This document shows positions 1-57,356 of a stretch of 57,356 bases of DNA, in pieces. The stretch covers positions 1 to 57,356 of the forward strand of contig CAMDAD010000019.1 of the NCBI GenBank assembly GCA_945888515.1. The letters are read 5' to 3'. Numbering within the stretch: the stretch's first letter is position 1; each line of letters starts with the position of its first letter. The notes under the pieces are model-generated. The model did not search any database. It was not told where the DNA came from and was given only the letters and a program-made list of their open reading frames with translations. Origin of the DNA: Akkermansia muciniphila. GTDB lineage: Bacteria > Verrucomicrobiota > Verrucomicrobiia > Verrucomicrobiales > Akkermansiaceae. Position numbers and translations under genes: made by a program.

Positions 1-330
1 ACCAGATCTCCGCATTGCTGCCTTCTCCAGTAAAGTCGCGATCAACTGAGGAGTCTCTCACGTGCCGGGCGCTTCACCGCGGCGGGGCAAGACTACCCAT
101 TTTCAAAAAAACGTCAATGATTTTTCTCTCGTTTTTTGAAGTTTTTTTGCAAAGCAGTAAAAACCAATGTAAATCAATGGTTTTAGCGCGAAATAAAACG
201 GTAATCTTTGTCGATTATCGTCTGCAAAACAGAGGTCGAAAGGGCGAAAAGTACTTCCATTGTGATCTAGCAAGTGACGTGCCAAGTTAGTTTTGTGCAG
301 AAAAATGATCTTCTACTATGTATTTAGTAG
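1..330. other. Left-edge non-coding stretch
   Basis: No convincing gene is visible. The stretch is AT-rich compared with the rest of the window, with several T and A runs around 100-200. A near-palindrome (AAACCA...TGGTTT arms) lies around 158-183. It ends with a perfect bipartite palindrome at 313-330, directly after the stop codon of the minus-strand histidine kinase. The short reading frames here lack ribosome-binding sites and family resemblance. Confidence 0.6.
313..330. repeat. Bipartite palindrome CTACTA-N6-TAGTAG, copy 1
   Basis: Perfect 6-base arms with spacer TGTATT, directly after the kinase stop codon (331-333). It could act as a weak hairpin there. The same arms and the same 6-base spacing recur elsewhere in the window, so a local terminator role does not explain it well. 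Confidence 0.7.
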
Positions 331-1923
331 TTACTCGAAATAGGCGAGCAATGTCATCTCAACACAGAAGCCTTTGGTTGAATCATTGAAGGCTCTCACC
401 CTGCCGCCACAGGCTTCCACACAACTTTTTACAATCGTAAGCCCCAGTCCCGCGCCACCAGTCTCACGTGTGCGAGCAGTATCAGGACGATAGAAGGGCT
501 CAAAGAGATGAGCAATTTCCGACTCCGGCACACCGGGGCCATCATCGATGATCGTTAGACGCACGACTTCCGCTACGCAAACCGCCTCGATGCTGATATG
601 AGCTTGCTCGCCTGCGTAGCGCAACGCATTGCGCAAGACATTGCCGATGGCGCGCTTGAGTAATTTAGCGTCGCCCATAACCCTGAGTGATGGATCGATC
701 CCTGACTTGATGGCAAGCCTCGGAGCCTCGCGCGCCCTAACTTCCTCGACCAAATCATACAGGGCAATTTCCTTGCCACTCACTTGCGGCATCCCGGCGG
801 TGGCGCGAGAGAATACGAGAATTTCATCAATCAACTCGGCGAGTTCCGTGGCCTCTTCCTCAATCGCGGAAAGTCGCGCTTGATCAGATCTCGGCAAGCG
901 TGTCTCTAATATGCCCAGACCCGTTCTCATGCGGGCTAGCGGTGAACAAAGCTCGTGTGCGACATCTCCCAGAAACCGTTTTTGACCTTTCAGCAAATGA
1001 TCAAGACGTGCTGCCATACCACTAATCGCTTTACCCAAGCTTCCCAGCTCATCGCTGCGACGCGTATCCAGATTCACGTCAAAATGTCCATCGGCAATTT
1101 GATCCGTCGCGTGTTTCAACTTCGCTACATAACGCGTGATACTTAGCGCGAAGGGCAACCAAAAGAGAATGCTCAGCAACAACAGAGTCGCCGTGCCGAT
1201 GACCCATGGCCTGGCATCAAACAGCAATCCATCCGCGCTCAGTGACTCTGAGCGAATGATCCAAACAACATGATCCGGTGTGTTCCAGCCCTGCAACGGC
1301 ACATGGATCGCCGCCCAGAAAGCCTTGCGATTTTTGTCCGCCATAAAAAAAATCGGGCGCGCGGGCTTGAACTGATTGATGCGCGATGGATCATCCAGCG
1401 AATGAAGATGATGATCTCTGTCGGCATGCGGCACACCTCTTCTGTCTGGACCACTCCATCCGCTACGCCCCGACAAATCGGTTCCGGACGGGCCCGTATC
1501 ATCTGAGGGATCGAAGTACTTTCGCGGCGGTCGAAATCCTGGTGGACTACGGTGACCATCCTGTGCAGAACGCAGCGCTCGATCATTTTTTAACCGATCC
1601 ATCACATCTGGCGGCAAGTCATCGATCGTATGAGTAGCCCAACCACCATGTGGAATCCAAATATCACATCTTACTCCATGCTGCTGAGCGAACGATTTCA
1701 TCACCTGTTCCCAATCATCGACCGATAACTGCCGCAACTGTCCTCCCACCTGCTCCCCCGCCACACGCAATCGATCTCCCGCAGGACCCCGTAGCAAAAC
1801 ATCTAGGCCCGAGCGGAATTGCCATATACAAAAAAACAACACCACAGCCACCAACAATACGAGATGCAGCAGTAGCCAGATCAACATTTTCCAGAGAAGC
1901 GAAATCGAAGGTTTTGATTTCAT
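331..1923 (-). CDS. Sensor histidine kinase, CpxA/EnvZ-like (HAMP-HisKA-HATPase)
   Basis: Membrane sensor kinase of 530 residues, partner of the response regulator just upstream. Visible features are a first membrane segment (about 12-34), a long extracytoplasmic region (about 36-238), a second membrane segment (about 240-262), HAMP (about 263-315), an H-box with phospho-accepting His323 in DVAHELCSPL, an N-box around KRAIGNVLRNALRYA, and a G1 box DDGPGVPE. The start codon overlaps the regulator's stop codon as ATGA, so translation is coupled. The extracytoplasmic region contains a His/Asp-rich run near residues 166-178 that could bind metal (inference). CpxA-like kinases sense envelope stress or metals; the actual ligand is unknown. 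Confidence 0.93.
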   Translation of the reverse strand: MKSKPSISLLWKMLIWLLLHLVLLVAVVLFFCIWQFRSGLDVLLRGPAGDRLRVAGEQVGGQLRQLSVDDWEQVMKSFAQQHGVRCDIWIPHGGWATHTIDDLPPDVMDRLKNDRALRSAQDGHRSPPGFRPPRKYFDPSDDTGPSGTDLSGRSGWSGPDRRGVPHADRDHHLHSLDDPSRINQFKPARPIFFMADKNRKAFWAAIHVPLQGWNTPDHVVWIIRSESLSADGLLFDARPWVIGTATLLLLSILFWLPFALSITRYVAKLKHATDQIADGHFDVNLDTRRSDELGSLGKAISGMAARLDHLLKGQKRFLGDVAHELCSPLARMRTGLGILETRLPRSDQARLSAIEEEATELAELIDEILVFSRATAGMPQVSGKEIALYDLVEEVRAREAPRLAIKSGIDPSLRVMGDAKLLKRAIGNVLRNALRYAGEQAHISIEAVCVAEVVRLTIIDDGPGVPESEIAHLFEPFYRPDTARTRETGGAGLGLTIVKSCVEACGGRVRAFNDSTKGFCVEMTLLAYFE

Positions 1924-2633
1924 GCGTTCGGCTTGTCTCCCAGAATATAGCCCACCCCACGAATCGTGCGGATAAAACGCGGCGCGCGCGGGTCATCGCC
2001 AAGCTTTTTGCGCAGACTGGATATGTGCACATCAATCGAACGATCAAAAATATCAAACCGCCGGTCCGAAACCTCCTCGATCAAAGCCTCGCGCGTTTTG
2101 ACGCGACCCCTCGCTCTCATCAAACTATGCAAAAGCGCAAACTCCAGCGCGGTGAGATCCACAACCTGTGCCCCAAGCATCACCGTGTGCGCCGCGGTAT
2201 TCAGTCGCAGCTCGCCATCTACTAAATCTATAGTAGAATCTTGTTCTGCAATGCGTTGACCGCGACGTGTCACCGCACGCAATCGAGCCAACAGTTCGCG
2301 CGAAGAAAACGTTTTCGGAAGATAATCATCTGCACCGATCTCCAAACCCACGATGCGATCCGACTCCTCGCCCAGCGCCGTCAACATCAGCACAGGCACA
2401 TCGGATTTTTTCCGCAACTCCCGCAGCAACTCGATCCCATCCATCCCTGGCATCATCACATCCAGAATCAGCGCATCATACGAATCGGCCAGCGCCTGCT
2501 TCAGTCCATCAAGTCCCGAATGACGCAAATCCACTAAAAAACCCATGCTATCGAGATAGTCTTTCACCAGAGCGCAGAGCTTCCGGTCGTCATCGACCAT
2601 CAAAATCCTGCGTTTGCCCGATACAGCACTCAT
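1920..2633 (-). CDS. OmpR/CpxR-family response regulator
   Basis: DNA-binding response regulator of 237 residues. The receiver domain occupies about 9-120. It has acidic residues at 14-16, phospho-accepting Asp58 in LILDVMMPGMDG, Thr85 and Lys107. The usual YLPKPF motif reads YLPKTF. A winged-helix effector domain (about 138-232) ends in the typical IRGVGYIL. It is followed with ATGA overlap by its kinase. The pair stands alone, with no obvious target gene beside it except the divergent Fic gene. A bipartite palindrome (2219-2236) lies inside the coding sequence. Confidence 0.95.
   Translation of the reverse strand: MSAVSGKRRILMVDDDRKLCALVKDYLDSMGFLVDLRHSGLDGLKQALADSYDALILDVMMPGMDGIELLRELRKKSDVPVLMLTALGEESDRIVGLEIGADDYLPKTFSSRELLARLRAVTRRGQRIAEQDSTIDLVDGELRLNTAAHTVMLGAQVVDLTALEFALLHSLMRARGRVKTREALIEEVSDRRFDIFDRSIDVHISSLRKKLGDDPRAPRFIRTIRGVGYILGDKPNA
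2219..2236. repeat. Bipartite palindrome CTACTA-N6-TAGTAG, copy 2
   Basis: Perfect arms with spacer AATCTA, inside the response-regulator coding sequence. Arms and spacing are identical to the copy at 313-330, although the two contexts are otherwise unrelated. Confidence 0.7.
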
Positions 2634-2744
2634 TCGTATTGCTTATCAGATAAGCGTAATCTCACTGCAGTGGCGAACTCATTTACCAAAAATTTACAAT
2701 TTCAGCCGATCCCTTCACCAACCTCAACCTTTTGCCAACCATCG

Positions 2745-2856
2745 ATTGCGACACTAAAAACACAATTACGACACTAAAATGCCCATAGCGACGGAAAAAA
2801 TGATTCAAATGTCGCAATAACGCATTTTATTGTCGCAAAAAATCCAACTACGACAC
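2745..2856. promoter_or_regulatory. Cluster of TTRCGACA boxes upstream of the Fic gene
   Basis: Six related boxes lie within 112 bases. Direct copies begin at 2746 (TTGCGACA), 2766 (TTACGACA), 2786 (TAGCGACG) and 2848 (CTACGACA). Inverted copies lie at 2810-2817 and 2831-2838 (TGTCGCAA). The first three are exactly 20 bases apart and are each followed by A-rich sequence; the inverted pair is 21 apart. That is about two helical turns, so the boxes would face the same side of the DNA. They fill most of the gap between the divergent response regulator and the Fic/HTH gene, as expected of an operator array. The binding protein is unknown; the Fic protein's own N-terminal HTH is one candidate. Confidence 0.6.
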
Positions 2857-2867
2857 AACATAAGCCC

Positions 2868-4274
2868 GTGCCCCGGGAAATTTCACCCATCGAACTCGAA
2901 GCGATTGCAGCCATTGTGAGCTTGCATCCCGCGGGCATTGGCGTGGAAAAAATTCGGAGTCGGCTCGTTAAACCATTGCCGCCACGCACCTTGCAACGTC
3001 GTTTGCATCAACTAGAACAAGAACAACGCATCTGCACCAAAGGAAAATCCAAAGGCAAACGCTACTTCCCCGCTTGGGCAGAGTCGTCGACCACGCTCGT
3101 TCTCAGAGAAGACGAACCACCCCTCCAAGCACACAAAAACGAAGCTGACCGCATTCCCTTGAGTGTCGCGGCCCAAGAGATCGAGATCCTCATCAATCGC
3201 CCGCTCATGCACCGGGAGCCCGTGGCCTATCGAGCTCCCTTTCTCAATTCCTACGTGCCAAACAAAACTGCGTATCTGACCCACGACATGCGAGCCGAAC
3301 TAGCGCGTTTAGGGCAGGTGGGAGTCTCGCATTTGCCAGCCGGCACCTATGTGCGTCAAGTGATGAACCGCTTGCTCATCGATCTTTCGTGGAACTCCAG
3401 CCGATTGGAAGGAAACACCTATTCTTTGCTCGAAACCGAACGATTGCTCGCCGGCGGCGAAGGCGCGGCAGGAAAAAAATTTGAGGAAACGCAGATGATC
3501 CTCAATCACAAAGCAGCAATTGAGATGCTAGCCGATCAAGCGGATGAGATCGCCTTCAACCGCTACACCATTTGCAATCTTCACTCCTTGCTATCGGACA
3601 ACCTACTATTTGACCGCAACGCCTGTGGACGCTTACGCATACGCGCAGTGGGGATCAGCGGAACGGTATATTATCCACTGCAGGTACCCCAACGCATCGA
3701 GGATCATTTCATGGAAATTCTCAGCAAGGCTGAAATGATCGATGATCCGTTTGAGCAATCGTTTTTCGTCATGGTGCATTTGCCTTACCTACAACCGTTC
3801 GAGGACGTGAACAAGCGCGTCTCACGGCTTGCGGCGAACATTCCGCTCATTCGCAGAAATCTTTGCCCGCTCTCGTTCGTGGACGTGCCGCAGCGCGATT
3901 ACGTGAATGGATTAATCGGAATTTATGAACTGAATCGCATCGAATATATGAGGGATGTTTTCCTGTGGGCGTATCGTCGATCAGCGGCGCGATACGGCGC
4001 GGTGCTGCAAACGCTAGGGGAACCAGATCCCTTTCGATTGCGGCATCGTGCCTCCATCAGCGAGCTAACTCGCCGTGTGGTATTGGCACCGATGGACAAA
4101 GGCCAGGCGGCGCAATGGATCGCGCGGCAAGCAATAGTCATGGTGACTGAAACGGATCGTCAACGCCTGATTCAAGAAGTGGAGGAAGAGCTCAGCAGCC
4201 TGCATGAAGGCAGCATCGCACGCCATCGCCTGCGCCCGGGAGAATTCCGCACATGGCAGGAGCAATGGCGCTGA
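2868..4274 (+). CDS. Fic family protein with N-terminal winged-helix domain, degenerate catalytic motif
   Basis: 468 residues from a GTG start just after the box cluster. Residues about 10-65 resemble a winged-helix DNA-binding domain. A Fic domain follows. The inhibitory motif is visible as SSRLEGN (Ser177, Glu181, Gly182), the form that keeps class II Fic proteins off. The core motif, normally HPFxDGNGR, reads QPFEDVNKRVSRL (Gln309 to Arg317), so the catalytic His is replaced by Gln. Canonical Fic enzymes transfer AMP to target hydroxyls. This variant may be inactive as an AMP transferase or use another chemistry, possibly acting as a regulator. It ends 11 bases before a convergent gene. 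Confidence 0.85.
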   Translation: MPREISPIELEAIAAIVSLHPAGIGVEKIRSRLVKPLPPRTLQRRLHQLEQEQRICTKGKSKGKRYFPAWAESSTTLVLREDEPPLQAHKNEADRIPLSVAAQEIEILINRPLMHREPVAYRAPFLNSYVPNKTAYLTHDMRAELARLGQVGVSHLPAGTYVRQVMNRLLIDLSWNSSRLEGNTYSLLETERLLAGGEGAAGKKFEETQMILNHKAAIEMLADQADEIAFNRYTICNLHSLLSDNLLFDRNACGRLRIRAVGISGTVYYPLQVPQRIEDHFMEILSKAEMIDDPFEQSFFVMVHLPYLQPFEDVNKRVSRLAANIPLIRRNLCPLSFVDVPQRDYVNGLIGIYELNRIEYMRDVFLWAYRRSAARYGAVLQTLGEPDPFRLRHRASISELTRRVVLAPMDKGQAAQWIARQAIVMVTETDRQRLIQEVEEELSSLHEGSIARHRLRPGEFRTWQEQWR

Positions 4275-4285
4275 GAAAAGCTGTT

Positions 4286-5122
4286 TCATTTCACTGCGCA
4301 CAAAGCGGGAAACAAATCACGTCTCAGATCGCGCAGGGGTAGGACCGTGCCTGCGATCCGTTTGTTGCGCAACAAGGCAAGATCGAGATCAGCGATGAGG
4401 CAGTGCGCTTGCCCCGACAGCGCGCGTGACAAAATGCCGTCGGCAGGAAATCCGACATCACAGGGTGTCGCGATCACTGACTCTGCGAAATGATGCGCGA
4501 AGCCCTCGCGATTGCGGATGGTGCCAACACCGCCTGCTGTTACTACGTACATCGTATTTTCAACAGCTCGTGCCAGAGCACAACGCGTCACACGGTGATG
4601 ACCGCTCACGTCATCGGTGCAATAAGGCACACAGAGAACTTCGACTCCGGCATCGGCCAGCGCGCGGATTTGTTCGGGAAACTCCACATCATAACAAATC
4701 GCCACACCGATCTTGCAAAGGCCGGTGTCGATCACCACACATTGGTTTCCACCGACCATCTGCCAGGTATCCGCTTCCCAGGGTGTGATGTGTAGTTTGT
4801 CTTGGGAAAATATTTGTCCGTCCGCGCCCGCGACCAGACAACGATTGCGCAAGCCTTGCGGCGTAGAAACGGGAAACGAGCCACCAACGATCCATATGCC
4901 GAGTTGTGACGCAAACTCGCTTAATCGGCTTGACCATGCCTCTTCGTCGGGCCACGCACCGGGCACGCCTGCTCCCACATATTCCGGTAACACGACCATC
5001 TCCGCCGCGTAGTCGTTTCGGGCAATGCGCAATTGCCAGAACAGCTCCTGCCAGAATAACTCCGCAGAAGAAAATTCCCGATGTTGCCATTGCATACTGG
5101 CGACCCGCCATCTCGTTTCCAT
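4286..5122 (-). CDS. Carbon-nitrogen hydrolase (nitrilase superfamily)
   Basis: Probable amidohydrolase cleaving a non-peptide C-N bond; substrate not deducible. Numbering from the chosen ATG gives 278 residues. The Glu-Lys-Cys triad is visible as Glu47 (VVLPEYVG), Lys109 (SQDKLHITPWE) and nucleophile Cys143 (GVAICYDVEFPE). The fold runs through almost the whole protein. A GTG 39 bases further upstream is possible, but the family fold begins at METRWRVASMQ. It follows the HAD gene by about 46 bases on the same strand and may share its transcript. One TAC(T/G)A-N6-TAGTA site lies inside. Confidence 0.9.
   Translation of the reverse strand: METRWRVASMQWQHREFSSAELFWQELFWQLRIARNDYAAEMVVLPEYVGAGVPGAWPDEEAWSSRLSEFASQLGIWIVGGSFPVSTPQGLRNRCLVAGADGQIFSQDKLHITPWEADTWQMVGGNQCVVIDTGLCKIGVAICYDVEFPEQIRALADAGVEVLCVPYCTDDVSGHHRVTRCALARAVENTMYVVTAGGVGTIRNREGFAHHFAESVIATPCDVGFPADGILSRALSGQAHCLIADLDLALLRNKRIAGTVLPLRDLRRDLFPALCAVK
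4541..4556. repeat. Bipartite motif TACTA-N6-TCGTA (reverse of TACGA-N6-TAGTA), copy 3
   Basis: Spacer CGTACA, inside the nitrilase-family gene. It matches the family with one arm carrying the T-to-G change, read on the opposite strand. Confidence 0.5.
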
Positions 5123-5168
5123 GGAGTGAATGATAGCACGAGGAGCGGCCGTGAAAAGCACGGAAACG

Positions 5169-5897
5169 CTAGCTACCGGAAACGTATTTCAGCCTCTGCC
5201 AATACCGATGCAGCTTATTTTTCCAAGGGCGAGGCAGAGATAGAATACGCCAACCGTTATGCTCGGCGAGTTGCCGCAAGCCTGACGAGGGATTCACCAC
5301 GGTGGCATGCTGGCACAAGGTGAGCATGGGCAAGTCCGCAGTGCTATCCGTGTAACCATATGCCTGATGCAAGCAGTCGCCGCTAAAATACGATGAATGT
5401 AGTACTTCGCGCAGTCGCTCCACTTTCGCCCAACCCTTGTTGTTGAGGAGGTCAGGAAACAAAGGCAAGCCACCAGCAGGAAATTCCACCTTTGTGCCGA
5501 GAGCGAGATCGAAGCCAAGGATGCGGCCGATTTCCGCTATGTAAGGCTCGGGGCTAGCAGAAATCAATACCGTCAGATCGCCCCGCTGTTTATGGTCTTG
5601 CAAGATGGCGAGCATCTCAGGCCATATCGTGGAAGGCACCCACTGGGAGGCGAAACCTCGGGCCAGTTCCTCCACTTCCTCTTGCTTCATCCCCCACAAA
5701 AAACTAAGGAATACCCGCTTCATTCCCTCCGCTCCGAGGATGGGGGCGAAGGGGAGAAACGCCACGAACAAGGGCAGATACCAGCGTCGTGAAGGATGCC
5801 GCTGCAAGACATAGTGACAAAAAAGTTTCTGCGTGTCCCAGGGCAGCAAGGTGCCATCGAAATCAAACAACGCGAGCGGTCGAACCGGAGTGGGCAT
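5169..5897 (-). CDS. HAD superfamily hydrolase, subfamily IB (SerB-like)
   Basis: 242-residue phosphatase-like protein. Motif I is FDFDGTLLPWDT with nucleophile Asp12 and acid/base Asp14. Motif II is LTVLISASPEPY. The final motif is the region GYTDSTADLPML, with the Asp pair that binds magnesium. The helical cap between motif I and II fits the IB group, which includes phosphoserine phosphatase and lysophospholipid-related phosphatases. SerB identity cannot be claimed without the full active-site set. It lies upstream of and close to the nitrilase-family gene on the same strand. Confidence 0.88.
   Translation of the reverse strand: MPTPVRPLALFDFDGTLLPWDTQKLFCHYVLQRHPSRRWYLPLFVAFLPFAPILGAEGMKRVFLSFLWGMKQEEVEELARGFASQWVPSTIWPEMLAILQDHKQRGDLTVLISASPEPYIAEIGRILGFDLALGTKVEFPAGGLPLFPDLLNNKGWAKVERLREVLHSSYFSGDCLHQAYGYTDSTADLPMLTLCQHATVVNPSSGLRQLAEHNGWRILSLPRPWKNKLHRYWQRLKYVSGS
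5389..5404. repeat. Bipartite motif TACGA-N6-TAGTA, copy 4
   Basis: Spacer TGAATG, inside the HAD gene. One arm has the G variant seen in three other copies. Confidence 0.45.
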
Positions 5898-5937
5898 GGA
5901 CGCAGTCTAAAAGAAGCGCGCAGAGAAGGCACGCGCT

Positions 5938-7149
5938 TTATTCCATGACATCACGACACCACTTTAGCGCCATTAAGCAATAGCCTGTGCCGTAGGGCTG
6001 ATGGTAGTCATAGAGCGGATAGTCCCACCACGACCCGTCTTTTTCCTGACGCGTGAGAATGATGCGCGCCAATTTTTTTGCTAGATCACGCTGCTTTTCG
6101 ATAGGCAAGTGCTTGGCAGATTCGGTGAAATAGTAAACGCCGTAAAAATAAAAGTATCCAGAAATCTTGAATGTCGACTCATGCGGCACGGGCTTTTTCC
6201 GTCCATGATCTAACCACGGCTCGAACTCGATGAAGTGATCGCCCCACGTCGAAAGAACTGCCGTGGTCATCTTGGGATCGTCGAACACTCGCAACGCGGC
6301 GTTGCAGGCTTGCGAACGTGCCAGCGAGCCATTACGGCGATTGATTTCACCTTGTGGCGATAGATAGTGCCCGTGTGAGTAGGCGTAGGTGAAATCGGGA
6401 AATTGCTGCAACCGGATCGAGGCCAGCGTGCTAGTGACGATTTTCTGATCCAGTTTCACACCCATTGTTTTTTCAGCCTCCTTCATCGCCAGCAGCATAG
6501 TCGCTGAGGTAAAAGACGTCGTGATCCCACTGGGTTTCTGCGTGTGTAACCCATCGTAAATATCGAGGTATCCCCAACCACCGTTCAGATCCTCGTACCG
6601 GTTGGCAAGATCGATCTGTTGTTGCGCGAGATTTTTCAACGACGATTGCCTCGCAGGCTCTGCTGTGGCGGATTGATAGAGACGAGTGATCGCCCTGAGT
6701 CCGTAAGCATGACCCCAGGCGTTGTAGGTGGTGGTGGTATCGGCACGGCGCAGCAGTGGCAGCTTTTCGAACGCCCACTTTTCCGCGAGTTCGATTGATC
6801 GTTTCACCTCCGGACGAGGGTCTTGGGCATCGACCAATCCTGCCAGAGCCAATCCGCTGGCTCCCGCTAAAAACGCATCATGCGCGCCGGGCAGTGGCGC
6901 ATAAATATTAAGCCCCTTGGTGCGCTGGGGGCCGCCAAAGGACCCATCAGGATTTTGTTTGCCCACGAGATAGTCCACACCGCGTTGGATCGAGACCTGC
7001 ACGGCTGCTTTTGTGACTTGATCCGCCGGTATCAGTATTCGCGAATCAACCACTGCCGGGGATGCGGGAGCAGGGCGATTTGCGGAGGAAGGATCGGCCT
7101 GCGCAAGTATGGCGCTGGCGAGAAGGCAGATGACTGGTTGATATTTCAT
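5938..7149 (-). CDS. Secreted alpha/alpha-toroid (prenyltransferase/squalene-cyclase-like) protein
   Basis: 403 residues from the chosen ATG. It begins with a signal peptide (MKYQPVICLLASAILAQA). The rest is repeated helical blocks with QW-type signatures such as QNPDGSFGG, NGGWGYLDIYDG and KDGSWWDYPLYDYHQPYG, as in terpene cyclase/prenyltransferase toroid folds. The DXDD acid motif of squalene-hopene cyclase is not seen, so cyclase activity is not supported; a secreted binding or scaffolding role is as likely. The start is fixed by an ATGA overlap with the stop of the upstream adaptor gene, so the two are translationally coupled. Confidence 0.75.
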   Translation of the reverse strand: MKYQPVICLLASAILAQADPSSANRPAPASPAVVDSRILIPADQVTKAAVQVSIQRGVDYLVGKQNPDGSFGGPQRTKGLNIYAPLPGAHDAFLAGASGLALAGLVDAQDPRPEVKRSIELAEKWAFEKLPLLRRADTTTTYNAWGHAYGLRAITRLYQSATAEPARQSSLKNLAQQQIDLANRYEDLNGGWGYLDIYDGLHTQKPSGITTSFTSATMLLAMKEAEKTMGVKLDQKIVTSTLASIRLQQFPDFTYAYSHGHYLSPQGEINRRNGSLARSQACNAALRVFDDPKMTTAVLSTWGDHFIEFEPWLDHGRKKPVPHESTFKISGYFYFYGVYYFTESAKHLPIEKQRDLAKKLARIILTRQEKDGSWWDYPLYDYHQPYGTGYCLMALKWCRDVME

Positions 7150-8543
7150 GCGCCGGGAACGATGATCGTTTGGTCTTTTTGGAGACCAGAGAGGATCTCG
7201 ACTTTTTCTCCCCAAGTCTTGCCACGCTTCACTGACACTTTTTTGATTTGATTTTCCGCCTCCTGGAGTTCGACTTCCCATCCACCTTCGCCATTCGAGC
7301 GAAGAGCTTTGACGGGAATCGTAATGACGGACTTTGCCTCGTAAGCGAGTATCTGTGCGGATGCTGTCATCCCCGCAACAACAGGCAGATTCTTGGGATA
7401 TTCCGCAGCGAGCGTGACACGAAAGCGACCATCCAGACCGGGAGTGGAAGCCACTGCCGCCACGGTCACGGGATAACTCGCATCTGCTTGGCCGGTCATC
7501 GTGGCGAATCCCCTGAGACCAGCCTTCATCAGACGCACAGTAACTTCATCCACAGATGTTTCCATCAGGAGTTTCGCATCGGCGGGAACAAATACCGCGA
7601 AGGGGCGCTTGGGGGCGACGACTGCGTGAGGCGCGATAGCCTTGGCGGGATCGCCCGTGGTCCAACGCCCATCCTGCATATTGCCATAATAAAAATATCC
7701 AGCGGCAGGTGCCTTGATGACAAACAATTCTCTCTCCGCCTGCAGGGCCGCGAGGGCGTCCGCGCTGCGCTTGGCATTGACTCGTGAATCTTCCAAAGCG
7801 ATGCGTTTCAGTTCCAAATTACGCGGCAGATTTTGCTCATGCTCCTTCCGTGCGATCGCAGAGCTTTGCGCTTCGCGTTCAAGGCTAACAGCTTCCCTAG
7901 GCAGGCTTACCTCGAGTTTTCGTTTGTGGTTGATTTTTGCTAATTCCAGAGTGATTTCGTAGGCCTTGACCGTTTCGCGCTGGCGCTTGAGAATAATCTC
8001 CTCGGTATTTTCTGTGAGGTCATCGGCTTTATACATTTTTTCCAATTGCAACAATTCCTCACGCTCAGACTCCAAGCGTAGCTCAGTCTGGCGGAGTCCT
8101 AGGTTTGCTTCAATGATCTCGTTGTTGCGACGGGTATTGCGGAAAAAATCCCATGCTTCCGCTGCCTCCATCGCCTTGATCTTCGAGCTCTGCAGTTGCA
8201 TTGGGAGATACTTTTCGTCGCTAATATAGTCAGCTTCCGCATTGGCCATGGTCAACTTACCAGCTTGCGCTGCGGATTCAGCATCGCGCAGTTTTTTCAA
8301 ATACGATTCATCATCGAAACGCACCAGCACCTGATCTTTTTCCACTTTGCTACCATGTGGGAGAATTTCCACGATGGTAAACGTCGCCCACTCCTTGGCA
8401 GGAATTCCGATGGCCAGCGCCTGCTCGGGCAGCAGAGTCGCAGAGAACGAGGGCCGCACACTAAAGTCAGAGGTTTCCACCACATGAGAATCCGCAAACA
8501 AAGAAGCGCAAAGGCACAGCAACAAGGAGAAAGTAACTTTCAT
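7146..8543 (-). CDS. HlyD/RND-type periplasmic adaptor protein
   Basis: 465 residues with a signal peptide (MKVTFSLLLCLCASLFADS). The order is a barrel-sandwich half, a long charged helical hairpin (about 85-265) with coiled-coil character, then the second half-motif and beta-barrel segment (PVTVAAVASTPGLDGRFRVT) and a membrane-proximal domain ending in GLQKDQTIIVPGA. Such proteins bridge an inner-membrane pump to an outer-membrane channel. No pump or TolC gene is adjacent; instead it overlaps the secreted toroid protein. The only RND permease in the window is about 15 kb away. Confidence 0.85.
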   Translation of the reverse strand: MKVTFSLLLCLCASLFADSHVVETSDFSVRPSFSATLLPEQALAIGIPAKEWATFTIVEILPHGSKVEKDQVLVRFDDESYLKKLRDAESAAQAGKLTMANAEADYISDEKYLPMQLQSSKIKAMEAAEAWDFFRNTRRNNEIIEANLGLRQTELRLESEREELLQLEKMYKADDLTENTEEIILKRQRETVKAYEITLELAKINHKRKLEVSLPREAVSLEREAQSSAIARKEHEQNLPRNLELKRIALEDSRVNAKRSADALAALQAERELFVIKAPAAGYFYYGNMQDGRWTTGDPAKAIAPHAVVAPKRPFAVFVPADAKLLMETSVDEVTVRLMKAGLRGFATMTGQADASYPVTVAAVASTPGLDGRFRVTLAAEYPKNLPVVAGMTASAQILAYEAKSVITIPVKALRSNGEGGWEVELQEAENQIKKVSVKRGKTWGEKVEILSGLQKDQTIIVPGA

Positions 8544-8610
8544 AAATCAGCAGAAAAAATCAAAACGCGGTTGAATTGATAAAACGATGCCGGGCAGGGC
8601 ATTTATCCAA

Positions 8611-9291
8611 TTATTTTTCGGCGTGGCCTGCCGGCTTTCGTGCCAGCCAGATCGGATAGCGCCGCGGGCGCTTGGAGGCCGGGTTGCTCACGACAAAGTG
8701 CTCCACCACATCAAAACCCGCACGACGCAGGCGCGAAAACATGCCCGGAATGACGCGGGATGCGGTAATACCGAGCACACCACCCGCTTGCAAGGCATCT
8801 CGTATGGCACCCAACCAGCGGCGATCGTCGAACAGCATTTTTCCCTGATCGAGCGGACAGGCATCCGCTTGCAAAAGAATCGCATGCAGACTGCCATTTT
8901 CTCGAGCAAGGGAAGAGGGCGTGAGATCATGCAGGCAACGCACTCGGCTATCTTGAAAGCAGTGGTCTTGCGGAAAAAATTTCTTTTGCCACTGCACCAG
9001 TTCGCGCTGTGGTTCGTAGACCATGAAATCCGCTTTTTTTTGCGGAATTGCAGCAGCAACCGCTTTCACCAGAGCGCCCAGCCCCAGTCCCAGCACCAGC
9101 ATTTTCGGTTGGCGCGCGGGGCGAAAAGGATGCGTGCCTAGTTTTGCCAACTCTTCTTCCGCGAGGAGCGTGGAAACTCCCGCCCATTGCTGCCCATGCG
9201 AATGCAGGTAAAATCGCTTGTCGTGCTCATGAAGTTCGAGGCTGCTGCCATCAGGAAGCGTGGTATGAGCGAGAATGATCCGTGGTTTCAT
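8611..9291 (-). CDS. Spermidine-synthase-like methyltransferase-fold protein
   Basis: 226 residues with an N-terminal strand region (LELHEHDKRFYLHSHGQQW) like the start of spermidine synthases. The nucleotide-binding glycine motif is MLVLGLGLGALVKAV (about 73-87) and the acidic strand end is FMVYEPQREL. Later elements resemble a Rossmann methyltransferase. The putrescine-binding residues of SpeE are not evident, so the substrate is unknown. It lies 67 bases upstream of the adaptor gene on the same strand and could be in the same transcript. Confidence 0.75.
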   Translation of the reverse strand: MKPRIILAHTTLPDGSSLELHEHDKRFYLHSHGQQWAGVSTLLAEEELAKLGTHPFRPARQPKMLVLGLGLGALVKAVAAAIPQKKADFMVYEPQRELVQWQKKFFPQDHCFQDSRVRCLHDLTPSSLARENGSLHAILLQADACPLDQGKMLFDDRRWLGAIRDALQAGGVLGITASRVIPGMFSRLRRAGFDVVEHFVVSNPASKRPRRYPIWLARKPAGHAEK

Positions 9292-9341
9292 GTTGTTTTA
9301 CTGTTGTCGCAGCGGAAAAACTCTAGTAAGAGTCTGACGTC

Positions 9342-9743
9342 ATGTCCACAGAACAATCACCCGATCCTCAAAACATTGCTTCCGCCCGTGCCGCAGAAAT
9401 ACCACCACCTCCACCTGCCGCACCGACAGATACCCCTCCGCCCGCTCCTTCTTATTCTGCCCCTCACGCCGCGCCCACACCGAACTCGGATGCTAAGGAT
9501 AAAAAAATTCTCGCTGGCATTCTGGGTATCGTGCTGGGAAGCTTCGGCATTCACAAGTTCATTCTGGGATACAAAAATGAGGGAATCATTATGTGTGTTG
9601 TCGGTGTGGTCGGTTATTTTTTATGCGCCATTCCCACCATGGTTATGGCGATCATCGGCCTCATCGAAGGCATCATCTATTTGACGAAATCCGACGAGGA
9701 GTTCGGCCGCATTTACCTCCAAGGTCGCAAGCCCTGGTTCTAA
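9342..9743 (+). CDS. TM2 domain membrane protein
   Basis: 133 residues. A Pro/Ala-rich cytoplasmic or linker region covers about 1-45. The TM2 domain follows: helix one around KKILAGILGIVLGSFGIHKF, the short turn with Gly and Tyr, and helix two around IPTMVMAIIGLIEGIIYL. The C-terminus is short and basic. TM2 proteins are small, widespread inner-membrane proteins of unresolved function. A small gene follows 12 bases downstream. Confidence 0.88.
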   Translation: MSTEQSPDPQNIASARAAEIPPPPPAAPTDTPPPAPSYSAPHAAPTPNSDAKDKKILAGILGIVLGSFGIHKFILGYKNEGIIMCVVGVVGYFLCAIPTMVMAIIGLIEGIIYLTKSDEEFGRIYLQGRKPWF

Positions 9744-9755
9744 CGATAATCTGCT

Positions 9756-10016
9756 GTGACCAGAGATCGCAAGTTTATCGAATTCTGGTTGCGTCGCGTG
9801 CGCAAAGAACTGGCCATTAGTGGACGAATGGCCGAACTGGCAGCGATTTTGCAATCCCAGCAAGAGCCATCGCGCGACTGGCATAGGGACCTATTACGAC
9901 TGCGCCAAGGAGAATGGGAGCCGACCATGGATGACCTCATCCGCATCGATGGCTTGCTCTCACGCCCGCAAAAACCAACCTCACCCGAGCCAACTCTGCC
10001 GAGTCTCTTTGAGTAA
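9756..10016 (+). CDS. Small helical protein, unknown function
   Basis: 86 residues from a GTG start 12 bases after the TM2 gene, so probably co-transcribed. It is charged and helix-rich. The segment RKELAISGRMAELAAIL followed by a second helical block (WEPTMDDLIRIDGLL) is reminiscent of a compact helix-turn-helix, but no family can be named safely. It ends with a Pro-rich tail and stops 3 bases before the convergent thioesterase gene. Confidence 0.65.
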   Translation: MTRDRKFIEFWLRRVRKELAISGRMAELAAILQSQQEPSRDWHRDLLRLRQGEWEPTMDDLIRIDGLLSRPQKPTSPEPTLPSLFE

Positions 10017-10019
10017 AGG

Positions 10020-10442
10020 TTAGTCGTGGCGCTTGGCATTCCCTTTGTGACGCCACTCCGCCGGCAGGCGTCGCGGTTTACCCTCCGGCATCTGCACCAA
10101 GGCCAAAGCCTGTCGCGCCCTGACCAGTTCCTGTCCGTCCGACTCGCGAATCATCACAAACTGGCACCAAAACCGCGCGCCCTCGATCTCTGCCAGCGCC
10201 CCCTCGATGCGAAGCCAGTCGCCCAGCTTCGCGGGAAACCGATAGTCCACCTCGGTCCGCACCACGACGGGATACAGTTGCGTTTTTGCCATGGTCGGCA
10301 AGTCCATTCCCATCAGACTCGCCAAGCGAGTGCGACAGGTCTCTATCATACGCAAATAAGCCAGATTGTGAACCACACCTCCACAGTCCGTATCAAAGAA
10401 CATGACCTCCTCCCGCGTTGCAATCGTTAGATTTTCAGACAT
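10020..10442 (-). CDS. Acyl-CoA thioesterase, YbgC/4HBT hotdog family
   Basis: 140 residues. It has the hotdog-fold signature MFFDTDCGGVVHNLAYLRMIE, in which the conserved Asp (about residue 19) is the catalytic carboxylate of YbgC-like and 4-hydroxybenzoyl-CoA thioesterases. It hydrolyses acyl- or aryl-CoA to the free acid; the exact substrate is unknown. The ATG is preferred over the GTG one codon upstream. It is convergent with the small helical gene, with only 3 bases between stops. Confidence 0.88.
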   Translation of the reverse strand: MSENLTIATREEVMFFDTDCGGVVHNLAYLRMIETCRTRLASLMGMDLPTMAKTQLYPVVVRTEVDYRFPAKLGDWLRIEGALAEIEGARFWCQFVMIRESDGQELVRARQALALVQMPEGKPRRLPAEWRHKGNAKRHD

Positions 10443-10524
10443 CACAGTGGCAGCTTGACAAAACCTCAGCAGTTTTGCAACATTCGTATGTTACATTGCG
10501 TAATGTTATCAAAAGGATATCTTT

Positions 10525-12324
10525 ATGAAAACTGAATCTCTTTTCCCCGCATTCCTGACGGCGTTTTTCGCAGGACTTTTTTTTACGACGGCGCCCGCGA
10601 AGGCAGGTTTCATTCCGCCCAAGGACAACGCGCCTTTCCGCCGCGACCAGCTCCCCATTGATGTCGATACGATGAAACAATTGTCCAGCCACTTGGTGAC
10701 ACTCTGCAGTATTCTGGATTCGCAAGACAACAGTCAACAACGCACTGCCGCGCAGTTCCTCGCGCTGGCTCTGGCACTGGATCCCGTCAACCGCAGCGCT
10801 CAAGACTTGTTAGATCAATTCAAACAGGAGACACCACCGCTCACGCGTAACCAAAATGAACTTGTCGTCGCCAAGTCCCGCGCATGGCGCACACAATCCT
10901 GGCTCGCCACTGCCGAGTCTGGCGCGGACGGCAGAAGCCTCGCACTCTGCCTCGGCGATGTTCTTTCTAAAGTAGATCCCGAGCACCCCTCATCGGCCAA
11001 CTACAAAACCGAACAAGGACAATGGAAAGAATGGATCGCAGACGCCGATCGTTTTCTAAAGAAAGAAGAACCAGGCATCTTGGACGGAGAAGAGACTGCT
11101 GAAGAGGAAATGACCGAGCAGGATAAGGAGCTTAATGAAGTCGATGATCAGCAAATCGCCTTTGCACTGAATAGCGCCACGATATCCTCACCATTGATGA
11201 TATTCAACGATATCACCAAAACCTATGATTTGAAGCTGTTACCCGTCACTCTCAGCACCGCGATCGATGAAGAACACAAAGAATTTCGATATCATCTCAA
11301 AGACGTAGACCAAGAAAAAATTCGACCAGCGCTGCTTGCCATCAATAAAAGCACCGTTCCATGGCTGAAGGAAAAATTCCAAGGACTCCCGCATGGTGGT
11401 GTCGTGAACCTGTCACTGCCCCCGAGAGAATACTACGCCACCAACCGCAACGCAGAAAATATCTCGGCCGCCGCTGCCGTGCTGGCCGCAGCGTCACTCA
11501 GCGGGCAAGAGCCTACTGGCGTGGTCATAGGCATTGTGCAACCCGATGGCAAGTTGGTCCTCCCCAGCAACGGTTGGCAACTCATCCGCTCCCTGTCCGC
11601 AGCGCCCGCCTCTCGTGTCGTTTTACCCAAATCCTGCGCTGATTTGCTGCTTGGTCTCCTCACGCTTGATGAACTGGAATTTTTCATGAAACACGATGTA
11701 TTACTCGCCGATAACATCGATGAATTAGTCAACTTGAGCAAAAAAAATCCCGATGCCAACCTCGCTGCCGCCTTGAGTCATTTCGCCGGAATACGCGAAA
11801 AAGCCACCTCCAGCATCGGCCCCTTCGTCACCAACTCGTTTGTTCGCGGCCGACTGGAAACCATCGCTGCCGCCATGCCAAACTACGCCTCCGCACAATA
11901 CTTACTGATCCAAGCAAAAGGGAAGCGCCCGACACAATTGTCGGAAAAAGTCACCGCACACGAACTCCGCATGGCCCTTGCTCCGATCAGATCAGTCGTT
12001 GACATCTACTTTGATAACGATGAGAGAACTCAGCCTACTCATACTCAGATGCAATCCGCTCACGAATCGTGTCGCGCAGCCCTAGATCCATTGGACCGAC
12101 AGATTGCCAACACAGAACGGGCGATTTATGGGGAAGCCATCGATCTAGCAAACACCGCGCGCACACTGGCTCGTGCGATAAAAAAAGTAAAAGACAAGGG
12201 CTTCGAGAACTACATCAAGGGGTTTCACGACAAATCGCTGACTGAATCAGCTTCCATGCTTACGAAAGCGCTGCCAGAGATTGAACGCAAGATTAGTCAC
12301 ATTCTCGAAGAGCCAGAATTGTAA
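10525..12324 (+). CDS. Secreted protein with a degenerate Lon/S16-like domain
   Basis: 599 residues with a signal peptide (to about residue 27, cleavage near AKA). A good ribosome-binding site AAGGA lies 7 bases before the ATG. Residues about 300-405 resemble the proteolytic domain of Lon. They contain a serine in the position of Lon's nucleophile (NISAAAAVL, Ser314) and the block GIVQPDGKLVLPSNGWQL, which parallels Lon's TGEI...G.V.PIGGLKEK. The residue aligned with the catalytic Lys is Gln352. It continues with VVLPKSCADL and a DNIDELV-like end, as in Lon. Either the dyad is incomplete or the fold has been reused. N- and C-terminal parts are unrecognised helical regions. Confidence 0.6.
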   Translation: MKTESLFPAFLTAFFAGLFFTTAPAKAGFIPPKDNAPFRRDQLPIDVDTMKQLSSHLVTLCSILDSQDNSQQRTAAQFLALALALDPVNRSAQDLLDQFKQETPPLTRNQNELVVAKSRAWRTQSWLATAESGADGRSLALCLGDVLSKVDPEHPSSANYKTEQGQWKEWIADADRFLKKEEPGILDGEETAEEEMTEQDKELNEVDDQQIAFALNSATISSPLMIFNDITKTYDLKLLPVTLSTAIDEEHKEFRYHLKDVDQEKIRPALLAINKSTVPWLKEKFQGLPHGGVVNLSLPPREYYATNRNAENISAAAAVLAAASLSGQEPTGVVIGIVQPDGKLVLPSNGWQLIRSLSAAPASRVVLPKSCADLLLGLLTLDELEFFMKHDVLLADNIDELVNLSKKNPDANLAAALSHFAGIREKATSSIGPFVTNSFVRGRLETIAAAMPNYASAQYLLIQAKGKRPTQLSEKVTAHELRMALAPIRSVVDIYFDNDERTQPTHTQMQSAHESCRAALDPLDRQIANTERAIYGEAIDLANTARTLARAIKKVKDKGFENYIKGFHDKSLTESASMLTKALPEIERKISHILEEPEL

Positions 12325-12434
12325 GAAAAAGTCACAAGGTCAACATCACGCTTGGTCCATCCCGAGCTGTCTACGTTGACAAAAAATCCCGTAATGTCAC
12401 TTGCGCGTTTGCATGTCATGGGTAAGTTGTTTTT

Positions 12435-13643
12435 ATGTCCGCCATCTGCCCGACACTCCCAGACTACTTGCATGAGGAAATTCTGCTTCATCCTGAAAAC
12501 CGCAACTTTCCTACCTTCGATCTACGCAGGTTGTTAGATACTGTGTTCACACCGACTACCGGTTGCAAGATCTGCATTCTCGTAGACTTCGCCGACCCAC
12601 AACCCATGATGCAAGAGTTCCGCTTCCTCAAAGAGGAAGGGTTTCCCATACAAAAACGCGCCTACCAACATTTCTTTCAAGGCATGCAAAATGGCGTTAT
12701 GGCTAACCTCGGCATGCACGGTGGAGAAATGTTCGCTTATCGCATGACTTATGGTTCGAATCTCGACCTCGCCGATGAAGTGTGGGACGCCCGTGGCAAG
12801 CAACTCTCTTTCGATCACGACATTTATCCGAATTACGATCTGATTCTTTGTATCTCCACCTACTCCGCCACGGCTCCACTCACGGCAAAGGCAAAACAAT
12901 TCGGTTTCCGCGGTGCCACCTTGCACGGTGTGAATGACATGATTCTATCCTCAGGATTGGCTGTCGATTACCATGAGGTTTCGCGCGATGCCGAAAAAAT
13001 CCGCCTCGCCATGACTTGTGCTGATTCCATCGAAATTGACTTCGCCCTCGAAGACGGCCGCGTCCTCACTGCATGGCTCGGTCTCGGTGGTCAAGAATCT
13101 CAAAAATCCCATGGTCTTTGCAACGGGCTCACGCCAGACATCGCCAACCTTCCCGCAGGGGAGGTCTACTTCGTCCCCTGCGATGCGCGCGGCCAATTTC
13201 CCATGAAATACGAAGATGGCACTCTCGGCGTGCTCGATGTGGAAAATCGCTGTATCGTTCGCTCCACACTCATCGCCGGGAACCAAGCAACCATCGATGC
13301 TCATAACGCTCGGCTGATCGATGACCCCATGACCGGCACGCTCGGCGAACTCGGCTTCGGCACGCAGGTGCTCCCTGTTTCCGGTGCCGACATTCAAGAC
13401 GAAAAAGTGCTGGGCACCTGCCACCTTGCCACTGGTCGCGATGATCATCTCGGCGGTGACATCATGCCCTCGATGTTTAAAAAACACGAGAATTCCACTC
13501 ACGACGATATCCTTTTTGCGCCGCACAAAACACCGAACTTCAATATCAGTGAAGTGCGCATGAAGCGCGGCGATCAAGAGGAAATCATCATTGAAAATTT
13601 CCGCCCCAGCCGCTACATTATGGATGCGCTGACAGCATTCTAA
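12435..13643 (+). CDS. M29-family (aminopeptidase T-like) metalloprotein
   Basis: 402 residues. The C-terminal half carries the M29 pattern: Glu243 (AGEVYFVP), Glu305 (GELGFG), His330 in DEKVLGTCHLATG, and His356/Asp358 in THDDIL. These positions correspond to metal ligands in aminopeptidases AmpS/T. The N-terminal half is longer and more divergent than in typical leucyl aminopeptidases, so the substrate may not be an ordinary peptide. It is followed after 5 bases by the OvoA-type methyltransferase, suggesting a shared transcript and perhaps histidine-derived thiol metabolism (inference). Confidence 0.75.
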   Translation: MSAICPTLPDYLHEEILLHPENRNFPTFDLRRLLDTVFTPTTGCKICILVDFADPQPMMQEFRFLKEEGFPIQKRAYQHFFQGMQNGVMANLGMHGGEMFAYRMTYGSNLDLADEVWDARGKQLSFDHDIYPNYDLILCISTYSATAPLTAKAKQFGFRGATLHGVNDMILSSGLAVDYHEVSRDAEKIRLAMTCADSIEIDFALEDGRVLTAWLGLGGQESQKSHGLCNGLTPDIANLPAGEVYFVPCDARGQFPMKYEDGTLGVLDVENRCIVRSTLIAGNQATIDAHNARLIDDPMTGTLGELGFGTQVLPVSGADIQDEKVLGTCHLATGRDDHLGGDIMPSMFKKHENSTHDDILFAPHKTPNFNISEVRMKRGDQEEIIIENFRPSRYIMDALTAF

Positions 13644-13648
13644 CACAA

Positions 13649-14386
13649 GTGGCCGGTTCGAACATCTACGAGTCTCCGCGACTTCTCGACGAATACCTCT
13701 TATTTCACTACGGCAGTGAAACTGATGTATTTGCTGATGGTGAAATCCCCTACCCCGCCGCCATGCGCGAGGCCATGGGTTTCACGCGACGGACAGTAGG
13801 ATACTTCGGCGAATTCACGGTTGCGCGCGGGCTTGACTTGGGCTGCGCCGTGGGCGCATCGACTTTTGCCATGGCAAAACACTGCGAACATGTTGTAGGC
13901 ATCGATTTCTCCCACGCCTTCATTGATGCGGCGGCGGCATTGCACCGAGGCGAAACGATCGCCTACCGTCGCCATGACGAGGGCGGGATGTATCAGGAAT
14001 TGCGCGCGCGTGCCGCAGGCAGAATCGACCGCTGCTCCTTCGAGCAAGGGGATGCCATGGAGCTGCGAACGGACTTGGGGGCATTCGACCGCGTGCATGC
14101 AGCGAATGTCATTTGTCGCTTGCCACGACCAACAGCCTTGCTGGATCGCCTCCCGGAGTTGGTTCACCCCGGCGGGGAACTCATTCTCGCCACGCCTTGC
14201 ACTTGGTTGGAGGAATACACCCCACCCAGCGCTTGGCCCATGGGCGATACTTTTTCCTGGTTGCAACAGCAATTGAGTCCCCACTTCGAGCTCATGCATC
14301 GCTGCCACGAACCCTTCCTCATCCGCGAAACCGCCCGCAAATTCCAGTGGTCACAATCGCTTGTGACTTGCTGGCAAAGGAAATAA
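13649..14386 (+). CDS. Stand-alone OvoA C-terminal-type methyltransferase (putative 4-mercaptohistidine N1-methyltransferase)
   Basis: 245 residues from a GTG start 5 bases after the M29 gene. It covers the full C-terminal domain of OvoA: the opening NIYESPRLLDEYLLFHYG, SAM-binding LDLGCAVGAS, GIDFSHAFI, the middle AANVICRLPRP, the segment PGGELILATPCTWLEEYTPP, and the end RKFQWSQSLVTCW. In ovothiol biosynthesis this domain methylates 4-mercaptohistidine at the imidazole nitrogen. In OvoA it is fused behind a sulfoxide synthase; here it is separate, and no sulfoxide synthase or OvoB lies in the window. Confidence 0.85.
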   Translation: MAGSNIYESPRLLDEYLLFHYGSETDVFADGEIPYPAAMREAMGFTRRTVGYFGEFTVARGLDLGCAVGASTFAMAKHCEHVVGIDFSHAFIDAAAALHRGETIAYRRHDEGGMYQELRARAAGRIDRCSFEQGDAMELRTDLGAFDRVHAANVICRLPRPTALLDRLPELVHPGGELILATPCTWLEEYTPPSAWPMGDTFSWLQQQLSPHFELMHRCHEPFLIRETARKFQWSQSLVTCWQRK

Positions 14387-14624
14387 GTATCGTAAGCCCC
14401 CATACACAGGTAGCTCATAGCGAACTCGTTAACTCTAACATGGGTGTCCAAAATATGATGAGAAAAATGGCTCGGATCGCCCCCGCCTTGGCTCCAGAAG
14501 TCGATCTGAGGGTATTATTCCCGTCACATCAAAATCACTCTCCTACGGAAGAAAAATGAAAATCTCCGCCCTTTTTGTGTGATTATACTTGCACTAGATC
14601 GGGCCGGTCAAAAAATTTTACAAC

Positions 14625-14642
14625 CTACGATATTCATAGTAA
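14625..14642. repeat. Bipartite motif CTACGA-N6-TAGTAA, copy 5
   Basis: Spacer TATTCA. One of the two copies that lie outside a gene. One arm carries the G variant. Confidence 0.5.
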
Positions 14643-14708
14643 TTCTACCGTCCGTTCCACTTTTTTCAAGCCGATTTTCTCCTTTTTTCCTCCGCCCAGC
14701 ACACCCGC

Positions 14709-14912
14709 ATGTGTCCCGCGCTCGATAACTCCACGTGGATCGAAGCCGGTGTGCGCAGATGCCTCGGCAGCTACCAGAGCGGACGAGATTTTCTTCAAGA
14801 ACGCGCTGAACTGCACCAAACCAAAATCCTTCGATCCACCTTCTTCGAGAGCCTCAAAAGCAAACGTCGCCTCGCATCAATTGGGACACACATGAGAAAT
14901 CTAACTATTTGA
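14709..14912 (+). pseudogene. Probable transposase N-terminal relic
   Basis: A 67-codon stretch beginning MCPALDNSTWIEAGVRRCL and continuing SYQSGRDFLQERAELHQTK then RSTFFESLKSKRRLA. This resembles the N-terminal region of IS4-like transposases, but the frame ends soon after and no catalytic DDE region follows. Codon composition looks like former coding sequence. No terminal inverted repeats are seen. Family assignment is tentative. Confidence 0.35.
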
Positions 14913-15002
14913 TCTGCTCTAAACTCAGCGTTTTATCCACAGATTTTGAAGAAGAGGCATTGTTACTTCTGTAACTCATGATTCCAGATAAGGTTTGCAT
15001 CT

Positions 15003-15080
15003 GGTGTCATTCTTTCTGGCGCAACGACCTCTTACAGCCTCTTTTTCAGGCTGTCCCCGGTGTCATTCTATTTGGCTCAA
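15003..15080. repeat. Direct repeat flanking a perfect hairpin
   Basis: A 22-base unit beginning GGTGTCATTCT occurs at 15003-15024 and again at 15059-15080, with 19 of 22 identical. Between them lies a perfect stem ACAGCCT (15034-15040) and AGGCTGT (15048-15054) around a T-rich 7-base loop. The block sits 63 bases before the TPR gene. It could be a small mobile element relic, a REP-like unit, or a leader structure. Confidence 0.5.
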
Positions 15081-15142
15081 TGCGCATAGCACATTTTTTA
15101 CTAGCCAAAAAACTAGGATCGAACTATAAGCAGTAAACCCTT

Positions 15143-16036
15143 ATGGAATCATCCAAAATCACTCTTATTACCATTCTGCGCGATCGCGTAGGTGAACTGT
15201 GCGAGGAAGGCAATTACTCCGAAGCCTTACACGCGGCCCACGCCGCTGTAGCGAAAGCCGAGCAAGAGCTAAGCACTGACCTCGAAAGCATGGAGGTTTT
15301 TTCCCTAGCGCTGGAGGTGCGTGGTGATTTGTATCGCCAAATTGGCGAGCCGGAACAGGCGCGCGACGATTATCGCCAGGCCATCGATCAACTCAATAAC
15401 CGTCTCGACCGCTGCGCACAACTCGGTCGCCTTCATGCCGATCTCGGTGCCGTGCATGACGAACTCGGTAGTGCCGAACGGGCGATCCATCACTGGGAGG
15501 TGGCCGTTTCTTTCTTCGAAAAAACCACTCCACCCTCTTCTCTGGACATCGCCGCACTCTCTAACAATCTCGCTTATCTGAAAAAACTTGCGGGCGAGCT
15601 CGATGGAGCTGAAAACGCCCTGCTCAAGGCCCTAGAAATTCTTCACCGCGAGCTGGGCGCCCATCACGATGAAACGGCTTGTGTCTGCAATAATCTCGGC
15701 GCCCTATATCAAGCATCCGGTCATCACGAGCAAGCACGCGAAATGCACCTGATGGCGCTCGAGGCACGACGCAAGCTCTACGGCGAGATTCATCTAGATA
15801 CGGCACAGTCCTACAACAATCTTGCTCTGGCTCTGTCTGAGACGGGTGACCCAGAATTGGCAAGGGATCACTTTGAGTGTGCGCTTGAAGCACTCAGCCA
15901 GTGTGGTCCGGAAGCGCGGGACGAACTGCTGTCCATTTCGGAAAACTACGTGCAATTCCTTCGAAACGTCGGGCAGGATGCATACGTCGATCAAGTAGAA
16001 ACGCGAGTGAATGAGGCTCTCTCGCAGTGGGACTGA
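15143..16036 (+). CDS. Tetratricopeptide-repeat protein, kinesin-light-chain-like repeats
   Basis: 297 residues without signal peptide or membrane segment, so cytoplasmic. It contains about six TPR units with the long 40-42-residue period seen in kinesin-light-chain-type repeats, for example LSNNLAYLKKLAGELDGAE, CNNLGALYQASGHHEQARE and SYNNLALALSETGDPELA. Such repeats form a protein-binding groove; the partner is unknown. It stands alone between a repeat-bearing intergenic region and a secreted hydrolase gene. Confidence 0.88.
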   Translation: MESSKITLITILRDRVGELCEEGNYSEALHAAHAAVAKAEQELSTDLESMEVFSLALEVRGDLYRQIGEPEQARDDYRQAIDQLNNRLDRCAQLGRLHADLGAVHDELGSAERAIHHWEVAVSFFEKTTPPSSLDIAALSNNLAYLKKLAGELDGAENALLKALEILHRELGAHHDETACVCNNLGALYQASGHHEQAREMHLMALEARRKLYGEIHLDTAQSYNNLALALSETGDPELARDHFECALEALSQCGPEARDELLSISENYVQFLRNVGQDAYVDQVETRVNEALSQWD

Positions 16037-16094
16037 AGGCGGCAAACCCTAGCTGTTCCCGCTCAAAGTTCGCCTACGCAACCCAGATCACTTA

Positions 16095-17144
16095 ATGATG
16101 AATCAAATCTTTTTTCTTCTGCTGAGCATGGTTCTGCCTCTCTGCGCTCAGAACCGTGGCTACCAGGATGCAAAACCACAGCATTACAAATTTCAGGAGC
16201 GTGCCAGCATCATCGATCCGCGTGCGCGCGCTCATCCTGAGATTGATTTTTTTCTCGAAAAAAGTGGCAAACCAGTAGACTTACAGAACGCAGCAGTGGA
16301 TACCCGCATTGCTCCACAGGGGAAACTTGTCATCTGGCTCATGGCGCATAACGGCGCGCTGTTTGACAAGATCACTTCCTACGGTCACCACGTGATTCAG
16401 GTGCACTATGCCAATGGGTGGTTCAACAAACTCTACGGCAATAAACCACCCGCCGATGATTTGTTTCTTTCAAAAGTGCGCTTGGAAGCAGCTACTGGAA
16501 AAGACTTTAGCGATGCTGTGGTCATTCCGGAACCGGACGGCATGATGGAGAGGGCGCTTCAATTCGTCACATGGCTAGCGAAAAAAAATCCCCAAGCCCA
16601 CTGGGAAGGATTTCTCACACCAGACCGAAAGGGCCTCCGATGGGACCGCGTCATCATCTCTGGAGCCTCACACGGTTCCACCACCGCAGCACGTTTCGCG
16701 AAATATCAAAAAGTCGATCGGGTCGTCATGTTCTCCGGACCACGCGATCAATACGAGGTTTGGCAAAAACTTCCCTCCGCCACGCCAGAAAACCGCTACT
16801 TCGGGTTCACGCACACACTCGATGATGGCTGGCAAAACGATCATTACTGTCGTTCATGGGAATTGTTAGGGATGAACGCCTTCGGGGCCGTAACGAATGT
16901 GGATCAGACTAAAGCGCCCTACGGCCATTCACGCCGGCTAGTTACTTCTGCTGATGTGAAAAATAACGCAGGCCGAGCTCACAGCGCTTCCGTACCTGGT
17001 GGGGCAGCCGTCAAGAATGCGAAGGGGCATTTTATCCACGAAGACGTCTGGCGCTATTTGTTCACGCATCCTGTTGACCAAGTGGGTACGCCCATAGAGC
17101 ACGATGCGAGTTGCATCATTGACCAACGGGAAGCGCAGCAATGA
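16095..17144 (+). CDS. Secreted alpha/beta-hydrolase-fold protein (possibly BPSS1187 family)
   Basis: 349 residues with a signal peptide ending near LPLCAQ (about residue 19). The nucleophile elbow is ISGASHGSTTAARFAKY with Ser192. The surrounding text VDRVVMFSGPRDQYEVWQKLP and the later FTHTLDDGWQNDHYCRSWELLG resemble secreted alpha/beta hydrolases that I associate with the BPSS1187 group; that name is from memory. A late His near GHFIHEDVW could complete the triad. Substrate unknown; likely periplasmic or exported esterase-like. Confidence 0.7.
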   Translation: MMNQIFFLLLSMVLPLCAQNRGYQDAKPQHYKFQERASIIDPRARAHPEIDFFLEKSGKPVDLQNAAVDTRIAPQGKLVIWLMAHNGALFDKITSYGHHVIQVHYANGWFNKLYGNKPPADDLFLSKVRLEAATGKDFSDAVVIPEPDGMMERALQFVTWLAKKNPQAHWEGFLTPDRKGLRWDRVIISGASHGSTTAARFAKYQKVDRVVMFSGPRDQYEVWQKLPSATPENRYFGFTHTLDDGWQNDHYCRSWELLGMNAFGAVTNVDQTKAPYGHSRRLVTSADVKNNAGRAHSASVPGGAAVKNAKGHFIHEDVWRYLFTHPVDQVGTPIEHDASCIIDQREAQQ

Positions 17145-17220
17145 AGGTATTTGTTTTGCAGCATCATGTAATCTGAGGCGATACACCGCTAGAGCAGTTC
17201 TTTGCTGTCGTCACGAAGAG

Positions 17221-17445
17221 TTAGGGAATATCTCTCACATACCAACTCTCTACTTTCGCCCGGGCCCAGGGCGTTTTGCGCAGAAAGGTCAGGCTGGATT
17301 TGATGCTGGGATTGCTCTGAAAGCAACGCACCGGAATACGGGCGGCCATTTCCTCCCATCCATAGCGGGCGTAGAGCGATTCGACAATTTGTTGCAGAGT
17401 CACTCCATGCAATGGATCACGCGGATGTCGGGATGGGATGGTCAT
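17221..17445 (-). CDS. VF530 family (DUF2132) DNA-binding-like protein
   Basis: 74 residues that match the family throughout: DPLHGVTLQQIVESL, YGWEEMAARIPVRCF, and NPSIKSSLTFLRKTPWAR followed by KVESWYV. The structure-known member VF530 is a small helical protein with a proposed DNA-binding role. It starts 21 bases after the glnD stop codon on the same strand, so it is probably the last gene of that transcript. Confidence 0.9.
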   Translation of the reverse strand: MTIPSRHPRDPLHGVTLQQIVESLYARYGWEEMAARIPVRCFQSNPSIKSSLTFLRKTPWARAKVESWYVRDIP

Positions 17446-17466
17446 GGAAAGCTAGTATGAGAGAAC

Positions 17467-20208
17467 TTATTCCTCGCACAGCAACAAGGCATCCAGATCC
17501 TGTTTGAGGTGATGAAGGATGGCGGGATCGGTGATTTTCGCGCCGCCCGGGTGGGTGATGTAGAGAGTATCCACGGCAGCTCCTTTTTCGGTACAAATCC
17601 GCGCGTGCACCGTATCAAGATGATGTGCGTTGATCGCGTGAAACAAATCATGCAAGAGGCCGATGCGGTCAAGCGCCTGGATTTCTATCGTCGTGCAGGA
17701 GGGATGGATCTCATTGCTGATGTAGCTACGAACGGGAAATGCAATACCGCCATCAGTACGCGGGGCGAGGAAGTTTTTCTTCCGCTTCAGATACTGTGAT
17801 GCATGGTATTCCTGCGCAGGGAAAATAGCATCGAAGGTCTCCGTGAATTGCTTGCGCACAGCCATGTCAGAGATCGGCTCGAAGTTGATATTGCAGACGC
17901 GGAAGATGTCCACCACGATGCCATCGGTTCGGGTATAAAAGTCGGCAGACAAAATGTTAATCTGCTGAGAGGCGATCGCGCAGCAGACTTTTTCTAACAA
18001 GTTCGGACGATTGCGCGTCGCAAGAATGAGTTCGGAGTATCCCTTGTCGCCGTGATCGATCCACTTGATGCAATACGCGTGATCCTGCGACTCCTCACGC
18101 TGGACGAAGTGTCTCACGGTGCGCACCTGCGTGACGATGTGAGGTGCCTGGCGGAAACTAAATGCGGCTTCCGGCATTCGCTCGAAATGCTCATTGACCC
18201 ACGGGTGGTAGTCCTCACGCATTAGCTCCAGCACCGCAGCGCGCAATTCGAGTTTCTGTTCTTCGATCGACAACGTATAGCCGGCACGTCCTTGATCGAG
18301 AAAACGACTGGTGAGCGAATGAAGTTGCCGCATCAGCGATTCCTTCCAGCCATTCCAAGCATCCGGCGCGGTGCCGTTCGAGTCGGCGTAGGTGAAAAGC
18401 AGCAAGGCATCGAGATTTTCTTTGGTTTTCATCACCGAAGCAAAGTCCGCCACGACATTCGGATCCTCGATATTTTTGGTCGTGGCCGTGCGCCAAAAGA
18501 TCAAGTGATTATCTACCAGAAACATCAGCAACGCACGCCTTGCTCCACTGATTTGTAGGCGCTTGCAAACTCGATTCGCCAACATGGTGGAACCATCGAT
18601 GTGTTCGCGCACGTCTTCGGCTCGGCCGGTATCGTGCATGATAACCGCCAGATACAGGGCATACGGATCCGAAATCTCTAACAGTAACCGCTGATAAAAG
18701 GCCTGCTGCGGCACATCACCAGCGAGCAAGGCATCGAGCTGATCCACGCAGCGCAGCGTGTGTTCATCGGCAGTGTAGCGATGGAAAAACTCATGTTGCA
18801 CGAGACAATCCATGCCATCGAACTCAGGCAGGTAGCGACCGAGGAAACGCACGCGATGCATCAGTCGTAGAATACGGGCAACGTCACCTTTGCGTTCGAG
18901 AATCGCCTGGAAGGTATCGCGGTTGGCCTTGGCATAGCGGAAATTTTTATCCACTAGATCAAGGTGTTCCTTGACTAGCTTGCGCATAGGCGGAGAGAGC
19001 TTGAGATTACGCACCTGGCAATGCTGGAACAACCGCATCATGCGATTCGGGTCTTGCACGAAAATGTCTGGCGTGAGGGCGTAGATGCGACCATCTTTGG
19101 CGACGAAGCCATCGAACTCCTCGCGCTTGCTTTTGCGAAAGCTCAAAAAAGATCGCCACCCGGAGTGGGCCGCCTGCATGGTCTCGATCTGATAGATTTC
19201 CATCAGCGAAGTCGTGTGCTGCCAGAGGTGACGGGTGTGGGTGTAGTAATCCCGCATGAATGCCTCCGTGCGGCGAAGAATGCTTTTTTGTGGATAGTCG
19301 AAAGATGTAGCCACGACCCCTTGCAAGCGTAGCGTCAGAATGTCGTTAGCCTTGCCGGTTTCGTAGTGGAGTTCGTTGCGCACGCGGTGGAGAAAATCAT
19401 GAGCATCGTTGATTTCCTGATAGGCGGCGGCACTGAGGCTTTTCTCCTTCACGAGATCCTTAAGGTCAGTGATGCCACGCACGACATGAGACACCCACAT
19501 GATATTGTGATAATCGCGCAGTCCGCCACAGGACTCCTTGACGTTAGGCTCCTGAAGAAAAGGTGTGTTCGAGTATTTTTTGTGTCGACTCCGCTGATCC
19601 TCACGGCGCAACTCCAAGAACTCCTTTTGTTTTTTCTGCAGGCAATCTTTATCAAAACGCACACAGCAGGTGCGATAGAGCACCTGACTACCTGCGATGC
19701 GGCGAATGTTCATCATCGCCGTTTTGTTTTGCTGATCGGCGTGGGCCTCACTGATGCATTCGGCTACGGATCGAACCGAATGGCCAATCTTCAAACCCAT
19801 GTCCCAGAGTAGATAGAGAATCGTCTCGATGGCTTGTTTTTTTGCTGGTGAAATCGAGGCGGAGGGACGAGGTGTGAGAAACAACAAGTCGATGTCCGAG
19901 CAGGGATTGAGTAAGCCACGACCGTAGCCGCCTATCGCAACCAAGGCGAACTGTGGCGGTTTTTCTCCGTGCGGTAGCAAGGACCACTCGTAAGCGGATT
20001 GTAGCAGGGCATCGAACATTTCCGCACGCGCGCCAGCGATTTCCAAACCACCCGCGCCTTCGCGATGCCGTTGTCGGATCGCCTCCTCCTCCGCTGTGAG
20101 AAAGGCCTTGAATGCGGAAATGCATTCGGCGGGAGACAACTGGCCCTGCATCACAGGAGCCAGCCATTTGGCGGCGCGTTCTTGATAGGGATTTGTGGGA
20201 GCACTCAT
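17467..20208 (-). CDS. glnD: [Protein-PII] uridylyltransferase / uridylyl-removing enzyme
   Basis: Bifunctional nitrogen-status sensor that uridylylates PII when nitrogen is low and removes UMP when glutamine is high. About 913 residues, usual for GlnD. Order: nucleotidyltransferase motif GGYGRGLLNPCSDIDLLF (93-110), a helical linker, an HD domain with HDTGRAEDVREH around the middle, and two C-terminal ACT domains (ELILATRNRPNLLEKV and TIEIQALDRIGLLHDLF) that bind glutamine. The ATG of MSAPTNPYQ is chosen over one seven codons upstream because the latter would overlap the preceding stop. No glnB is in the window. Confidence 0.95.
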   Translation of the reverse strand: MSAPTNPYQERAAKWLAPVMQGQLSPAECISAFKAFLTAEEEAIRQRHREGAGGLEIAGARAEMFDALLQSAYEWSLLPHGEKPPQFALVAIGGYGRGLLNPCSDIDLLFLTPRPSASISPAKKQAIETILYLLWDMGLKIGHSVRSVAECISEAHADQQNKTAMMNIRRIAGSQVLYRTCCVRFDKDCLQKKQKEFLELRREDQRSRHKKYSNTPFLQEPNVKESCGGLRDYHNIMWVSHVVRGITDLKDLVKEKSLSAAAYQEINDAHDFLHRVRNELHYETGKANDILTLRLQGVVATSFDYPQKSILRRTEAFMRDYYTHTRHLWQHTTSLMEIYQIETMQAAHSGWRSFLSFRKSKREEFDGFVAKDGRIYALTPDIFVQDPNRMMRLFQHCQVRNLKLSPPMRKLVKEHLDLVDKNFRYAKANRDTFQAILERKGDVARILRLMHRVRFLGRYLPEFDGMDCLVQHEFFHRYTADEHTLRCVDQLDALLAGDVPQQAFYQRLLLEISDPYALYLAVIMHDTGRAEDVREHIDGSTMLANRVCKRLQISGARRALLMFLVDNHLIFWRTATTKNIEDPNVVADFASVMKTKENLDALLLFTYADSNGTAPDAWNGWKESLMRQLHSLTSRFLDQGRAGYTLSIEEQKLELRAAVLELMREDYHPWVNEHFERMPEAAFSFRQAPHIVTQVRTVRHFVQREESQDHAYCIKWIDHGDKGYSELILATRNRPNLLEKVCCAIASQQINILSADFYTRTDGIVVDIFRVCNINFEPISDMAVRKQFTETFDAIFPAQEYHASQYLKRKKNFLAPRTDGGIAFPVRSYISNEIHPSCTTIEIQALDRIGLLHDLFHAINAHHLDTVHARICTEKGAAVDTLYITHPGGAKITDPAILHHLKQDLDALLLCEE

Positions 20209-20218
20209 GATAAATTCG

Positions 20219-21223
20219 TTAGAGACCAATCGCTGATTTCACTGCCTCGCGTTTGAGGCGCAGTTCGCGCCACTCGTTGACGACACGGCTGGCCTCGATG
20301 ACCCCGCAGCCCGCGGGGAGCATGACGTGATCGCCATCCCACCAGATGCCGCGAATGGCTACGACAGCGCGGAATTTCCCCTCGAACCATAACCCAAAGG
20401 GTGCACCGAACTCGGCAGGGCAGCCCAGTTGTTGCCGCCAATCTAACAAGAGCTGCATGGTTTCTTTCGTACGCGGCAGTGGACCCAGTGCAGGTGTGGG
20501 ATGTAATTTCCGCAGCAGTGTCTCGACGGAGGTATCGTCTTCCAATTCAACATTGATGAGGGTTTGAAAATGTACGATAGGACCGAGATCGAGTATACTA
20601 CGTTCCTGCCGGATCAGCGTCCCCATGTCGGCGAGTTTGGCCATCAGAGTCTGCGCCACAAACTCATGCTCGCGAATTTCTTTTTCATCGACAGCCAGAA
20701 TTTCACGTTCCTCGCGACGAGCAGTGCCGGCGAGGGCCATCGTTTGCAAATGTCGACGATCTAACGCAAAGAGCAACTCCGGAGTCGCACCGGCAAATCC
20801 GCGATCGGCCTCGAGCCAAGCGTAAGAAATTTTTGGCGCTGGTACCCGTGCAAATGCGGTGGCAAGCGCGCGCAGATCACCCTGTGTCCTTTCGCCATGC
20901 TCGACGCTGACCGGAACGGTTTTCTCAAACACACCTTTGCGAATGGAGAGAGAAATGTCCTGAAACACCTGAGCGAAAGATCCGGCATCGGGTGCTTGCC
21001 AGTCGATCAGCGGCAGTTGTTGCAAAGGAATTTCCGCGGCATCCTCGACTTCCCAGCGCTCTGGAATCAGCCAAGGTTCATCCATCGTGAGGCCAAAGTC
21101 ATTGCGATAAAATGCCACGCCTTCCTGCGGTCGCTGCGCGCTGCGCGTGAAGGGACCGTAACCGATCAATCGTCGTTCCCCGGAGAGGCCGAATAGGGCC
21201 ATTTCTTGCGTAGCATTCGTCAT
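20219..21223 (-). CDS. Isochorismate synthase-like chorismate-binding enzyme
   Basis: 334 residues from the chosen ATG. The C-terminal two thirds form a chorismate-binding domain. Visible parts are FAGATPELLFALD, MALAGTARR, KEIREHEFVAQTL, LHPTPALGPLPRTKET and GFWFEG-like GLWFEGKFRAVVAIRG. The PTPAxG motif fits MenF/EntC-type isochorismate synthases, which feed menaquinone or siderophores, but other chorismate enzymes share it. No other menaquinone gene is nearby. Its stop lies 10 bases before glnD on the same strand. Confidence 0.85.
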   Translation of the reverse strand: MTNATQEMALFGLSGERRLIGYGPFTRSAQRPQEGVAFYRNDFGLTMDEPWLIPERWEVEDAAEIPLQQLPLIDWQAPDAGSFAQVFQDISLSIRKGVFEKTVPVSVEHGERTQGDLRALATAFARVPAPKISYAWLEADRGFAGATPELLFALDRRHLQTMALAGTARREEREILAVDEKEIREHEFVAQTLMAKLADMGTLIRQERSILDLGPIVHFQTLINVELEDDTSVETLLRKLHPTPALGPLPRTKETMQLLLDWRQQLGCPAEFGAPFGLWFEGKFRAVVAIRGIWWDGDHVMLPAGCGVIEASRVVNEWRELRLKREAVKSAIGL

Positions 21224-21313
21224 CGCGCTTAGCTCATCACATTGGCGGCGCACGTCCAGTGTTTTATGACATGGGCGGGCAATTTCAATCTCATGCCATA
21301 TTCATTTTCATGC

Positions 21314-22654
21314 TCAACGCTCTAACATTTCCGCACGTTGTAGCAGGGCTTTGGCCGCATCAGCATTTTTATTCTGTTGCTGCCACCAGGAAGCGAGCAA
21401 TCGAATCGCTGCGGCGCTTTCTTTTTTCTCTGTGGCAGGATAGGCTTTGATTGCATCGCGCAGGCGTGCCTCGGCTTTTTCCGTCTGCTTGGCTGTCCAG
21501 TAGGACTCGGCGGCGTGTCTCAGATGCGAGGGATTGCGCGTGGGTTCTTTGGCGAGTTTTTCTGCTTTTTCGAATAGGCCCACTGCCTTCGCGGATTCCT
21601 CGGCATCGAGGTGTGTGGCTACGGCTCGAAGGTAGAGGAGGTCGACATTCTTCGGGTAATCAAAGCAGGCTTTTTCTAACAAAATGCGTGCGGTTTTGGC
21701 ATCCTTTACTGTAAGAAAATCCTGAGCTGCTTCGAGAAATTCGCTGGCGTCCCCACCGCGCAGTTTGAGCATTTCACTGCGATGCTTGCGGGCGAGGTCG
21801 GGTTTCTTTTGCTGATCGTAAAGTTTCGCCAGTGATTGATGAGCCAGAAAGAGCGATGGATCAATGGCCAGCGCGGCTTGCAACTTCGCCTCTCCCTCGG
21901 CCTCTTGTTTGTTCGCCAAATGGAGAATGCCGAGACGCACACACATGTCTAACGATGATGGCGCGGCCATAACATGCGCTTGCAGTATCGCGATCGCTTC
22001 CGGCAATCGTTTGGTTTTGCGAAAATGCTCGGATGCCGCGCGCGCGACGTTAGGGTCCTGCGGGCTTGCCCGCATACGTTCGCGATACATACGGTCGAGC
22101 TGCTCTTGTGATCGGGCATCATCCTGATCGCGCAAGATGCGTGAAAACATCTCTGCCACCGAAGGATCAGCCTGCGGTTGTTTGAGGTAAGTTTGATACA
22201 GTGCTTCAGATTTGGCACGTTGGCCCTGCTGCTCATACAGCCGCAGGAGGCGCTCCACAACTTCGGGATGAGCCGGTTGTTTTTGCTGCAATGTCTCCAA
22301 TGTTTCGACAGCAAGACGCAGCGCAAAATCATCCTCGGCACTCTGGGATCGCAGAAAATCAGTATATAAAAACTGCGCACGCAGCGAATCGGGCCTGTCC
22401 TGCGCTAGGGTGCGATAGAGCGTCGATGCCGTTTTGATATCGCCCGACTGGATCGCCCGCTTCGCCGCACGATCGGCGAGCAACAAAGCCGTAGGATGAG
22501 CGACACGCGCGGCTTCTTCGTGGCTGGCACTACTCTCAGCATCGCCACGCAGACCCGCTAGCACGGCTTTCGCAAACTCACGCCGTGCCAGTCCGGTATC
22601 TTGCGCAAACAAGATTCCGCCGGTGGCAAGCATGATGCTGATCGCGCGAAACAT
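21314..22654 (-). CDS. Secreted TPR-repeat protein
   Basis: 446 residues from the ATG of MFRAISIMLATGGILFAQ, which is a clear signal peptide; the upstream part of the frame has no family features. The rest is a helical array with TPR units, for example ALLLADRAAKRAIQSGDIK, MCVRLGILHLANKQEAE and FLAHQSLAKLYDQQKK, ending about residue 440. Probably periplasmic or surface-associated scaffold. It stands 90 bases upstream of the isochorismate synthase gene on the same strand. Confidence 0.85.
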   Translation of the reverse strand: MFRAISIMLATGGILFAQDTGLARREFAKAVLAGLRGDAESSASHEEAARVAHPTALLLADRAAKRAIQSGDIKTASTLYRTLAQDRPDSLRAQFLYTDFLRSQSAEDDFALRLAVETLETLQQKQPAHPEVVERLLRLYEQQGQRAKSEALYQTYLKQPQADPSVAEMFSRILRDQDDARSQEQLDRMYRERMRASPQDPNVARAASEHFRKTKRLPEAIAILQAHVMAAPSSLDMCVRLGILHLANKQEAEGEAKLQAALAIDPSLFLAHQSLAKLYDQQKKPDLARKHRSEMLKLRGGDASEFLEAAQDFLTVKDAKTARILLEKACFDYPKNVDLLYLRAVATHLDAEESAKAVGLFEKAEKLAKEPTRNPSHLRHAAESYWTAKQTEKAEARLRDAIKAYPATEKKESAAAIRLLASWWQQQNKNADAAKALLQRAEMLER

Positions 22655-22781
22655 CAGCCGAATATAGCGCTTTTTTTCCGCGACACAAGCAAAGCGACAC
22701 GCTTGTAGGGCATCGCACTCGAAGATCACCGCCCCCTCGCAGCTACCTGCCCAAAGGAACCTTAGGTCGCAAAATCCAGCG

Positions 22782-23429
22782 TCATCTGTCCGCCAACAAC
22801 GCAGCTAGCTCCGCCACATTCTGCGCGGTAGAATCGGGCTCCTGCGCGAGCAGGACCTCTCGATCATGATAGCCCCACATTACAGCGATTCCCGCGATAT
22901 CCGCCGCGCGCGCCGTTTGCAAATCAATCACGCTGTCGCCAATCATCGCCGATCGCTCTGCACGCCAAGACGGCGCTTCCAGAATTTCTCGCAAGCCCCT
23001 TGGATCCGGTTTATGCGGTATGCCAGCGCGCTGGCCAATCACCTGTAAAAATACTCCAGGAAAAATCTTTTCTACTATAGTTATAGTAAATTGATGCGGC
23101 TTATTCGATAGCAGTGCTAGGCTATCGCCACGTACGCGCAGGTTTTCCAACAGGTCGGGGATGCCTTCATACGGTGTTGTCCCGCTCTGCCAGTGCAGGG
23201 CATAGTGTTCACGAAAAGACTGCAAAACACGATACTGAAGTTCCTCATCCGCCATACCCAGCGCGCGCCGCACCAGCATTTCCGCGCCGTCGCCGATGAA
23301 GCTGCGCACCGCCTTAGCGTCATGCACTGGCTGATCTTGCGCTGCCAAAGCGGCATTCAAGCTCGCAGCGATTCCCGGTAGCGAATCCACCAATGTCCCG
23401 TCCAAATCAAAAATCCATCCCTTGGTCAC
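22782..23429 (-). CDS. HAD-IA hydrolase, phosphoglycolate phosphatase-like
   Basis: 215 residues from a GTG start. Motif I WIFDLDGTLVDS holds Asp8 and Asp10. The small alpha-helical cap follows, motif II is LALLSNKP, Lys lies in HKPDPRGLREIL, and motif IV is AMIGDSVIDLQTARAADI. This layout matches Gph, which removes phosphate from 2-phosphoglycolate formed during DNA repair or oxygenation. It begins 12 bases after the stop of the one-TM protein gene and is probably co-transcribed. A bipartite palindrome lies within it at 23072-23089. Confidence 0.9.
   Translation of the reverse strand: MTKGWIFDLDGTLVDSLPGIAASLNAALAAQDQPVHDAKAVRSFIGDGAEMLVRRALGMADEELQYRVLQSFREHYALHWQSGTTPYEGIPDLLENLRVRGDSLALLSNKPHQFTITIVEKIFPGVFLQVIGQRAGIPHKPDPRGLREILEAPSWRAERSAMIGDSVIDLQTARAADIAGIAVMWGYHDREVLLAQEPDSTAQNVAELAALLADR
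23072..23089. repeat. Bipartite palindrome CTACTA-N6-TAGTAA, copy 6
   Basis: Spacer TAGTTA. The inner bases extend the symmetry to TACTATA-GT-TATAGTA. It lies in coding sequence of the HAD phosphatase, encoding an AT-rich patch unlike its GC-rich surroundings. Confidence 0.65.
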
Positions 23430-23441
23430 AGGGAGATTGCA

Positions 23442-23846
23442 TCAGAATCCGATCAAACTCACCAGCTCAGTATCGGAAAACTCGCCTAGGTGATCTGTGG
23501 CCGCCAACAACATTTCTTGATTGGCCACTTCGTCAAGCGTTGCAAATGCGTCCGCAGGTTCGGGGCGATGCTCGACTACGCTCTGTGTCGTTTCAGGAAG
23601 GAAAAAAATCACGGCGGCGATGGTCAAAGCCGCAGCCATGGCGGCTACCGATCCCACCACGGCATAAGAACGAGCCCAAAACGGCTGACTGCGGACTTCC
23701 CCCTGACGCACCGCGCGCATGACCCGATCGGCAAAAACGGGAGAAACCGTGGGCGCAGGCGATTGACGCAGTAAATCCCAGACAGGGTCTTGAGAAACAT
23801 CCCGCTCGTCGCTGTTCATCACTTGTGGCTTGTTTGGTGCTTTCAT
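23442..23846 (-). CDS. Single-pass membrane protein, unknown function
   Basis: 134 residues from the chosen ATG (MKAPNKPQVMN). A cytoplasmic N-terminal part (1-58) contains a conserved-looking segment PVWDLLRQSPAPTVSPVFADRVMRAVR, followed by one membrane helix (about 62-83) and a short acidic outer tail. The arrangement resembles small anti-sigma-like or cell-envelope proteins that sit next to sigma factors, but no sigma factor is adjacent. It is immediately upstream of the HAD phosphatase gene. Confidence 0.7.
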   Translation of the reverse strand: MKAPNKPQVMNSDERDVSQDPVWDLLRQSPAPTVSPVFADRVMRAVRQGEVRSQPFWARSYAVVGSVAAMAAALTIAAVIFFLPETTQSVVEHRPEPADAFATLDEVANQEMLLAATDHLGEFSDTELVSLIGF

Positions 23847-23977
23847 CGGATACCTCCTGCGCAATGGAACATCGCATGCGATCAAAAGTCGCGCCTAAAT
23901 CGCAATTTATTTCGCCAACGCCCACGGCATCGGACCATGGCGAGGCAACTGATCCACGCGGGCGAGATGCGGGCTTG

Positions 23978-26900
23978 CTAGCCCATGCTTGCTGTTTCGC
24001 GATGAGAAGCGCTCGGTTTCTCCCGCAGATACCAGGCCCAGAACGCTCTCGCACGATCCAACCAGCTTTCTGTAATCAGGTAAAAAGAAGGAATTAGGAA
24101 CAGCGTGATGACGGTCGAAAACAAGATGCCAAAAGCGAGTGACACAGCCATCGGGATGAGGAACTGCCCCTGCACGGATGTATCGATGATGGTGGGCACC
24201 AGGCCAACGAAAGTGGTGAGAGAAGTCAACATGATGGGGCGGAAGCGCTTGGTGCCGGCACCTATGGCGGCATCGATCCGGCTCATGCCCGCCGCGCGGT
24301 GCTGATTGATGAAGTCGATCAGCACAATGGCGTTGTTCACCACGATACCCGCCACGGCGAGGATGCCGAAAGCGGAGAGAAAAGAAGGGACCACGCCCAT
24401 AATCAAGTGGCCGAACAGGGCTCCGATCACACCAAAGGGAATGGCGAGCAAAATATAAAACGGCTGGAGGAGCGACTTGAAGGGAATGACCAGTAGGATG
24501 TAGAGGGCGAGAAGAATCGACAGCGCGCCGATGATGATCCGATTGTTGGTTTCCTCGTGCTCGGCGAGGTAGCCAGTGAAGCGCCAAGACAATCCGGGGT
24601 GATCGATAAAAACCGCTTGCAATCTCTGCTCCAGATCACGACCGATCTCCACGATGTCGACGCTGCTGTTTTCCGCCTGAGCCCAGATGGTGATGGCTTG
24701 GGCGCCATTGGTGCGGGTGATCTCCGAGCGCGCCTTGGCAAAATTCACTTCGGCCACGCTCGTAAGCGGAGCTTCCCCGCCACTGGGCAGGCGGATGCGC
24801 ATTTGTTCCAGCGTGTGAAGCGACTGGCGTTTTTCAAGGGGGAGGCGCACCATCACGCGGATATCATCGATTTCCCGTTGCACCCGCTGGGCTTGCTCGC
24901 CGAAAAAAGAAGATCTCACCTGGCGACCGAGTTCGCGCTGAGTCAGACCGAGCGCCTCACCCTCAGGGCGAATGGAAATCACCAGCTCATCGCGATTGCG
25001 GGAGAGGTTGCTGCCGGAAGAGTCGATGCCTTGGTACGACTTTAATAGTAATTCGATCTCCTCCACCAACTGATCGCGAGCATCCGAGGCCGCTCCACGC
25101 AGTTCGAGCTGGATCGATTCCTCACCTCCACTGCCGCGGAAGCCTCGCCCGCTGTCGACCATGATATAAAACGACTGCGCTGCACTCACATCGCCGCAAA
25201 GCTCGCGCCAGCGCTTGGAAATTTCTTTTGCCGATGGGCCGGGGACACTGCGCTCCGAGGCATCTACAATGGTGACAATGACAAAACCTGAGCGGGCATC
25301 CACCCCAGGACGCCCTGGCCAACCGCCTGCGGAAGTGAGCACATCATTGATCAACGACTTGCCCGTGCCTGGATCGACGAATTCCTTGCGCAACTGATCC
25401 GCCGCTTTTTCGGTTTGTTTCACCAGTATATCGGTATCCGCCACCTTCGCATCGCGCGGCATGATGATATTTGCATAGAGGCGGTTTTTTTCGATATTCG
25501 GCATCGTCACAAAGCCGAGACGACCACTTTTGATCAGCGCTACCGATGCCATCGCAAAGGCGAAAAACAGACAGCAAGTCGAATAGCGGTGGCGGGTAGT
25601 GAAAACGATCAAGGGGCGGAAGTAGCCCTCGATGAAACGCTCTAGCCCATCAGCAATTCGCTTCTGGAAGCGAGCGAAGGGGCCAGGATACGCAGAGAGC
25701 GGCTTAAGGAATTTGAGGTGCGCTGGCAGCGAGAGTTTTGCCTCGAGTAAAGAGAACAGCAAAATGCCAATGATCACCGGCGGCACTTGCTTCGTGTAGG
25801 TTCCATAAAATCCCTCAAAAAACATTAGGGGTAAAAAAGCGACGATAGTGGTGAGCGTGCCGAACGTCACTGGTAGGGCGATTTCTTGTGTACCGCAAAT
25901 CGTAGCCTCTTCGGGATCCATGCCCTCGTTCATCTTGCTGTAAATGTTTTCCGAGGTGACGATGGCGTCATCGACAATGAGTCCCACCGCGATGATGAAA
26001 CCGAACAATGACATCACATTCACCGTGTAGCCAAAATAAGGCATCAACCAAAGTGTGCCGGCAAAGGAGACAGGGATGCCGAGAAGCACCCAGATGGCGA
26101 TGCTAGGACGGAGAAAAAGTCCGAGCACAATCATGACGAGGATGCAACCTTGCAGCAGCGTGCTGATGAGTGAATTCAGCCGACCTTTCAACTCGATGGT
26201 GGAGTCATCCCAAATGTGGATGCTAATACCGGAAGGGAAACGTTGCGGGGCTTTGGCCGCGTATTGTTTGACTTGCTTGGCGATTTCTAGGGCGCTTTCA
26301 TTATTGAGGCGCAAGCATTCCACGAGCAACGCGGGCTTGCCATTGAAGCGGAGAATCTTGCGGTTTTCTTCAAATCCATCGGTTACCTTGGCGACATCGC
26401 CCAGCTTCACCGCAGCACCGCGACTGTTGAGCAGAACGATGTTGGCAAATTCTTCTTCGCTGAATGCCTGGCCGCTGGTGCGGATCAGGAGACTGCCCTC
26501 ATCGGTCTGGATCTGACCGGCGGGCACATCGAGCGAAGTGCGGCGCACAGCCTCCGCGAGATCGTTATAGGTCAACCCGAAGTCGCGCAGGCGTTCAGGA
26601 TCGGCTTCGATGGAAATTTCCAGCGGAGAAGCCCCTTGCAATTCCGCTTGGGAAATGCCGGGCAACTCAGTGAGGTCATCGCGCACACGTCTTGCCGCTT
26701 TCAGCAAATCGGCCTCGTCCATGTTGCCGGTGATGGCCACCTTGATCACATCGAACCAGCGAGTGCTGTTCGGCACTTCGAGCTTAGGCGGTTCCGTTTC
26801 TGCGGGGAAATTGGTGATGCCCATGATGAGCGGGCGCATTTGCTCCATCAGCTTTTCGGGGTCGGTGAGCTGATCCGCCTTTACCTCGATGCTGGCATAG

Positions 26901-27157
26901 CCCGTGCGCGCCTCGGACTCGATGGACTCGATGCCTGGTAGGTTCTCGATGGCACGCTCGATGGGAATCACCACGGCTCGTTCTACATCCGAGGGCGTGC
27001 CGCCGCGGTAGTTGACAGTAATTTGTACTTCATCGAAACGGAAAGCGGGATTCACCTCCAGCGTCGTGCGTTTCCACACCGAATGCGCCCCTAACACGAG
27101 GATGATGCCAATCATGAGATTGGCGGCGAGGTGATTGCGGGCGAACCAGGCGATCAT
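23978..27157 (-). CDS. RND efflux permease (AcrB/HAE family)
   Basis: 1059 residues, the usual size. It has a first membrane helix (ANLMIGIILVLGAHSVW), a large periplasmic loop (NYRGGTPSDVERAVVIPIERAIENL), the central membrane bundle with proton-relay Asp pair in VGLIVDDAIVTSENI, a second periplasmic loop and the last six helices (FGILAVAGIVVNNAIVLIDFINQHR). It exports substrates using the proton gradient with an adaptor and outer-membrane channel. No adaptor gene is beside it. Substrate undetermined; the sequence fits drug/lipophile pumps better than metal CzcA types. Confidence 0.93.
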   Translation of the reverse strand: MIAWFARNHLAANLMIGIILVLGAHSVWKRTTLEVNPAFRFDEVQITVNYRGGTPSDVERAVVIPIERAIENLPGIESIESEARTGYASIEVKADQLTDPEKLMEQMRPLIMGITNFPAETEPPKLEVPNSTRWFDVIKVAITGNMDEADLLKAARRVRDDLTELPGISQAELQGASPLEISIEADPERLRDFGLTYNDLAEAVRRTSLDVPAGQIQTDEGSLLIRTSGQAFSEEEFANIVLLNSRGAAVKLGDVAKVTDGFEENRKILRFNGKPALLVECLRLNNESALEIAKQVKQYAAKAPQRFPSGISIHIWDDSTIELKGRLNSLISTLLQGCILVMIVLGLFLRPSIAIWVLLGIPVSFAGTLWLMPYFGYTVNVMSLFGFIIAVGLIVDDAIVTSENIYSKMNEGMDPEEATICGTQEIALPVTFGTLTTIVAFLPLMFFEGFYGTYTKQVPPVIIGILLFSLLEAKLSLPAHLKFLKPLSAYPGPFARFQKRIADGLERFIEGYFRPLIVFTTRHRYSTCCLFFAFAMASVALIKSGRLGFVTMPNIEKNRLYANIIMPRDAKVADTDILVKQTEKAADQLRKEFVDPGTGKSLINDVLTSAGGWPGRPGVDARSGFVIVTIVDASERSVPGPSAKEISKRWRELCGDVSAAQSFYIMVDSGRGFRGSGGEESIQLELRGAASDARDQLVEEIELLLKSYQGIDSSGSNLSRNRDELVISIRPEGEALGLTQRELGRQVRSSFFGEQAQRVQREIDDIRVMVRLPLEKRQSLHTLEQMRIRLPSGGEAPLTSVAEVNFAKARSEITRTNGAQAITIWAQAENSSVDIVEIGRDLEQRLQAVFIDHPGLSWRFTGYLAEHEETNNRIIIGALSILLALYILLVIPFKSLLQPFYILLAIPFGVIGALFGHLIMGVVPSFLSAFGILAVAGIVVNNAIVLIDFINQHRAAGMSRIDAAIGAGTKRFRPIMLTSLTTFVGLVPTIIDTSVQGQFLIPMAVSLAFGILFSTVITLFLIPSFYLITESWLDRARAFWAWYLREKPSASHRETASMG
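25035..25050. repeat. Bipartite motif TACGA-N6-TAGTA, copy 7
   Basis: Spacer CTTTAA, inside the RND permease gene. G variant in one arm. Confidence 0.45.
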
Positions 27158-27377
27158 GGGTAAAATGAATACGTAGCGAAACGGCCGATTTGTCTGTGAG
27201 ACGTGAGATCTGTCTCTCGAACCAGCCGAGAAAAATGCCGTTGCCTAGTGAACCACAGTTTTGCTCAACGTGCTACCTTTTTCCCGTAATGACAAAGTCC
27301 GGCGTCTGAGAGGTGCGGCGCTGAATGTCACCGCATTCTCCTTGCCAAGCCCATGGATGCTTCGCTAGCTTGACTGT

Positions 27378-28181
27378 GTGAGCGCACCGATTGTTTGCAA
27401 ACCCACCGCTTGGTTCTATCAACGTGCCCTGGGCATGCTGGCGATGTTTTTGTTTCTCGGTGGCTGGTTTTTCAAAGATGCCAGCACCGGCTATCGAAAG
27501 GAAAATCAGGTTTTTTTTCTGAATCTCGCGTTTGCCAAAGCCGCGACGATGTTCCAGCAATCGCAGCAGGAAGGCCTGCTGACGGACGCCGCCTGGCGTG
27601 ACATCGCCAGCAGTCAGACGGTAGATTGCGGTGATGATGACTCGCTGATTCCAGCATCGGTATCGCTACCCATGCCATGGCCACAGGAACTGCACGACAG
27701 CGCCTTGCTCGCCAAAGGGCAGACGGCAGCGTGGGAGGCATTCACCGAGCGCATGCAGTGGGATCGCAAGGCACCCGAAAAACTGCACGAGGCCTCATCG
27801 ATCCGCGAGCAATGGTATTTCGCCTACGGGCTGAGTGCGCTAGCGTGTTATACCTTGTTCATTTTGCTGCGCACCATGCGCCGTAGGCTCTGCATCGACA
27901 GAGGCGTCCTCATCACCCAGGACGGACACAAGGTGCCCGTGGCGGATCTCACGCGGCTGGATTTACGCAAATGGGTTACCAAAGGTCTGGCGTTTGCCTA
28001 TTACCCGCAGAATACCGGAAAAGAAGGTCGCATTCGCATCGATGGGTTGACTTACGGCGGTTTTCAAAAAGAACAAGGAGAGCCGGCAGAAGCTCTGATG
28101 CGTGAGCTGCGTGCGCATTTCACTGGTGAGATCATCGAGTATGCCAGTGAGGAAACGGTTGCCGAGCCTTCGCCTCCATGA
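27378..28181 (+). CDS. Two-pass membrane protein, unknown function
   Basis: 267 residues from a GTG start. A first membrane helix lies at about 17-32 (GMLAMFLFLGGWFF). A second is at about 147-168 (WYFAYGLSALACYTLFILL). The 110-residue loop between them is probably outside the cytoplasm. The C-terminal cytoplasmic part looks like a small PH-like or YcxB-like domain (LCIDRGVLITQDGHKVPV, then LTRLDLRKW), which is only a resemblance. No neighbour suggests a pathway; it is divergent from the RND gene. Confidence 0.65.
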   Translation: MSAPIVCKPTAWFYQRALGMLAMFLFLGGWFFKDASTGYRKENQVFFLNLAFAKAATMFQQSQQEGLLTDAAWRDIASSQTVDCGDDDSLIPASVSLPMPWPQELHDSALLAKGQTAAWEAFTERMQWDRKAPEKLHEASSIREQWYFAYGLSALACYTLFILLRTMRRRLCIDRGVLITQDGHKVPVADLTRLDLRKWVTKGLAFAYYPQNTGKEGRIRIDGLTYGGFQKEQGEPAEALMRELRAHFTGEIIEYASEETVAEPSPP

Positions 28182-28295
28182 GAGGCCAGAGGTTCGACTT
28201 TTTCTCACGTATTTTTTCTTTAATCGAAGTCGGACTTGTTAGATCGAATTCGTTTCCCTCGTCTGATCGCCCTAGCGCCGATCCATAAAATGAGG

Positions 28296-28326
28296 TTGAC
28301 ACAAAGGATCGCTGTATCGCAACTAT
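28296..28326 (+). promoter_or_regulatory. Possible promoter for the Verru/Chthon gene
   Basis: TTGACA at 28296-28301 is followed, after a long 19-base spacing, by AACTAT. It lies about 60 bases before the start of the next gene. Spacing is not ideal, so this is only a candidate. Confidence 0.25.
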
Positions 28327-28384
28327 TAGCGTAACTAAACACCAGCCGCTACCTTGTCGTGCAGTATCCTTTCTGCCATTGCCC

Positions 28385-31300
28385 ATGAATCGAATCCCGA
28401 CATGCCATCGTTCCAAGCCCGAGTGCCGTGGTTTTACTTTGGTATTGGTGTTATCGCTGCTTGTTCTGATCGTTTTGATCGCGGTGGGATTGATGAGTTT
28501 ATCAGCCACTTCGCTCCGACAAACACAGCAAGCCGCGGCACAGGCGCAATCAAGGGCAAATGCCAAGATGGCCGTCATGCTGGCGCTGGGCGATCTGCAA
28601 TTGCGTGCAGGTCTCGATACCCGCGTCACGGCACCAGCCGACCTCCTTGACGCCAACAGTCCGCCGCTCTTAGGAGTATGGCGCAGTTGGGAAGGAACCG
28701 ATCACGATAACGGCAGCTTCGCTGGGAGACCCACGGTGCCCGATTATGGCGCGAAACGGAGACCCATTTCTGGCAACGGTCGCTTTATTTCTTGGCTGGT
28801 ATCGAGCGGTGTCAGAGCCACGGGTATGAGCTCCGCCACGGCCCTAGCGCGCCCGGCACCATTTGCAAATTCCGTGCCGCTGCTTTCCACTGGTACTCTG
28901 GTTGCAGGCGACAATCGACAGGTCCACGTAACGCCCACAACCATCGCTGGCAGTGGTGCCGTTGCGTGGTGGGTCAATGGTGAAAACCAAAAAGCCCACA
29001 TGCCCAAGCCGTACGAACCCGTAGAGGACACGGCGGCGCGATGGTCGGTGCAGGCAAAAAGCCACGCCATCGCAGATCCTGAACCATTCGGATTGGACAG
29101 CGTGCTAACAAACCCCACCTCGGCACAAAAAGCCATCACCCGGCACAGTGCCGAATTGCTTGTCACCACCGCCAACACCCCGCGTGCGCGGCATCAATTT
29201 CTCGACCTCTCCACGCAGTCCATCGGCTTGCTCACCAATACTGCGACGGGGGGCTGGCGCAAGGATTTATCCCTACTCTCCGAGTATTGGATCCAGCAAT
29301 CCCCCGCAGGCTTGCCCTTGTTTCGGTTGAATGCGACGCGCACCACTGCGGCATCGATCCCTAACACCTCCGATGCCTATCCCGCGTCCTCGATGCTCTA
29401 CCCTTGGGCCGCCTACCGTGGTGCCAGCGGCGAGATACCGATCTATCGGCACGGGCCGGTCTCGAGTTGGGAAAACCTAATCGACCACATGACGGCCTAC
29501 AAGCGGGTAGGTGCCCAGACGACGGGTCGGGTCACCGCGAGTTGCCAGTCGGTGGCGATTGACAACAATGCCAACCATTTTGGATTCATCCATCGCGTGC
29601 GTATTCTTCCTGTCATCGCCCGCATGCAGTGGGTCTTCTCGCACAGCGCGGGTCCCGCTCCTGCTGGTGGGGGCTTGCTGGAGCCACGCCTTTTGCTGAC
29701 CCCTGTGATCACGATGTGGAATCCCTACAATGTCGAAATCACCTCGCCGGCGGCATTTTCATTCAGCATTCCTCGGCCTCTGCCCGCAGCACTTCGCTAC
29801 ACCATCAACGGCGTGCCCAATCCCAGCTTCAACTCGGTGATGACGGCAATCAATCACCAACCCTCGCTGGGCGGCCAATTGCTGCGTTATACCATCACGC
29901 AGACCTTCACACTCAAGCCTGGTGAGACGCGGCTGTTCAGTCCGGAAAATCCTGCGCCACAGCCTAACAGTAGCACCTTGACCCTCACCCCCGGCTATCG
30001 CAGCGGAGGCGGTCATTTTTTTCCAGTCCGCGGAGCCTCGGGGCAAGTCCTCGCACTCCCCACCTCCGCCACACTGCGCGCGGAAGCACGCTTCGACAGC
30101 ACCTACATCGATGGCGCTGTCATCAATCCCGAGGGCGTGGGCATTTACCTAGATATGATCATCAACGGCGCGCGCCATTTGGTCTATCGCATGATTTACA
30201 CGCCAGATACCGCGAATGCCGTCTATCCACCTCTGAGAAATCTCGCCGAGGGCACTCTGGGACAGTGCGTGAGCAATCCGCTGCCGTTTTTGTCCACCAT
30301 CTTCGGCGCTCGCTCCGCGAGTCGTACACACCTCGCAGCAAAGGGGATCGTACAATCAAGCCCCTTGGTGAACTATACCGCGATGGGGAGAAAGGATGAA
30401 GCCGAAAGAACCATCCGACGTCACTACGGCGGCACCGCTCATCCGGTGAATTCCCCATTCGATTACAGCTTCGTGCGCCATCCGCCCGGCGGCGACAGCC
30501 TATTGCCCAATGCCAATGACAGCACCGGACGCGGCTACATCGTCACTGGTTTTAACAAAGCGGAGGGACTGTCACGCTGCGTCTTAGCGGAGGTGCCCAC
30601 ACGTCCACTCGCCTCGCTCGCCGAGCTCACGCACTGGGATCTGCGCTACGAAAATCCGATACCTCCCTTCTCCCTCAACCTGATTGCCAATTCCGATGCC
30701 ACTCCCCTCTTGCCGTCGAATGCCGTGGTGAATGCAGCCGACTCCGGACTCGCGGAAAATTTACAATACGATGATTCCTACTGCGCGAATCACCTGTTGT
30801 TCGATGACTGGTTCCTTTCCTCGATCACGCCGGATCCCACCAACTTCGGCAATTCGGGACGGAGCTTGCTAACCACGTATCTCGATTTCGTCACGGGCAA
30901 AACCCCACTGGCCAATCGCTCGTACCAACCCATCCTCATCGACCGCACGACCGCGGCTATGCCAGGTGGTGCTCAGAAAATTTTTTCCGCCTCGGTCTCG
31001 CGCCCCACATCCTGGCAATCCATCGCCTCACGACTAGAAGTGGAGGGGATGTTTAATGTGAACTCTACTTCGGTCAAAGCATGGCGTGCCTTGTTAGGTC
31101 ATGCGCGGAATCAGCGCGTGCCATCGATCCGCGAATCAGGTGCCTCGTGGAATGTGACTCTATCGGAAAAATCACAGCATCCGCTCAGCCGTTTCAGCGT
31201 CGCAGCTGATGGGCAAGCGGGCACTATGGGTAGCTCTGGCGCTTTTCCAGAAGCCACCGAGTTCGCCGGCTACCGGACTGTCGATGACACATTTCTCGAT

Positions 31301-31852
31301 GCACTCGCAGAGCAGGTCGTCGCGCAAATCCGTCGCCGCGGGCCGTTTTTATCTCTATCGGAATTTATCAACCGTCAGCTTTCCTCTGGAGACCTCGCCC
31401 TGGCAGGCACGCTCCAAGCCGCGCTCAATGAGGTGTCGAAAAACTCTCGCACCAATCCCTACGCCACTCTGCAAGCACTCTCCTCCGTCTCCTCTGCCAC
31501 GCCCGAGCGAGCGGCCGATACCGAATACAAATTCCCCGCCGCAGCCGCAGGTTTCAGTGGCTACGGCTTACCCGGCTGGACACGTCAAGCGGATGTGCTG
31601 CGTCCGCTCGCACCCATTCTTTCGGCACGCGATGATACCTTCACCATCCGCGCCTACGGCGACGCCCGCGATGCAAATGGCCGTGTGATCGTGCGCACCT
31701 ACTGTGAAGCCGTGGTGCGCCGCGGGCGTGATTTTATCGATCCCGCCGATCTAGCGGATTCTCTCAACCAACCCACACGCCTGATCAACCGCGTCTTCGG
31801 TCGGCGCTTTCACATCGTCTCACTGCGCTGGCTAAACTCTAACGAAATTTGA
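28385..31852 (+). CDS. Verru/Chthon cassette protein A
   Basis: About 1155 residues. Near the N-terminus is a type IV prepilin-like signal: CRG followed by FTLVLVLSLLVLIVLIAVG, with cleavage expected after Gly; the usual Glu at +5 is absent. The long extracytoplasmic part and the C-terminal blocks FNVNSTSVKAWRALLG, RRGPFLSLSEFINRQL, QADVLRPLAPILSARDDTF, TIRAYGDARDANGR and RTYCEAVVRR fit the family seen in Verrucomicrobium and Chthoniobacter. There it heads a four-gene A-D set of prepilin-like proteins. Here only A is present, followed by a small secreted protein. Function is unknown. Confidence 0.88.
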   Translation: MNRIPTCHRSKPECRGFTLVLVLSLLVLIVLIAVGLMSLSATSLRQTQQAAAQAQSRANAKMAVMLALGDLQLRAGLDTRVTAPADLLDANSPPLLGVWRSWEGTDHDNGSFAGRPTVPDYGAKRRPISGNGRFISWLVSSGVRATGMSSATALARPAPFANSVPLLSTGTLVAGDNRQVHVTPTTIAGSGAVAWWVNGENQKAHMPKPYEPVEDTAARWSVQAKSHAIADPEPFGLDSVLTNPTSAQKAITRHSAELLVTTANTPRARHQFLDLSTQSIGLLTNTATGGWRKDLSLLSEYWIQQSPAGLPLFRLNATRTTAASIPNTSDAYPASSMLYPWAAYRGASGEIPIYRHGPVSSWENLIDHMTAYKRVGAQTTGRVTASCQSVAIDNNANHFGFIHRVRILPVIARMQWVFSHSAGPAPAGGGLLEPRLLLTPVITMWNPYNVEITSPAAFSFSIPRPLPAALRYTINGVPNPSFNSVMTAINHQPSLGGQLLRYTITQTFTLKPGETRLFSPENPAPQPNSSTLTLTPGYRSGGGHFFPVRGASGQVLALPTSATLRAEARFDSTYIDGAVINPEGVGIYLDMIINGARHLVYRMIYTPDTANAVYPPLRNLAEGTLGQCVSNPLPFLSTIFGARSASRTHLAAKGIVQSSPLVNYTAMGRKDEAERTIRRHYGGTAHPVNSPFDYSFVRHPPGGDSLLPNANDSTGRGYIVTGFNKAEGLSRCVLAEVPTRPLASLAELTHWDLRYENPIPPFSLNLIANSDATPLLPSNAVVNAADSGLAENLQYDDSYCANHLLFDDWFLSSITPDPTNFGNSGRSLLTTYLDFVTGKTPLANRSYQPILIDRTTAAMPGGAQKIFSASVSRPTSWQSIASRLEVEGMFNVNSTSVKAWRALLGHARNQRVPSIRESGASWNVTLSEKSQHPLSRFSVAADGQAGTMGSSGAFPEATEFAGYRTVDDTFLDALAEQVVAQIRRRGPFLSLSEFINRQLSSGDLALAGTLQAALNEVSKNSRTNPYATLQALSSVSSATPERAADTEYKFPAAAAGFSGYGLPGWTRQADVLRPLAPILSARDDTFTIRAYGDARDANGRVIVRTYCEAVVRRGRDFIDPADLADSLNQPTRLINRVFGRRFHIVSLRWLNSNEI

Positions 31853-31862
31853 AATTTTTCCC

Positions 31863-32567
31863 ATGCCTTGTCGGATTTTCTACCTGCTTCTCGGCTTTTT
31901 TCTAACCTTCGCGCAGGCAGAAAAAACACCACCGCGCACGTGCCGCATTTTGTTCCTCGATGGCCCAGACTCCGCGCCGGACACGCTGCATTTATTCGAT
32001 GGTATACGCTCGCAAGAAGTCGATCTGCCGCGCATGAATCTGTCGAAAATCTATACCTTACCCAACGGTCCATTGACTCTGCGTTTTGTGCCCAAGGCGA
32101 TCACTGATCCAGTCGCCATCCCCGGCAAGGCACCGTCGGTGAGCGTCGCGGAAACCATGCAGGACATCTACCTGCTGCTCACCAGTGATCCCGGCAATGA
32201 GATCGCACCCGTGAAGGTTCAACTCATCAATGCGAGTACTGAGCAACTCAAGTTGGGACAAATGCTGTGGTTCAATCTCACCACCCATCAGATCGGCGGA
32301 GTGGTAGGTCGGCAAAAAATGGTGTTAGCTCCGCAGTCGCGCAGCATCGTCGACGCCCCCGCCGGCCGAAGCGAAGACTACAGCATCAACCTTGGCTATC
32401 GCAGACCGGACAACGACGTGTTGTATCCGCTATGCGAAACGAAATGGCATCACGATCCCCGTAGTCGCAGTCTCGTGTTTGTCATTGCCGAGCAAGGCAT
32501 ACGCACCCCACGCGTGATGGCTTTTCCCGATTACCGCGAGGCACCGGAGAAGGAATCTGGTCCCTGA
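31863..32567 (+). CDS. Small secreted protein, partner of Verru/Chthon protein A
   Basis: 234 residues with a signal peptide (MPCRIFYLLLGFFLTFAQA). The mature part is beta-rich with blocks such as ILFLDGPDSAPDTLHLFDG, KVQLINASTEQLKLGQMLW and RSIVDAPAGRSEDYSINL. It resembles a beta-sandwich but no family is named with confidence. It starts 10 bases after the stop of the Verru/Chthon gene, so the two should be made together; it may be a cell-surface or periplasmic companion. Confidence 0.75.
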   Translation: MPCRIFYLLLGFFLTFAQAEKTPPRTCRILFLDGPDSAPDTLHLFDGIRSQEVDLPRMNLSKIYTLPNGPLTLRFVPKAITDPVAIPGKAPSVSVAETMQDIYLLLTSDPGNEIAPVKVQLINASTEQLKLGQMLWFNLTTHQIGGVVGRQKMVLAPQSRSIVDAPAGRSEDYSINLGYRRPDNDVLYPLCETKWHHDPRSRSLVFVIAEQGIRTPRVMAFPDYREAPEKESGP

Positions 32568-32816
32568 TCATTCATCTAACAAAAGAACCTCTCCAGCGAC
32601 CGAGTGCAGAGGAAAGGTTTTGGCGGATCATTCAACAAAGAGCTAGATCGATCGCAAGGTTTTGCTTCTTACCCGCATCAGCACCGATTGCGGCGCTCCA
32701 TGCTCCCCATCACTTCCACGCTGCGGAAATGATTCCTCACCGATGTTTACGATTTGTTGCACAAATACTGAAATTGCATTACTGCTAGTTGGCATGAATG
32801 CTGCAATCCTTAGACC

Positions 32817-34652
32817 ATGACACCTCCCACCACGCATACCGGACTATTACAATGGGTCGCAGAAATGACCGCTCTCTGCACCCCGGACGCGGTTCAGTGG
32901 TGCGATGGATCACAAGAGGAATGGAACACGCTCACTGATTTCTTGGTCAAACAAGGCACGTTTGTCCGCCTCAATCCGGAAAAACGCCCGAACTCGTTTC
33001 TCGCCCGCTCGAAGCCATCGGACGTCGCCCGGGTCGAGGACCGCACTTACATTTGCGTGAAACGGCCTGATGAGGCGGGTCCTACCAATAACTGGGCGGA
33101 TCCTGTGGAGATGAAAACTCTTCTGGTGGAAAAATTCCGTGGCGCGATGAAAGGTCGCACAATGTATGTGATTCCCTTTTGCATGGGCCCGCTCGATTCA
33201 CCGCTGGCCAAGATCGGGGTCGAGATTTCCGACAGCGCCTATGTGGTGGTGAACATGCGCATCATGTGCCACATGGGCTCGCATGTGCTGCGCCGTTTGG
33301 AAGACGAGGTCAGGGGAGTGATTTCCAAAAAACGCGACGGCCACGGCTACTTTATCCCCAGCGCTCATACTGTAGGCGTGCCGCTGTCACCGGGAGAGGT
33401 CGATTCCCCCTGGCCCTGCCATGATGAAAAGTATATTTGCCATTTCCCGGATACCCGCGAGATCTGGTCCTACGGCTCGGGCTACGGTGGCAATTCGTTG
33501 TTAGGAAAAAAATGTCTCGCCCTCCGCATCGCTTCCAACATCGCGCGCGAGCACAAATGGATGGCCGAGCACATGCTTATCACCGGCCTGCATTCTCCCG
33601 ATGGTGCTGTAACCTACGTCGCAGCGGCCTTCCCCTCGGCCTGCGGAAAAACCAACATGGCCATGCTCGTTCCGCCACCACAATACGTCGAAGCAGGTTG
33701 GAAAACATCCGTCGTCGGTGATGACATCGCCTGGCTCTGGCCGCACGAGGATGGCAAGCTGCATGCGATCAATCCAGAGACCGGATTCTTCGGTGTGGCT
33801 CCCGGCACGTCTTACGATACCAATCCCATCGCCATGGACTCGATGACGGCGAACAGCATTTTCACCAACGTCGCGCTCACCGATGACGGCGATGTCTGGT
33901 GGGAAGGCATGACCAAGGAGCCCCCCGCGCACCTCATCGACTGGACCGGCCAGGACTGGACGCCCGGCTGCGGGCGCGTGTCCTCCCATGCAAACTCCCG
34001 CTTCACCGCGCCCGCGGCACAGTGCCCGACCATTGACCCGAATTGGCAGAATCCCGATGGCGTGCCCATCGATGCCATCATCTTCGGCGGGCGTCGTGCT
34101 ACTACTATGCCTTTAGTATTTCAATCCTTCAACTGGGGTCACGGCGTTTACCTGGGTGCAACGATGGGCTCCGAGATGACTGCCGCGGCGGCGGGTACGA
34201 TCGGAAAAGTGCGCCGCGATCCGATGGCGATGCTGCCTTTCTGCGGATACAACATGGGAGCCTATTTCGCGCACTGGCTGGAAATGCGACGCTACCTCAA
34301 GCACCTTCCACGCTTCTTCCACGTGAACTGGTTCCGCAAGAGCGAGGACGGCAAATTCCTGTGGCCGGGCTTTGGCGACAACATGCGCGTGCTTGAGTGG
34401 ATCGTGCGCCGCTGCAGGGGCGAGGCGGCCGGACACGAAACCCAGATCGGCTGGATTCCCGCATTCGATGACTTCAACGTCGAGGGGCTCGATGGATTTA
34501 CCGAAAAAAATTTCGATGCCTGCATGGCCTTCGATCTAAAGGAATGGAAAACCGAACTGGTGAGCCAGGCCGAGTTCTTCCTCGACCTCTACGACCACCT
34601 GCCCAAGGAGCTTCTTTTCCAACGCGAACTTCTGGCAGCGCGGCTGGTGTGA
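32817..34652 (+). CDS. pckG: Phosphoenolpyruvate carboxykinase (GTP)
   Basis: 611 residues, full length. It converts oxaloacetate and GTP to phosphoenolpyruvate, GDP and carbon dioxide in gluconeogenesis. The kinase P-loop is [13 protein letters not shown] (about 271-283), which contains the hyper-reactive Cys typical of GTP-type enzymes. Metal-binding [15 protein letters not shown] follows, with substrate residues in [16 protein letters not shown] and [11 protein letters not shown]. The C-terminal guanine-pocket region [16 protein letters not shown] and the [12 protein letters not shown] block are present. It stands alone, with about 250 bases upstream. A bipartite palindrome lies inside. 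Confidence 0.97.
34102..34119. repeat. Bipartite palindrome CTACTA-N6-TAGTAT, copy 8
   Basis: Spacer TGCCTT, inside pckG, in a patch encoding Ala-Thr-Thr-Met-Pro-Leu-Val with unusually AT-rich codons for this gene. Confidence 0.6.
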
Positions 34653-34722
34653 AATCGGCTGACTGCTTGGGTATGCCGTCTCACTCCCTCGTAGATCAGA
34701 GGCTTACTCGAGCGATCCGCCT

Positions 34723-35688
34723 TCAGTGACAGGAGCAGCAATCGCAACCGTCACAGGTGCAACAATCGCAGCAGTGAGAACAATCGCAGGAATTCCAGCA
34801 GGAGTTTTCCCTTTCCTTTTTCTGTCGTTTTCTCTCCGCTTTCTCCCGAACTTGTTCTTCGGCCTGGAGCTGGAGAAACCCTTGTCGTGAATAGCCCGTA
34901 GAGCTTTCGATCTGAGCGATCAAATTCCCGTATCTCACGAAGGGCAAGTCTTCAATCGAAGCACCAAAATCTCCCCAGGCTGAGGCGATGCGATGCTTGA
35001 TCGCCTCAGCATCCTGCGTCGCAAAGGGATTGAATCGACCACGCGCTTGATCCTCGCGGCGATCCTGCCAAGCATCGCGCCAATATACCAAGGAACCAAG
35101 CGCGGAGCCAAGGCGATGGAGATTCCTGCGCTGCGTCGGGAGATGTAACAAATCCGCGAGATGTGAGGTGATGGTCCCATAAGCCATGGCCACAGGCTGA
35201 TCCGCTCGCAGAGGGTCCGAAACCTCGATCTCCTCCTGTCCTGCTAGCGCGTCCCATACTTGCTCCGTAGGAAAAGAAGAACTGTTCAGTGCAGCAACCG
35301 CACGATCTACCGCCGGTCCTGTCAGCACGCGGCCGATGCGGGCAAGGCCTCTGCGCAGAAAACCCTCGTCGTGCGAATCATCCGCAAGTTTGGCCGCAAG
35401 ACCACAGACCGATACAGCAGCGGCGTGGAGGATCGCGGGGTGATCATCAGACACGGGAAAACGATTCGCCAACGGATTGCAGCATGTGGCGTTTTTCCAT
35501 GGGAGAGCGATCGGATCGAGCGACATCCCCACCAGCCCGATAAAGGCGGCATCACGGTTCACCAGCAGACGTGATGCGTCGCCATACTCGCGCCCCAGGC
35601 ACCGGGCAAGACCGCAAAATGCCCCCCGCCACACGGGTAGCGAATCGCGGGTGCACCGCGCACACGGACTAGCGATAAATCCAAACAC
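34723..35688 (-). CDS. DUF5685-like protein with extreme Cys-rich C-terminal tail
   Basis: 321 residues. The N-terminal two thirds fit DUF5685: MFGFIASPCARCTRDSL, FCGLARCLGREYGDASRLL, the CCNPLANRF block, LHAAAVSVCGLAAKLADD and SHDEGFLRRGLAR, all helical with the DDxxDE-type acidic pair (Asp-Asp then His-Asp-Glu). Then comes a basic helix (EKAERKRQKKEREN) and a tail of about 25 residues with 12 Cys in CxC/CC arrangements. The tail looks like a metal- or iron-sulfur-binding or disulfide-rich metallothionein-like extension. No clear role; helical similarity to isoprenoid-synthase-like folds is inference. Confidence 0.75.
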   Translation of the reverse strand: MFGFIASPCARCTRDSLPVWRGAFCGLARCLGREYGDASRLLVNRDAAFIGLVGMSLDPIALPWKNATCCNPLANRFPVSDDHPAILHAAAVSVCGLAAKLADDSHDEGFLRRGLARIGRVLTGPAVDRAVAALNSSSFPTEQVWDALAGQEEIEVSDPLRADQPVAMAYGTITSHLADLLHLPTQRRNLHRLGSALGSLVYWRDAWQDRREDQARGRFNPFATQDAEAIKHRIASAWGDFGASIEDLPFVRYGNLIAQIESSTGYSRQGFLQLQAEEQVREKAERKRQKKERENSCWNSCDCSHCCDCCTCDGCDCCSCH

Positions 35689-35729
35689 GCCACGATCGTA
35701 ACAGTGTGATCGTAAAAAAACAGTGCTAG

Positions 35730-35749
35730 TTTCGACAGTAGTATCGAAA
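35730..35749. promoter_or_regulatory. Palindrome between msrB and the DUF5685 gene
   Basis: TTTCGA (35730-35735) and TCGAAA (35744-35749) are perfect inverted arms around 8 bases. They lie just upstream of the minus-strand DUF5685 start codon (35688) and downstream of msrB. On either strand an A or T run follows, so it may be a weak terminator for msrB or an operator for the DUF5685 gene. Confidence 0.35.
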
Positions 35750-35804
35750 AACGCTCACGGCGCAGCGATGAGCAGGGGCTGGGAATAAGCCGATGTTGCA
35801 GAAT

Positions 35805-36380
35805 CTATTGTTTCCCCTCCTCTGCCGGTGCTTTGGCCTCAGGTGTTTTCCCGCCTTCGGGAACAAAAAGCAGAGTCACTCCGTTGATGCAGTAGCGTTG
35901 ATCCTTCGGCGTATCAAAACCTTCGCCTTTGAACAAGTGGCCGAGGTGACCATTGCACTTCGCACACAGAACCTCGGTGCGGATCATGCCGAAGGAAACA
36001 TCATCTTTGAGAATGACATTTTTGTTATCGGTCGCATCGTAAAAGGAGGGCCAGCCGCAATGGGAGTCGAATTTGTGCTTGGAGGAAAAGAGCTCAGCTC
36101 CGCAACCGGCGCAGAAGTAGGTGCCACCACCTTGTTCCTTAAATTGTTTATAAACCGCGCTATGAGCGGGCTCGGTGCCAGCTTGGCGCAGGACGCGGTA
36201 TTGCTCGGGGGTGAGGATGGCTTTCCATTCGGCATCGGTTTTTTCCACTTTTGCCGTGGGTGCTGCGGGTGCGGTTTCTTGCGTTTTCATCACTTCTTTT
36301 TTGGCGTTTTCTTGTGCAATGCTAGTGGCAATGAGCAGACCTCCGACGGCGCACAATACGACGATGACAAGCTTTTTCAT
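35805..36380 (-). CDS. msrB: Secreted peptide-methionine (R)-S-oxide reductase
   Basis: 191 residues with a signal peptide (MKKLVIVVLCAVGGLLIATS). It repairs the R-epimer of methionine sulfoxide in proteins, here outside the cytoplasm. Catalytic Cys164 is in RYCINGVTLLF. The structural zinc site uses Cys90/Cys93 (CAGC) and Cys139/Cys142 (CAKC). An additional Cys108 in SHCGWPSF is where many homologues have Gly or Thr. It follows mtnP by 30 bases on the same strand. Confidence 0.95.
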   Translation of the reverse strand: MKKLVIVVLCAVGGLLIATSIAQENAKKEVMKTQETAPAAPTAKVEKTDAEWKAILTPEQYRVLRQAGTEPAHSAVYKQFKEQGGGTYFCAGCGAELFSSKHKFDSHCGWPSFYDATDNKNVILKDDVSFGMIRTEVLCAKCNGHLGHLFKGEGFDTPKDQRYCINGVTLLFVPEGGKTPEAKAPAEEGKQ

Positions 36381-36410
36381 GTGACCAGCCTACTCTCGAT
36401 GTGCTGACAA

Positions 36411-37277
36411 TCAAGCGAATCGCTGCAGAATTTTTCCCAGCACCCGCACTTGCTCGGTAGGCCAGAGAGCGCGGGGCGTCATAATCGCGCCATCGAGCGA
36501 ACGATGCTCGGGCCAATCAGCTTGCTGCGGGATGGCCTCCAAGGCTCGGCGGATGATGGCCTTGGCGGCGGCGACGTTGGCATGGAGATGGCTCATCACA
36601 ACCGCTGCGGTGACGGCGCTTTCTTCGATTTTCCAACAATCGTAATCCGAAATCATCGCCAACGTGGCCAATGCGATTTCCGCTTCGCGCGCGAGTTTTG
36701 CCTCGGGTAAATTGGTCATGCCGACGACATCAAAGCCAAGCTTGCGATTCGTCTCACTTTCCGCTCGTGTGGAAAAGGCTGGGCCGTCTATGTTGACGTA
36801 GGTGCCGCCATCATGCACCGAAAGGTTTTCCGCCGTGGCGGCATCGCGCAGGATGCCGCGCAGGCCGCTGCTAATCGGATCGGCAAAGCTCACATGCCCC
36901 GCGATTCCATTACCGAAAAACGTGTGGTGTTCCCGGCGACTGGTGCGGTCGTAAAATTGATCGGGCAGAACCACATCGCGCGGGTGATAATTTTCCTTGA
37001 GGCTCCCCACGGCCGTGACGCAAATGCACCAGCGCACGCCGACGCTGCGCAGTGCCCAGATGTTGGCACGGTGGTTGATTTCCGTGGGTAAGATCCGGTG
37101 ACCACGCCCGTGCCGCGGGAGAAACCAAATTTGCCGCCCCGCCATCGTGCCGCCGACTAGGGCATCGCTGGGCAAGCCGTAAGGGGTCTCGATCACACGC
37201 TCTTCCTTTTTCTCAAAGCCATCGATCTCATACAAACCACTTCCACCGATGATTCCTACTGCTGCCGTCTCAGTCAT
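36411..37277 (-). CDS. mtnP: S-methyl-5'-thioadenosine phosphorylase
   Basis: 288 residues from the ATG of MTETAAVGIIGGSGLYEI. It splits methylthioadenosine with phosphate into adenine and methylthioribose-1-phosphate in methionine salvage. Visible elements: phosphate loop GGSGLYEIDG, the FLPRHGRGHRILPTEINHRAN segment, DQFYDRTSRREHTFF-like block with HHTFFGNG, the specificity patch GPAFSTRAESETNRKLG, and DVVGMTNLPEAKLAREAEI. The context with msrB suggests methionine-sulfur maintenance. Confidence 0.93.
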   Translation of the reverse strand: MTETAAVGIIGGSGLYEIDGFEKKEERVIETPYGLPSDALVGGTMAGRQIWFLPRHGRGHRILPTEINHRANIWALRSVGVRWCICVTAVGSLKENYHPRDVVLPDQFYDRTSRREHHTFFGNGIAGHVSFADPISSGLRGILRDAATAENLSVHDGGTYVNIDGPAFSTRAESETNRKLGFDVVGMTNLPEAKLAREAEIALATLAMISDYDCWKIEESAVTAAVVMSHLHANVAAAKAIIRRALEAIPQQADWPEHRSLDGAIMTPRALWPTEQVRVLGKILQRFA

Positions 37278-37565
37278 AACCAACGATGGCAAAGCGGGAC
37301 GCGATTGACAACAGGGATTTTACATCGGCAACTTCCAGTGGGGCACTCGGACGGCGGCATTTTTCCTATACTACGGTAGTATGAGCTGGACGATCCAGTC
37401 AGGGAATCGATCGGTGTGAGTCGTGTGATTCGTATTTTGAGCTTGACTCGCCTCCCCTGTCTCATTTTAGCTGTCGCCCGATGGCACAGAATATTTCCAT
37501 TCTGGCGGTTCACGCATTTACTCGTTGAAAACATGAGTCGCCCATCGACGTAACATCCGCATCTC
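37278..37565. other. Intergenic region with a 15-base palindrome
   Basis: Divergent gap between mtnP and the glycosyltransferase. A perfect palindrome ATACTAC-G-GTAGTAT lies at 37368-37382. The arms share TACTA/TAGTA with the bipartite family but with a 3-base spacing between those cores. A TTGACT box occurs at 37444 without a good -10 element. No gene is seen. Confidence 0.5.
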
Positions 37566-39080
37566 ATGGACATTTCTTCTCCTCTCTGGTATATCTGCTA
37601 CTTGATCGTTTTGATCGGTATGTCGGGTTATGGGTTTCACCGCCTTACCATCGTTTACCTCTATCTCAAGCATCGCAACGATAAACCGCAGCCGAAGCAA
37701 TTGTTCCAAGATCTGCCTCTGGTGACGATTCAATTGCCGGTTTTCAATGAAATGCATGTTGTGGATCGCCTGCTCGACAGCGTGGCCGCGCTCGATTATC
37801 CCAGTGACAAGTTGCAGATTCAGATCATCGATGACTCCACCGATGAAACCACCGCGATCTGCGAGGCGGGCGCCGCTCGGTTGCGCGCGATGGGATTTGA
37901 TGCCAAAATGATTCACCGCGATGACCGCACAGGCTACAAAGCGGGCGCGCTGGAGAACGCTACGCCCTTTGCCAAAGGCGAGTATCTTTTCATTCTTGAC
38001 GCCGACTTCGTGCCGAATGCCGATGTCTTGCAAAAAACGATTCATTACTTCACCGATGAAAAAGTCGGACTGATCCAGACGCGGTGGGGTCACCTGAATC
38101 GCACATTTAACATCCTCACCCGCGTGCAGGCGATGTTTCTTGATGGCCACCTCGAGCTGGAGCAAACCGCGCGAAATCGTTCGGGGCGCTTCTTCACCTT
38201 CAATGGCACTGCGGGAATTTGGCGCAAATCCTGCATTTCCGATGCCGGCGGCTGGGAGCATGACACCCTTACAGAAGACATGGATCTTTCCTACCGCGCG
38301 CAACTCAAGGGCTGGCGCTTCGTTTTCCTGAATGATGTAGAAACCCCTGCCGAGTTGCCCGTAGACATGGACGGCTTTAAGAGTCAACAACATCGCTGGA
38401 CCAAGGGCTCCATTCAGGTATGCAAAAAAGTACTGCCTTCCATCCTGCGCAGTAAGGTATCCCTAGCAATCAAGATGGAAGCGTTCGCCCATTTGACCTC
38501 GAACTTCGCCTACTTGGCCCTGATCTGCCTCTGCTTTCTGATCTATCCGAATTTGCATGGTAAGGTCGAACTCGGGCCCTACGGTTATTATCTGATCAAT
38601 GGATCAATTTTCTTTTTCACCACGGTATCGATCGTTGCCTTCTACCTGACTTCCCAAAAAGCACTTCGCCCCGGCACATGGTGGAAGGAAATCCCTTACT
38701 TGCCGCTCTTACTGGCTCTGGGCATCGGCATGTCGGTAAACAATGCCAAAGCGGTGATCGAGGCGATCTTCAATCATCAGTCCGCTTTCGTACGCACTCC
38801 GAAATACGGCATCGATCAAAAGCCACGCACCGACTGGAAAAAGAGCAGCTACAAGGCAATCAAGACACTCACTCCCGTGGTGGAACTCCTTTTCGGCAGC
38901 TTCTTCCTCTACGTCGTGATCGAGGCCGCCATGGATGCGAAATACAGTTCCGCCATTCTTTTGCTGCCGTTCCCCATTGGCTTTTTCTACACTTCTCTGT
39001 CTTCTCTGGCACGGATGCTGCCTACGCGCAAGGTGGAGGTAGTCAACGAGATGGCTACAGTCCGCAACCTTGATTCGTGA
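37566..39080 (+). CDS. Membrane glycosyltransferase family 2, cellulose-synthase-like
   Basis: 504 residues. An N-terminal membrane helix (about 8-28) is followed by the GT2 catalytic domain: PLVTIQLPVFNEMHVVDRLL, IIDDSTDETT, FILDADFVPNADVL, the acceptor site TEDMDLSYRAQLKG and QQHRWTKGS (QxxRW type). Four or so C-terminal membrane helices follow. It fits beta-glucan or glucomannan-type processive synthases of the CslA group, so an exopolysaccharide product is likely, but sugar specificity cannot be read. Its stop codon overlaps the next gene's start, and that gene is an L,D-transpeptidase. Confidence 0.9.
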   Translation: MDISSPLWYICYLIVLIGMSGYGFHRLTIVYLYLKHRNDKPQPKQLFQDLPLVTIQLPVFNEMHVVDRLLDSVAALDYPSDKLQIQIIDDSTDETTAICEAGAARLRAMGFDAKMIHRDDRTGYKAGALENATPFAKGEYLFILDADFVPNADVLQKTIHYFTDEKVGLIQTRWGHLNRTFNILTRVQAMFLDGHLELEQTARNRSGRFFTFNGTAGIWRKSCISDAGGWEHDTLTEDMDLSYRAQLKGWRFVFLNDVETPAELPVDMDGFKSQQHRWTKGSIQVCKKVLPSILRSKVSLAIKMEAFAHLTSNFAYLALICLCFLIYPNLHGKVELGPYGYYLINGSIFFFTTVSIVAFYLTSQKALRPGTWWKEIPYLPLLLALGIGMSVNNAKAVIEAIFNHQSAFVRTPKYGIDQKPRTDWKKSSYKAIKTLTPVVELLFGSFFLYVVIEAAMDAKYSSAILLLPFPIGFFYTSLSSLARMLPTRKVEVVNEMATVRNLDS

Positions 39081-39703
39081 TGATGTCCCGCGCGCGCATT
39101 CTTCGGCGTCTTGGTTTTTCTCTCGCAGCCCTCATCGGCTCCCTTTTGCTCTGCCAGTGCGGAACTCACTTTGACACGCACACGAAAATGATCGTGTCGG
39201 TGCGCGATCAACAGTTGCTTCTGACCCGCGATGGAGCACCTATCAAAGCGTATAAGGTGTCGACATCAAAGTTCGGCTTAGGCAGCAATTCGGGCAGCAA
39301 CCGCACGCCGATTGGCGAGTTGGTGGTGGCTCGCAAAATCGGCGGATCTTCTCCGAAAGGCATGGTATTCAAGTCGCGCCGCCCCACAGGAGAAATCCTC
39401 AAACCAAACGCCCCGGGGCGCGATCCCATCGTATCGCGGATTCTTTGGCTCCATGGCAAGGAATGGCAAAACCGCAACACTTTTCGGCGGTGCATCTACA
39501 TTCATGGCACGCCCGAGGAATGGAGGCTTGGCACACCGGCTTCCTACGGCTGCATCCGTATGTCATCCAATGACGTGATTGATCTCTACAAACGCATCGG
39601 CGTCGGTGCTGAGGTGCAAGTCATACGCGGTAGTCTCAAAGAGACGCCCGCAGGCCAACTCTATGCTGGCATCGCGCCCAGCCGCATGGCAGTCAGCCCG
39701 TGA
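39080..39703 (+). CDS. YkuD-type L,D-transpeptidase
   Basis: About 207 residues. A signal sequence or lipoprotein leader (RRLGFSLAALIGSLLLCQCG) lies at the N-terminus; the lipobox is imperfect because Gln precedes the Cys. The catalytic motif is IYIHGTPEEW followed by SYGCIRMSSNDVIDLY, giving the His and Cys of the HxxxxxSxGC signature. These enzymes cross-link peptidoglycan or anchor proteins through L,D-peptide bonds. Start candidates GTG 39077, ATG 39080 and ATG 39083 all lie at the overlap with the GT2 stop, so the genes are coupled. Confidence 0.9.
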   Translation: MMSRARILRRLGFSLAALIGSLLLCQCGTHFDTHTKMIVSVRDQQLLLTRDGAPIKAYKVSTSKFGLGSNSGSNRTPIGELVVARKIGGSSPKGMVFKSRRPTGEILKPNAPGRDPIVSRILWLHGKEWQNRNTFRRCIYIHGTPEEWRLGTPASYGCIRMSSNDVIDLYKRIGVGAEVQVIRGSLKETPAGQLYAGIAPSRMAVSP

Positions 39704-39750
39704 ATTTCTCGAACGTAGTGAGCTCAGACCGCCTCTCTGACATCATACGA

Positions 39751-41202
39751 TCACGGCGTAAGCACCCGTTTTTCTAACGCTACCATGGTGATGTCATCCA
39801 TTTGCGGAGCATCGCCAGTGAATTCTTTCAACCCGCGTAACATCTGCTGAAGCACCGCCTCGGCACCCAAGGGCGAGCTTTGTAGGAAGGTCGACCTCAT
39901 CCGGTCGAGGCCGAACTCCGCTTCGTCGCCATTAAGCGCTTCCTTTACTCCATCGGTATGCAGCAGCAAGCAATCGCCCTGCTCGATCTGGAATGCATAA
40001 TCTTTGGTCACTCGTTCGAAAACGTCTCCTTCATCGATCCCCACCGCCAGTCCGGATGGTTTGATTTGGGTTACCTCGCCCGTTTCTTTATGAAACCAAA
40101 ATGCCGGATCATGGCCCGCGCGCGCCATCACGGCATGACCGCTATCACCATCCAGAATCAGATAAGCCATACTGATGAACATGTCCTCACGGATGTCGGG
40201 AAACAGCTGCCGATTGACGAGTGCCAGGACTTTCGCCGGCGAAGTCTCGCCCATAGCAACGCAGCGCAGCACACTCCGACACATCGCCATCAGCAGCCCG
40301 GCGGCCACGCCCTTGCCGGAAACATCCGCAATCACTAGCCCCCATCGTTTTTCTCCGAGATCGATGAAATCATAATAATCCCCACTGATGATGCGCGCTG
40401 GGGTGTTTGTACCGGCGACGCGGTATCCCTCGATCCATGGATTTTGCTGCGGCAACAGGATGCGCTGCACCTCGCGCGCCGTGCGCAATTCATTTTCCAA
40501 CGAGCGCTTTTCATTCGCCTCCAGATGCACTAACGAATTGCCCAGCGCGAACGATGACTGCTCCGCCACAGAGCGAAACACGCTAAAGTCGTGTTCATTG
40601 AATACGCCTAGGCTGTGCGGTTTCGCCACGGCCAACACGCCCAGATCCTTACCACCGTGGCGCAGAGGGGCCAGCATGGCGGAAACGTCTTCTTCGTAAT
40701 TGACAAAGGCATCGCGAAACGACTCGTGCGTTTTCACGTCGGCTACGTGCACCGCCTTACCCACCATCAGGCAATGCCCAAGTATGCCTTCGTCACTGGC
40801 TTGGTTCGACAACCGAATGTGACTTTCCGCCACGCGAGGATCCTTCTGCGCGCGGCGCATCACCTCCAGCGGTAACCCGATGAGTTGCGGGCATTGCTCG
40901 CTCACATACTTTGGCACCAAGTGCTGTCGGGTGTCATTGCTCAAATACATCGCGCCGCCCTTGGCGCTCACGACATCTACCACGCCATCGACGATCATGC
41001 GGTTCACGCTATGTGGAGAGGAATCCTTTTCGATCGCTTCACCCAGATCGTGCAAGAAGTGGAACATCCGCTCTTCCTCACCCACGATGTCGCTTTTTTC
41101 CTTCTCTAGCAGCTTCGCACTGCGCCGTGCACGAGACACCCAAAGCGCCATCATCATCAGCAGCGCCACTAATCCACAGACGATGTAAATTTCAAGGGAC
41201 AT
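39751..41202 (-). CDS. GAF-SpoIIE (RsbU-like) serine phosphatase
   Basis: 483 residues. A membrane helix (about 3-24) is followed by a GAF sensor (about 50-220; GGAMYLSNDTRQHLVPKY, SFRDAFVNYEEDVSAMLAPL) and a linker with AREVQRILLPQQNPW. A PP2C-type SpoIIE catalytic domain follows (about 255-480): ISGDYYDFIDLGEKRWGLVI, DVSGKGVAAGLLMAM, LLLHTDGVKEALN and MDDITMVALEKR with metal-binding Asp residues. It would dephosphorylate an anti-sigma-factor antagonist. Just upstream (36 bases) is a STAS-domain gene, the natural substrate. No kinase or sigma factor of this module is in the window. Confidence 0.92.
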   Translation of the reverse strand: MSLEIYIVCGLVALLMMMALWVSRARRSAKLLEKEKSDIVGEEERMFHFLHDLGEAIEKDSSPHSVNRMIVDGVVDVVSAKGGAMYLSNDTRQHLVPKYVSEQCPQLIGLPLEVMRRAQKDPRVAESHIRLSNQASDEGILGHCLMVGKAVHVADVKTHESFRDAFVNYEEDVSAMLAPLRHGGKDLGVLAVAKPHSLGVFNEHDFSVFRSVAEQSSFALGNSLVHLEANEKRSLENELRTAREVQRILLPQQNPWIEGYRVAGTNTPARIISGDYYDFIDLGEKRWGLVIADVSGKGVAAGLLMAMCRSVLRCVAMGETSPAKVLALVNRQLFPDIREDMFISMAYLILDGDSGHAVMARAGHDPAFWFHKETGEVTQIKPSGLAVGIDEGDVFERVTKDYAFQIEQGDCLLLHTDGVKEALNGDEAEFGLDRMRSTFLQSSPLGAEAVLQQMLRGLKEFTGDAPQMDDITMVALEKRVLTP

Positions 41203-41238
41203 GGTTCCGGTTCAACTCATGCGATCGATGCATTGCCA

Positions 41239-41763
41239 TCACTTGGTTTGCGTCCCCAGTTCGTTTTCCAACAATTGCACCACCGATTCGAATTTCTGTG
41301 CATTATCCTCATTCGCAGCAGCGAGAATCTTGTGCGCATCCAGCACTTCTTGTCCCCGCTCGCGCGAGTTGAGATTCTGCACTTTCCAAGCCGAAAGCGA
41401 TCCGCGGATGGTTTCCTCCCGCCCGCACCAAGCGGCGCTGTCTGGATTGATTTCCATGAAGGCGTCAAGCCCCAAGTCCTCTAGCGAGTTGATATTCCTT
41501 TCCGCTGCTCCAGCAATTTCGAGTCGTCCGCCGCCAGGCTGCTTAGTGATTCGCATCGCTAGGCCCGCGAGCATCCCCATGAATGTGGAGTCCATACCGC
41601 TGCACTGATGCAGGTCAATCACGAGACATCGCTCACCTAATTCCAAGCACTGTTCCGCGCTTTTCTTTACCGAAGGACTGGAGAGGAAATTGCCCTTCCC
41701 ACTGCAGCGGATCCACGAAAAGCCGTCAAATTTCCCCCAATCGATGTCGCTTTGTTCAGTCAC
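41239..41763 (-). CDS. STAS-domain protein (anti-sigma-factor antagonist type)
   Basis: About 174 residues from a GTG start; a TTG six codons further upstream (41781) is possible. The STAS core (about 5-105) has CLVIDLHQCSGMDSTFMGML with the Asp-Ser pair where SpoIIAA-like proteins are phosphorylated, then GGGRLEIAGA. A C-terminal helical extension of roughly 65 residues is not part of the usual domain. Partner of the SpoIIE-type phosphatase. A perfect 8-base palindrome lies at its 5' end. Confidence 0.85.
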   Translation of the reverse strand: MTEQSDIDWGKFDGFSWIRCSGKGNFLSSPSVKKSAEQCLELGERCLVIDLHQCSGMDSTFMGMLAGLAMRITKQPGGGRLEIAGAAERNINSLEDLGLDAFMEINPDSAAWCGREETIRGSLSAWKVQNLNSRERGQEVLDAHKILAAANEDNAQKFESVVQLLENELGTQTK

Positions 41764-41774
41764 AAATGGAACGC

Positions 41775-41793
41775 GTCGCAACCTCGTTGCGAC
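41775..41793. promoter_or_regulatory. Palindrome GTCGCAAC-CTC-GTTGCGAC at the STAS gene start
   Basis: Perfect 8-base arms with 3-base spacer, 11 bases upstream of the preferred GTG codon of the STAS gene and covering the alternative TTG. It contains TTGCGACA, the same box that is repeated before the Fic gene. It could be an operator or an mRNA hairpin that hides the start. Confidence 0.5.
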
Positions 41794-41892
41794 ACAGACA
41801 CTCTATGCAAATTCACCCGAAGGTCAACGCCGGAAAAAAACTTTCTCCGATGCCCCACCGCAGACTCGAGCCTGCCATGCGGATTTCACAAG

Positions 41893-41964
41893 TGGGCCCG
41901 ACAGGAATCGAACCTGTACCTACGGCTTCGGAGACCATCGTCCTATCCATTGGACTACGGGCCC
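41893..41964 (-). tRNA. tRNA-Arg (anticodon CCG)
   Basis: 72 bases on the minus strand that fold fully. The acceptor stem is GGGCCCG/CGGGCCC. The D arm is GTCC/GGAC with an 8-base loop. The anticodon arm is ATGGT/GCCGT with loop CTCCGAA (anticodon CCG, reads CGG). The variable loop is short. The T arm is ACAGG/CCTGT with loop TTCGATT. The discriminator is A and the 3' CCA is not encoded. It stands alone between the STAS gene and the porin gene; no repeat of its 3' end that would mark an integrated element is seen. Confidence 0.95.
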
Positions 41965-42226
41965 ATGTGTGAGCTTTCGCGGAACTAGCTTAGAACGACG
42001 ATGGAGCATCTGGCAAGCGTGGGTTTCACAATTCCTGCGGCTTCGCCCATGATCGATCCATTCGCTGGAAATCGCATCGATGCCATCAGAAAGACGATTA
42101 TGGTTCTGAGTGATGCAATCGTCATATTAGAGAAATTTCAATCGAAAAACTTTGTCACCATCATTAATCCTCTCGCCCACGGCGATTCAGGCCCGTATCA
42201 CAAACCTATCCCATACGCTAAGCATC

Positions 42227-43411
42227 ATGCTTTTTCAACGCAGCACCTTCGCCCTCGCCCTGACGCTCGCTGCCAGTCCCATACGGGCAAAAGACGCATC
42301 GATCATCACCTCCGTCGAGGAAGAGGCAAAACAAGAACAAGACCTCGGAAAACAGCTCGAAAACCTCGGCCTGCTCTACAAAGACAAAAACAATCCACTC
42401 CTGCAGGAATTCTGGTTGCTGGGTCGCTACCACGGTCATTTCCATGAAACCGATGGCAGCAATGGCGAGGACACGGGATTTGAGAGTCGCCGCATTCGCT
42501 TGGGCTTTCAGGCTCGGTTGTTCGATCGACTCACTCTGCACGCACAGTCGATCAGTGGTAGTGACTTTGATCCCGATTACAATGGTTTCACCGAGCTGTG
42601 GGCCCGCTGGACTTTCAGCGATGCCCTGAGCCTCACAGTCGGTCAGCAAAAACATCGTTTCACGCACGACCGTAACGTCTCCAGCCGCTACATGAGCTTC
42701 ATGGAGCGATCGATGTTTACCAACATGATGGGCCTGGACTACACCCCTGCGGTCACCCTGTTGGGCAAAATCGGCAAGCTGGAATATTACACCGGTTTTT
42801 TCACGAATTTCGCCGGCACCGACATGTGGAGCTCTTTCACAGAGCTTAACTCCGGCTGGTCCTACATCGCCGCGGCCACCTATGATCTGGAACATTTCCT
42901 CGGCGCGGATACGGCTTACTTCTACGGTAGCTATCTGCACAGCGATGCGAATAAAAACGCGACGAACCTGAAGCGCTTCGATGATGCCGTATCCGGCGCC
43001 TTGATCGTCACGGAAGGTCTCGCCGCTTTGGTCACCGAGGTTACGACCGGTTTCGGCGGTGCCCAAGGAAATGCCGTGGGGCTCAATATCCAGCCGAGCG
43101 TGTTTGTCACAGACGTGCTCGAGCTCGTGGGACGCTACCAGATCGCATCATCCAGCGACGCGGAAGGCCTGAGAAGCCAGCGCCGCTACGAGAGCCTGGC
43201 GGGTCTGCCGGATGGGGATTTTTATCAAGCCTGCTACATTGGACTGAACTACTACATCGCCGATCACCGCATCAAGCTCATGACCGGCGCTGAATACGCC
43301 AAAATGAACGATGAGGACACGCTCACTTTTTATGCTGGTTTCCGTATGTTTTTCGGACCGCATTCCGCTGCTCCCTACCCCGGCAACAAAATGCTGGAGG
43401 GGCTGTGGTAG
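42227..43411 (+). CDS. Phosphate-selective-porin-like outer-membrane barrel (OprO/OprP family)
   Basis: 394 residues from the ATG that starts a signal peptide (MLFQRSTFALALTLAASPIRA). A short coiled region (ITSVEEEAKQEQDLGKQLENL) follows, as in several OprO/P relatives. The rest is amphipathic strands: ESRRIRLGFQARLFDRLTL, LWARWTFSDALSLTVGQQKH, YFYGSYLHSDANKNATNLK, LELVGRYQIASSSDAEGL, and the C-terminal TFYAGFRMFFGP. It probably forms an anion or polyphosphate pore; specificity is not readable. Confidence 0.85.
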   Translation: MLFQRSTFALALTLAASPIRAKDASIITSVEEEAKQEQDLGKQLENLGLLYKDKNNPLLQEFWLLGRYHGHFHETDGSNGEDTGFESRRIRLGFQARLFDRLTLHAQSISGSDFDPDYNGFTELWARWTFSDALSLTVGQQKHRFTHDRNVSSRYMSFMERSMFTNMMGLDYTPAVTLLGKIGKLEYYTGFFTNFAGTDMWSSFTELNSGWSYIAAATYDLEHFLGADTAYFYGSYLHSDANKNATNLKRFDDAVSGALIVTEGLAALVTEVTTGFGGAQGNAVGLNIQPSVFVTDVLELVGRYQIASSSDAEGLRSQRRYESLAGLPDGDFYQACYIGLNYYIADHRIKLMTGAEYAKMNDEDTLTFYAGFRMFFGPHSAAPYPGNKMLEGLW

Positions 43412-43439
43412 GATGATGAAGCAGGGTTCGATGTCACGA

Positions 43440-44426
43440 TTACTCCGAGAAAATATTGCTCAGCCCACCCATGACACCACCTTGTTCCTGACGTCCGCCC
43501 CCGGCGCCGACAATGCGTGCAGCCATTCGCCCGAAGGGTAGACTCTGGAGCCAGACCGTGCCATGGCCCTGCAAAGTGGCAAGAAACAATCCCTCGCCAC
43601 CGAAAACCATCGACTTCAAATTGCCCGCGCGTTCGATCGAATACTGGATCTGATTCGTAAACGCCACGAGGCAGCCAGTGTCGACCAGCAATTTTTCGCC
43701 TTTCAGCTCCTTGCGAATCACAAATCCACCCGCGTGCAGAAAAGCCATGCCATCACCCGTAAGGCGCTGCAGAATGAAACCCTCACCACCGAAAAATCCC
43801 GCGCCGATTTTTTTGTTCAGCGCGATGCCGACTTGAGTGCCCAGCGCCGCGCAGAGGAAAGCATCCCGTTGGCAGAGCAGCTCGCCACCGAGTTGCGACA
43901 GATCCACTGGGATGATGGTGCCGGGGTAGGGCGCCGCGAAGGCCACGGACTTCTTGCCTACGCCGCGATTGGTGAAATGCGTCATAAAAAGGGATTCGCC
44001 TGTCAAGGCACGCTTGCCCACCTGCATGAGCTTGCCCATGAACCCACTATCGGGCGTGGAGCCATCGCCCATTTTCGTCTCAAACGAAATGCCCTCTTCC
44101 ATGTAGTTCATCGAGCCCGCCTCAGCGATCACCGTTTCATTCGGATCGAGCTCTATCTCGACCATCTGCATGCTTTCGCCAAGAATCGCAAAATCAATCT
44201 CATGCGAACGCTTGCCTACTATTCCTGGTATGGGCGGCGGCGGTGGCGAGGATGTGATCGGGAACAACTGCGGCAACACCTTACCGGCCGGTTGCCATTC
44301 CGTCATGCCGGATTTCCACACAAACGTGTCCGACTTCAGAGTGCCGTTTTCGACCAATTCCGTGAGATTTTCTTCAGCGGTGCTGCCATTGCTGCCCGAG
44401 GGAGTGTGGTAATGCCATAGAGTCAT
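43440..44426 (-). CDS. GYF_2-AIM24 (TIGR00266-type) protein
   Basis: 328 residues. The N-terminal GYF_2 domain (about 1-55) reads [19 protein letters not shown], then [24 protein letters not shown] Pro-rich linker follows, then the AIM24 beta-prism (about 72-310) with [40 protein letters not shown] and [22 protein letters not shown], ending in a short Gly-rich tail. AIM24/TIGR00266 proteins have no settled function. Probably cytoplasmic. It is convergent with the porin gene and has no operon partner. Confidence 0.88.
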
Positions 44427-44506
44427 GATGTAATGGTAAAATCATTTCTTTCCCGCGCAATGAAATTTTTTCTTCACAACAGCAGACGAAAGAATCCAGT
44501 CCCCGC

Positions 44507-44629
44507 ATGGTGGATTCACTTGCAGCGTATCGTCGCAAGACGCATCCGACTCCCGCCCAACAGGCCATGGATGTCATCTTGAAAGAAGACGACAGTCAAA
44601 CCCGCAGCGGATACGCCGCAGAAAACTGA
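44507..44629 (+). CDS. Possible 40-residue small protein
   Basis: ATG-initiated frame of 40 codons (MVDSLAAYRRKTHPTPAQ... ending SGYAAEN), charged and helix-prone in the middle. There is only a weak purine-rich stretch upstream. No family is recognised. It lies 80 bases after the divergent AIM24 start and could be a real small gene or a remnant in this decayed patch. Confidence 0.3.
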   Translation: MVDSLAAYRRKTHPTPAQQAMDVILKEDDSQTRSGYAAEN

Positions 44630-44850
44630 TTAACGAAAAGGGGCGAGCGATGAATTCAATTCGCAAAGAGAGCCGCAGTAAAAAAGCCTGCGCAGCAGAA
44701 TGAAAAAAGCAGACTGGGATCATGCCTATCTCGAAAAAAATCCTCGCCCCCAAAAGATGCGTTTGCCCTGAGGATTTTGTCTCGCTTGATTAACTGATTT
44801 TAGGCTAGTGACCAATCCAAGGTAAGCGCGACCCCTTGTATTTCCGTACA
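44630..44850. other. Non-coding stretch before the duplicated repeats
   Basis: No supported gene. A short frame from 44703 (MKKADWDHAYLEKNPRP...) ends after about a dozen codons and looks like a fragment. The sequence is A-rich and unlike the flanking genes. Confidence 0.5.
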
Positions 44851-44949
44851 GTTTCTAATCATCCATCATCCCTCTCCTTCTTTTCCAAAATCTGCGTCAT
44901 CTGCGGATCAGTAATTTCATCCACAGATGACACAGATTTCCGCAGAGAG
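44851..44949. repeat. Duplicated 100-base repeat, copy 1
   Basis: Begins GTTTCTAATCATCCATCATC and ends CCGCAGAGAG. It contains an inverted repeat: AAATCTGCGTCATCTGCGGAT against ATCCACAGATGACACAGATTT (short, imperfect), so it can fold into a long hairpin. Read on the minus strand it still encodes the peptide [11 protein letters not shown] and ends RDDG-stop. It is therefore a second copy of the 3' end of the adjacent GxxExxY gene. Confidence 0.85.
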
Positions 44950-44988
44950 GAAGTAAGGTGATGAATGCAGTAACTTACTCCAGATACT

Positions 44989-45097
44989 GTTTCTAATCAT
45001 CCATCATCCCTCGCCTTATTCCCAAAATCTGCGTCACTCTGCGTCATCTGCGGATCAGTAATTTCATCCACAGATGACACAGATTTCCGCAGAGAGA
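44989..45097. repeat. Duplicated 100-base repeat, copy 2, forming the 3' end of the GxxExxY gene
   Basis: Same unit as at 44851-44949 with a 10-base internal duplication (GCGTCACTCT). Nearly all of it is coding sequence for the last 30 or so residues of the GxxExxY protein. The hairpin-forming core is the same as in copy 1. This ATCCACAGATGACACAG-type sequence is a familiar companion of GxxExxY genes (established observation from memory). Confidence 0.85.
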
Positions 45098-45464
45098 GAA
45101 CCAAGCGTTTGTATTGGAGGGAGGACGCACCGAAATTGATGAGGAGGGATTTTTCGATACCCGAAGCTTTCATATAGTTGATCACTTGCGCTTCCTCTGA
45201 ACCGGAGAGCGTTTGGAGAGCTTTGAGTTCCACAAGGATGGAATCATAACAAAGAAAATCGACTCGATAACTGGTTTGCAGAAGCTTCCCACGGTAATGG
45301 ACAGGCAGGGGATGCTCCCTTACGTAGGGTATGCCACATGCAACGAATTCATGTTCCAATGCCTCTTGATAAACGGGTTCCAAAAAGCCATGACCGAGGA
45401 TGCGATGCACCGTCATGGCGGCACCAAGAATGGCGTAGGTGAGAGGATCGCGTGGCACATTCAT
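44997..45464 (-). CDS. GxxExxY protein (PDDEXK_3 nuclease-like)
   Basis: 155 residues. The signature [13 protein letters not shown] gives the name. The rest shows the nuclease-like core with [21 protein letters not shown], then [13 protein letters not shown] (E-x-K type end of the fold) and [19 protein letters not shown]. The family belongs to the PD-(D/E)XK superfamily but its biochemistry is unproven. The C-terminal tail (about 128-155) comes from the hairpin repeat. Its ATG overlaps the stop of the DUF262/DUF1524 gene as ATGA, so it is translated in step with it. Confidence 0.92.
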
Positions 45465-47260
45465 AAGGAGTGGAACCAGGTTTGGATCTTCTTGGCCATG
45501 AGGAGGCGACGTTGTTTCAGGAAATCTTCGTAGTCGGGGATCTCTTCATCGAGCATCGTTGCGGGAAGACAATTGGCTGCCAAGTTCTCAATCATGACAG
45601 CACGTTTCGTGATGCCACCATACTTTTTCTCATCACCCGCGCATTGTTGGGCAAGCTTCTTGAAATAGACTTGTGGGTCTTTGTCTCCGATGGCGATATT
45701 GATCTCCGTCTGGGCGACGACTAGATTGGCAATTTGATTGTAGCGGCCTTTGGAAAGGTTGTGTTTTTTCTTCAGGTGATTTTTGGGATAGATGTGATGC
45801 ACATCACAGCGGTTCAGCAGAAGATCCCGCACGCTGATGTCACTGGAGAGAAAGCCTTTGTCCCCCATGGCAACTTGGGCGGCGCGGTAGCAGTGGAAGT
45901 AGGGACTGTTGGCGGAGGACGTATCCATTTGCTGCGGGAGAAGACCGTCCCAGAATCCCGCGCTCAACTACGCCGCGATGACGACCTCTGTATGCTTCAG
46001 CAGGCCGTTGGCACCAATCTGGCGGACGTCTTGATCGAAGGATGTTTCCGGATTCCCCGCATAGCGCCCCGTGAGGATGGACATGACATACCAACGGCGC
46101 AACAGACTCTCCAAATCAGCGGCGGGGACTTTTTCCTCACGGCCTAAGAGATAGACAATGTAGGCGAAGTTCACGGCATTTTGACCACCGATGATTCTGC
46201 TATCGATAAAACCCGCGGAGCGCAGGGTCATGACAAGGCGGTCGTAATGCGTCTTGTTCATGAAATTCAGAATGCCGGTCTTGAGGCGGGCGAAGGAAGA
46301 CTCGGCAATGGCGGCCTCGTATTGCTTGGTCTCGAAGTTTCTGCCCGAGAGTAGAGCAACAAGGTCTTGCAGCTTACCGCGCTTGAACTCTGAGGTGAAG
46401 GCCACGCGGAGCATGTCCGTGTAGGACGGATCATACAGATCGTCGTTCACGTCCTTGAGCCAAGAGAGCTTGGGAAAGAACTCAGAGGCTGCGAAGGCGG
46501 GGTCGCCGTTTTTGATTTTGGAATAGAACTCCGGCGCGATGGCGAGGTGGCAGAAGTAGTCGATTGCTTTGCGCAGCATGTTGCCGCCGTAAGATTCATT
46601 GGCTGCGATCTTGGACATAGCGAAATCCGCCTGGCTCAGGGCGGTACCAGCGGAGTTCACACGGATGAAAATTTCGGTCACAGTCTCGATATCGAGGTCT
46701 TCCGCCAACTCGATGATGCCGAGGTGGTTGTTGACGATCATCTTGAGCTTCTGCAGGACTTTTCCAATGTGCCTGCGATCCGCAGACGGATTTTTGGTGG
46801 TGTAGTCTTCGATGAGCTCGATCAGATCGGCATCGGCGGCGAACACAACGGCGACGTCAGGAATCCAAGCAGCATCTTTCGAGATCGCCGGGTTGCTCAC
46901 CTCGAACTTTTCCTCTTGAGGATGGAATGCGATGCGAATGCGTATGGTTTCGTAGTCCTTGGTGAGCACCTCGCGACCGAGCAGGCCGGCCATCAGAGCG
47001 GTGACCCGCTGCTGGCCATCGATGAGAATGCGCTTACCGGCGGAAAGAGTGCCATCCTTGAGCTTGACGGTGGGATTGCGCCACGCGATGAGGTAGCCGA
47101 CAGGATAGCCCGCGTAGAGGGAATCGAGGAGATTGCGGACCTTGGTAGGCTCCCAGACGAAGGGGCGCTGGATTTCGGGGATAGCAATCTCGCCGGACTT
47201 GACCCAAGCGAGCAGGACCTCGATGGGCTGAGGGGTGACGGAGTAACGTTGGGTAGACAT
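45461..47260 (-). pseudogene. DUF262-DUF1524 (GmrSD-like) gene interrupted by an in-frame TAG
   Basis: One continuous frame of about 599 codons broken only by TAG at 45968-45970. The first part (430 residues) is DUF262: [19 protein letters not shown] and the nucleotide-binding-like [13 protein letters not shown], then a helical region. After the TAG the frame resumes [17 protein letters not shown] and carries DUF1524 with the HNH-like core [17 protein letters not shown] and [10 protein letters not shown]. In GmrSD-type restriction factors these halves cleave modified DNA using nucleotide. There is no good ribosome-binding site to restart after the TAG. It is read-through, sequence error or a young pseudogene. 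Confidence 0.85.
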
Positions 47261-47309
47261 GGCAAAAAGTGCTGTGATGGGTGCTACTTGCGCTTGGGTT
47301 TGGATGATT

Positions 47310-47640
47310 TTGGGACGGTTACAACTTGGAAATGCAATGATCGCTGTTGGGTTTTAGAATACCTCATTGGCAGACTTTCAGCCAAGGCATTTTCTTGTAT
47401 GGTTGTTGAGTTTCTCTTGGACTTCGTAAATTTGCGCCCCGGTGATTCTGCTGAAGTCGATTCGCACGGGAAAATACTGGCGGATGAGGCCGCAGGTGTT
47501 TTCATTAAGTCCTCGCTCCCATGCATGGTAAGGATGGGCAGAGTAGCTTGTGGTTTCATGGATTTCATCGATGAGTTGATGCATGGCAAATTCCTTGCCG
47601 TTATCCTTAGTGAGCTTACGATATACTCAGTCAAAGCCGT
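47310..47640 (-). pseudogene. IS30-family transposase C-terminal relic
   Basis: Minus-strand fragment beginning around KLTKDNGKEFAMHQL, then SYSAHPYHAWERGLNENT, GLIRQYFP and VQEKLNNHTRKCLG, continuing past a stop codon as KSANEVF. This is the catalytic-Glu end of IS30 transposases. In-frame stops lie before, within and after the conserved part, and the N-terminal half is missing. No terminal inverted repeats were found. It lies just upstream of the DUF262 gene start. Confidence 0.8.
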
Positions 47641-47969
47641 TCTTCAGGCCCTGATCCACTCTTTTCCGATCCATTGCACTTCTAGGGGTTGAATCTAAGA
47701 TTTGAAACCGCATACTCTGGAATCTGAAAACTCTGAAATTCTGTTGTGTTGGGCAGCCTTGAAGAGAAAGAAGATTGCTAGGAGTCGTCGGACTGATGGG
47801 AGCGAATCCCTTTCTCTCGCTTGTTCGCGCTGGTCTTGTGGGCGCGTTCTTTGCCTTGCTGGGTCGCATGATGTATGGTAGATCATCTGCGTAATTCAGG
47901 TGTCCTGTGGATCTTGTGTTGGGGACGAGGAGACATCGTGAAAGATCGGGAACCATTCAACATTTTCTC
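47641..47969. other. Non-coding stretch upstream of the BNR_4 gene
   Basis: No supported gene. It is probably a mixture of insertion-sequence debris and the promoter region of the BNR_4 gene. Short frames on either strand carry no family pattern. No clear promoter boxes can be named. Confidence 0.5.
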
Positions 47970-50900
47970 ATGCCGCTTCGTTCACACCATCGCGTTTGCT
48001 TTTGGAATTTTCCTTTCGTGAACCTGCTGGCATGCGCAGCCTATGCCTTGCTTACCACTCGGGCCGGTGGCCAAATTACCTACGTGGACGCATCGGCATC
48101 CAATATGTCTCGTCTCGATGGCGTGGCTTTCACTCCCTCTACGGCCTCTCTAGCTTTTACTGACAAAAACTGGTCGCTCCGAACTACTCCGGGCTTGGCG
48201 AGCCATGACACCATCTATGAGGCGGGCGGCGGCGAAATTGTCCCCACCTTGCGCCAGCGGGTCAGTGGTTTAAGCCCTGGGCTTTATGATGTTTACGCGT
48301 ATTATTGGGTGGCCACGAGTGTCACCTGGCAGTTTGCCAGCAGTCTGGGAGCCATTCAGTTCCCCGTGAGCAGAGGGACGAATGCCAGCATTGGAACGCC
48401 TGTCACTTTCACTCCTGCATCAGCGGATCTATCCTATGTGCCTAGCGCCCATCTCACCGATGCTACTTTTGCCAGCGGTTCCGCACCCACTCAGGCCACT
48501 GGTGGAGCAGACCGAACCATGATACGGCAGTATCTGGGGAAACACTGGGTCGGTGCATCGGGTGAACTCGTCGTTCATTTACGCAATGCTGGTTTGATTA
48601 CCAATGCCGCCAACAGTCGCACTTGGTATGACGGCTTGGGCTATCGAGCATCGGCGGGATCCACACCGATCATTGGCTCCTCCTGGTCGATCGGTCTGGG
48701 AACGCCAGCCATTTCCGCTCCCACCCTCAGCAGCCTGATTTGGGGAAACAATACGGTCAACAATGCTGATAACAGCGCGGTCCACGCTACTGTGGACGGC
48801 GACTCTTCCACCCTGCAGGCAGAACCGATAAGCCTTGCTGACGGGCAGAGCGTGAAGCTCAGTGGAAAGGTTCATTTCCAAACCTCCATCACCGACACCG
48901 CATCGGCTAGCCAATTCCGGTGGGGTCTCTTTCATCACAACGGTTCTGTCGATTCCAGCGGCTGGACAGGCTACTGGGCGGGAAATGGCACTGCGGGGAA
49001 TGCCGGCAGCATGTTCCGCCTTATCAGCAGCAGCATCCTATACATTTCGGCAAATGCGATCAACGGCTCCTACCTTCCCAACAACATCATCGATCCCGGA
49101 ACAGTCAATATCACAGCTGGCGTTCATGACTTCCGTATCATCATCACTCGTGAAGGCAATGGCGTCAACATCAGCGCCCTGATGACCCGTGAATCGGATG
49201 GTGCCATACTCAGCAATATGACCGCCTCGGACCCGACAGGATACACCCAATTTACCCGAATCGGATTCCTCTCTGGCGGCGCACTGGATGCCGATCAGAT
49301 CAACCTTTATCAGCTGTCCTTGGAGTATCCTTTCACGCCTCCTGCTCCGCCACTGCCCGGCGAGATTGCGGAGGTAGCCCCCGACGGCACCTGGACTTGG
49401 TTCAATGACGAGCGCGCCGTATGGCATCAGGGGAAATTATTCGTCGGTTACGTACGAAGTGATGGAAACCCGGGCGTCACCCGATACGATCCCAGCACTG
49501 GCGTTGCCAACAATGTCAATTTCGGCACAGCCGCTTCGATCGAGGTGGATGATCACAACAACCCGTCTTTCACCGTGTTGCCAGATGGCAGGATCCTCGC
49601 GGTGTATTCCAAGCATGGAACAGCCAGTGCATTTTACAGCCGAATCTCCACCAACAACTCACCTTCCTCACTCGCCCACTGGAGCGCGGAATCCGTTAAG
49701 ACAACGCCGGCGCGCAATACCTATGCCAATACCTATGCGCTATCCGGTAACGGTCCCGGCGAGAATGGTGCGATTTATAATTTCTCTCGCTGCATCAACT
49801 ACAATCCATGCGTTACCGTATCCACCGACAATGGCGTCACCTGGGGGAATGTGACCCAAGTCATCAACGTAGGCACCGGAGGCACGCGACCCTACCCGCG
49901 ATATGTTTCTAACAAAAACAACCGCGTCGATTTGATCTACACCGACGGCCATCCCCGCAATGAGAACAACTCGGTTTATCACCTTTATTATCAAGCGCAG
50001 AGTTTCCGCAAGACAGACGGAAGTCTCCTGAAGTCGCTGGCTAATCTTCCCATCCAACACGGAGCTGTGAGCAATCCAACCGTCGGAGAGAAAGGTAGCG
50101 TCGTTTATCAATACGACGCTGCGTGGGGACGGGGGTGGACTTGGGACATCCACTACGGCGTGAACGGTCACCCTGTTTGTCTCTATCAGACCCAGCGTGA
50201 TGACGTAACAGGATCAGGCTGGAATCACGATCGTATCTACTATCACTACGCACGATGGACCGGCTTGACGTGGCAGAAAACATTCATCGCCCACGGAGGA
50301 CGTGGCATTTACTCATCAGAAGACGACTATGGCGGAGGGATGGCCCTAGATCCAGAAGATCCACGCATTATCTACATCTCATCGAACGCCGCCCGTCCAT
50401 TCGCTCTATCAGATATCAATAATGTACCACTCGGTCCGGGCGAACGATATGAGATATGGCGCGGTGTCACCCTCGATGGCGGTCTGACATTCACCTGGTC
50501 TCCTGTCACGCGAGATTCTTCGCAGGACAATTTGCGCCCGATCGTTCCAGAACATCACGGCTTATCGCGACACCTGCTCTGGTTTCAAGGATCCTATGTC
50601 AGCTATATCAACTACAGCACCAAAGTGATGGGCATCTTTGATCTGCCCAAGGTGTCACTCGCGCAATGGCGGCAGCAGAATTCCCTCGGGACCGATGCGA
50701 CTGATGATGCCGACAAAGATGGTCTGACCGACCTCGCCGAATACGCGCTGGGCGGTGATCCCCATGACTCATCAGACCGACCTGCTCCCTCTCTATCCGA
50801 CGGAGTCTTCCGCTTCAAACACCTGCCCTTGCGCAGCGATATCGAATCGATTGTGGAAACGAGCGAGGATCTCACCAACTGGACCGCTGTAGCGACTTTT

Positions 50901-51056
50901 CGTGGCAATGATCTGGGTCATACGATCGCACCCGGCATTGTCGCAACGTATGCGGAAGGTGATGTCACCAGCGTCAGACTCAGCCCGATGCCTCCCGGCA
51001 ACGCGGCAAATGGTTTCGTGCGCCTTAAAGTCCGTGAGGCTCCCACGCCTCGCTGA
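47970..51056 (+). CDS. Secreted BNR_4-repeat protein (glycan-active enzyme candidate)
   Basis: 1028 residues from the ATG that begins a signal peptide (PFVNLLACAAYALLTTRAGG). An N-terminal beta-sandwich region (about 45-480) includes a LamG-like section around FHHNGSVDSSGWTGYWAG. A BNR_4 propeller follows (about 465-900), starting APDGTWTWFNDERAVWHQGK, with VLPDGRILAVYSKHG and VTVSTDNGVTWGN. Near the C-terminus is the calcium-binding-like stretch DADKDGLTDLAEYALGG typical of secreted PVC proteins. BNR_4 proteins act on or bind polysaccharides; lyase or sialidase activity is inference. Confidence 0.85.
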   Translation: MPLRSHHRVCFWNFPFVNLLACAAYALLTTRAGGQITYVDASASNMSRLDGVAFTPSTASLAFTDKNWSLRTTPGLASHDTIYEAGGGEIVPTLRQRVSGLSPGLYDVYAYYWVATSVTWQFASSLGAIQFPVSRGTNASIGTPVTFTPASADLSYVPSAHLTDATFASGSAPTQATGGADRTMIRQYLGKHWVGASGELVVHLRNAGLITNAANSRTWYDGLGYRASAGSTPIIGSSWSIGLGTPAISAPTLSSLIWGNNTVNNADNSAVHATVDGDSSTLQAEPISLADGQSVKLSGKVHFQTSITDTASASQFRWGLFHHNGSVDSSGWTGYWAGNGTAGNAGSMFRLISSSILYISANAINGSYLPNNIIDPGTVNITAGVHDFRIIITREGNGVNISALMTRESDGAILSNMTASDPTGYTQFTRIGFLSGGALDADQINLYQLSLEYPFTPPAPPLPGEIAEVAPDGTWTWFNDERAVWHQGKLFVGYVRSDGNPGVTRYDPSTGVANNVNFGTAASIEVDDHNNPSFTVLPDGRILAVYSKHGTASAFYSRISTNNSPSSLAHWSAESVKTTPARNTYANTYALSGNGPGENGAIYNFSRCINYNPCVTVSTDNGVTWGNVTQVINVGTGGTRPYPRYVSNKNNRVDLIYTDGHPRNENNSVYHLYYQAQSFRKTDGSLLKSLANLPIQHGAVSNPTVGEKGSVVYQYDAAWGRGWTWDIHYGVNGHPVCLYQTQRDDVTGSGWNHDRIYYHYARWTGLTWQKTFIAHGGRGIYSSEDDYGGGMALDPEDPRIIYISSNAARPFALSDINNVPLGPGERYEIWRGVTLDGGLTFTWSPVTRDSSQDNLRPIVPEHHGLSRHLLWFQGSYVSYINYSTKVMGIFDLPKVSLAQWRQQNSLGTDATDDADKDGLTDLAEYALGGDPHDSSDRPAPSLSDGVFRFKHLPLRSDIESIVETSEDLTNWTAVATFRGNDLGHTIAPGIVATYAEGDVTSVRLSPMPPGNAANGFVRLKVREAPTPR

Positions 51057-51230
51057 TTTCCGCATCTCCCCGCTAAGTCATCGGATGTTTACATGTTGAT
51101 CAATGACTCGTAAGCCCTCGAGTTCATCGCCCTTCGCAAGTGGTGACGATGCCCATTCACATAGCGAACCAACTCTACTCCTCCGTATGGGGTGGAGAAC
51201 CATTTTGACGCGGGCCATCTCATTTTACCC

Positions 51231-53342
51231 TCACGGCGGATGAGGAGTGCTCACTTCCGTCGGAAGCGCGAGGGCGTTGCCGGCATTGTGCAGTTGCTTG
51301 ATTTCGGCTGGGCTCAGCACGCGGGACCAGAGGGCGACTTCATCGATGAGACCATCGAAATTCCGTCCGGTGCCCTCGCGGTGACCGCCGATGATGAGCC
51401 CGGCGCACTCAGACGCAGGGCCTGGGACGGGCAGTGCGTGAGCGGCCACTTGAATGCCGTTGACAAATAGAGTCAGTTGGGAGCTGTCAAAGGCAAAGGC
51501 CACGTGAGCCCAGCGGTCGGCGAAAAGGGTGCGATCGAGCTCTAGCGGAAAAGGCCCTTGGGCGAGTGGTGTGGGCGCTGCGGTGCTAGCGGCAGCTGCA
51601 GGCTGAAGAGTGACAGTGTGGAGTTCCAAGTTGATTTTAGCGGCGTCCGTTTCCGCCGAGCGGAAGCCGAGGGAGAGGTGGTAGCCAGGTGCAGTGCTGC
51701 CGCCGAGAGCGGATTCCAGCAAAAAGTGGCGGTCTTTGCTGCCGTGTGCAGGCAACGAACTCGGCTTGCACCAGAGTGAGACGGTGTGCGCAGCGCTGTT
51801 GTCGTCCAGCGGATTTCGCCCAGCTCTCTCGGGCAGTGCTGGGCTGTCATCGAGAGCTTGGCGACCGATGCGAAGGTATTGCTGCGCGGAGCGCGAAAAG
51901 GACGCCGCCCCACCGCGCACGCCACCCTGGACCGGGAAAGTGGCACCATGAACCGCGACGGCATCGAAACGCGCTCCGGTCACAGCGGAATTTTTCCCAT
52001 TGTCATCAAAGTTCCACCAAGCCCGCAGGTCTCGGCCCAGTCCCGCTCCCGACTGGGGCACTAATTGACCGTAGGGAATGACAATTTCCCGCTGAATGGT
52101 GCCATCCGCAAGATAAAACCGACCAGTCAGTTTAAATGATGTAGCGCGGGTATCCGCAGTCAGAGTGAAGAACTGCCGCGGCTGCAGGGAAGACCATTCA
52201 AGATCGGGATGCGTGACATTTAGCGAGGCGATCACGCCGGTGTGGGCGGGAGAAGTGACGAAATCGTGAAGATCATAGCCGACGCGTTGGCGGTGGATGA
52301 TGTGGCGCGAAACGTGGATGTCACCGCCCACGAGTACGACGCCTGCGATTTGTTTGGCTTTGATGAAATCGAGGAGGGCATCGCGCTCATGAAGATAGGT
52401 GAACATGTCATCGTTCTCGCCGTTTTTTTTGTCCTGCCAGATTTGACCCATGACTAGGACCTTAAAAGGTGCCTGTGAGGTTTCCAATTGTTGTCGGAGC
52501 CAGTTCCACTGCTCAAGACCAAAACAGGTTTTCTTCTGAGGATCCACGGGGGAGCTCATGGTCTGCGACCACCAGCGTGGGTCTAGCAGAAAAATTTCCA
52601 TGGGACCCGTTTGGACCTTGTGATAGATGCCCTCGGTGCCTGTGCCGTATTGATCGTGGGCGCGGTATTCGGTGAAGCCGCGCCGCGTGTTCACGCGCCG
52701 ATCGGCAGCATTGACGCCATTTCCATTGTTGAGGCCGAAGTCGTGATCATCCCAAGTGCCCACGGCAGAGGTGCTGCGGATCAATCTCTGCAAGAAGGGT
52801 GTTTCCAGAAAAGCGCGATGCTTTTCGCGAATGGAGGGGAGGTCCGCGACATCGATGTAGGGCGTGTCGCCACCAAAGATCAGTTGATCGACTTTCAGCG
52901 CGGCGATGCGCTGCCACAAGGGCTCAGCGGTGGCATTGGCACAAGAAGCGAAGGCGGCAGTGACGCAGGTGCGGGCGCTGGGGGAATCGGCGGTTTTGAA
53001 ACTCAGCCCATCGGAGGGGCTGAGCAATACAGTGGGGGGCGTGGTGCCGAGGTCTTCGATTCGATAGGTATAGTTGGTGGCGGCAGCTAGGCCGGTGACG
53101 CGGAAGCGGGCGACGTGGTCCGTGTCGAAAAGACTGCTAGCCTCGCTGGTGGCGACGACTTGTAGATTCGCATTCAGCACGCTGAGCCGCAGGTTTTTTT
53201 CCTCGGCTCCCGGGCGATAGAGAAAATGGGCTTCTGTCCCTGTCACCGTGCCCACGAGAGGACCTGTTTGGGCCATGGCGGCAATGCTGGCGCATAGCGC
53301 GATGAGTGAGCAAAGTAGGAGGCGAGGTGCTAATACTATCAT
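51231..53342 (-). CDS. Secreted PhoD-type phosphatase with C-terminal LamG domain
   Basis: 703 residues with signal peptide (to about residue 24, AMAQ). A fibronectin-like N-domain (about 25-110; LAAATNYTYRIED) is followed by a PhoD metallophosphatase core with AAFASCANAT, LIFGGDTPYIDVADL, VGTWDDHDFGLNNGNG, LLDPRWW and LVGGDIHVSRHIIH, giving the Asp/His metal ligands. A LamG/concanavalin-like domain (about 430-690; SLWCKPSSLPAHGSKDRHF, FDGLIDEVALWSRVLSPAE) completes it. It would release phosphate from phosphodiesters or phosphomonoesters outside the cell while the LamG part binds sugars. Confidence 0.9.
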   Translation of the reverse strand: MIVLAPRLLLCSLIALCASIAAMAQTGPLVGTVTGTEAHFLYRPGAEEKNLRLSVLNANLQVVATSEASSLFDTDHVARFRVTGLAAATNYTYRIEDLGTTPPTVLLSPSDGLSFKTADSPSARTCVTAAFASCANATAEPLWQRIAALKVDQLIFGGDTPYIDVADLPSIREKHRAFLETPFLQRLIRSTSAVGTWDDHDFGLNNGNGVNAADRRVNTRRGFTEYRAHDQYGTGTEGIYHKVQTGPMEIFLLDPRWWSQTMSSPVDPQKKTCFGLEQWNWLRQQLETSQAPFKVLVMGQIWQDKKNGENDDMFTYLHERDALLDFIKAKQIAGVVLVGGDIHVSRHIIHRQRVGYDLHDFVTSPAHTGVIASLNVTHPDLEWSSLQPRQFFTLTADTRATSFKLTGRFYLADGTIQREIVIPYGQLVPQSGAGLGRDLRAWWNFDDNGKNSAVTGARFDAVAVHGATFPVQGGVRGGAASFSRSAQQYLRIGRQALDDSPALPERAGRNPLDDNSAAHTVSLWCKPSSLPAHGSKDRHFLLESALGGSTAPGYHLSLGFRSAETDAAKINLELHTVTLQPAAAASTAAPTPLAQGPFPLELDRTLFADRWAHVAFAFDSSQLTLFVNGIQVAAHALPVPGPASECAGLIIGGHREGTGRNFDGLIDEVALWSRVLSPAEIKQLHNAGNALALPTEVSTPHPP

Positions 53343-53785
53343 GGTGTGCTTAAGCTGCGAGCGGCGGCGAACATTCTCCCGAAGTCAGGCATTTGCGGCG
53401 GCAGCGCGGGAAAAAATGCGAGCCGTTTGCAATATGGAAAGATCTGTTTTTGCCAGAAGATCATTAACAAAAGGAGAGTAACTTCTGTCTGTGGTAATGC
53501 AACCATAGTCTCGAATTCCCTGTTTTTTGCTCTTCTCTGCGGTCAGCATTCGTAAGCGGATGAAGCCGCATGCAGTCACCAACGGAGACATCGTTTCATC
53601 AGACCCGAATCCGCACCTGCGTGATGTTGATGTTGGGCAGATTGCTGACGTTTGTGATGAATGGAATCGCAAGCTTCGCGGGTGGGCCGCTGTCTACTTC
53701 GCGTCGTGACATCCTTGCGAACTTGTCATCGCTGCAAGATCGATTCACCTCGATGCGTAATCAGAAAAAATTGTTAGCCAGCCTT
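53343..53785. other. Intergenic region with a possible group II intron relic
   Basis: Gap between the divergent PhoD gene and the SGNH-propeller gene. The only notable feature is a short frame with intron-maturase-like residues (see 53623-53709). The frame continues upstream of the chosen start of the next gene, but that part has no family features. No clear promoter is seen. Confidence 0.5.
53623..53709 (+). pseudogene. Possible group II intron maturase C-terminal relic
   Basis: About 28 codons ending VGQIADVCDEWNRKLRGWAA then a Val-Tyr-Phe ending and stop. Group II intron reverse transcriptases end with a motif of the form LNRxLRGWAAYF; the match here is nearly exact apart from one inserted residue. 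Only this end is present. Because it is so short it could be chance. Confidence 0.3.
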
Positions 53786-56700
53786 ATGAATCGAATGCCA
53801 AGCCTCATCGCGTTCAGCGCGACCCTGCGTCTCTCGCTTTTATCTCTCGCGTATGCGGCTTCATCGATGACGACGATGGCACAGGAGCTGCAAGTTCTGA
53901 AACAAAAAGAAGCGACGGTCCTTTTTTACGGAAATGCCATGGTCGAGAGGTTGTTAGAGAAGGGAGAAATGCAGGCTCGGGTGCATCTCGCGCTACCCGA
54001 TAAAAAACTGCATTTTCGTAGTCTCGCATGGACGGGGGATGAAGTCGCGAACCGTTATCGGGCGGAAGGGTATGCGGCTCACATGAAAGAATTGCTTGCG
54101 GCTTGGCCCGCGCAGGTCGTGGTCCTAGGATATGGTTTGAACGAGTCATTCGCGGGAGCCGCGGGATTGTCAAACTTTCGCACGGCACTGATGGGGCACC
54201 TCGATCAACTCACCCGCCTCCACCCCGGTGCACGCTTTGTACTGCTTTCACCGATTGCCACGGAGTGTGAAGTGGGAGATCAATCGAAGGTGCCATCCAT
54301 ACCTGCTTTCGAAAATGGTGCGGCACGCAGAGCGGACGTAAAACTTTACGCTGATGCCATCGCGGCGATCGCCAAGGCGCGTGGTGCCACTTTTGTGGAT
54401 CTGTTTACGCCGACCTCAAAAAGTCCGGTTGCATGCACGATGAATGGCGTCCATCTGAACGACACTGGAAATGCACTGGCGGCGCGCATCATCGCCCTTG
54501 CTCTCGCCGGTGAAGAGGCAGGAAATGTCGATGCCTCCCACCTGAAGGAAGTCGCGGCCGCTGCGTCACAGCTCGCTTACTACACCGCAGAGGTCGTTCG
54601 CCCCAAAAACGGTGTGCTTTATTATGGCGTGCGCAAACGTCCGGAAGAGCGTGCCGCAGAGATGCCACTTTATCTTCAGCGTATCGAAAAAGCCGATGCC
54701 CTGGTTCACGAACTGGCGCGCAAGCCCAGCGCGAAATGGTCCGATGCTCCCTTCATTTCGCTGGCACCCTTGCCTCCTGTGACCAAGGCAGGATACATGC
54801 GCGGCGTAGGCGTTGTGAAATCGCCTGCCGAGATGCAGAGTGATTTAAAAGTCGCAGAGGGATACGCGCTTAATCTTTTTGCTTCTGAGGAGCAATTCCC
54901 CGCTCTGCGCGCACCAGTGCAGATTGCCTTCGATGCGCGCGGTAGGTTGTGGGTTGTGACCATGCCGAGTTTTCCTCATACGGTTCCGGGACAGCCGCAG
55001 GAAGATAAAATCATCATACTCGAGGATACCGATCACGATGGCAAGGCAGACACATGCACGACATTTGCCGAGGGCTTCGATGCACTCGACGGCGTTGCCT
55101 TTACCGAAAATGGTGTGCTCATCAGCGAACAATCGCGGCACTGGCTCATGCGAGATACCAATGGCGATGGTCGCGCCGATACGAAAACGGAGTCACTGCG
55201 CGGCCTCGATGTGACCGATTCGCATCACGGGGGCATGATCGCTACCGATCCCGTGGGCGGCGTCTGGTTTTGCGATGGCGTTTTCCATCGCTCGCAATTC
55301 GAGACGCCGTATGGCGTGCATCGCGGATTTGATTCGACCACCTATCGACAAAATCCTCGCACAGGACGCATCGAATCCATGTGGCAAAGCGAGACCCCGA
55401 ACCCTTGGCGCATTTCGTTTGACCGCACCGGCAACGTCTTTCAAATGTATGGGGGTGGTCATGTGCTCGAAGGTCTTTCTCTGCCCTGGACCCCGCTTGG
55501 TATCTATCACAAATACGGTCAAGGAACTGTGGTCAATTACAGCAAGGGCAGCGGCGTTGCTAGCGTTTCGAGCCCGAACTTCCCCGATGACTATCAGCAA
55601 GGCTTAGTCAATGGCGTTTTGTTAGGCCCCTATGTGGTAACTCTAACGAAATGCGATTACACCAAAGGCGCGGTGGTGGGCAGTGCGCGTGTGGATTTAC
55701 TCACCTCGGAAAATCCCGCGTTTCGTCCGGTCGATATGAACTTCGGGTTTGATGGCGCGCTCTATGTTTCGGATTTTTCTAGTGCCATCATTGGTCACGC
55801 GCAGAATCCGATGCGCGATGCGCGCTGGAATCACAGCAAAGGTCGCATTTGGCGTGTGGTCTATCAAGGCAAGCCTGTGGTTAAGGATTGGCCAACGATC
55901 GAGGGCGCAACTGCAAAGCAACTTTGCGCGTTGTTGTCGCATCCACAGGACATCGTGAGACATCACGCACGCATCGAGTTGCGCAAGATCGGTCGTCCGG
56001 TGCTCGCTACGGTGGACGCATGGGTGGCGGGCATGAAGAACCACGATCAGGCGATGCTAGAGGCGCTGTTCGTCTGCCATGGTCTTGGTGAAACGCGCCC
56101 TGCTCTGCTCGATGCCTTACTCGCATCCCAGTCTCCGTTGCATCGCGCGGCAGCAGTCAAACTCGTGGCAACGCAGGCGCAACTCTTACCGAAATTCCAT
56201 GAGTTACTCAAATCCGCTGCTCGTGATCCGCATCCGCGCGTTCGTATGGAAGTCGTGAGTGCCATCGCGCGCTTGCGCTCGTCCTTGCCGCTAGCCGATA
56301 CACTGATTCGCGAGTTCGTTAGCGAAAAACATCCCAACGTTTTGCAGATGCTATCCTCTTTATCGCATGGCACCGCAGCACGACTGGGCAGCAGCATCCC
56401 TGTTCTAGAGATCCTGCCAGAAACACGCGTGACACAGTGGGAGAAACGGGACGATGGAAAGTTCCGCACCTTTATCCGCAGCTCCCGCGAGCAACCTGCC
56501 ATTCTCTCGGTGAAACACAGCTATCTCGATGTTTCACTGAATGGCGTGCAAGTGCTCTCTTTCGATTCGCAGTGGTCGAGTCAACAACAAGTGCGCTTGG
56601 CTCTGCAAAGCGGATGCAACATCGTGGAAATTTCTTATCGCAAACTCCGCGGCAATCCTCCGGCTGTTTATCTTTTCACACCCTTGGGCACTCCACTCGC

Positions 56701-57184
56701 AGAAGCGCAGATGGCAGCTAATCCCCAACAGCTCGCCGACTTTGCTGCCGAATGGCAGAAGCAACACGCAGATCTTGCTGGTGTCCTGCGGGTACAGGCG
56801 GTGCCTAACCAGATGCTCTTCGCACCGCGTGAGTTGCGGGTGAAAGCTGGCGCGAGTGTGCGACTTATCCTAGAAAATCCTGATCTCATGCAGCACAATC
56901 TGGTCTTGGTCGAACGTGGCGCGGAGCAGGAAATCGGCGAGCTGGCGGACAAACTCGCCGCTGATCCGAAAGGCATAGAGAAAGCCTACGTTCCAGATTC
57001 GCCCAAGGTTCTTCATGCAACTCCACTCGTGGAGCCCAAGGGAAAAGCGGAACTCACTTTTGATGCACCCAAGACACCCGGTCGTTATCCTTACCTCTGC
57101 ACTTTCCCAGGTCATTGGCGGGTAATGAGAGGTGTGCTCATTGTCGAGCCATGCACTGATCTTGGCGGCAACCCGCAAAGGTAA
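53786..57184 (+). CDS. PVC-type secreted SGNH / dehydrogenase-propeller / HEAT / azurin-like protein
   Basis: 1132 residues from the ATG that begins a signal peptide (MNRMPSLIAFSATL...AQ). Order: SGNH-hydrolase-like domain (about 40-240; FYGNAMVERL, VVLGYGLNESF, NGVHLNDTGN); PVC membrane-bound dehydrogenase propeller (about 355-690; PVQIAFDARGRLWVVTMP, DTDHDGKADTCTTFAEGFD, FCDGVFHRS, RISFDRTGNVFQMYGGGH); HEAT repeats (about 705-850; LCALLSHPQDIVRHHARIEL); and a C-terminal cupredoxin (about 1025-1130) with type I copper ligands His in DLMQHNLVL and Cys, His and Met in CTFPGHWRVM, as in azurin. No CXXCH haem motif is seen, so copper may carry the electrons. Confidence 0.88.
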   Translation: MNRMPSLIAFSATLRLSLLSLAYAASSMTTMAQELQVLKQKEATVLFYGNAMVERLLEKGEMQARVHLALPDKKLHFRSLAWTGDEVANRYRAEGYAAHMKELLAAWPAQVVVLGYGLNESFAGAAGLSNFRTALMGHLDQLTRLHPGARFVLLSPIATECEVGDQSKVPSIPAFENGAARRADVKLYADAIAAIAKARGATFVDLFTPTSKSPVACTMNGVHLNDTGNALAARIIALALAGEEAGNVDASHLKEVAAAASQLAYYTAEVVRPKNGVLYYGVRKRPEERAAEMPLYLQRIEKADALVHELARKPSAKWSDAPFISLAPLPPVTKAGYMRGVGVVKSPAEMQSDLKVAEGYALNLFASEEQFPALRAPVQIAFDARGRLWVVTMPSFPHTVPGQPQEDKIIILEDTDHDGKADTCTTFAEGFDALDGVAFTENGVLISEQSRHWLMRDTNGDGRADTKTESLRGLDVTDSHHGGMIATDPVGGVWFCDGVFHRSQFETPYGVHRGFDSTTYRQNPRTGRIESMWQSETPNPWRISFDRTGNVFQMYGGGHVLEGLSLPWTPLGIYHKYGQGTVVNYSKGSGVASVSSPNFPDDYQQGLVNGVLLGPYVVTLTKCDYTKGAVVGSARVDLLTSENPAFRPVDMNFGFDGALYVSDFSSAIIGHAQNPMRDARWNHSKGRIWRVVYQGKPVVKDWPTIEGATAKQLCALLSHPQDIVRHHARIELRKIGRPVLATVDAWVAGMKNHDQAMLEALFVCHGLGETRPALLDALLASQSPLHRAAAVKLVATQAQLLPKFHELLKSAARDPHPRVRMEVVSAIARLRSSLPLADTLIREFVSEKHPNVLQMLSSLSHGTAARLGSSIPVLEILPETRVTQWEKRDDGKFRTFIRSSREQPAILSVKHSYLDVSLNGVQVLSFDSQWSSQQQVRLALQSGCNIVEISYRKLRGNPPAVYLFTPLGTPLAEAQMAANPQQLADFAAEWQKQHADLAGVLRVQAVPNQMLFAPRELRVKAGASVRLILENPDLMQHNLVLVERGAEQEIGELADKLAADPKGIEKAYVPDSPKVLHATPLVEPKGKAELTFDAPKTPGRYPYLCTFPGHWRVMRGVLIVEPCTDLGGNPQR

Positions 57185-57249
57185 CAACCAAAAAATACCC
57201 GTTTCCAAGGACTCGTATGATTCGTTCCGGGCAGGTTGACAGCATCTGT

Positions 57250-57356
57250 TAGCATGTCCACCCACCTTGCTTGTGGGAGAAGCGGAGTAAACCGAATTAG
57301 GACATCACCAAGGATTTAATCCCGAGGGTCAGACTGGACTCCGCCTCTCTCGCATG
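57250..57356 (+). ncRNA. Possible structured leader RNA, truncated by window end
   Basis: Several matching inverted pairs follow the SGNH gene. ATGTCC (57254-57259) pairs with GGACAT (57300-57305) and encloses a hairpin CCCAC (57261-57265) with GTGGG (57273-57277). GCGGAGT (57282-57288), inside that outer stem, matches ACTCCGC (57338-57344) outside it, which gives a pseudoknot. GGATT-T-AATCC is a further small stem (57312-57322). No known riboswitch consensus fits. It may be a regulatory leader for a gene beyond the window. Confidence 0.35.

Follow-up and report, generated by a model that had tools for sequence, protein, structure and literature searches.

A stand-alone OvoM-type methyltransferase and a NicX/M29-fold partner protein in Akkermansia muciniphila: a possible OvoA-independent route to N-methylated thiohistidines

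The accounts of ovothiol biosynthesis consulted here (PMC12631010, PMC10903977) name a single enzyme that forms the C-S bond, the sulfoxide synthase OvoA, which uses non-heme iron and O2 (PMC10903977). A thiohistidine C-S bond can also be made without a sulfoxide synthase, by EanB and MES (PMC10903977); these are ergothioneine synthases and other enzymes than the protein described below. OvoA (TIGR04344 plus TIGR04345; PDB 8khq) carries its methyltransferase as a C-terminal domain. Solved OvoM (9bxl, 9bxm, 9bxn) and OvsM (9bxh, 9bxj, 9bxk) are listed in the PDB as separate 5-thio- and 5-selenohistidine N-methyltransferases, names that we took from the entry titles. Hence, a stand-alone methyltransferase as such is not new. 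Two further systems are relevant through their fold. NicX, a 2,5-dihydroxypyridine dioxygenase (7cup, 7cn3), is likewise a non-heme iron, O2-using enzyme, and its Fe(II) ligands are given as His265, Ser302, His318, and Asp320 (PMC7910607). CgnB, from crocagin biosynthesis, binds metal through Glu161, Glu252, Glu274, His280, His291, and Asp293 (PMC10070186). Among open-licence papers, we found none that links an M29- or NicX-type protein with thiohistidine, and none on ovothiol in Verrucomicrobia or on ovothiol independent of OvoA.

We analyzed a 57,356-nucleotide stretch of the Akkermansia muciniphila genome (here, the window). Two forward-strand genes at positions 12435 to 14386 had been singled out in an earlier note. 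The upstream frame (12435-13643; ATG start; 402 amino acids; an open reading frame call) encodes an uncharacterized metalloenzyme-like protein of the NicX/M29 fold superfamily, which we call the partner. The downstream frame (13649-14386; GTG start; 245 amino acids) encodes a stand-alone OvoM/OvsM-type S-adenosylmethionine (SAM)-dependent N-methyltransferase (MT). The earlier coordinates were exact, and the 5-base forward-strand gap (13644-13648) suggests co-transcription. OvoM and OvsM, like the MT, are stand-alone proteins; the MT differs in sitting with a NicX/M29-fold protein in the place of an OvoA-type synthase.

The MT (residues 7-244) matched the whole of TIGR04345 (ovoA_Cterm; model positions 1-242 of 242; E value, 4.9e-47), confirming an end-to-end likeness to the C-terminal domain of OvoA. 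The score of 160.5 bits is below the curated cut-off of 170 bits and thus short of the equivalog level. No other copy of the gene was found in the host genome. In a search of PDB sequences the nearest entries were OvsM (2.7e-37), OvoM (4.1e-35), and OvoA (7.5e-30). We also built a family profile from 35 stand-alone MTs of the order and from the OvoA domain of genome G002 (36 rows in all); it matched OvsM (4.8e-71), OvoM (5.7e-66), and the OvoA MT domain (1.3e-65) over their whole length. The stand-alone MTs of alignment A2 share 40-66% identity. The AlphaFold2 model (pLDDT 90.7, pTM 0.90) superimposed on OvsM, OvoM, and OvoA with Z scores of 28.4-30.4 and rmsd values of 1.6-1.9; for OvoM and OvsM the likeness extends over the full length, with Z scores of 28.9-30.4 and 34-39% identity. 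The next entry after this group was the carnosine N-methyltransferase CARNMT1 (Z, 19.0). By full-length sequence and by fold, the MT belongs to the OvoM/OvsM/OvoA C-terminal N-methyltransferase group, and it probably acts as an OvoM-type imidazole N-methyltransferase. The best reading, well supported for the MT part, is that of an OvoM-like thiohistidine N-methyltransferase.

We searched the host genome (3.36 Mb in 54 contigs, 97.5% complete) for other genes of such a pathway. The earlier note had proposed a split or alternative mercaptohistidine pathway. The split form is not supported: there were nine FGE-sulfatase matches but no DinB_2 match at an E value of 0.001, and the best TIGR04344 score was 49.4 bits against a cut-off of 400, so that no separate N-terminal half of OvoA was found in the host. 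Because it lacks DinB_2, the host lacks a known sulfoxide synthase, and the separation of the MT from such an enzyme, as first described, holds for the whole assembly. An EgtB-like sulfoxide synthase as the source of substrate was also rejected, since too few genomes had sub-cut-off TIGR04344 matches: 10 of 141 genomes of the order (102-139 bits) and, at an E value of 1e-30, 1 of the 57 phylum genomes with the partner (G259). The earlier note had also suggested a search for OvoB. The host has an OvoB-like pyridoxal phosphate-dependent C-S lyase of the PatB type (382.9 bits against a cut-off of 340), encoded on a different contig from the partner and the MT; of 14 control genomes, 5 likewise had such a lyase above the cut-off. 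The host data also bear on whether the pair might make a selenium analogue by an ovoselenol-type route. OvsM is the best PDB match of the MT by sequence and is tied with OvoM by Z score, but no selD gene (selenophosphate synthetase) scored above the cut-off (best, 44.2 bits against 125), and with no DinB_2 there is no OvoA-type synthase in the host. We consider this route highly improbable; for this host it is largely refuted by the missing selenophosphate synthetase, unless the gene belongs to the 2.5% of the genome that the assembly does not cover.

The partner had no Pfam or NCBIfam family at an E value of 0.1, and neither sequence nor profile searches of the PDB gave a convincing relative. 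It is highly conserved, more so than the MT: the other 34 rows of alignment A1 are 62-86% identical to P0001, the window protein. Its AlphaFold2 model (pLDDT 79, pTM 0.79) gave NicX as the best fold match (Foldseek E value, 8.6e-9; the sole match below 0.001), with a Z score of 19.8, an rmsd of 4.2, and 11-12% identity over 303-305 aligned residues. M29 aminopeptidases (AmpT, 2ayi; PepS, 4icr; AmpS, 1zjc) followed with Z scores of 13.1-14.3, and then CgnE and CgnB (9.9 and 8.8). A profile search of the phylum recovered three remote homologues, L303 (8.2e-30), L304 (4.9e-21), and L306 (2.1e-20), which match Peptidase_M29 (PF02073) with E values of 2.5e-7, 4.2e-6, and 5.3e-5, one of them above the cut-off. 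Hence, the description of the partner as a divergent M29-type protein stands at the level of the superfamily, through these remote homologues and the model alignment, but not at the level of a family. As a name at that level, "M29-like metalloenzyme" is correct, and it implies no peptidase activity. The partner differs from the M29 aminopeptidases and CgnB in having no Pfam match of its own and in co-occurring with an MT.

Six residues, E243, E305, E323, H330, H356, and D358 (forward-strand positions 13161-13508 by our own mapping), are invariant in all 22 rows of alignment A4, the three distant homologues included, and are candidate metal ligands. By spacing and motif they appear to correspond to the dinuclear site of CgnB, whose reported ligands resemble the E/E/E-H/HxD pattern of the partner. 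Of the six, only E243, E305, E323, and H330 are covered by an alignment, a weak one in which they pair with similar residues of AmpS (E value, 0.064). By spacing, H330, H356, and D358 could match His265, His318, and Asp320 of the NicX iron site, three of its four ligands (Ser302 is the fourth); E305 and E323, likewise kept in the partner, fit the CgnB/M29 pattern and are not among the NicX iron ligands. The model has pLDDT values below 50 at residues 313-327 and 349-360 and is poor across much of 313-360, the region that holds candidate ligands. Since NicX and OvoA, in the accounts cited above, both use non-heme iron and O2, an oxidative role of the partner is plausible; the six conserved positions would fit a hydrolase as well as an oxygenase.

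We next surveyed 141 genomes of the order for the partner, the MT, and the OvoA N-terminal domain. The partner was matched in 116, the MT in 115, and both in 114. The partner occurred without the MT in two incomplete genomes (G036, 86% complete; G062, 68%), and a third (G048, 75%) had neither. Both were absent from all 23 surveyed genomes of one genus (g2); with g2 set aside, the partner was found in 116 of 118 genomes and a stand-alone MT in 114 of 118. Partner matches were partial in G081, G083, and G130. An OvoA N-terminal domain above the cut-off was present in just 1 of the 141 genomes, G002, whose only MT is the OvoA-borne domain and which has neither the partner nor a stand-alone MT. 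The 20 other surveyed members of its genus (g10) match both the partner and the MT, G081 and G083 through partner fragments only.

A wider survey covered 387 genomes of the phylum, with the partner called present at E values below 1e-100 and the MT and OvoA searched at 1e-30; up to four candidates per genome were scored for the partner and OvoA and up to seven for the MT, so that a weak match could be missed. The partner was present in 57 genomes from 16 families. A further 24 had only weaker matches (8e-30 or worse), which we treated as M29-type paralogues. OvoA exceeded the cut-off in 18 genomes. MT matches occurred in 75: 57 with the partner, 7 with OvoA and a separate MT, and 11 with only the OvoA-borne domain. 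Thus, all 64 genomes with a stand-alone MT had either the partner and no OvoA (57) or OvoA and no partner (7); none had neither or both. The significance values ignore kinship. Co-occurrence of partner and MT (57 of 57) had a Fisher P value of 6e-61, and the chance that all seven partner-less MTs would fall within the 18 OvoA genomes is 4e-10. The exclusion of the partner and OvoA (no genome with both; P = 0.053) is weak on its own and could be due to chance. The seven partner-less genomes belong to two families, f9 and f16. In the order that holds these families the partner is present in 64 of 177 genomes, none of them f9 or f16. Two f9 genomes (G149 and G157) matched neither the partner, the MT, nor OvoA; hence, the absence of the partner in f9 is not tied to OvoA, and the family as a whole does not show a neat exchange of one for the other. 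Few events underlie the exchanges: those in f9, f16, and G002. In a scan of named sequences, the best 80 of at least 545 confirmed loci were all Verrucomicrobia by title.

Physical linkage of the two genes is loose. In 39 of the 57 phylum genomes the start of the MT follows that of the partner on the same strand at a distance of up to 2 kb; in 5 the two share a strand and are no more than 7 kb apart, and in 13 they are unlinked. Among the best 80 named loci, 19 had a same-strand MT in the examined stretch and 61 did not, some because of a contig end. Evidence for a functional tie thus comes more from co-occurrence than from a strict operon, and the pairing, whose conservation the earlier note had made a test, is conserved beyond chance in this sense: the two genes are kept together across the surveyed genomes, while adjacency is not constant. 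One could argue from the unlinked genomes and the 61 loci that the partner and the MT are unrelated housekeeping genes that merely happen both to be conserved. That would have to be squared with co-occurrence in every partner genome across 16 families, with joint absence from all g2 genomes and from G002, and with the same order and strand in the 39 close pairs. We regard it as quite improbable. Two candidates for a third conserved gene were rejected as not general. A divergent short-chain dehydrogenase/reductase (SDR) gene lies beside the partner in 13 of 44 loci of the order, in families f2 and f4 only, and near the partner in one f7 locus (L302). A small cupin gene separates partner and MT in loci L090, L091, and L094 and directly precedes the MT in L113; among the 39 close pairs a small gene can intervene, and in 3 (G123, G064, and G088) it is a cupin.

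We aligned the MT domains from 19 OvoA genomes (18 from the phylum plus G002). In all eight OvoA genomes of f9 and f16, the N-terminal domain exceeded the cut-off, with TIGR04344 scores of 655-692 bits compared with 668-692 for the other ten OvoAs of the phylum. The MT domains of the same eight proteins had lost 14-17 of 40 invariant columns (invariant in 13 references and two stand-alone MTs), compared with 3 of 40 for G002. Measured against 52 columns invariant in 14 reference rows, G002 included, they had lost 16-20; leave-one-out losses of the references were 0-7, with 7 for G002. By the same measure the 59 partner-genome MTs departed at 5-19 columns (median, 10) and the stand-alone MTs of f9 and f16 at 6-12. 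Since the stand-alone MTs also depart from the references, the raw count is not decisive; the pattern of lost residues is. A136, L158, P183, E227, and K231 were lost in all eight f9/f16 OvoA rows but retained in 57-59 of the 59 partner-genome MTs and in all seven f9/f16 stand-alone MTs. N153 and R157 were kept in every stand-alone MT (59 of 59 and 7 of 7) compared with 3 and 4, respectively, of the eight OvoA rows; N153, R157, P183, K231, and Q233 were retained in all 59 partner-genome MTs. A separate MT was present in seven of the eight OvoA genomes but not in G253, where the OvoA is spread over two reading frames. Degenerate OvoA MT domains next to stand-alone MTs that keep these residues indicate that the separate MT probably completes, and so performs, the methylation of OvoA in f9 and f16. 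New here are the co-occurrence of the partner with a stand-alone MT in every partner genome of the phylum survey, none of them with OvoA, the seven partner-less MTs beside an OvoA with a degenerate MT domain, and the single genome of the order, G002, that has OvoA in the absence of both genes.

The stand-alone MTs have changes of their own. Of the 59 partner-genome MTs, 53 have a change at D156 and 6 retain it, while none of the 66 stand-alone MTs, those of f9 and f16 included, retains H234. Given these changes, and departures from the reference columns that overlap the range of the degenerate domains, the substrate may differ. On an alternative explanation, the MT would methylate another imidazole, such as histidine, a peptide, or some other thio-imidazole, which the partner would make or trim as an M29-type hydrolase, and the product would not be ovothiol. 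The departures at D156 and H234 from OvoA, OvoM, and OvsM are in keeping with this, as are the conserved ligands of a dinuclear M29/CgnB-type site in the partner, the carnosine N-methyltransferases among the next folds, and the sub-cut-off TIGR04345 score. However, the f9 and f16 MTs of the same clade accompany OvoA with a degenerate MT domain, which points to a thiohistidine substrate, and they share the H234 change. We therefore view methylation of another imidazole as somewhat unlikely.

We built a tree of 75 rows (59 partner-genome MTs, 7 f9/f16 stand-alone MTs, 6 OvoA domains, and 3 PDB sequences). L281 (MT called shorter than 215 amino acids) and L097, L127, L252, and L287 (an MT-like match with no MT gene called) were left out of the tree and the column counts; in L272 the predicted start of the MT gene lies too far downstream, so that N-terminal columns are lost. 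The f16 MTs cluster with the f7 MTs of genomes that have the partner (support, 96/90), indicating that an MT of partner descent now stands beside OvoA. The f9 MTs form a distinct clade (100/99) whose position in the tree is loose. The partner-genome MTs mostly form a group apart from OvoM and OvsM (84/82) and differ from them at H234 and, in 53 of 59, at D156. One partner-genome MT, L282 of family f32, is placed on the OvoM/OvsM side with this modest support, so that the tree does not set the partner-associated MTs apart as a separate functional class. The tree includes two OvoA MT domains from f9/f16, which group together (100/100); their decay may thus be one event.

Because the MT is kept either with the partner or with an MT-defective OvoA, and never with neither (64 of 64), the most simple explanation is that its substrates in the two contexts are identical or alike, in which case the partner would functionally take over from the sulfoxide synthase. 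Co-occurrence and fold make such a replacement of OvoA by the partner conceivable, at a little under even chances. We propose that the partner, a NicX/M29-fold metalloenzyme, would supply a thiol-bearing imidazole in place of the sulfoxide synthase, perhaps helped by a PatB-type C-S lyase such as that of the host, and that the MT would then N-methylate the resulting thiohistidine. Substrate, metal, reaction, and product of the pair are all inferred. Together, the partner and the MT may produce ovothiol A, or a closely related N-methylated thiohistidine, by a route that does without OvoA; of the explanations weighed here we lean toward this one, while holding it tentatively. More doubtful is the stronger form, in which the partner would be an unrecognized C-S bond-forming NicX/M29-fold metalloenzyme, unrelated to the DinB/FGE sulfoxide synthases, that makes ovothiol or a new relative with the MT in most members of a widespread bacterial order. 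Of the split or alternative pathway proposed in the earlier note, it is the alternative form that the co-occurrence data favor.

The pair might also serve catabolism or salvage, with the partner opening or releasing an N-heterocycle (by NicX-like ring cleavage or as a peptidase), the MT protecting or marking the product, and thiohistidines being scavenged instead of synthesized. The best fold match of the partner is indeed a ring-cleaving dioxygenase, and the f9 MTs adjoin genes resembling an amino-acid ATP-binding cassette (ABC) transporter. Yet the f9 genomes with the transporter genes lack the partner, no transporter stood out among recurrent neighbors in an informal inspection of some partner loci, and near-universal presence in the order outside g2 fits core biosynthesis better. 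We consider a catabolic or salvage role unlikely.

If the partner replaces OvoA, it would represent a second, independently evolved way to place sulfur on the histidine ring. The fold would then be one known from peptidases and from a dioxygenase that cleaves pyridines, and many bacteria scored negative by OvoA-based genome searches would be predicted to contain ovothiol-type thiols. Should the product be another imidazole, a pathway would still be assigned to a conserved module whose partner protein has no known function. Two short genes make the question directly testable. Both proteins also had matches among plasmid records: the MT had 20 matches, 14 of them annotated ovoA, and the partner had three partial matches at 30% identity, two of them annotated aminopeptidase.

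A cysteine occupies residue 229 of the NicX/M29-like partner (window positions 13119 to 13121), where it lies within the motif HGLC in the window protein. None of the 22 rows of partner alignment A4, which include three distant homologues, departs from this cysteine.

A short-chain dehydrogenase of a single subfamily adjoins it in divergent orientation at 13 of the 44 partner loci of the order (loci L097, L098, L101, L102, L106 to L108, L122, L131, L133, and L138 to L140). At two of these, L122 and L131, the methyltransferase gene is located elsewhere and the dehydrogenase is still beside the partner. A short-chain dehydrogenase was also found near the partner at one locus outside the order, L302. 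A small cupin-like protein with the motif CCCGTTRRAF is encoded between the partner and the methyltransferase, on the same strand, at L090, L091, and L094, and directly 5′ of the methyltransferase at L113. Within one family, this protein is a candidate for a third component alongside the pair.

In two of the surveyed families, f9 and f16, OvoA genes were found in eight genomes (L276, L277, L308, L311, L312, and L314 to L316). All eight encode an N-terminal synthase domain that scored above the cut-off, and the methyltransferase domain of the same genes has lost many invariant residues. A separate methyltransferase is present in seven of the eight genomes. Since the methyltransferase domains of these OvoA proteins are degenerate and a stand-alone enzyme is so often present, a split OvoA/OvoM arrangement may be in use in f9 and f16 organisms. 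In the f16 genome G253 (L314), the OvoA gene is split over two open frames and no stand-alone methyltransferase was found, and loss of the pathway is possible there. At four f9 loci (L272 to L275), the genes 3′ of the stand-alone methyltransferase, which share its strand, look like those of an amino acid ABC transporter; by eye they were named as a binding protein, a permease, and an ATPase.

Several partner-bearing metagenome-assembled genomes are titled Akkermansia muciniphila (L150, L151, L153, and others, among the best 80 of 545 loci); these labels may be loose. In the window itself, the 599-residue frame directly upstream of the partner (positions 10525 to 12324) matched no Pfam or NCBIfam family above the cut-off. 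Positions 16095 to 17144 encode a BPSS1187-family protein (NF047580, 248.9 bits).
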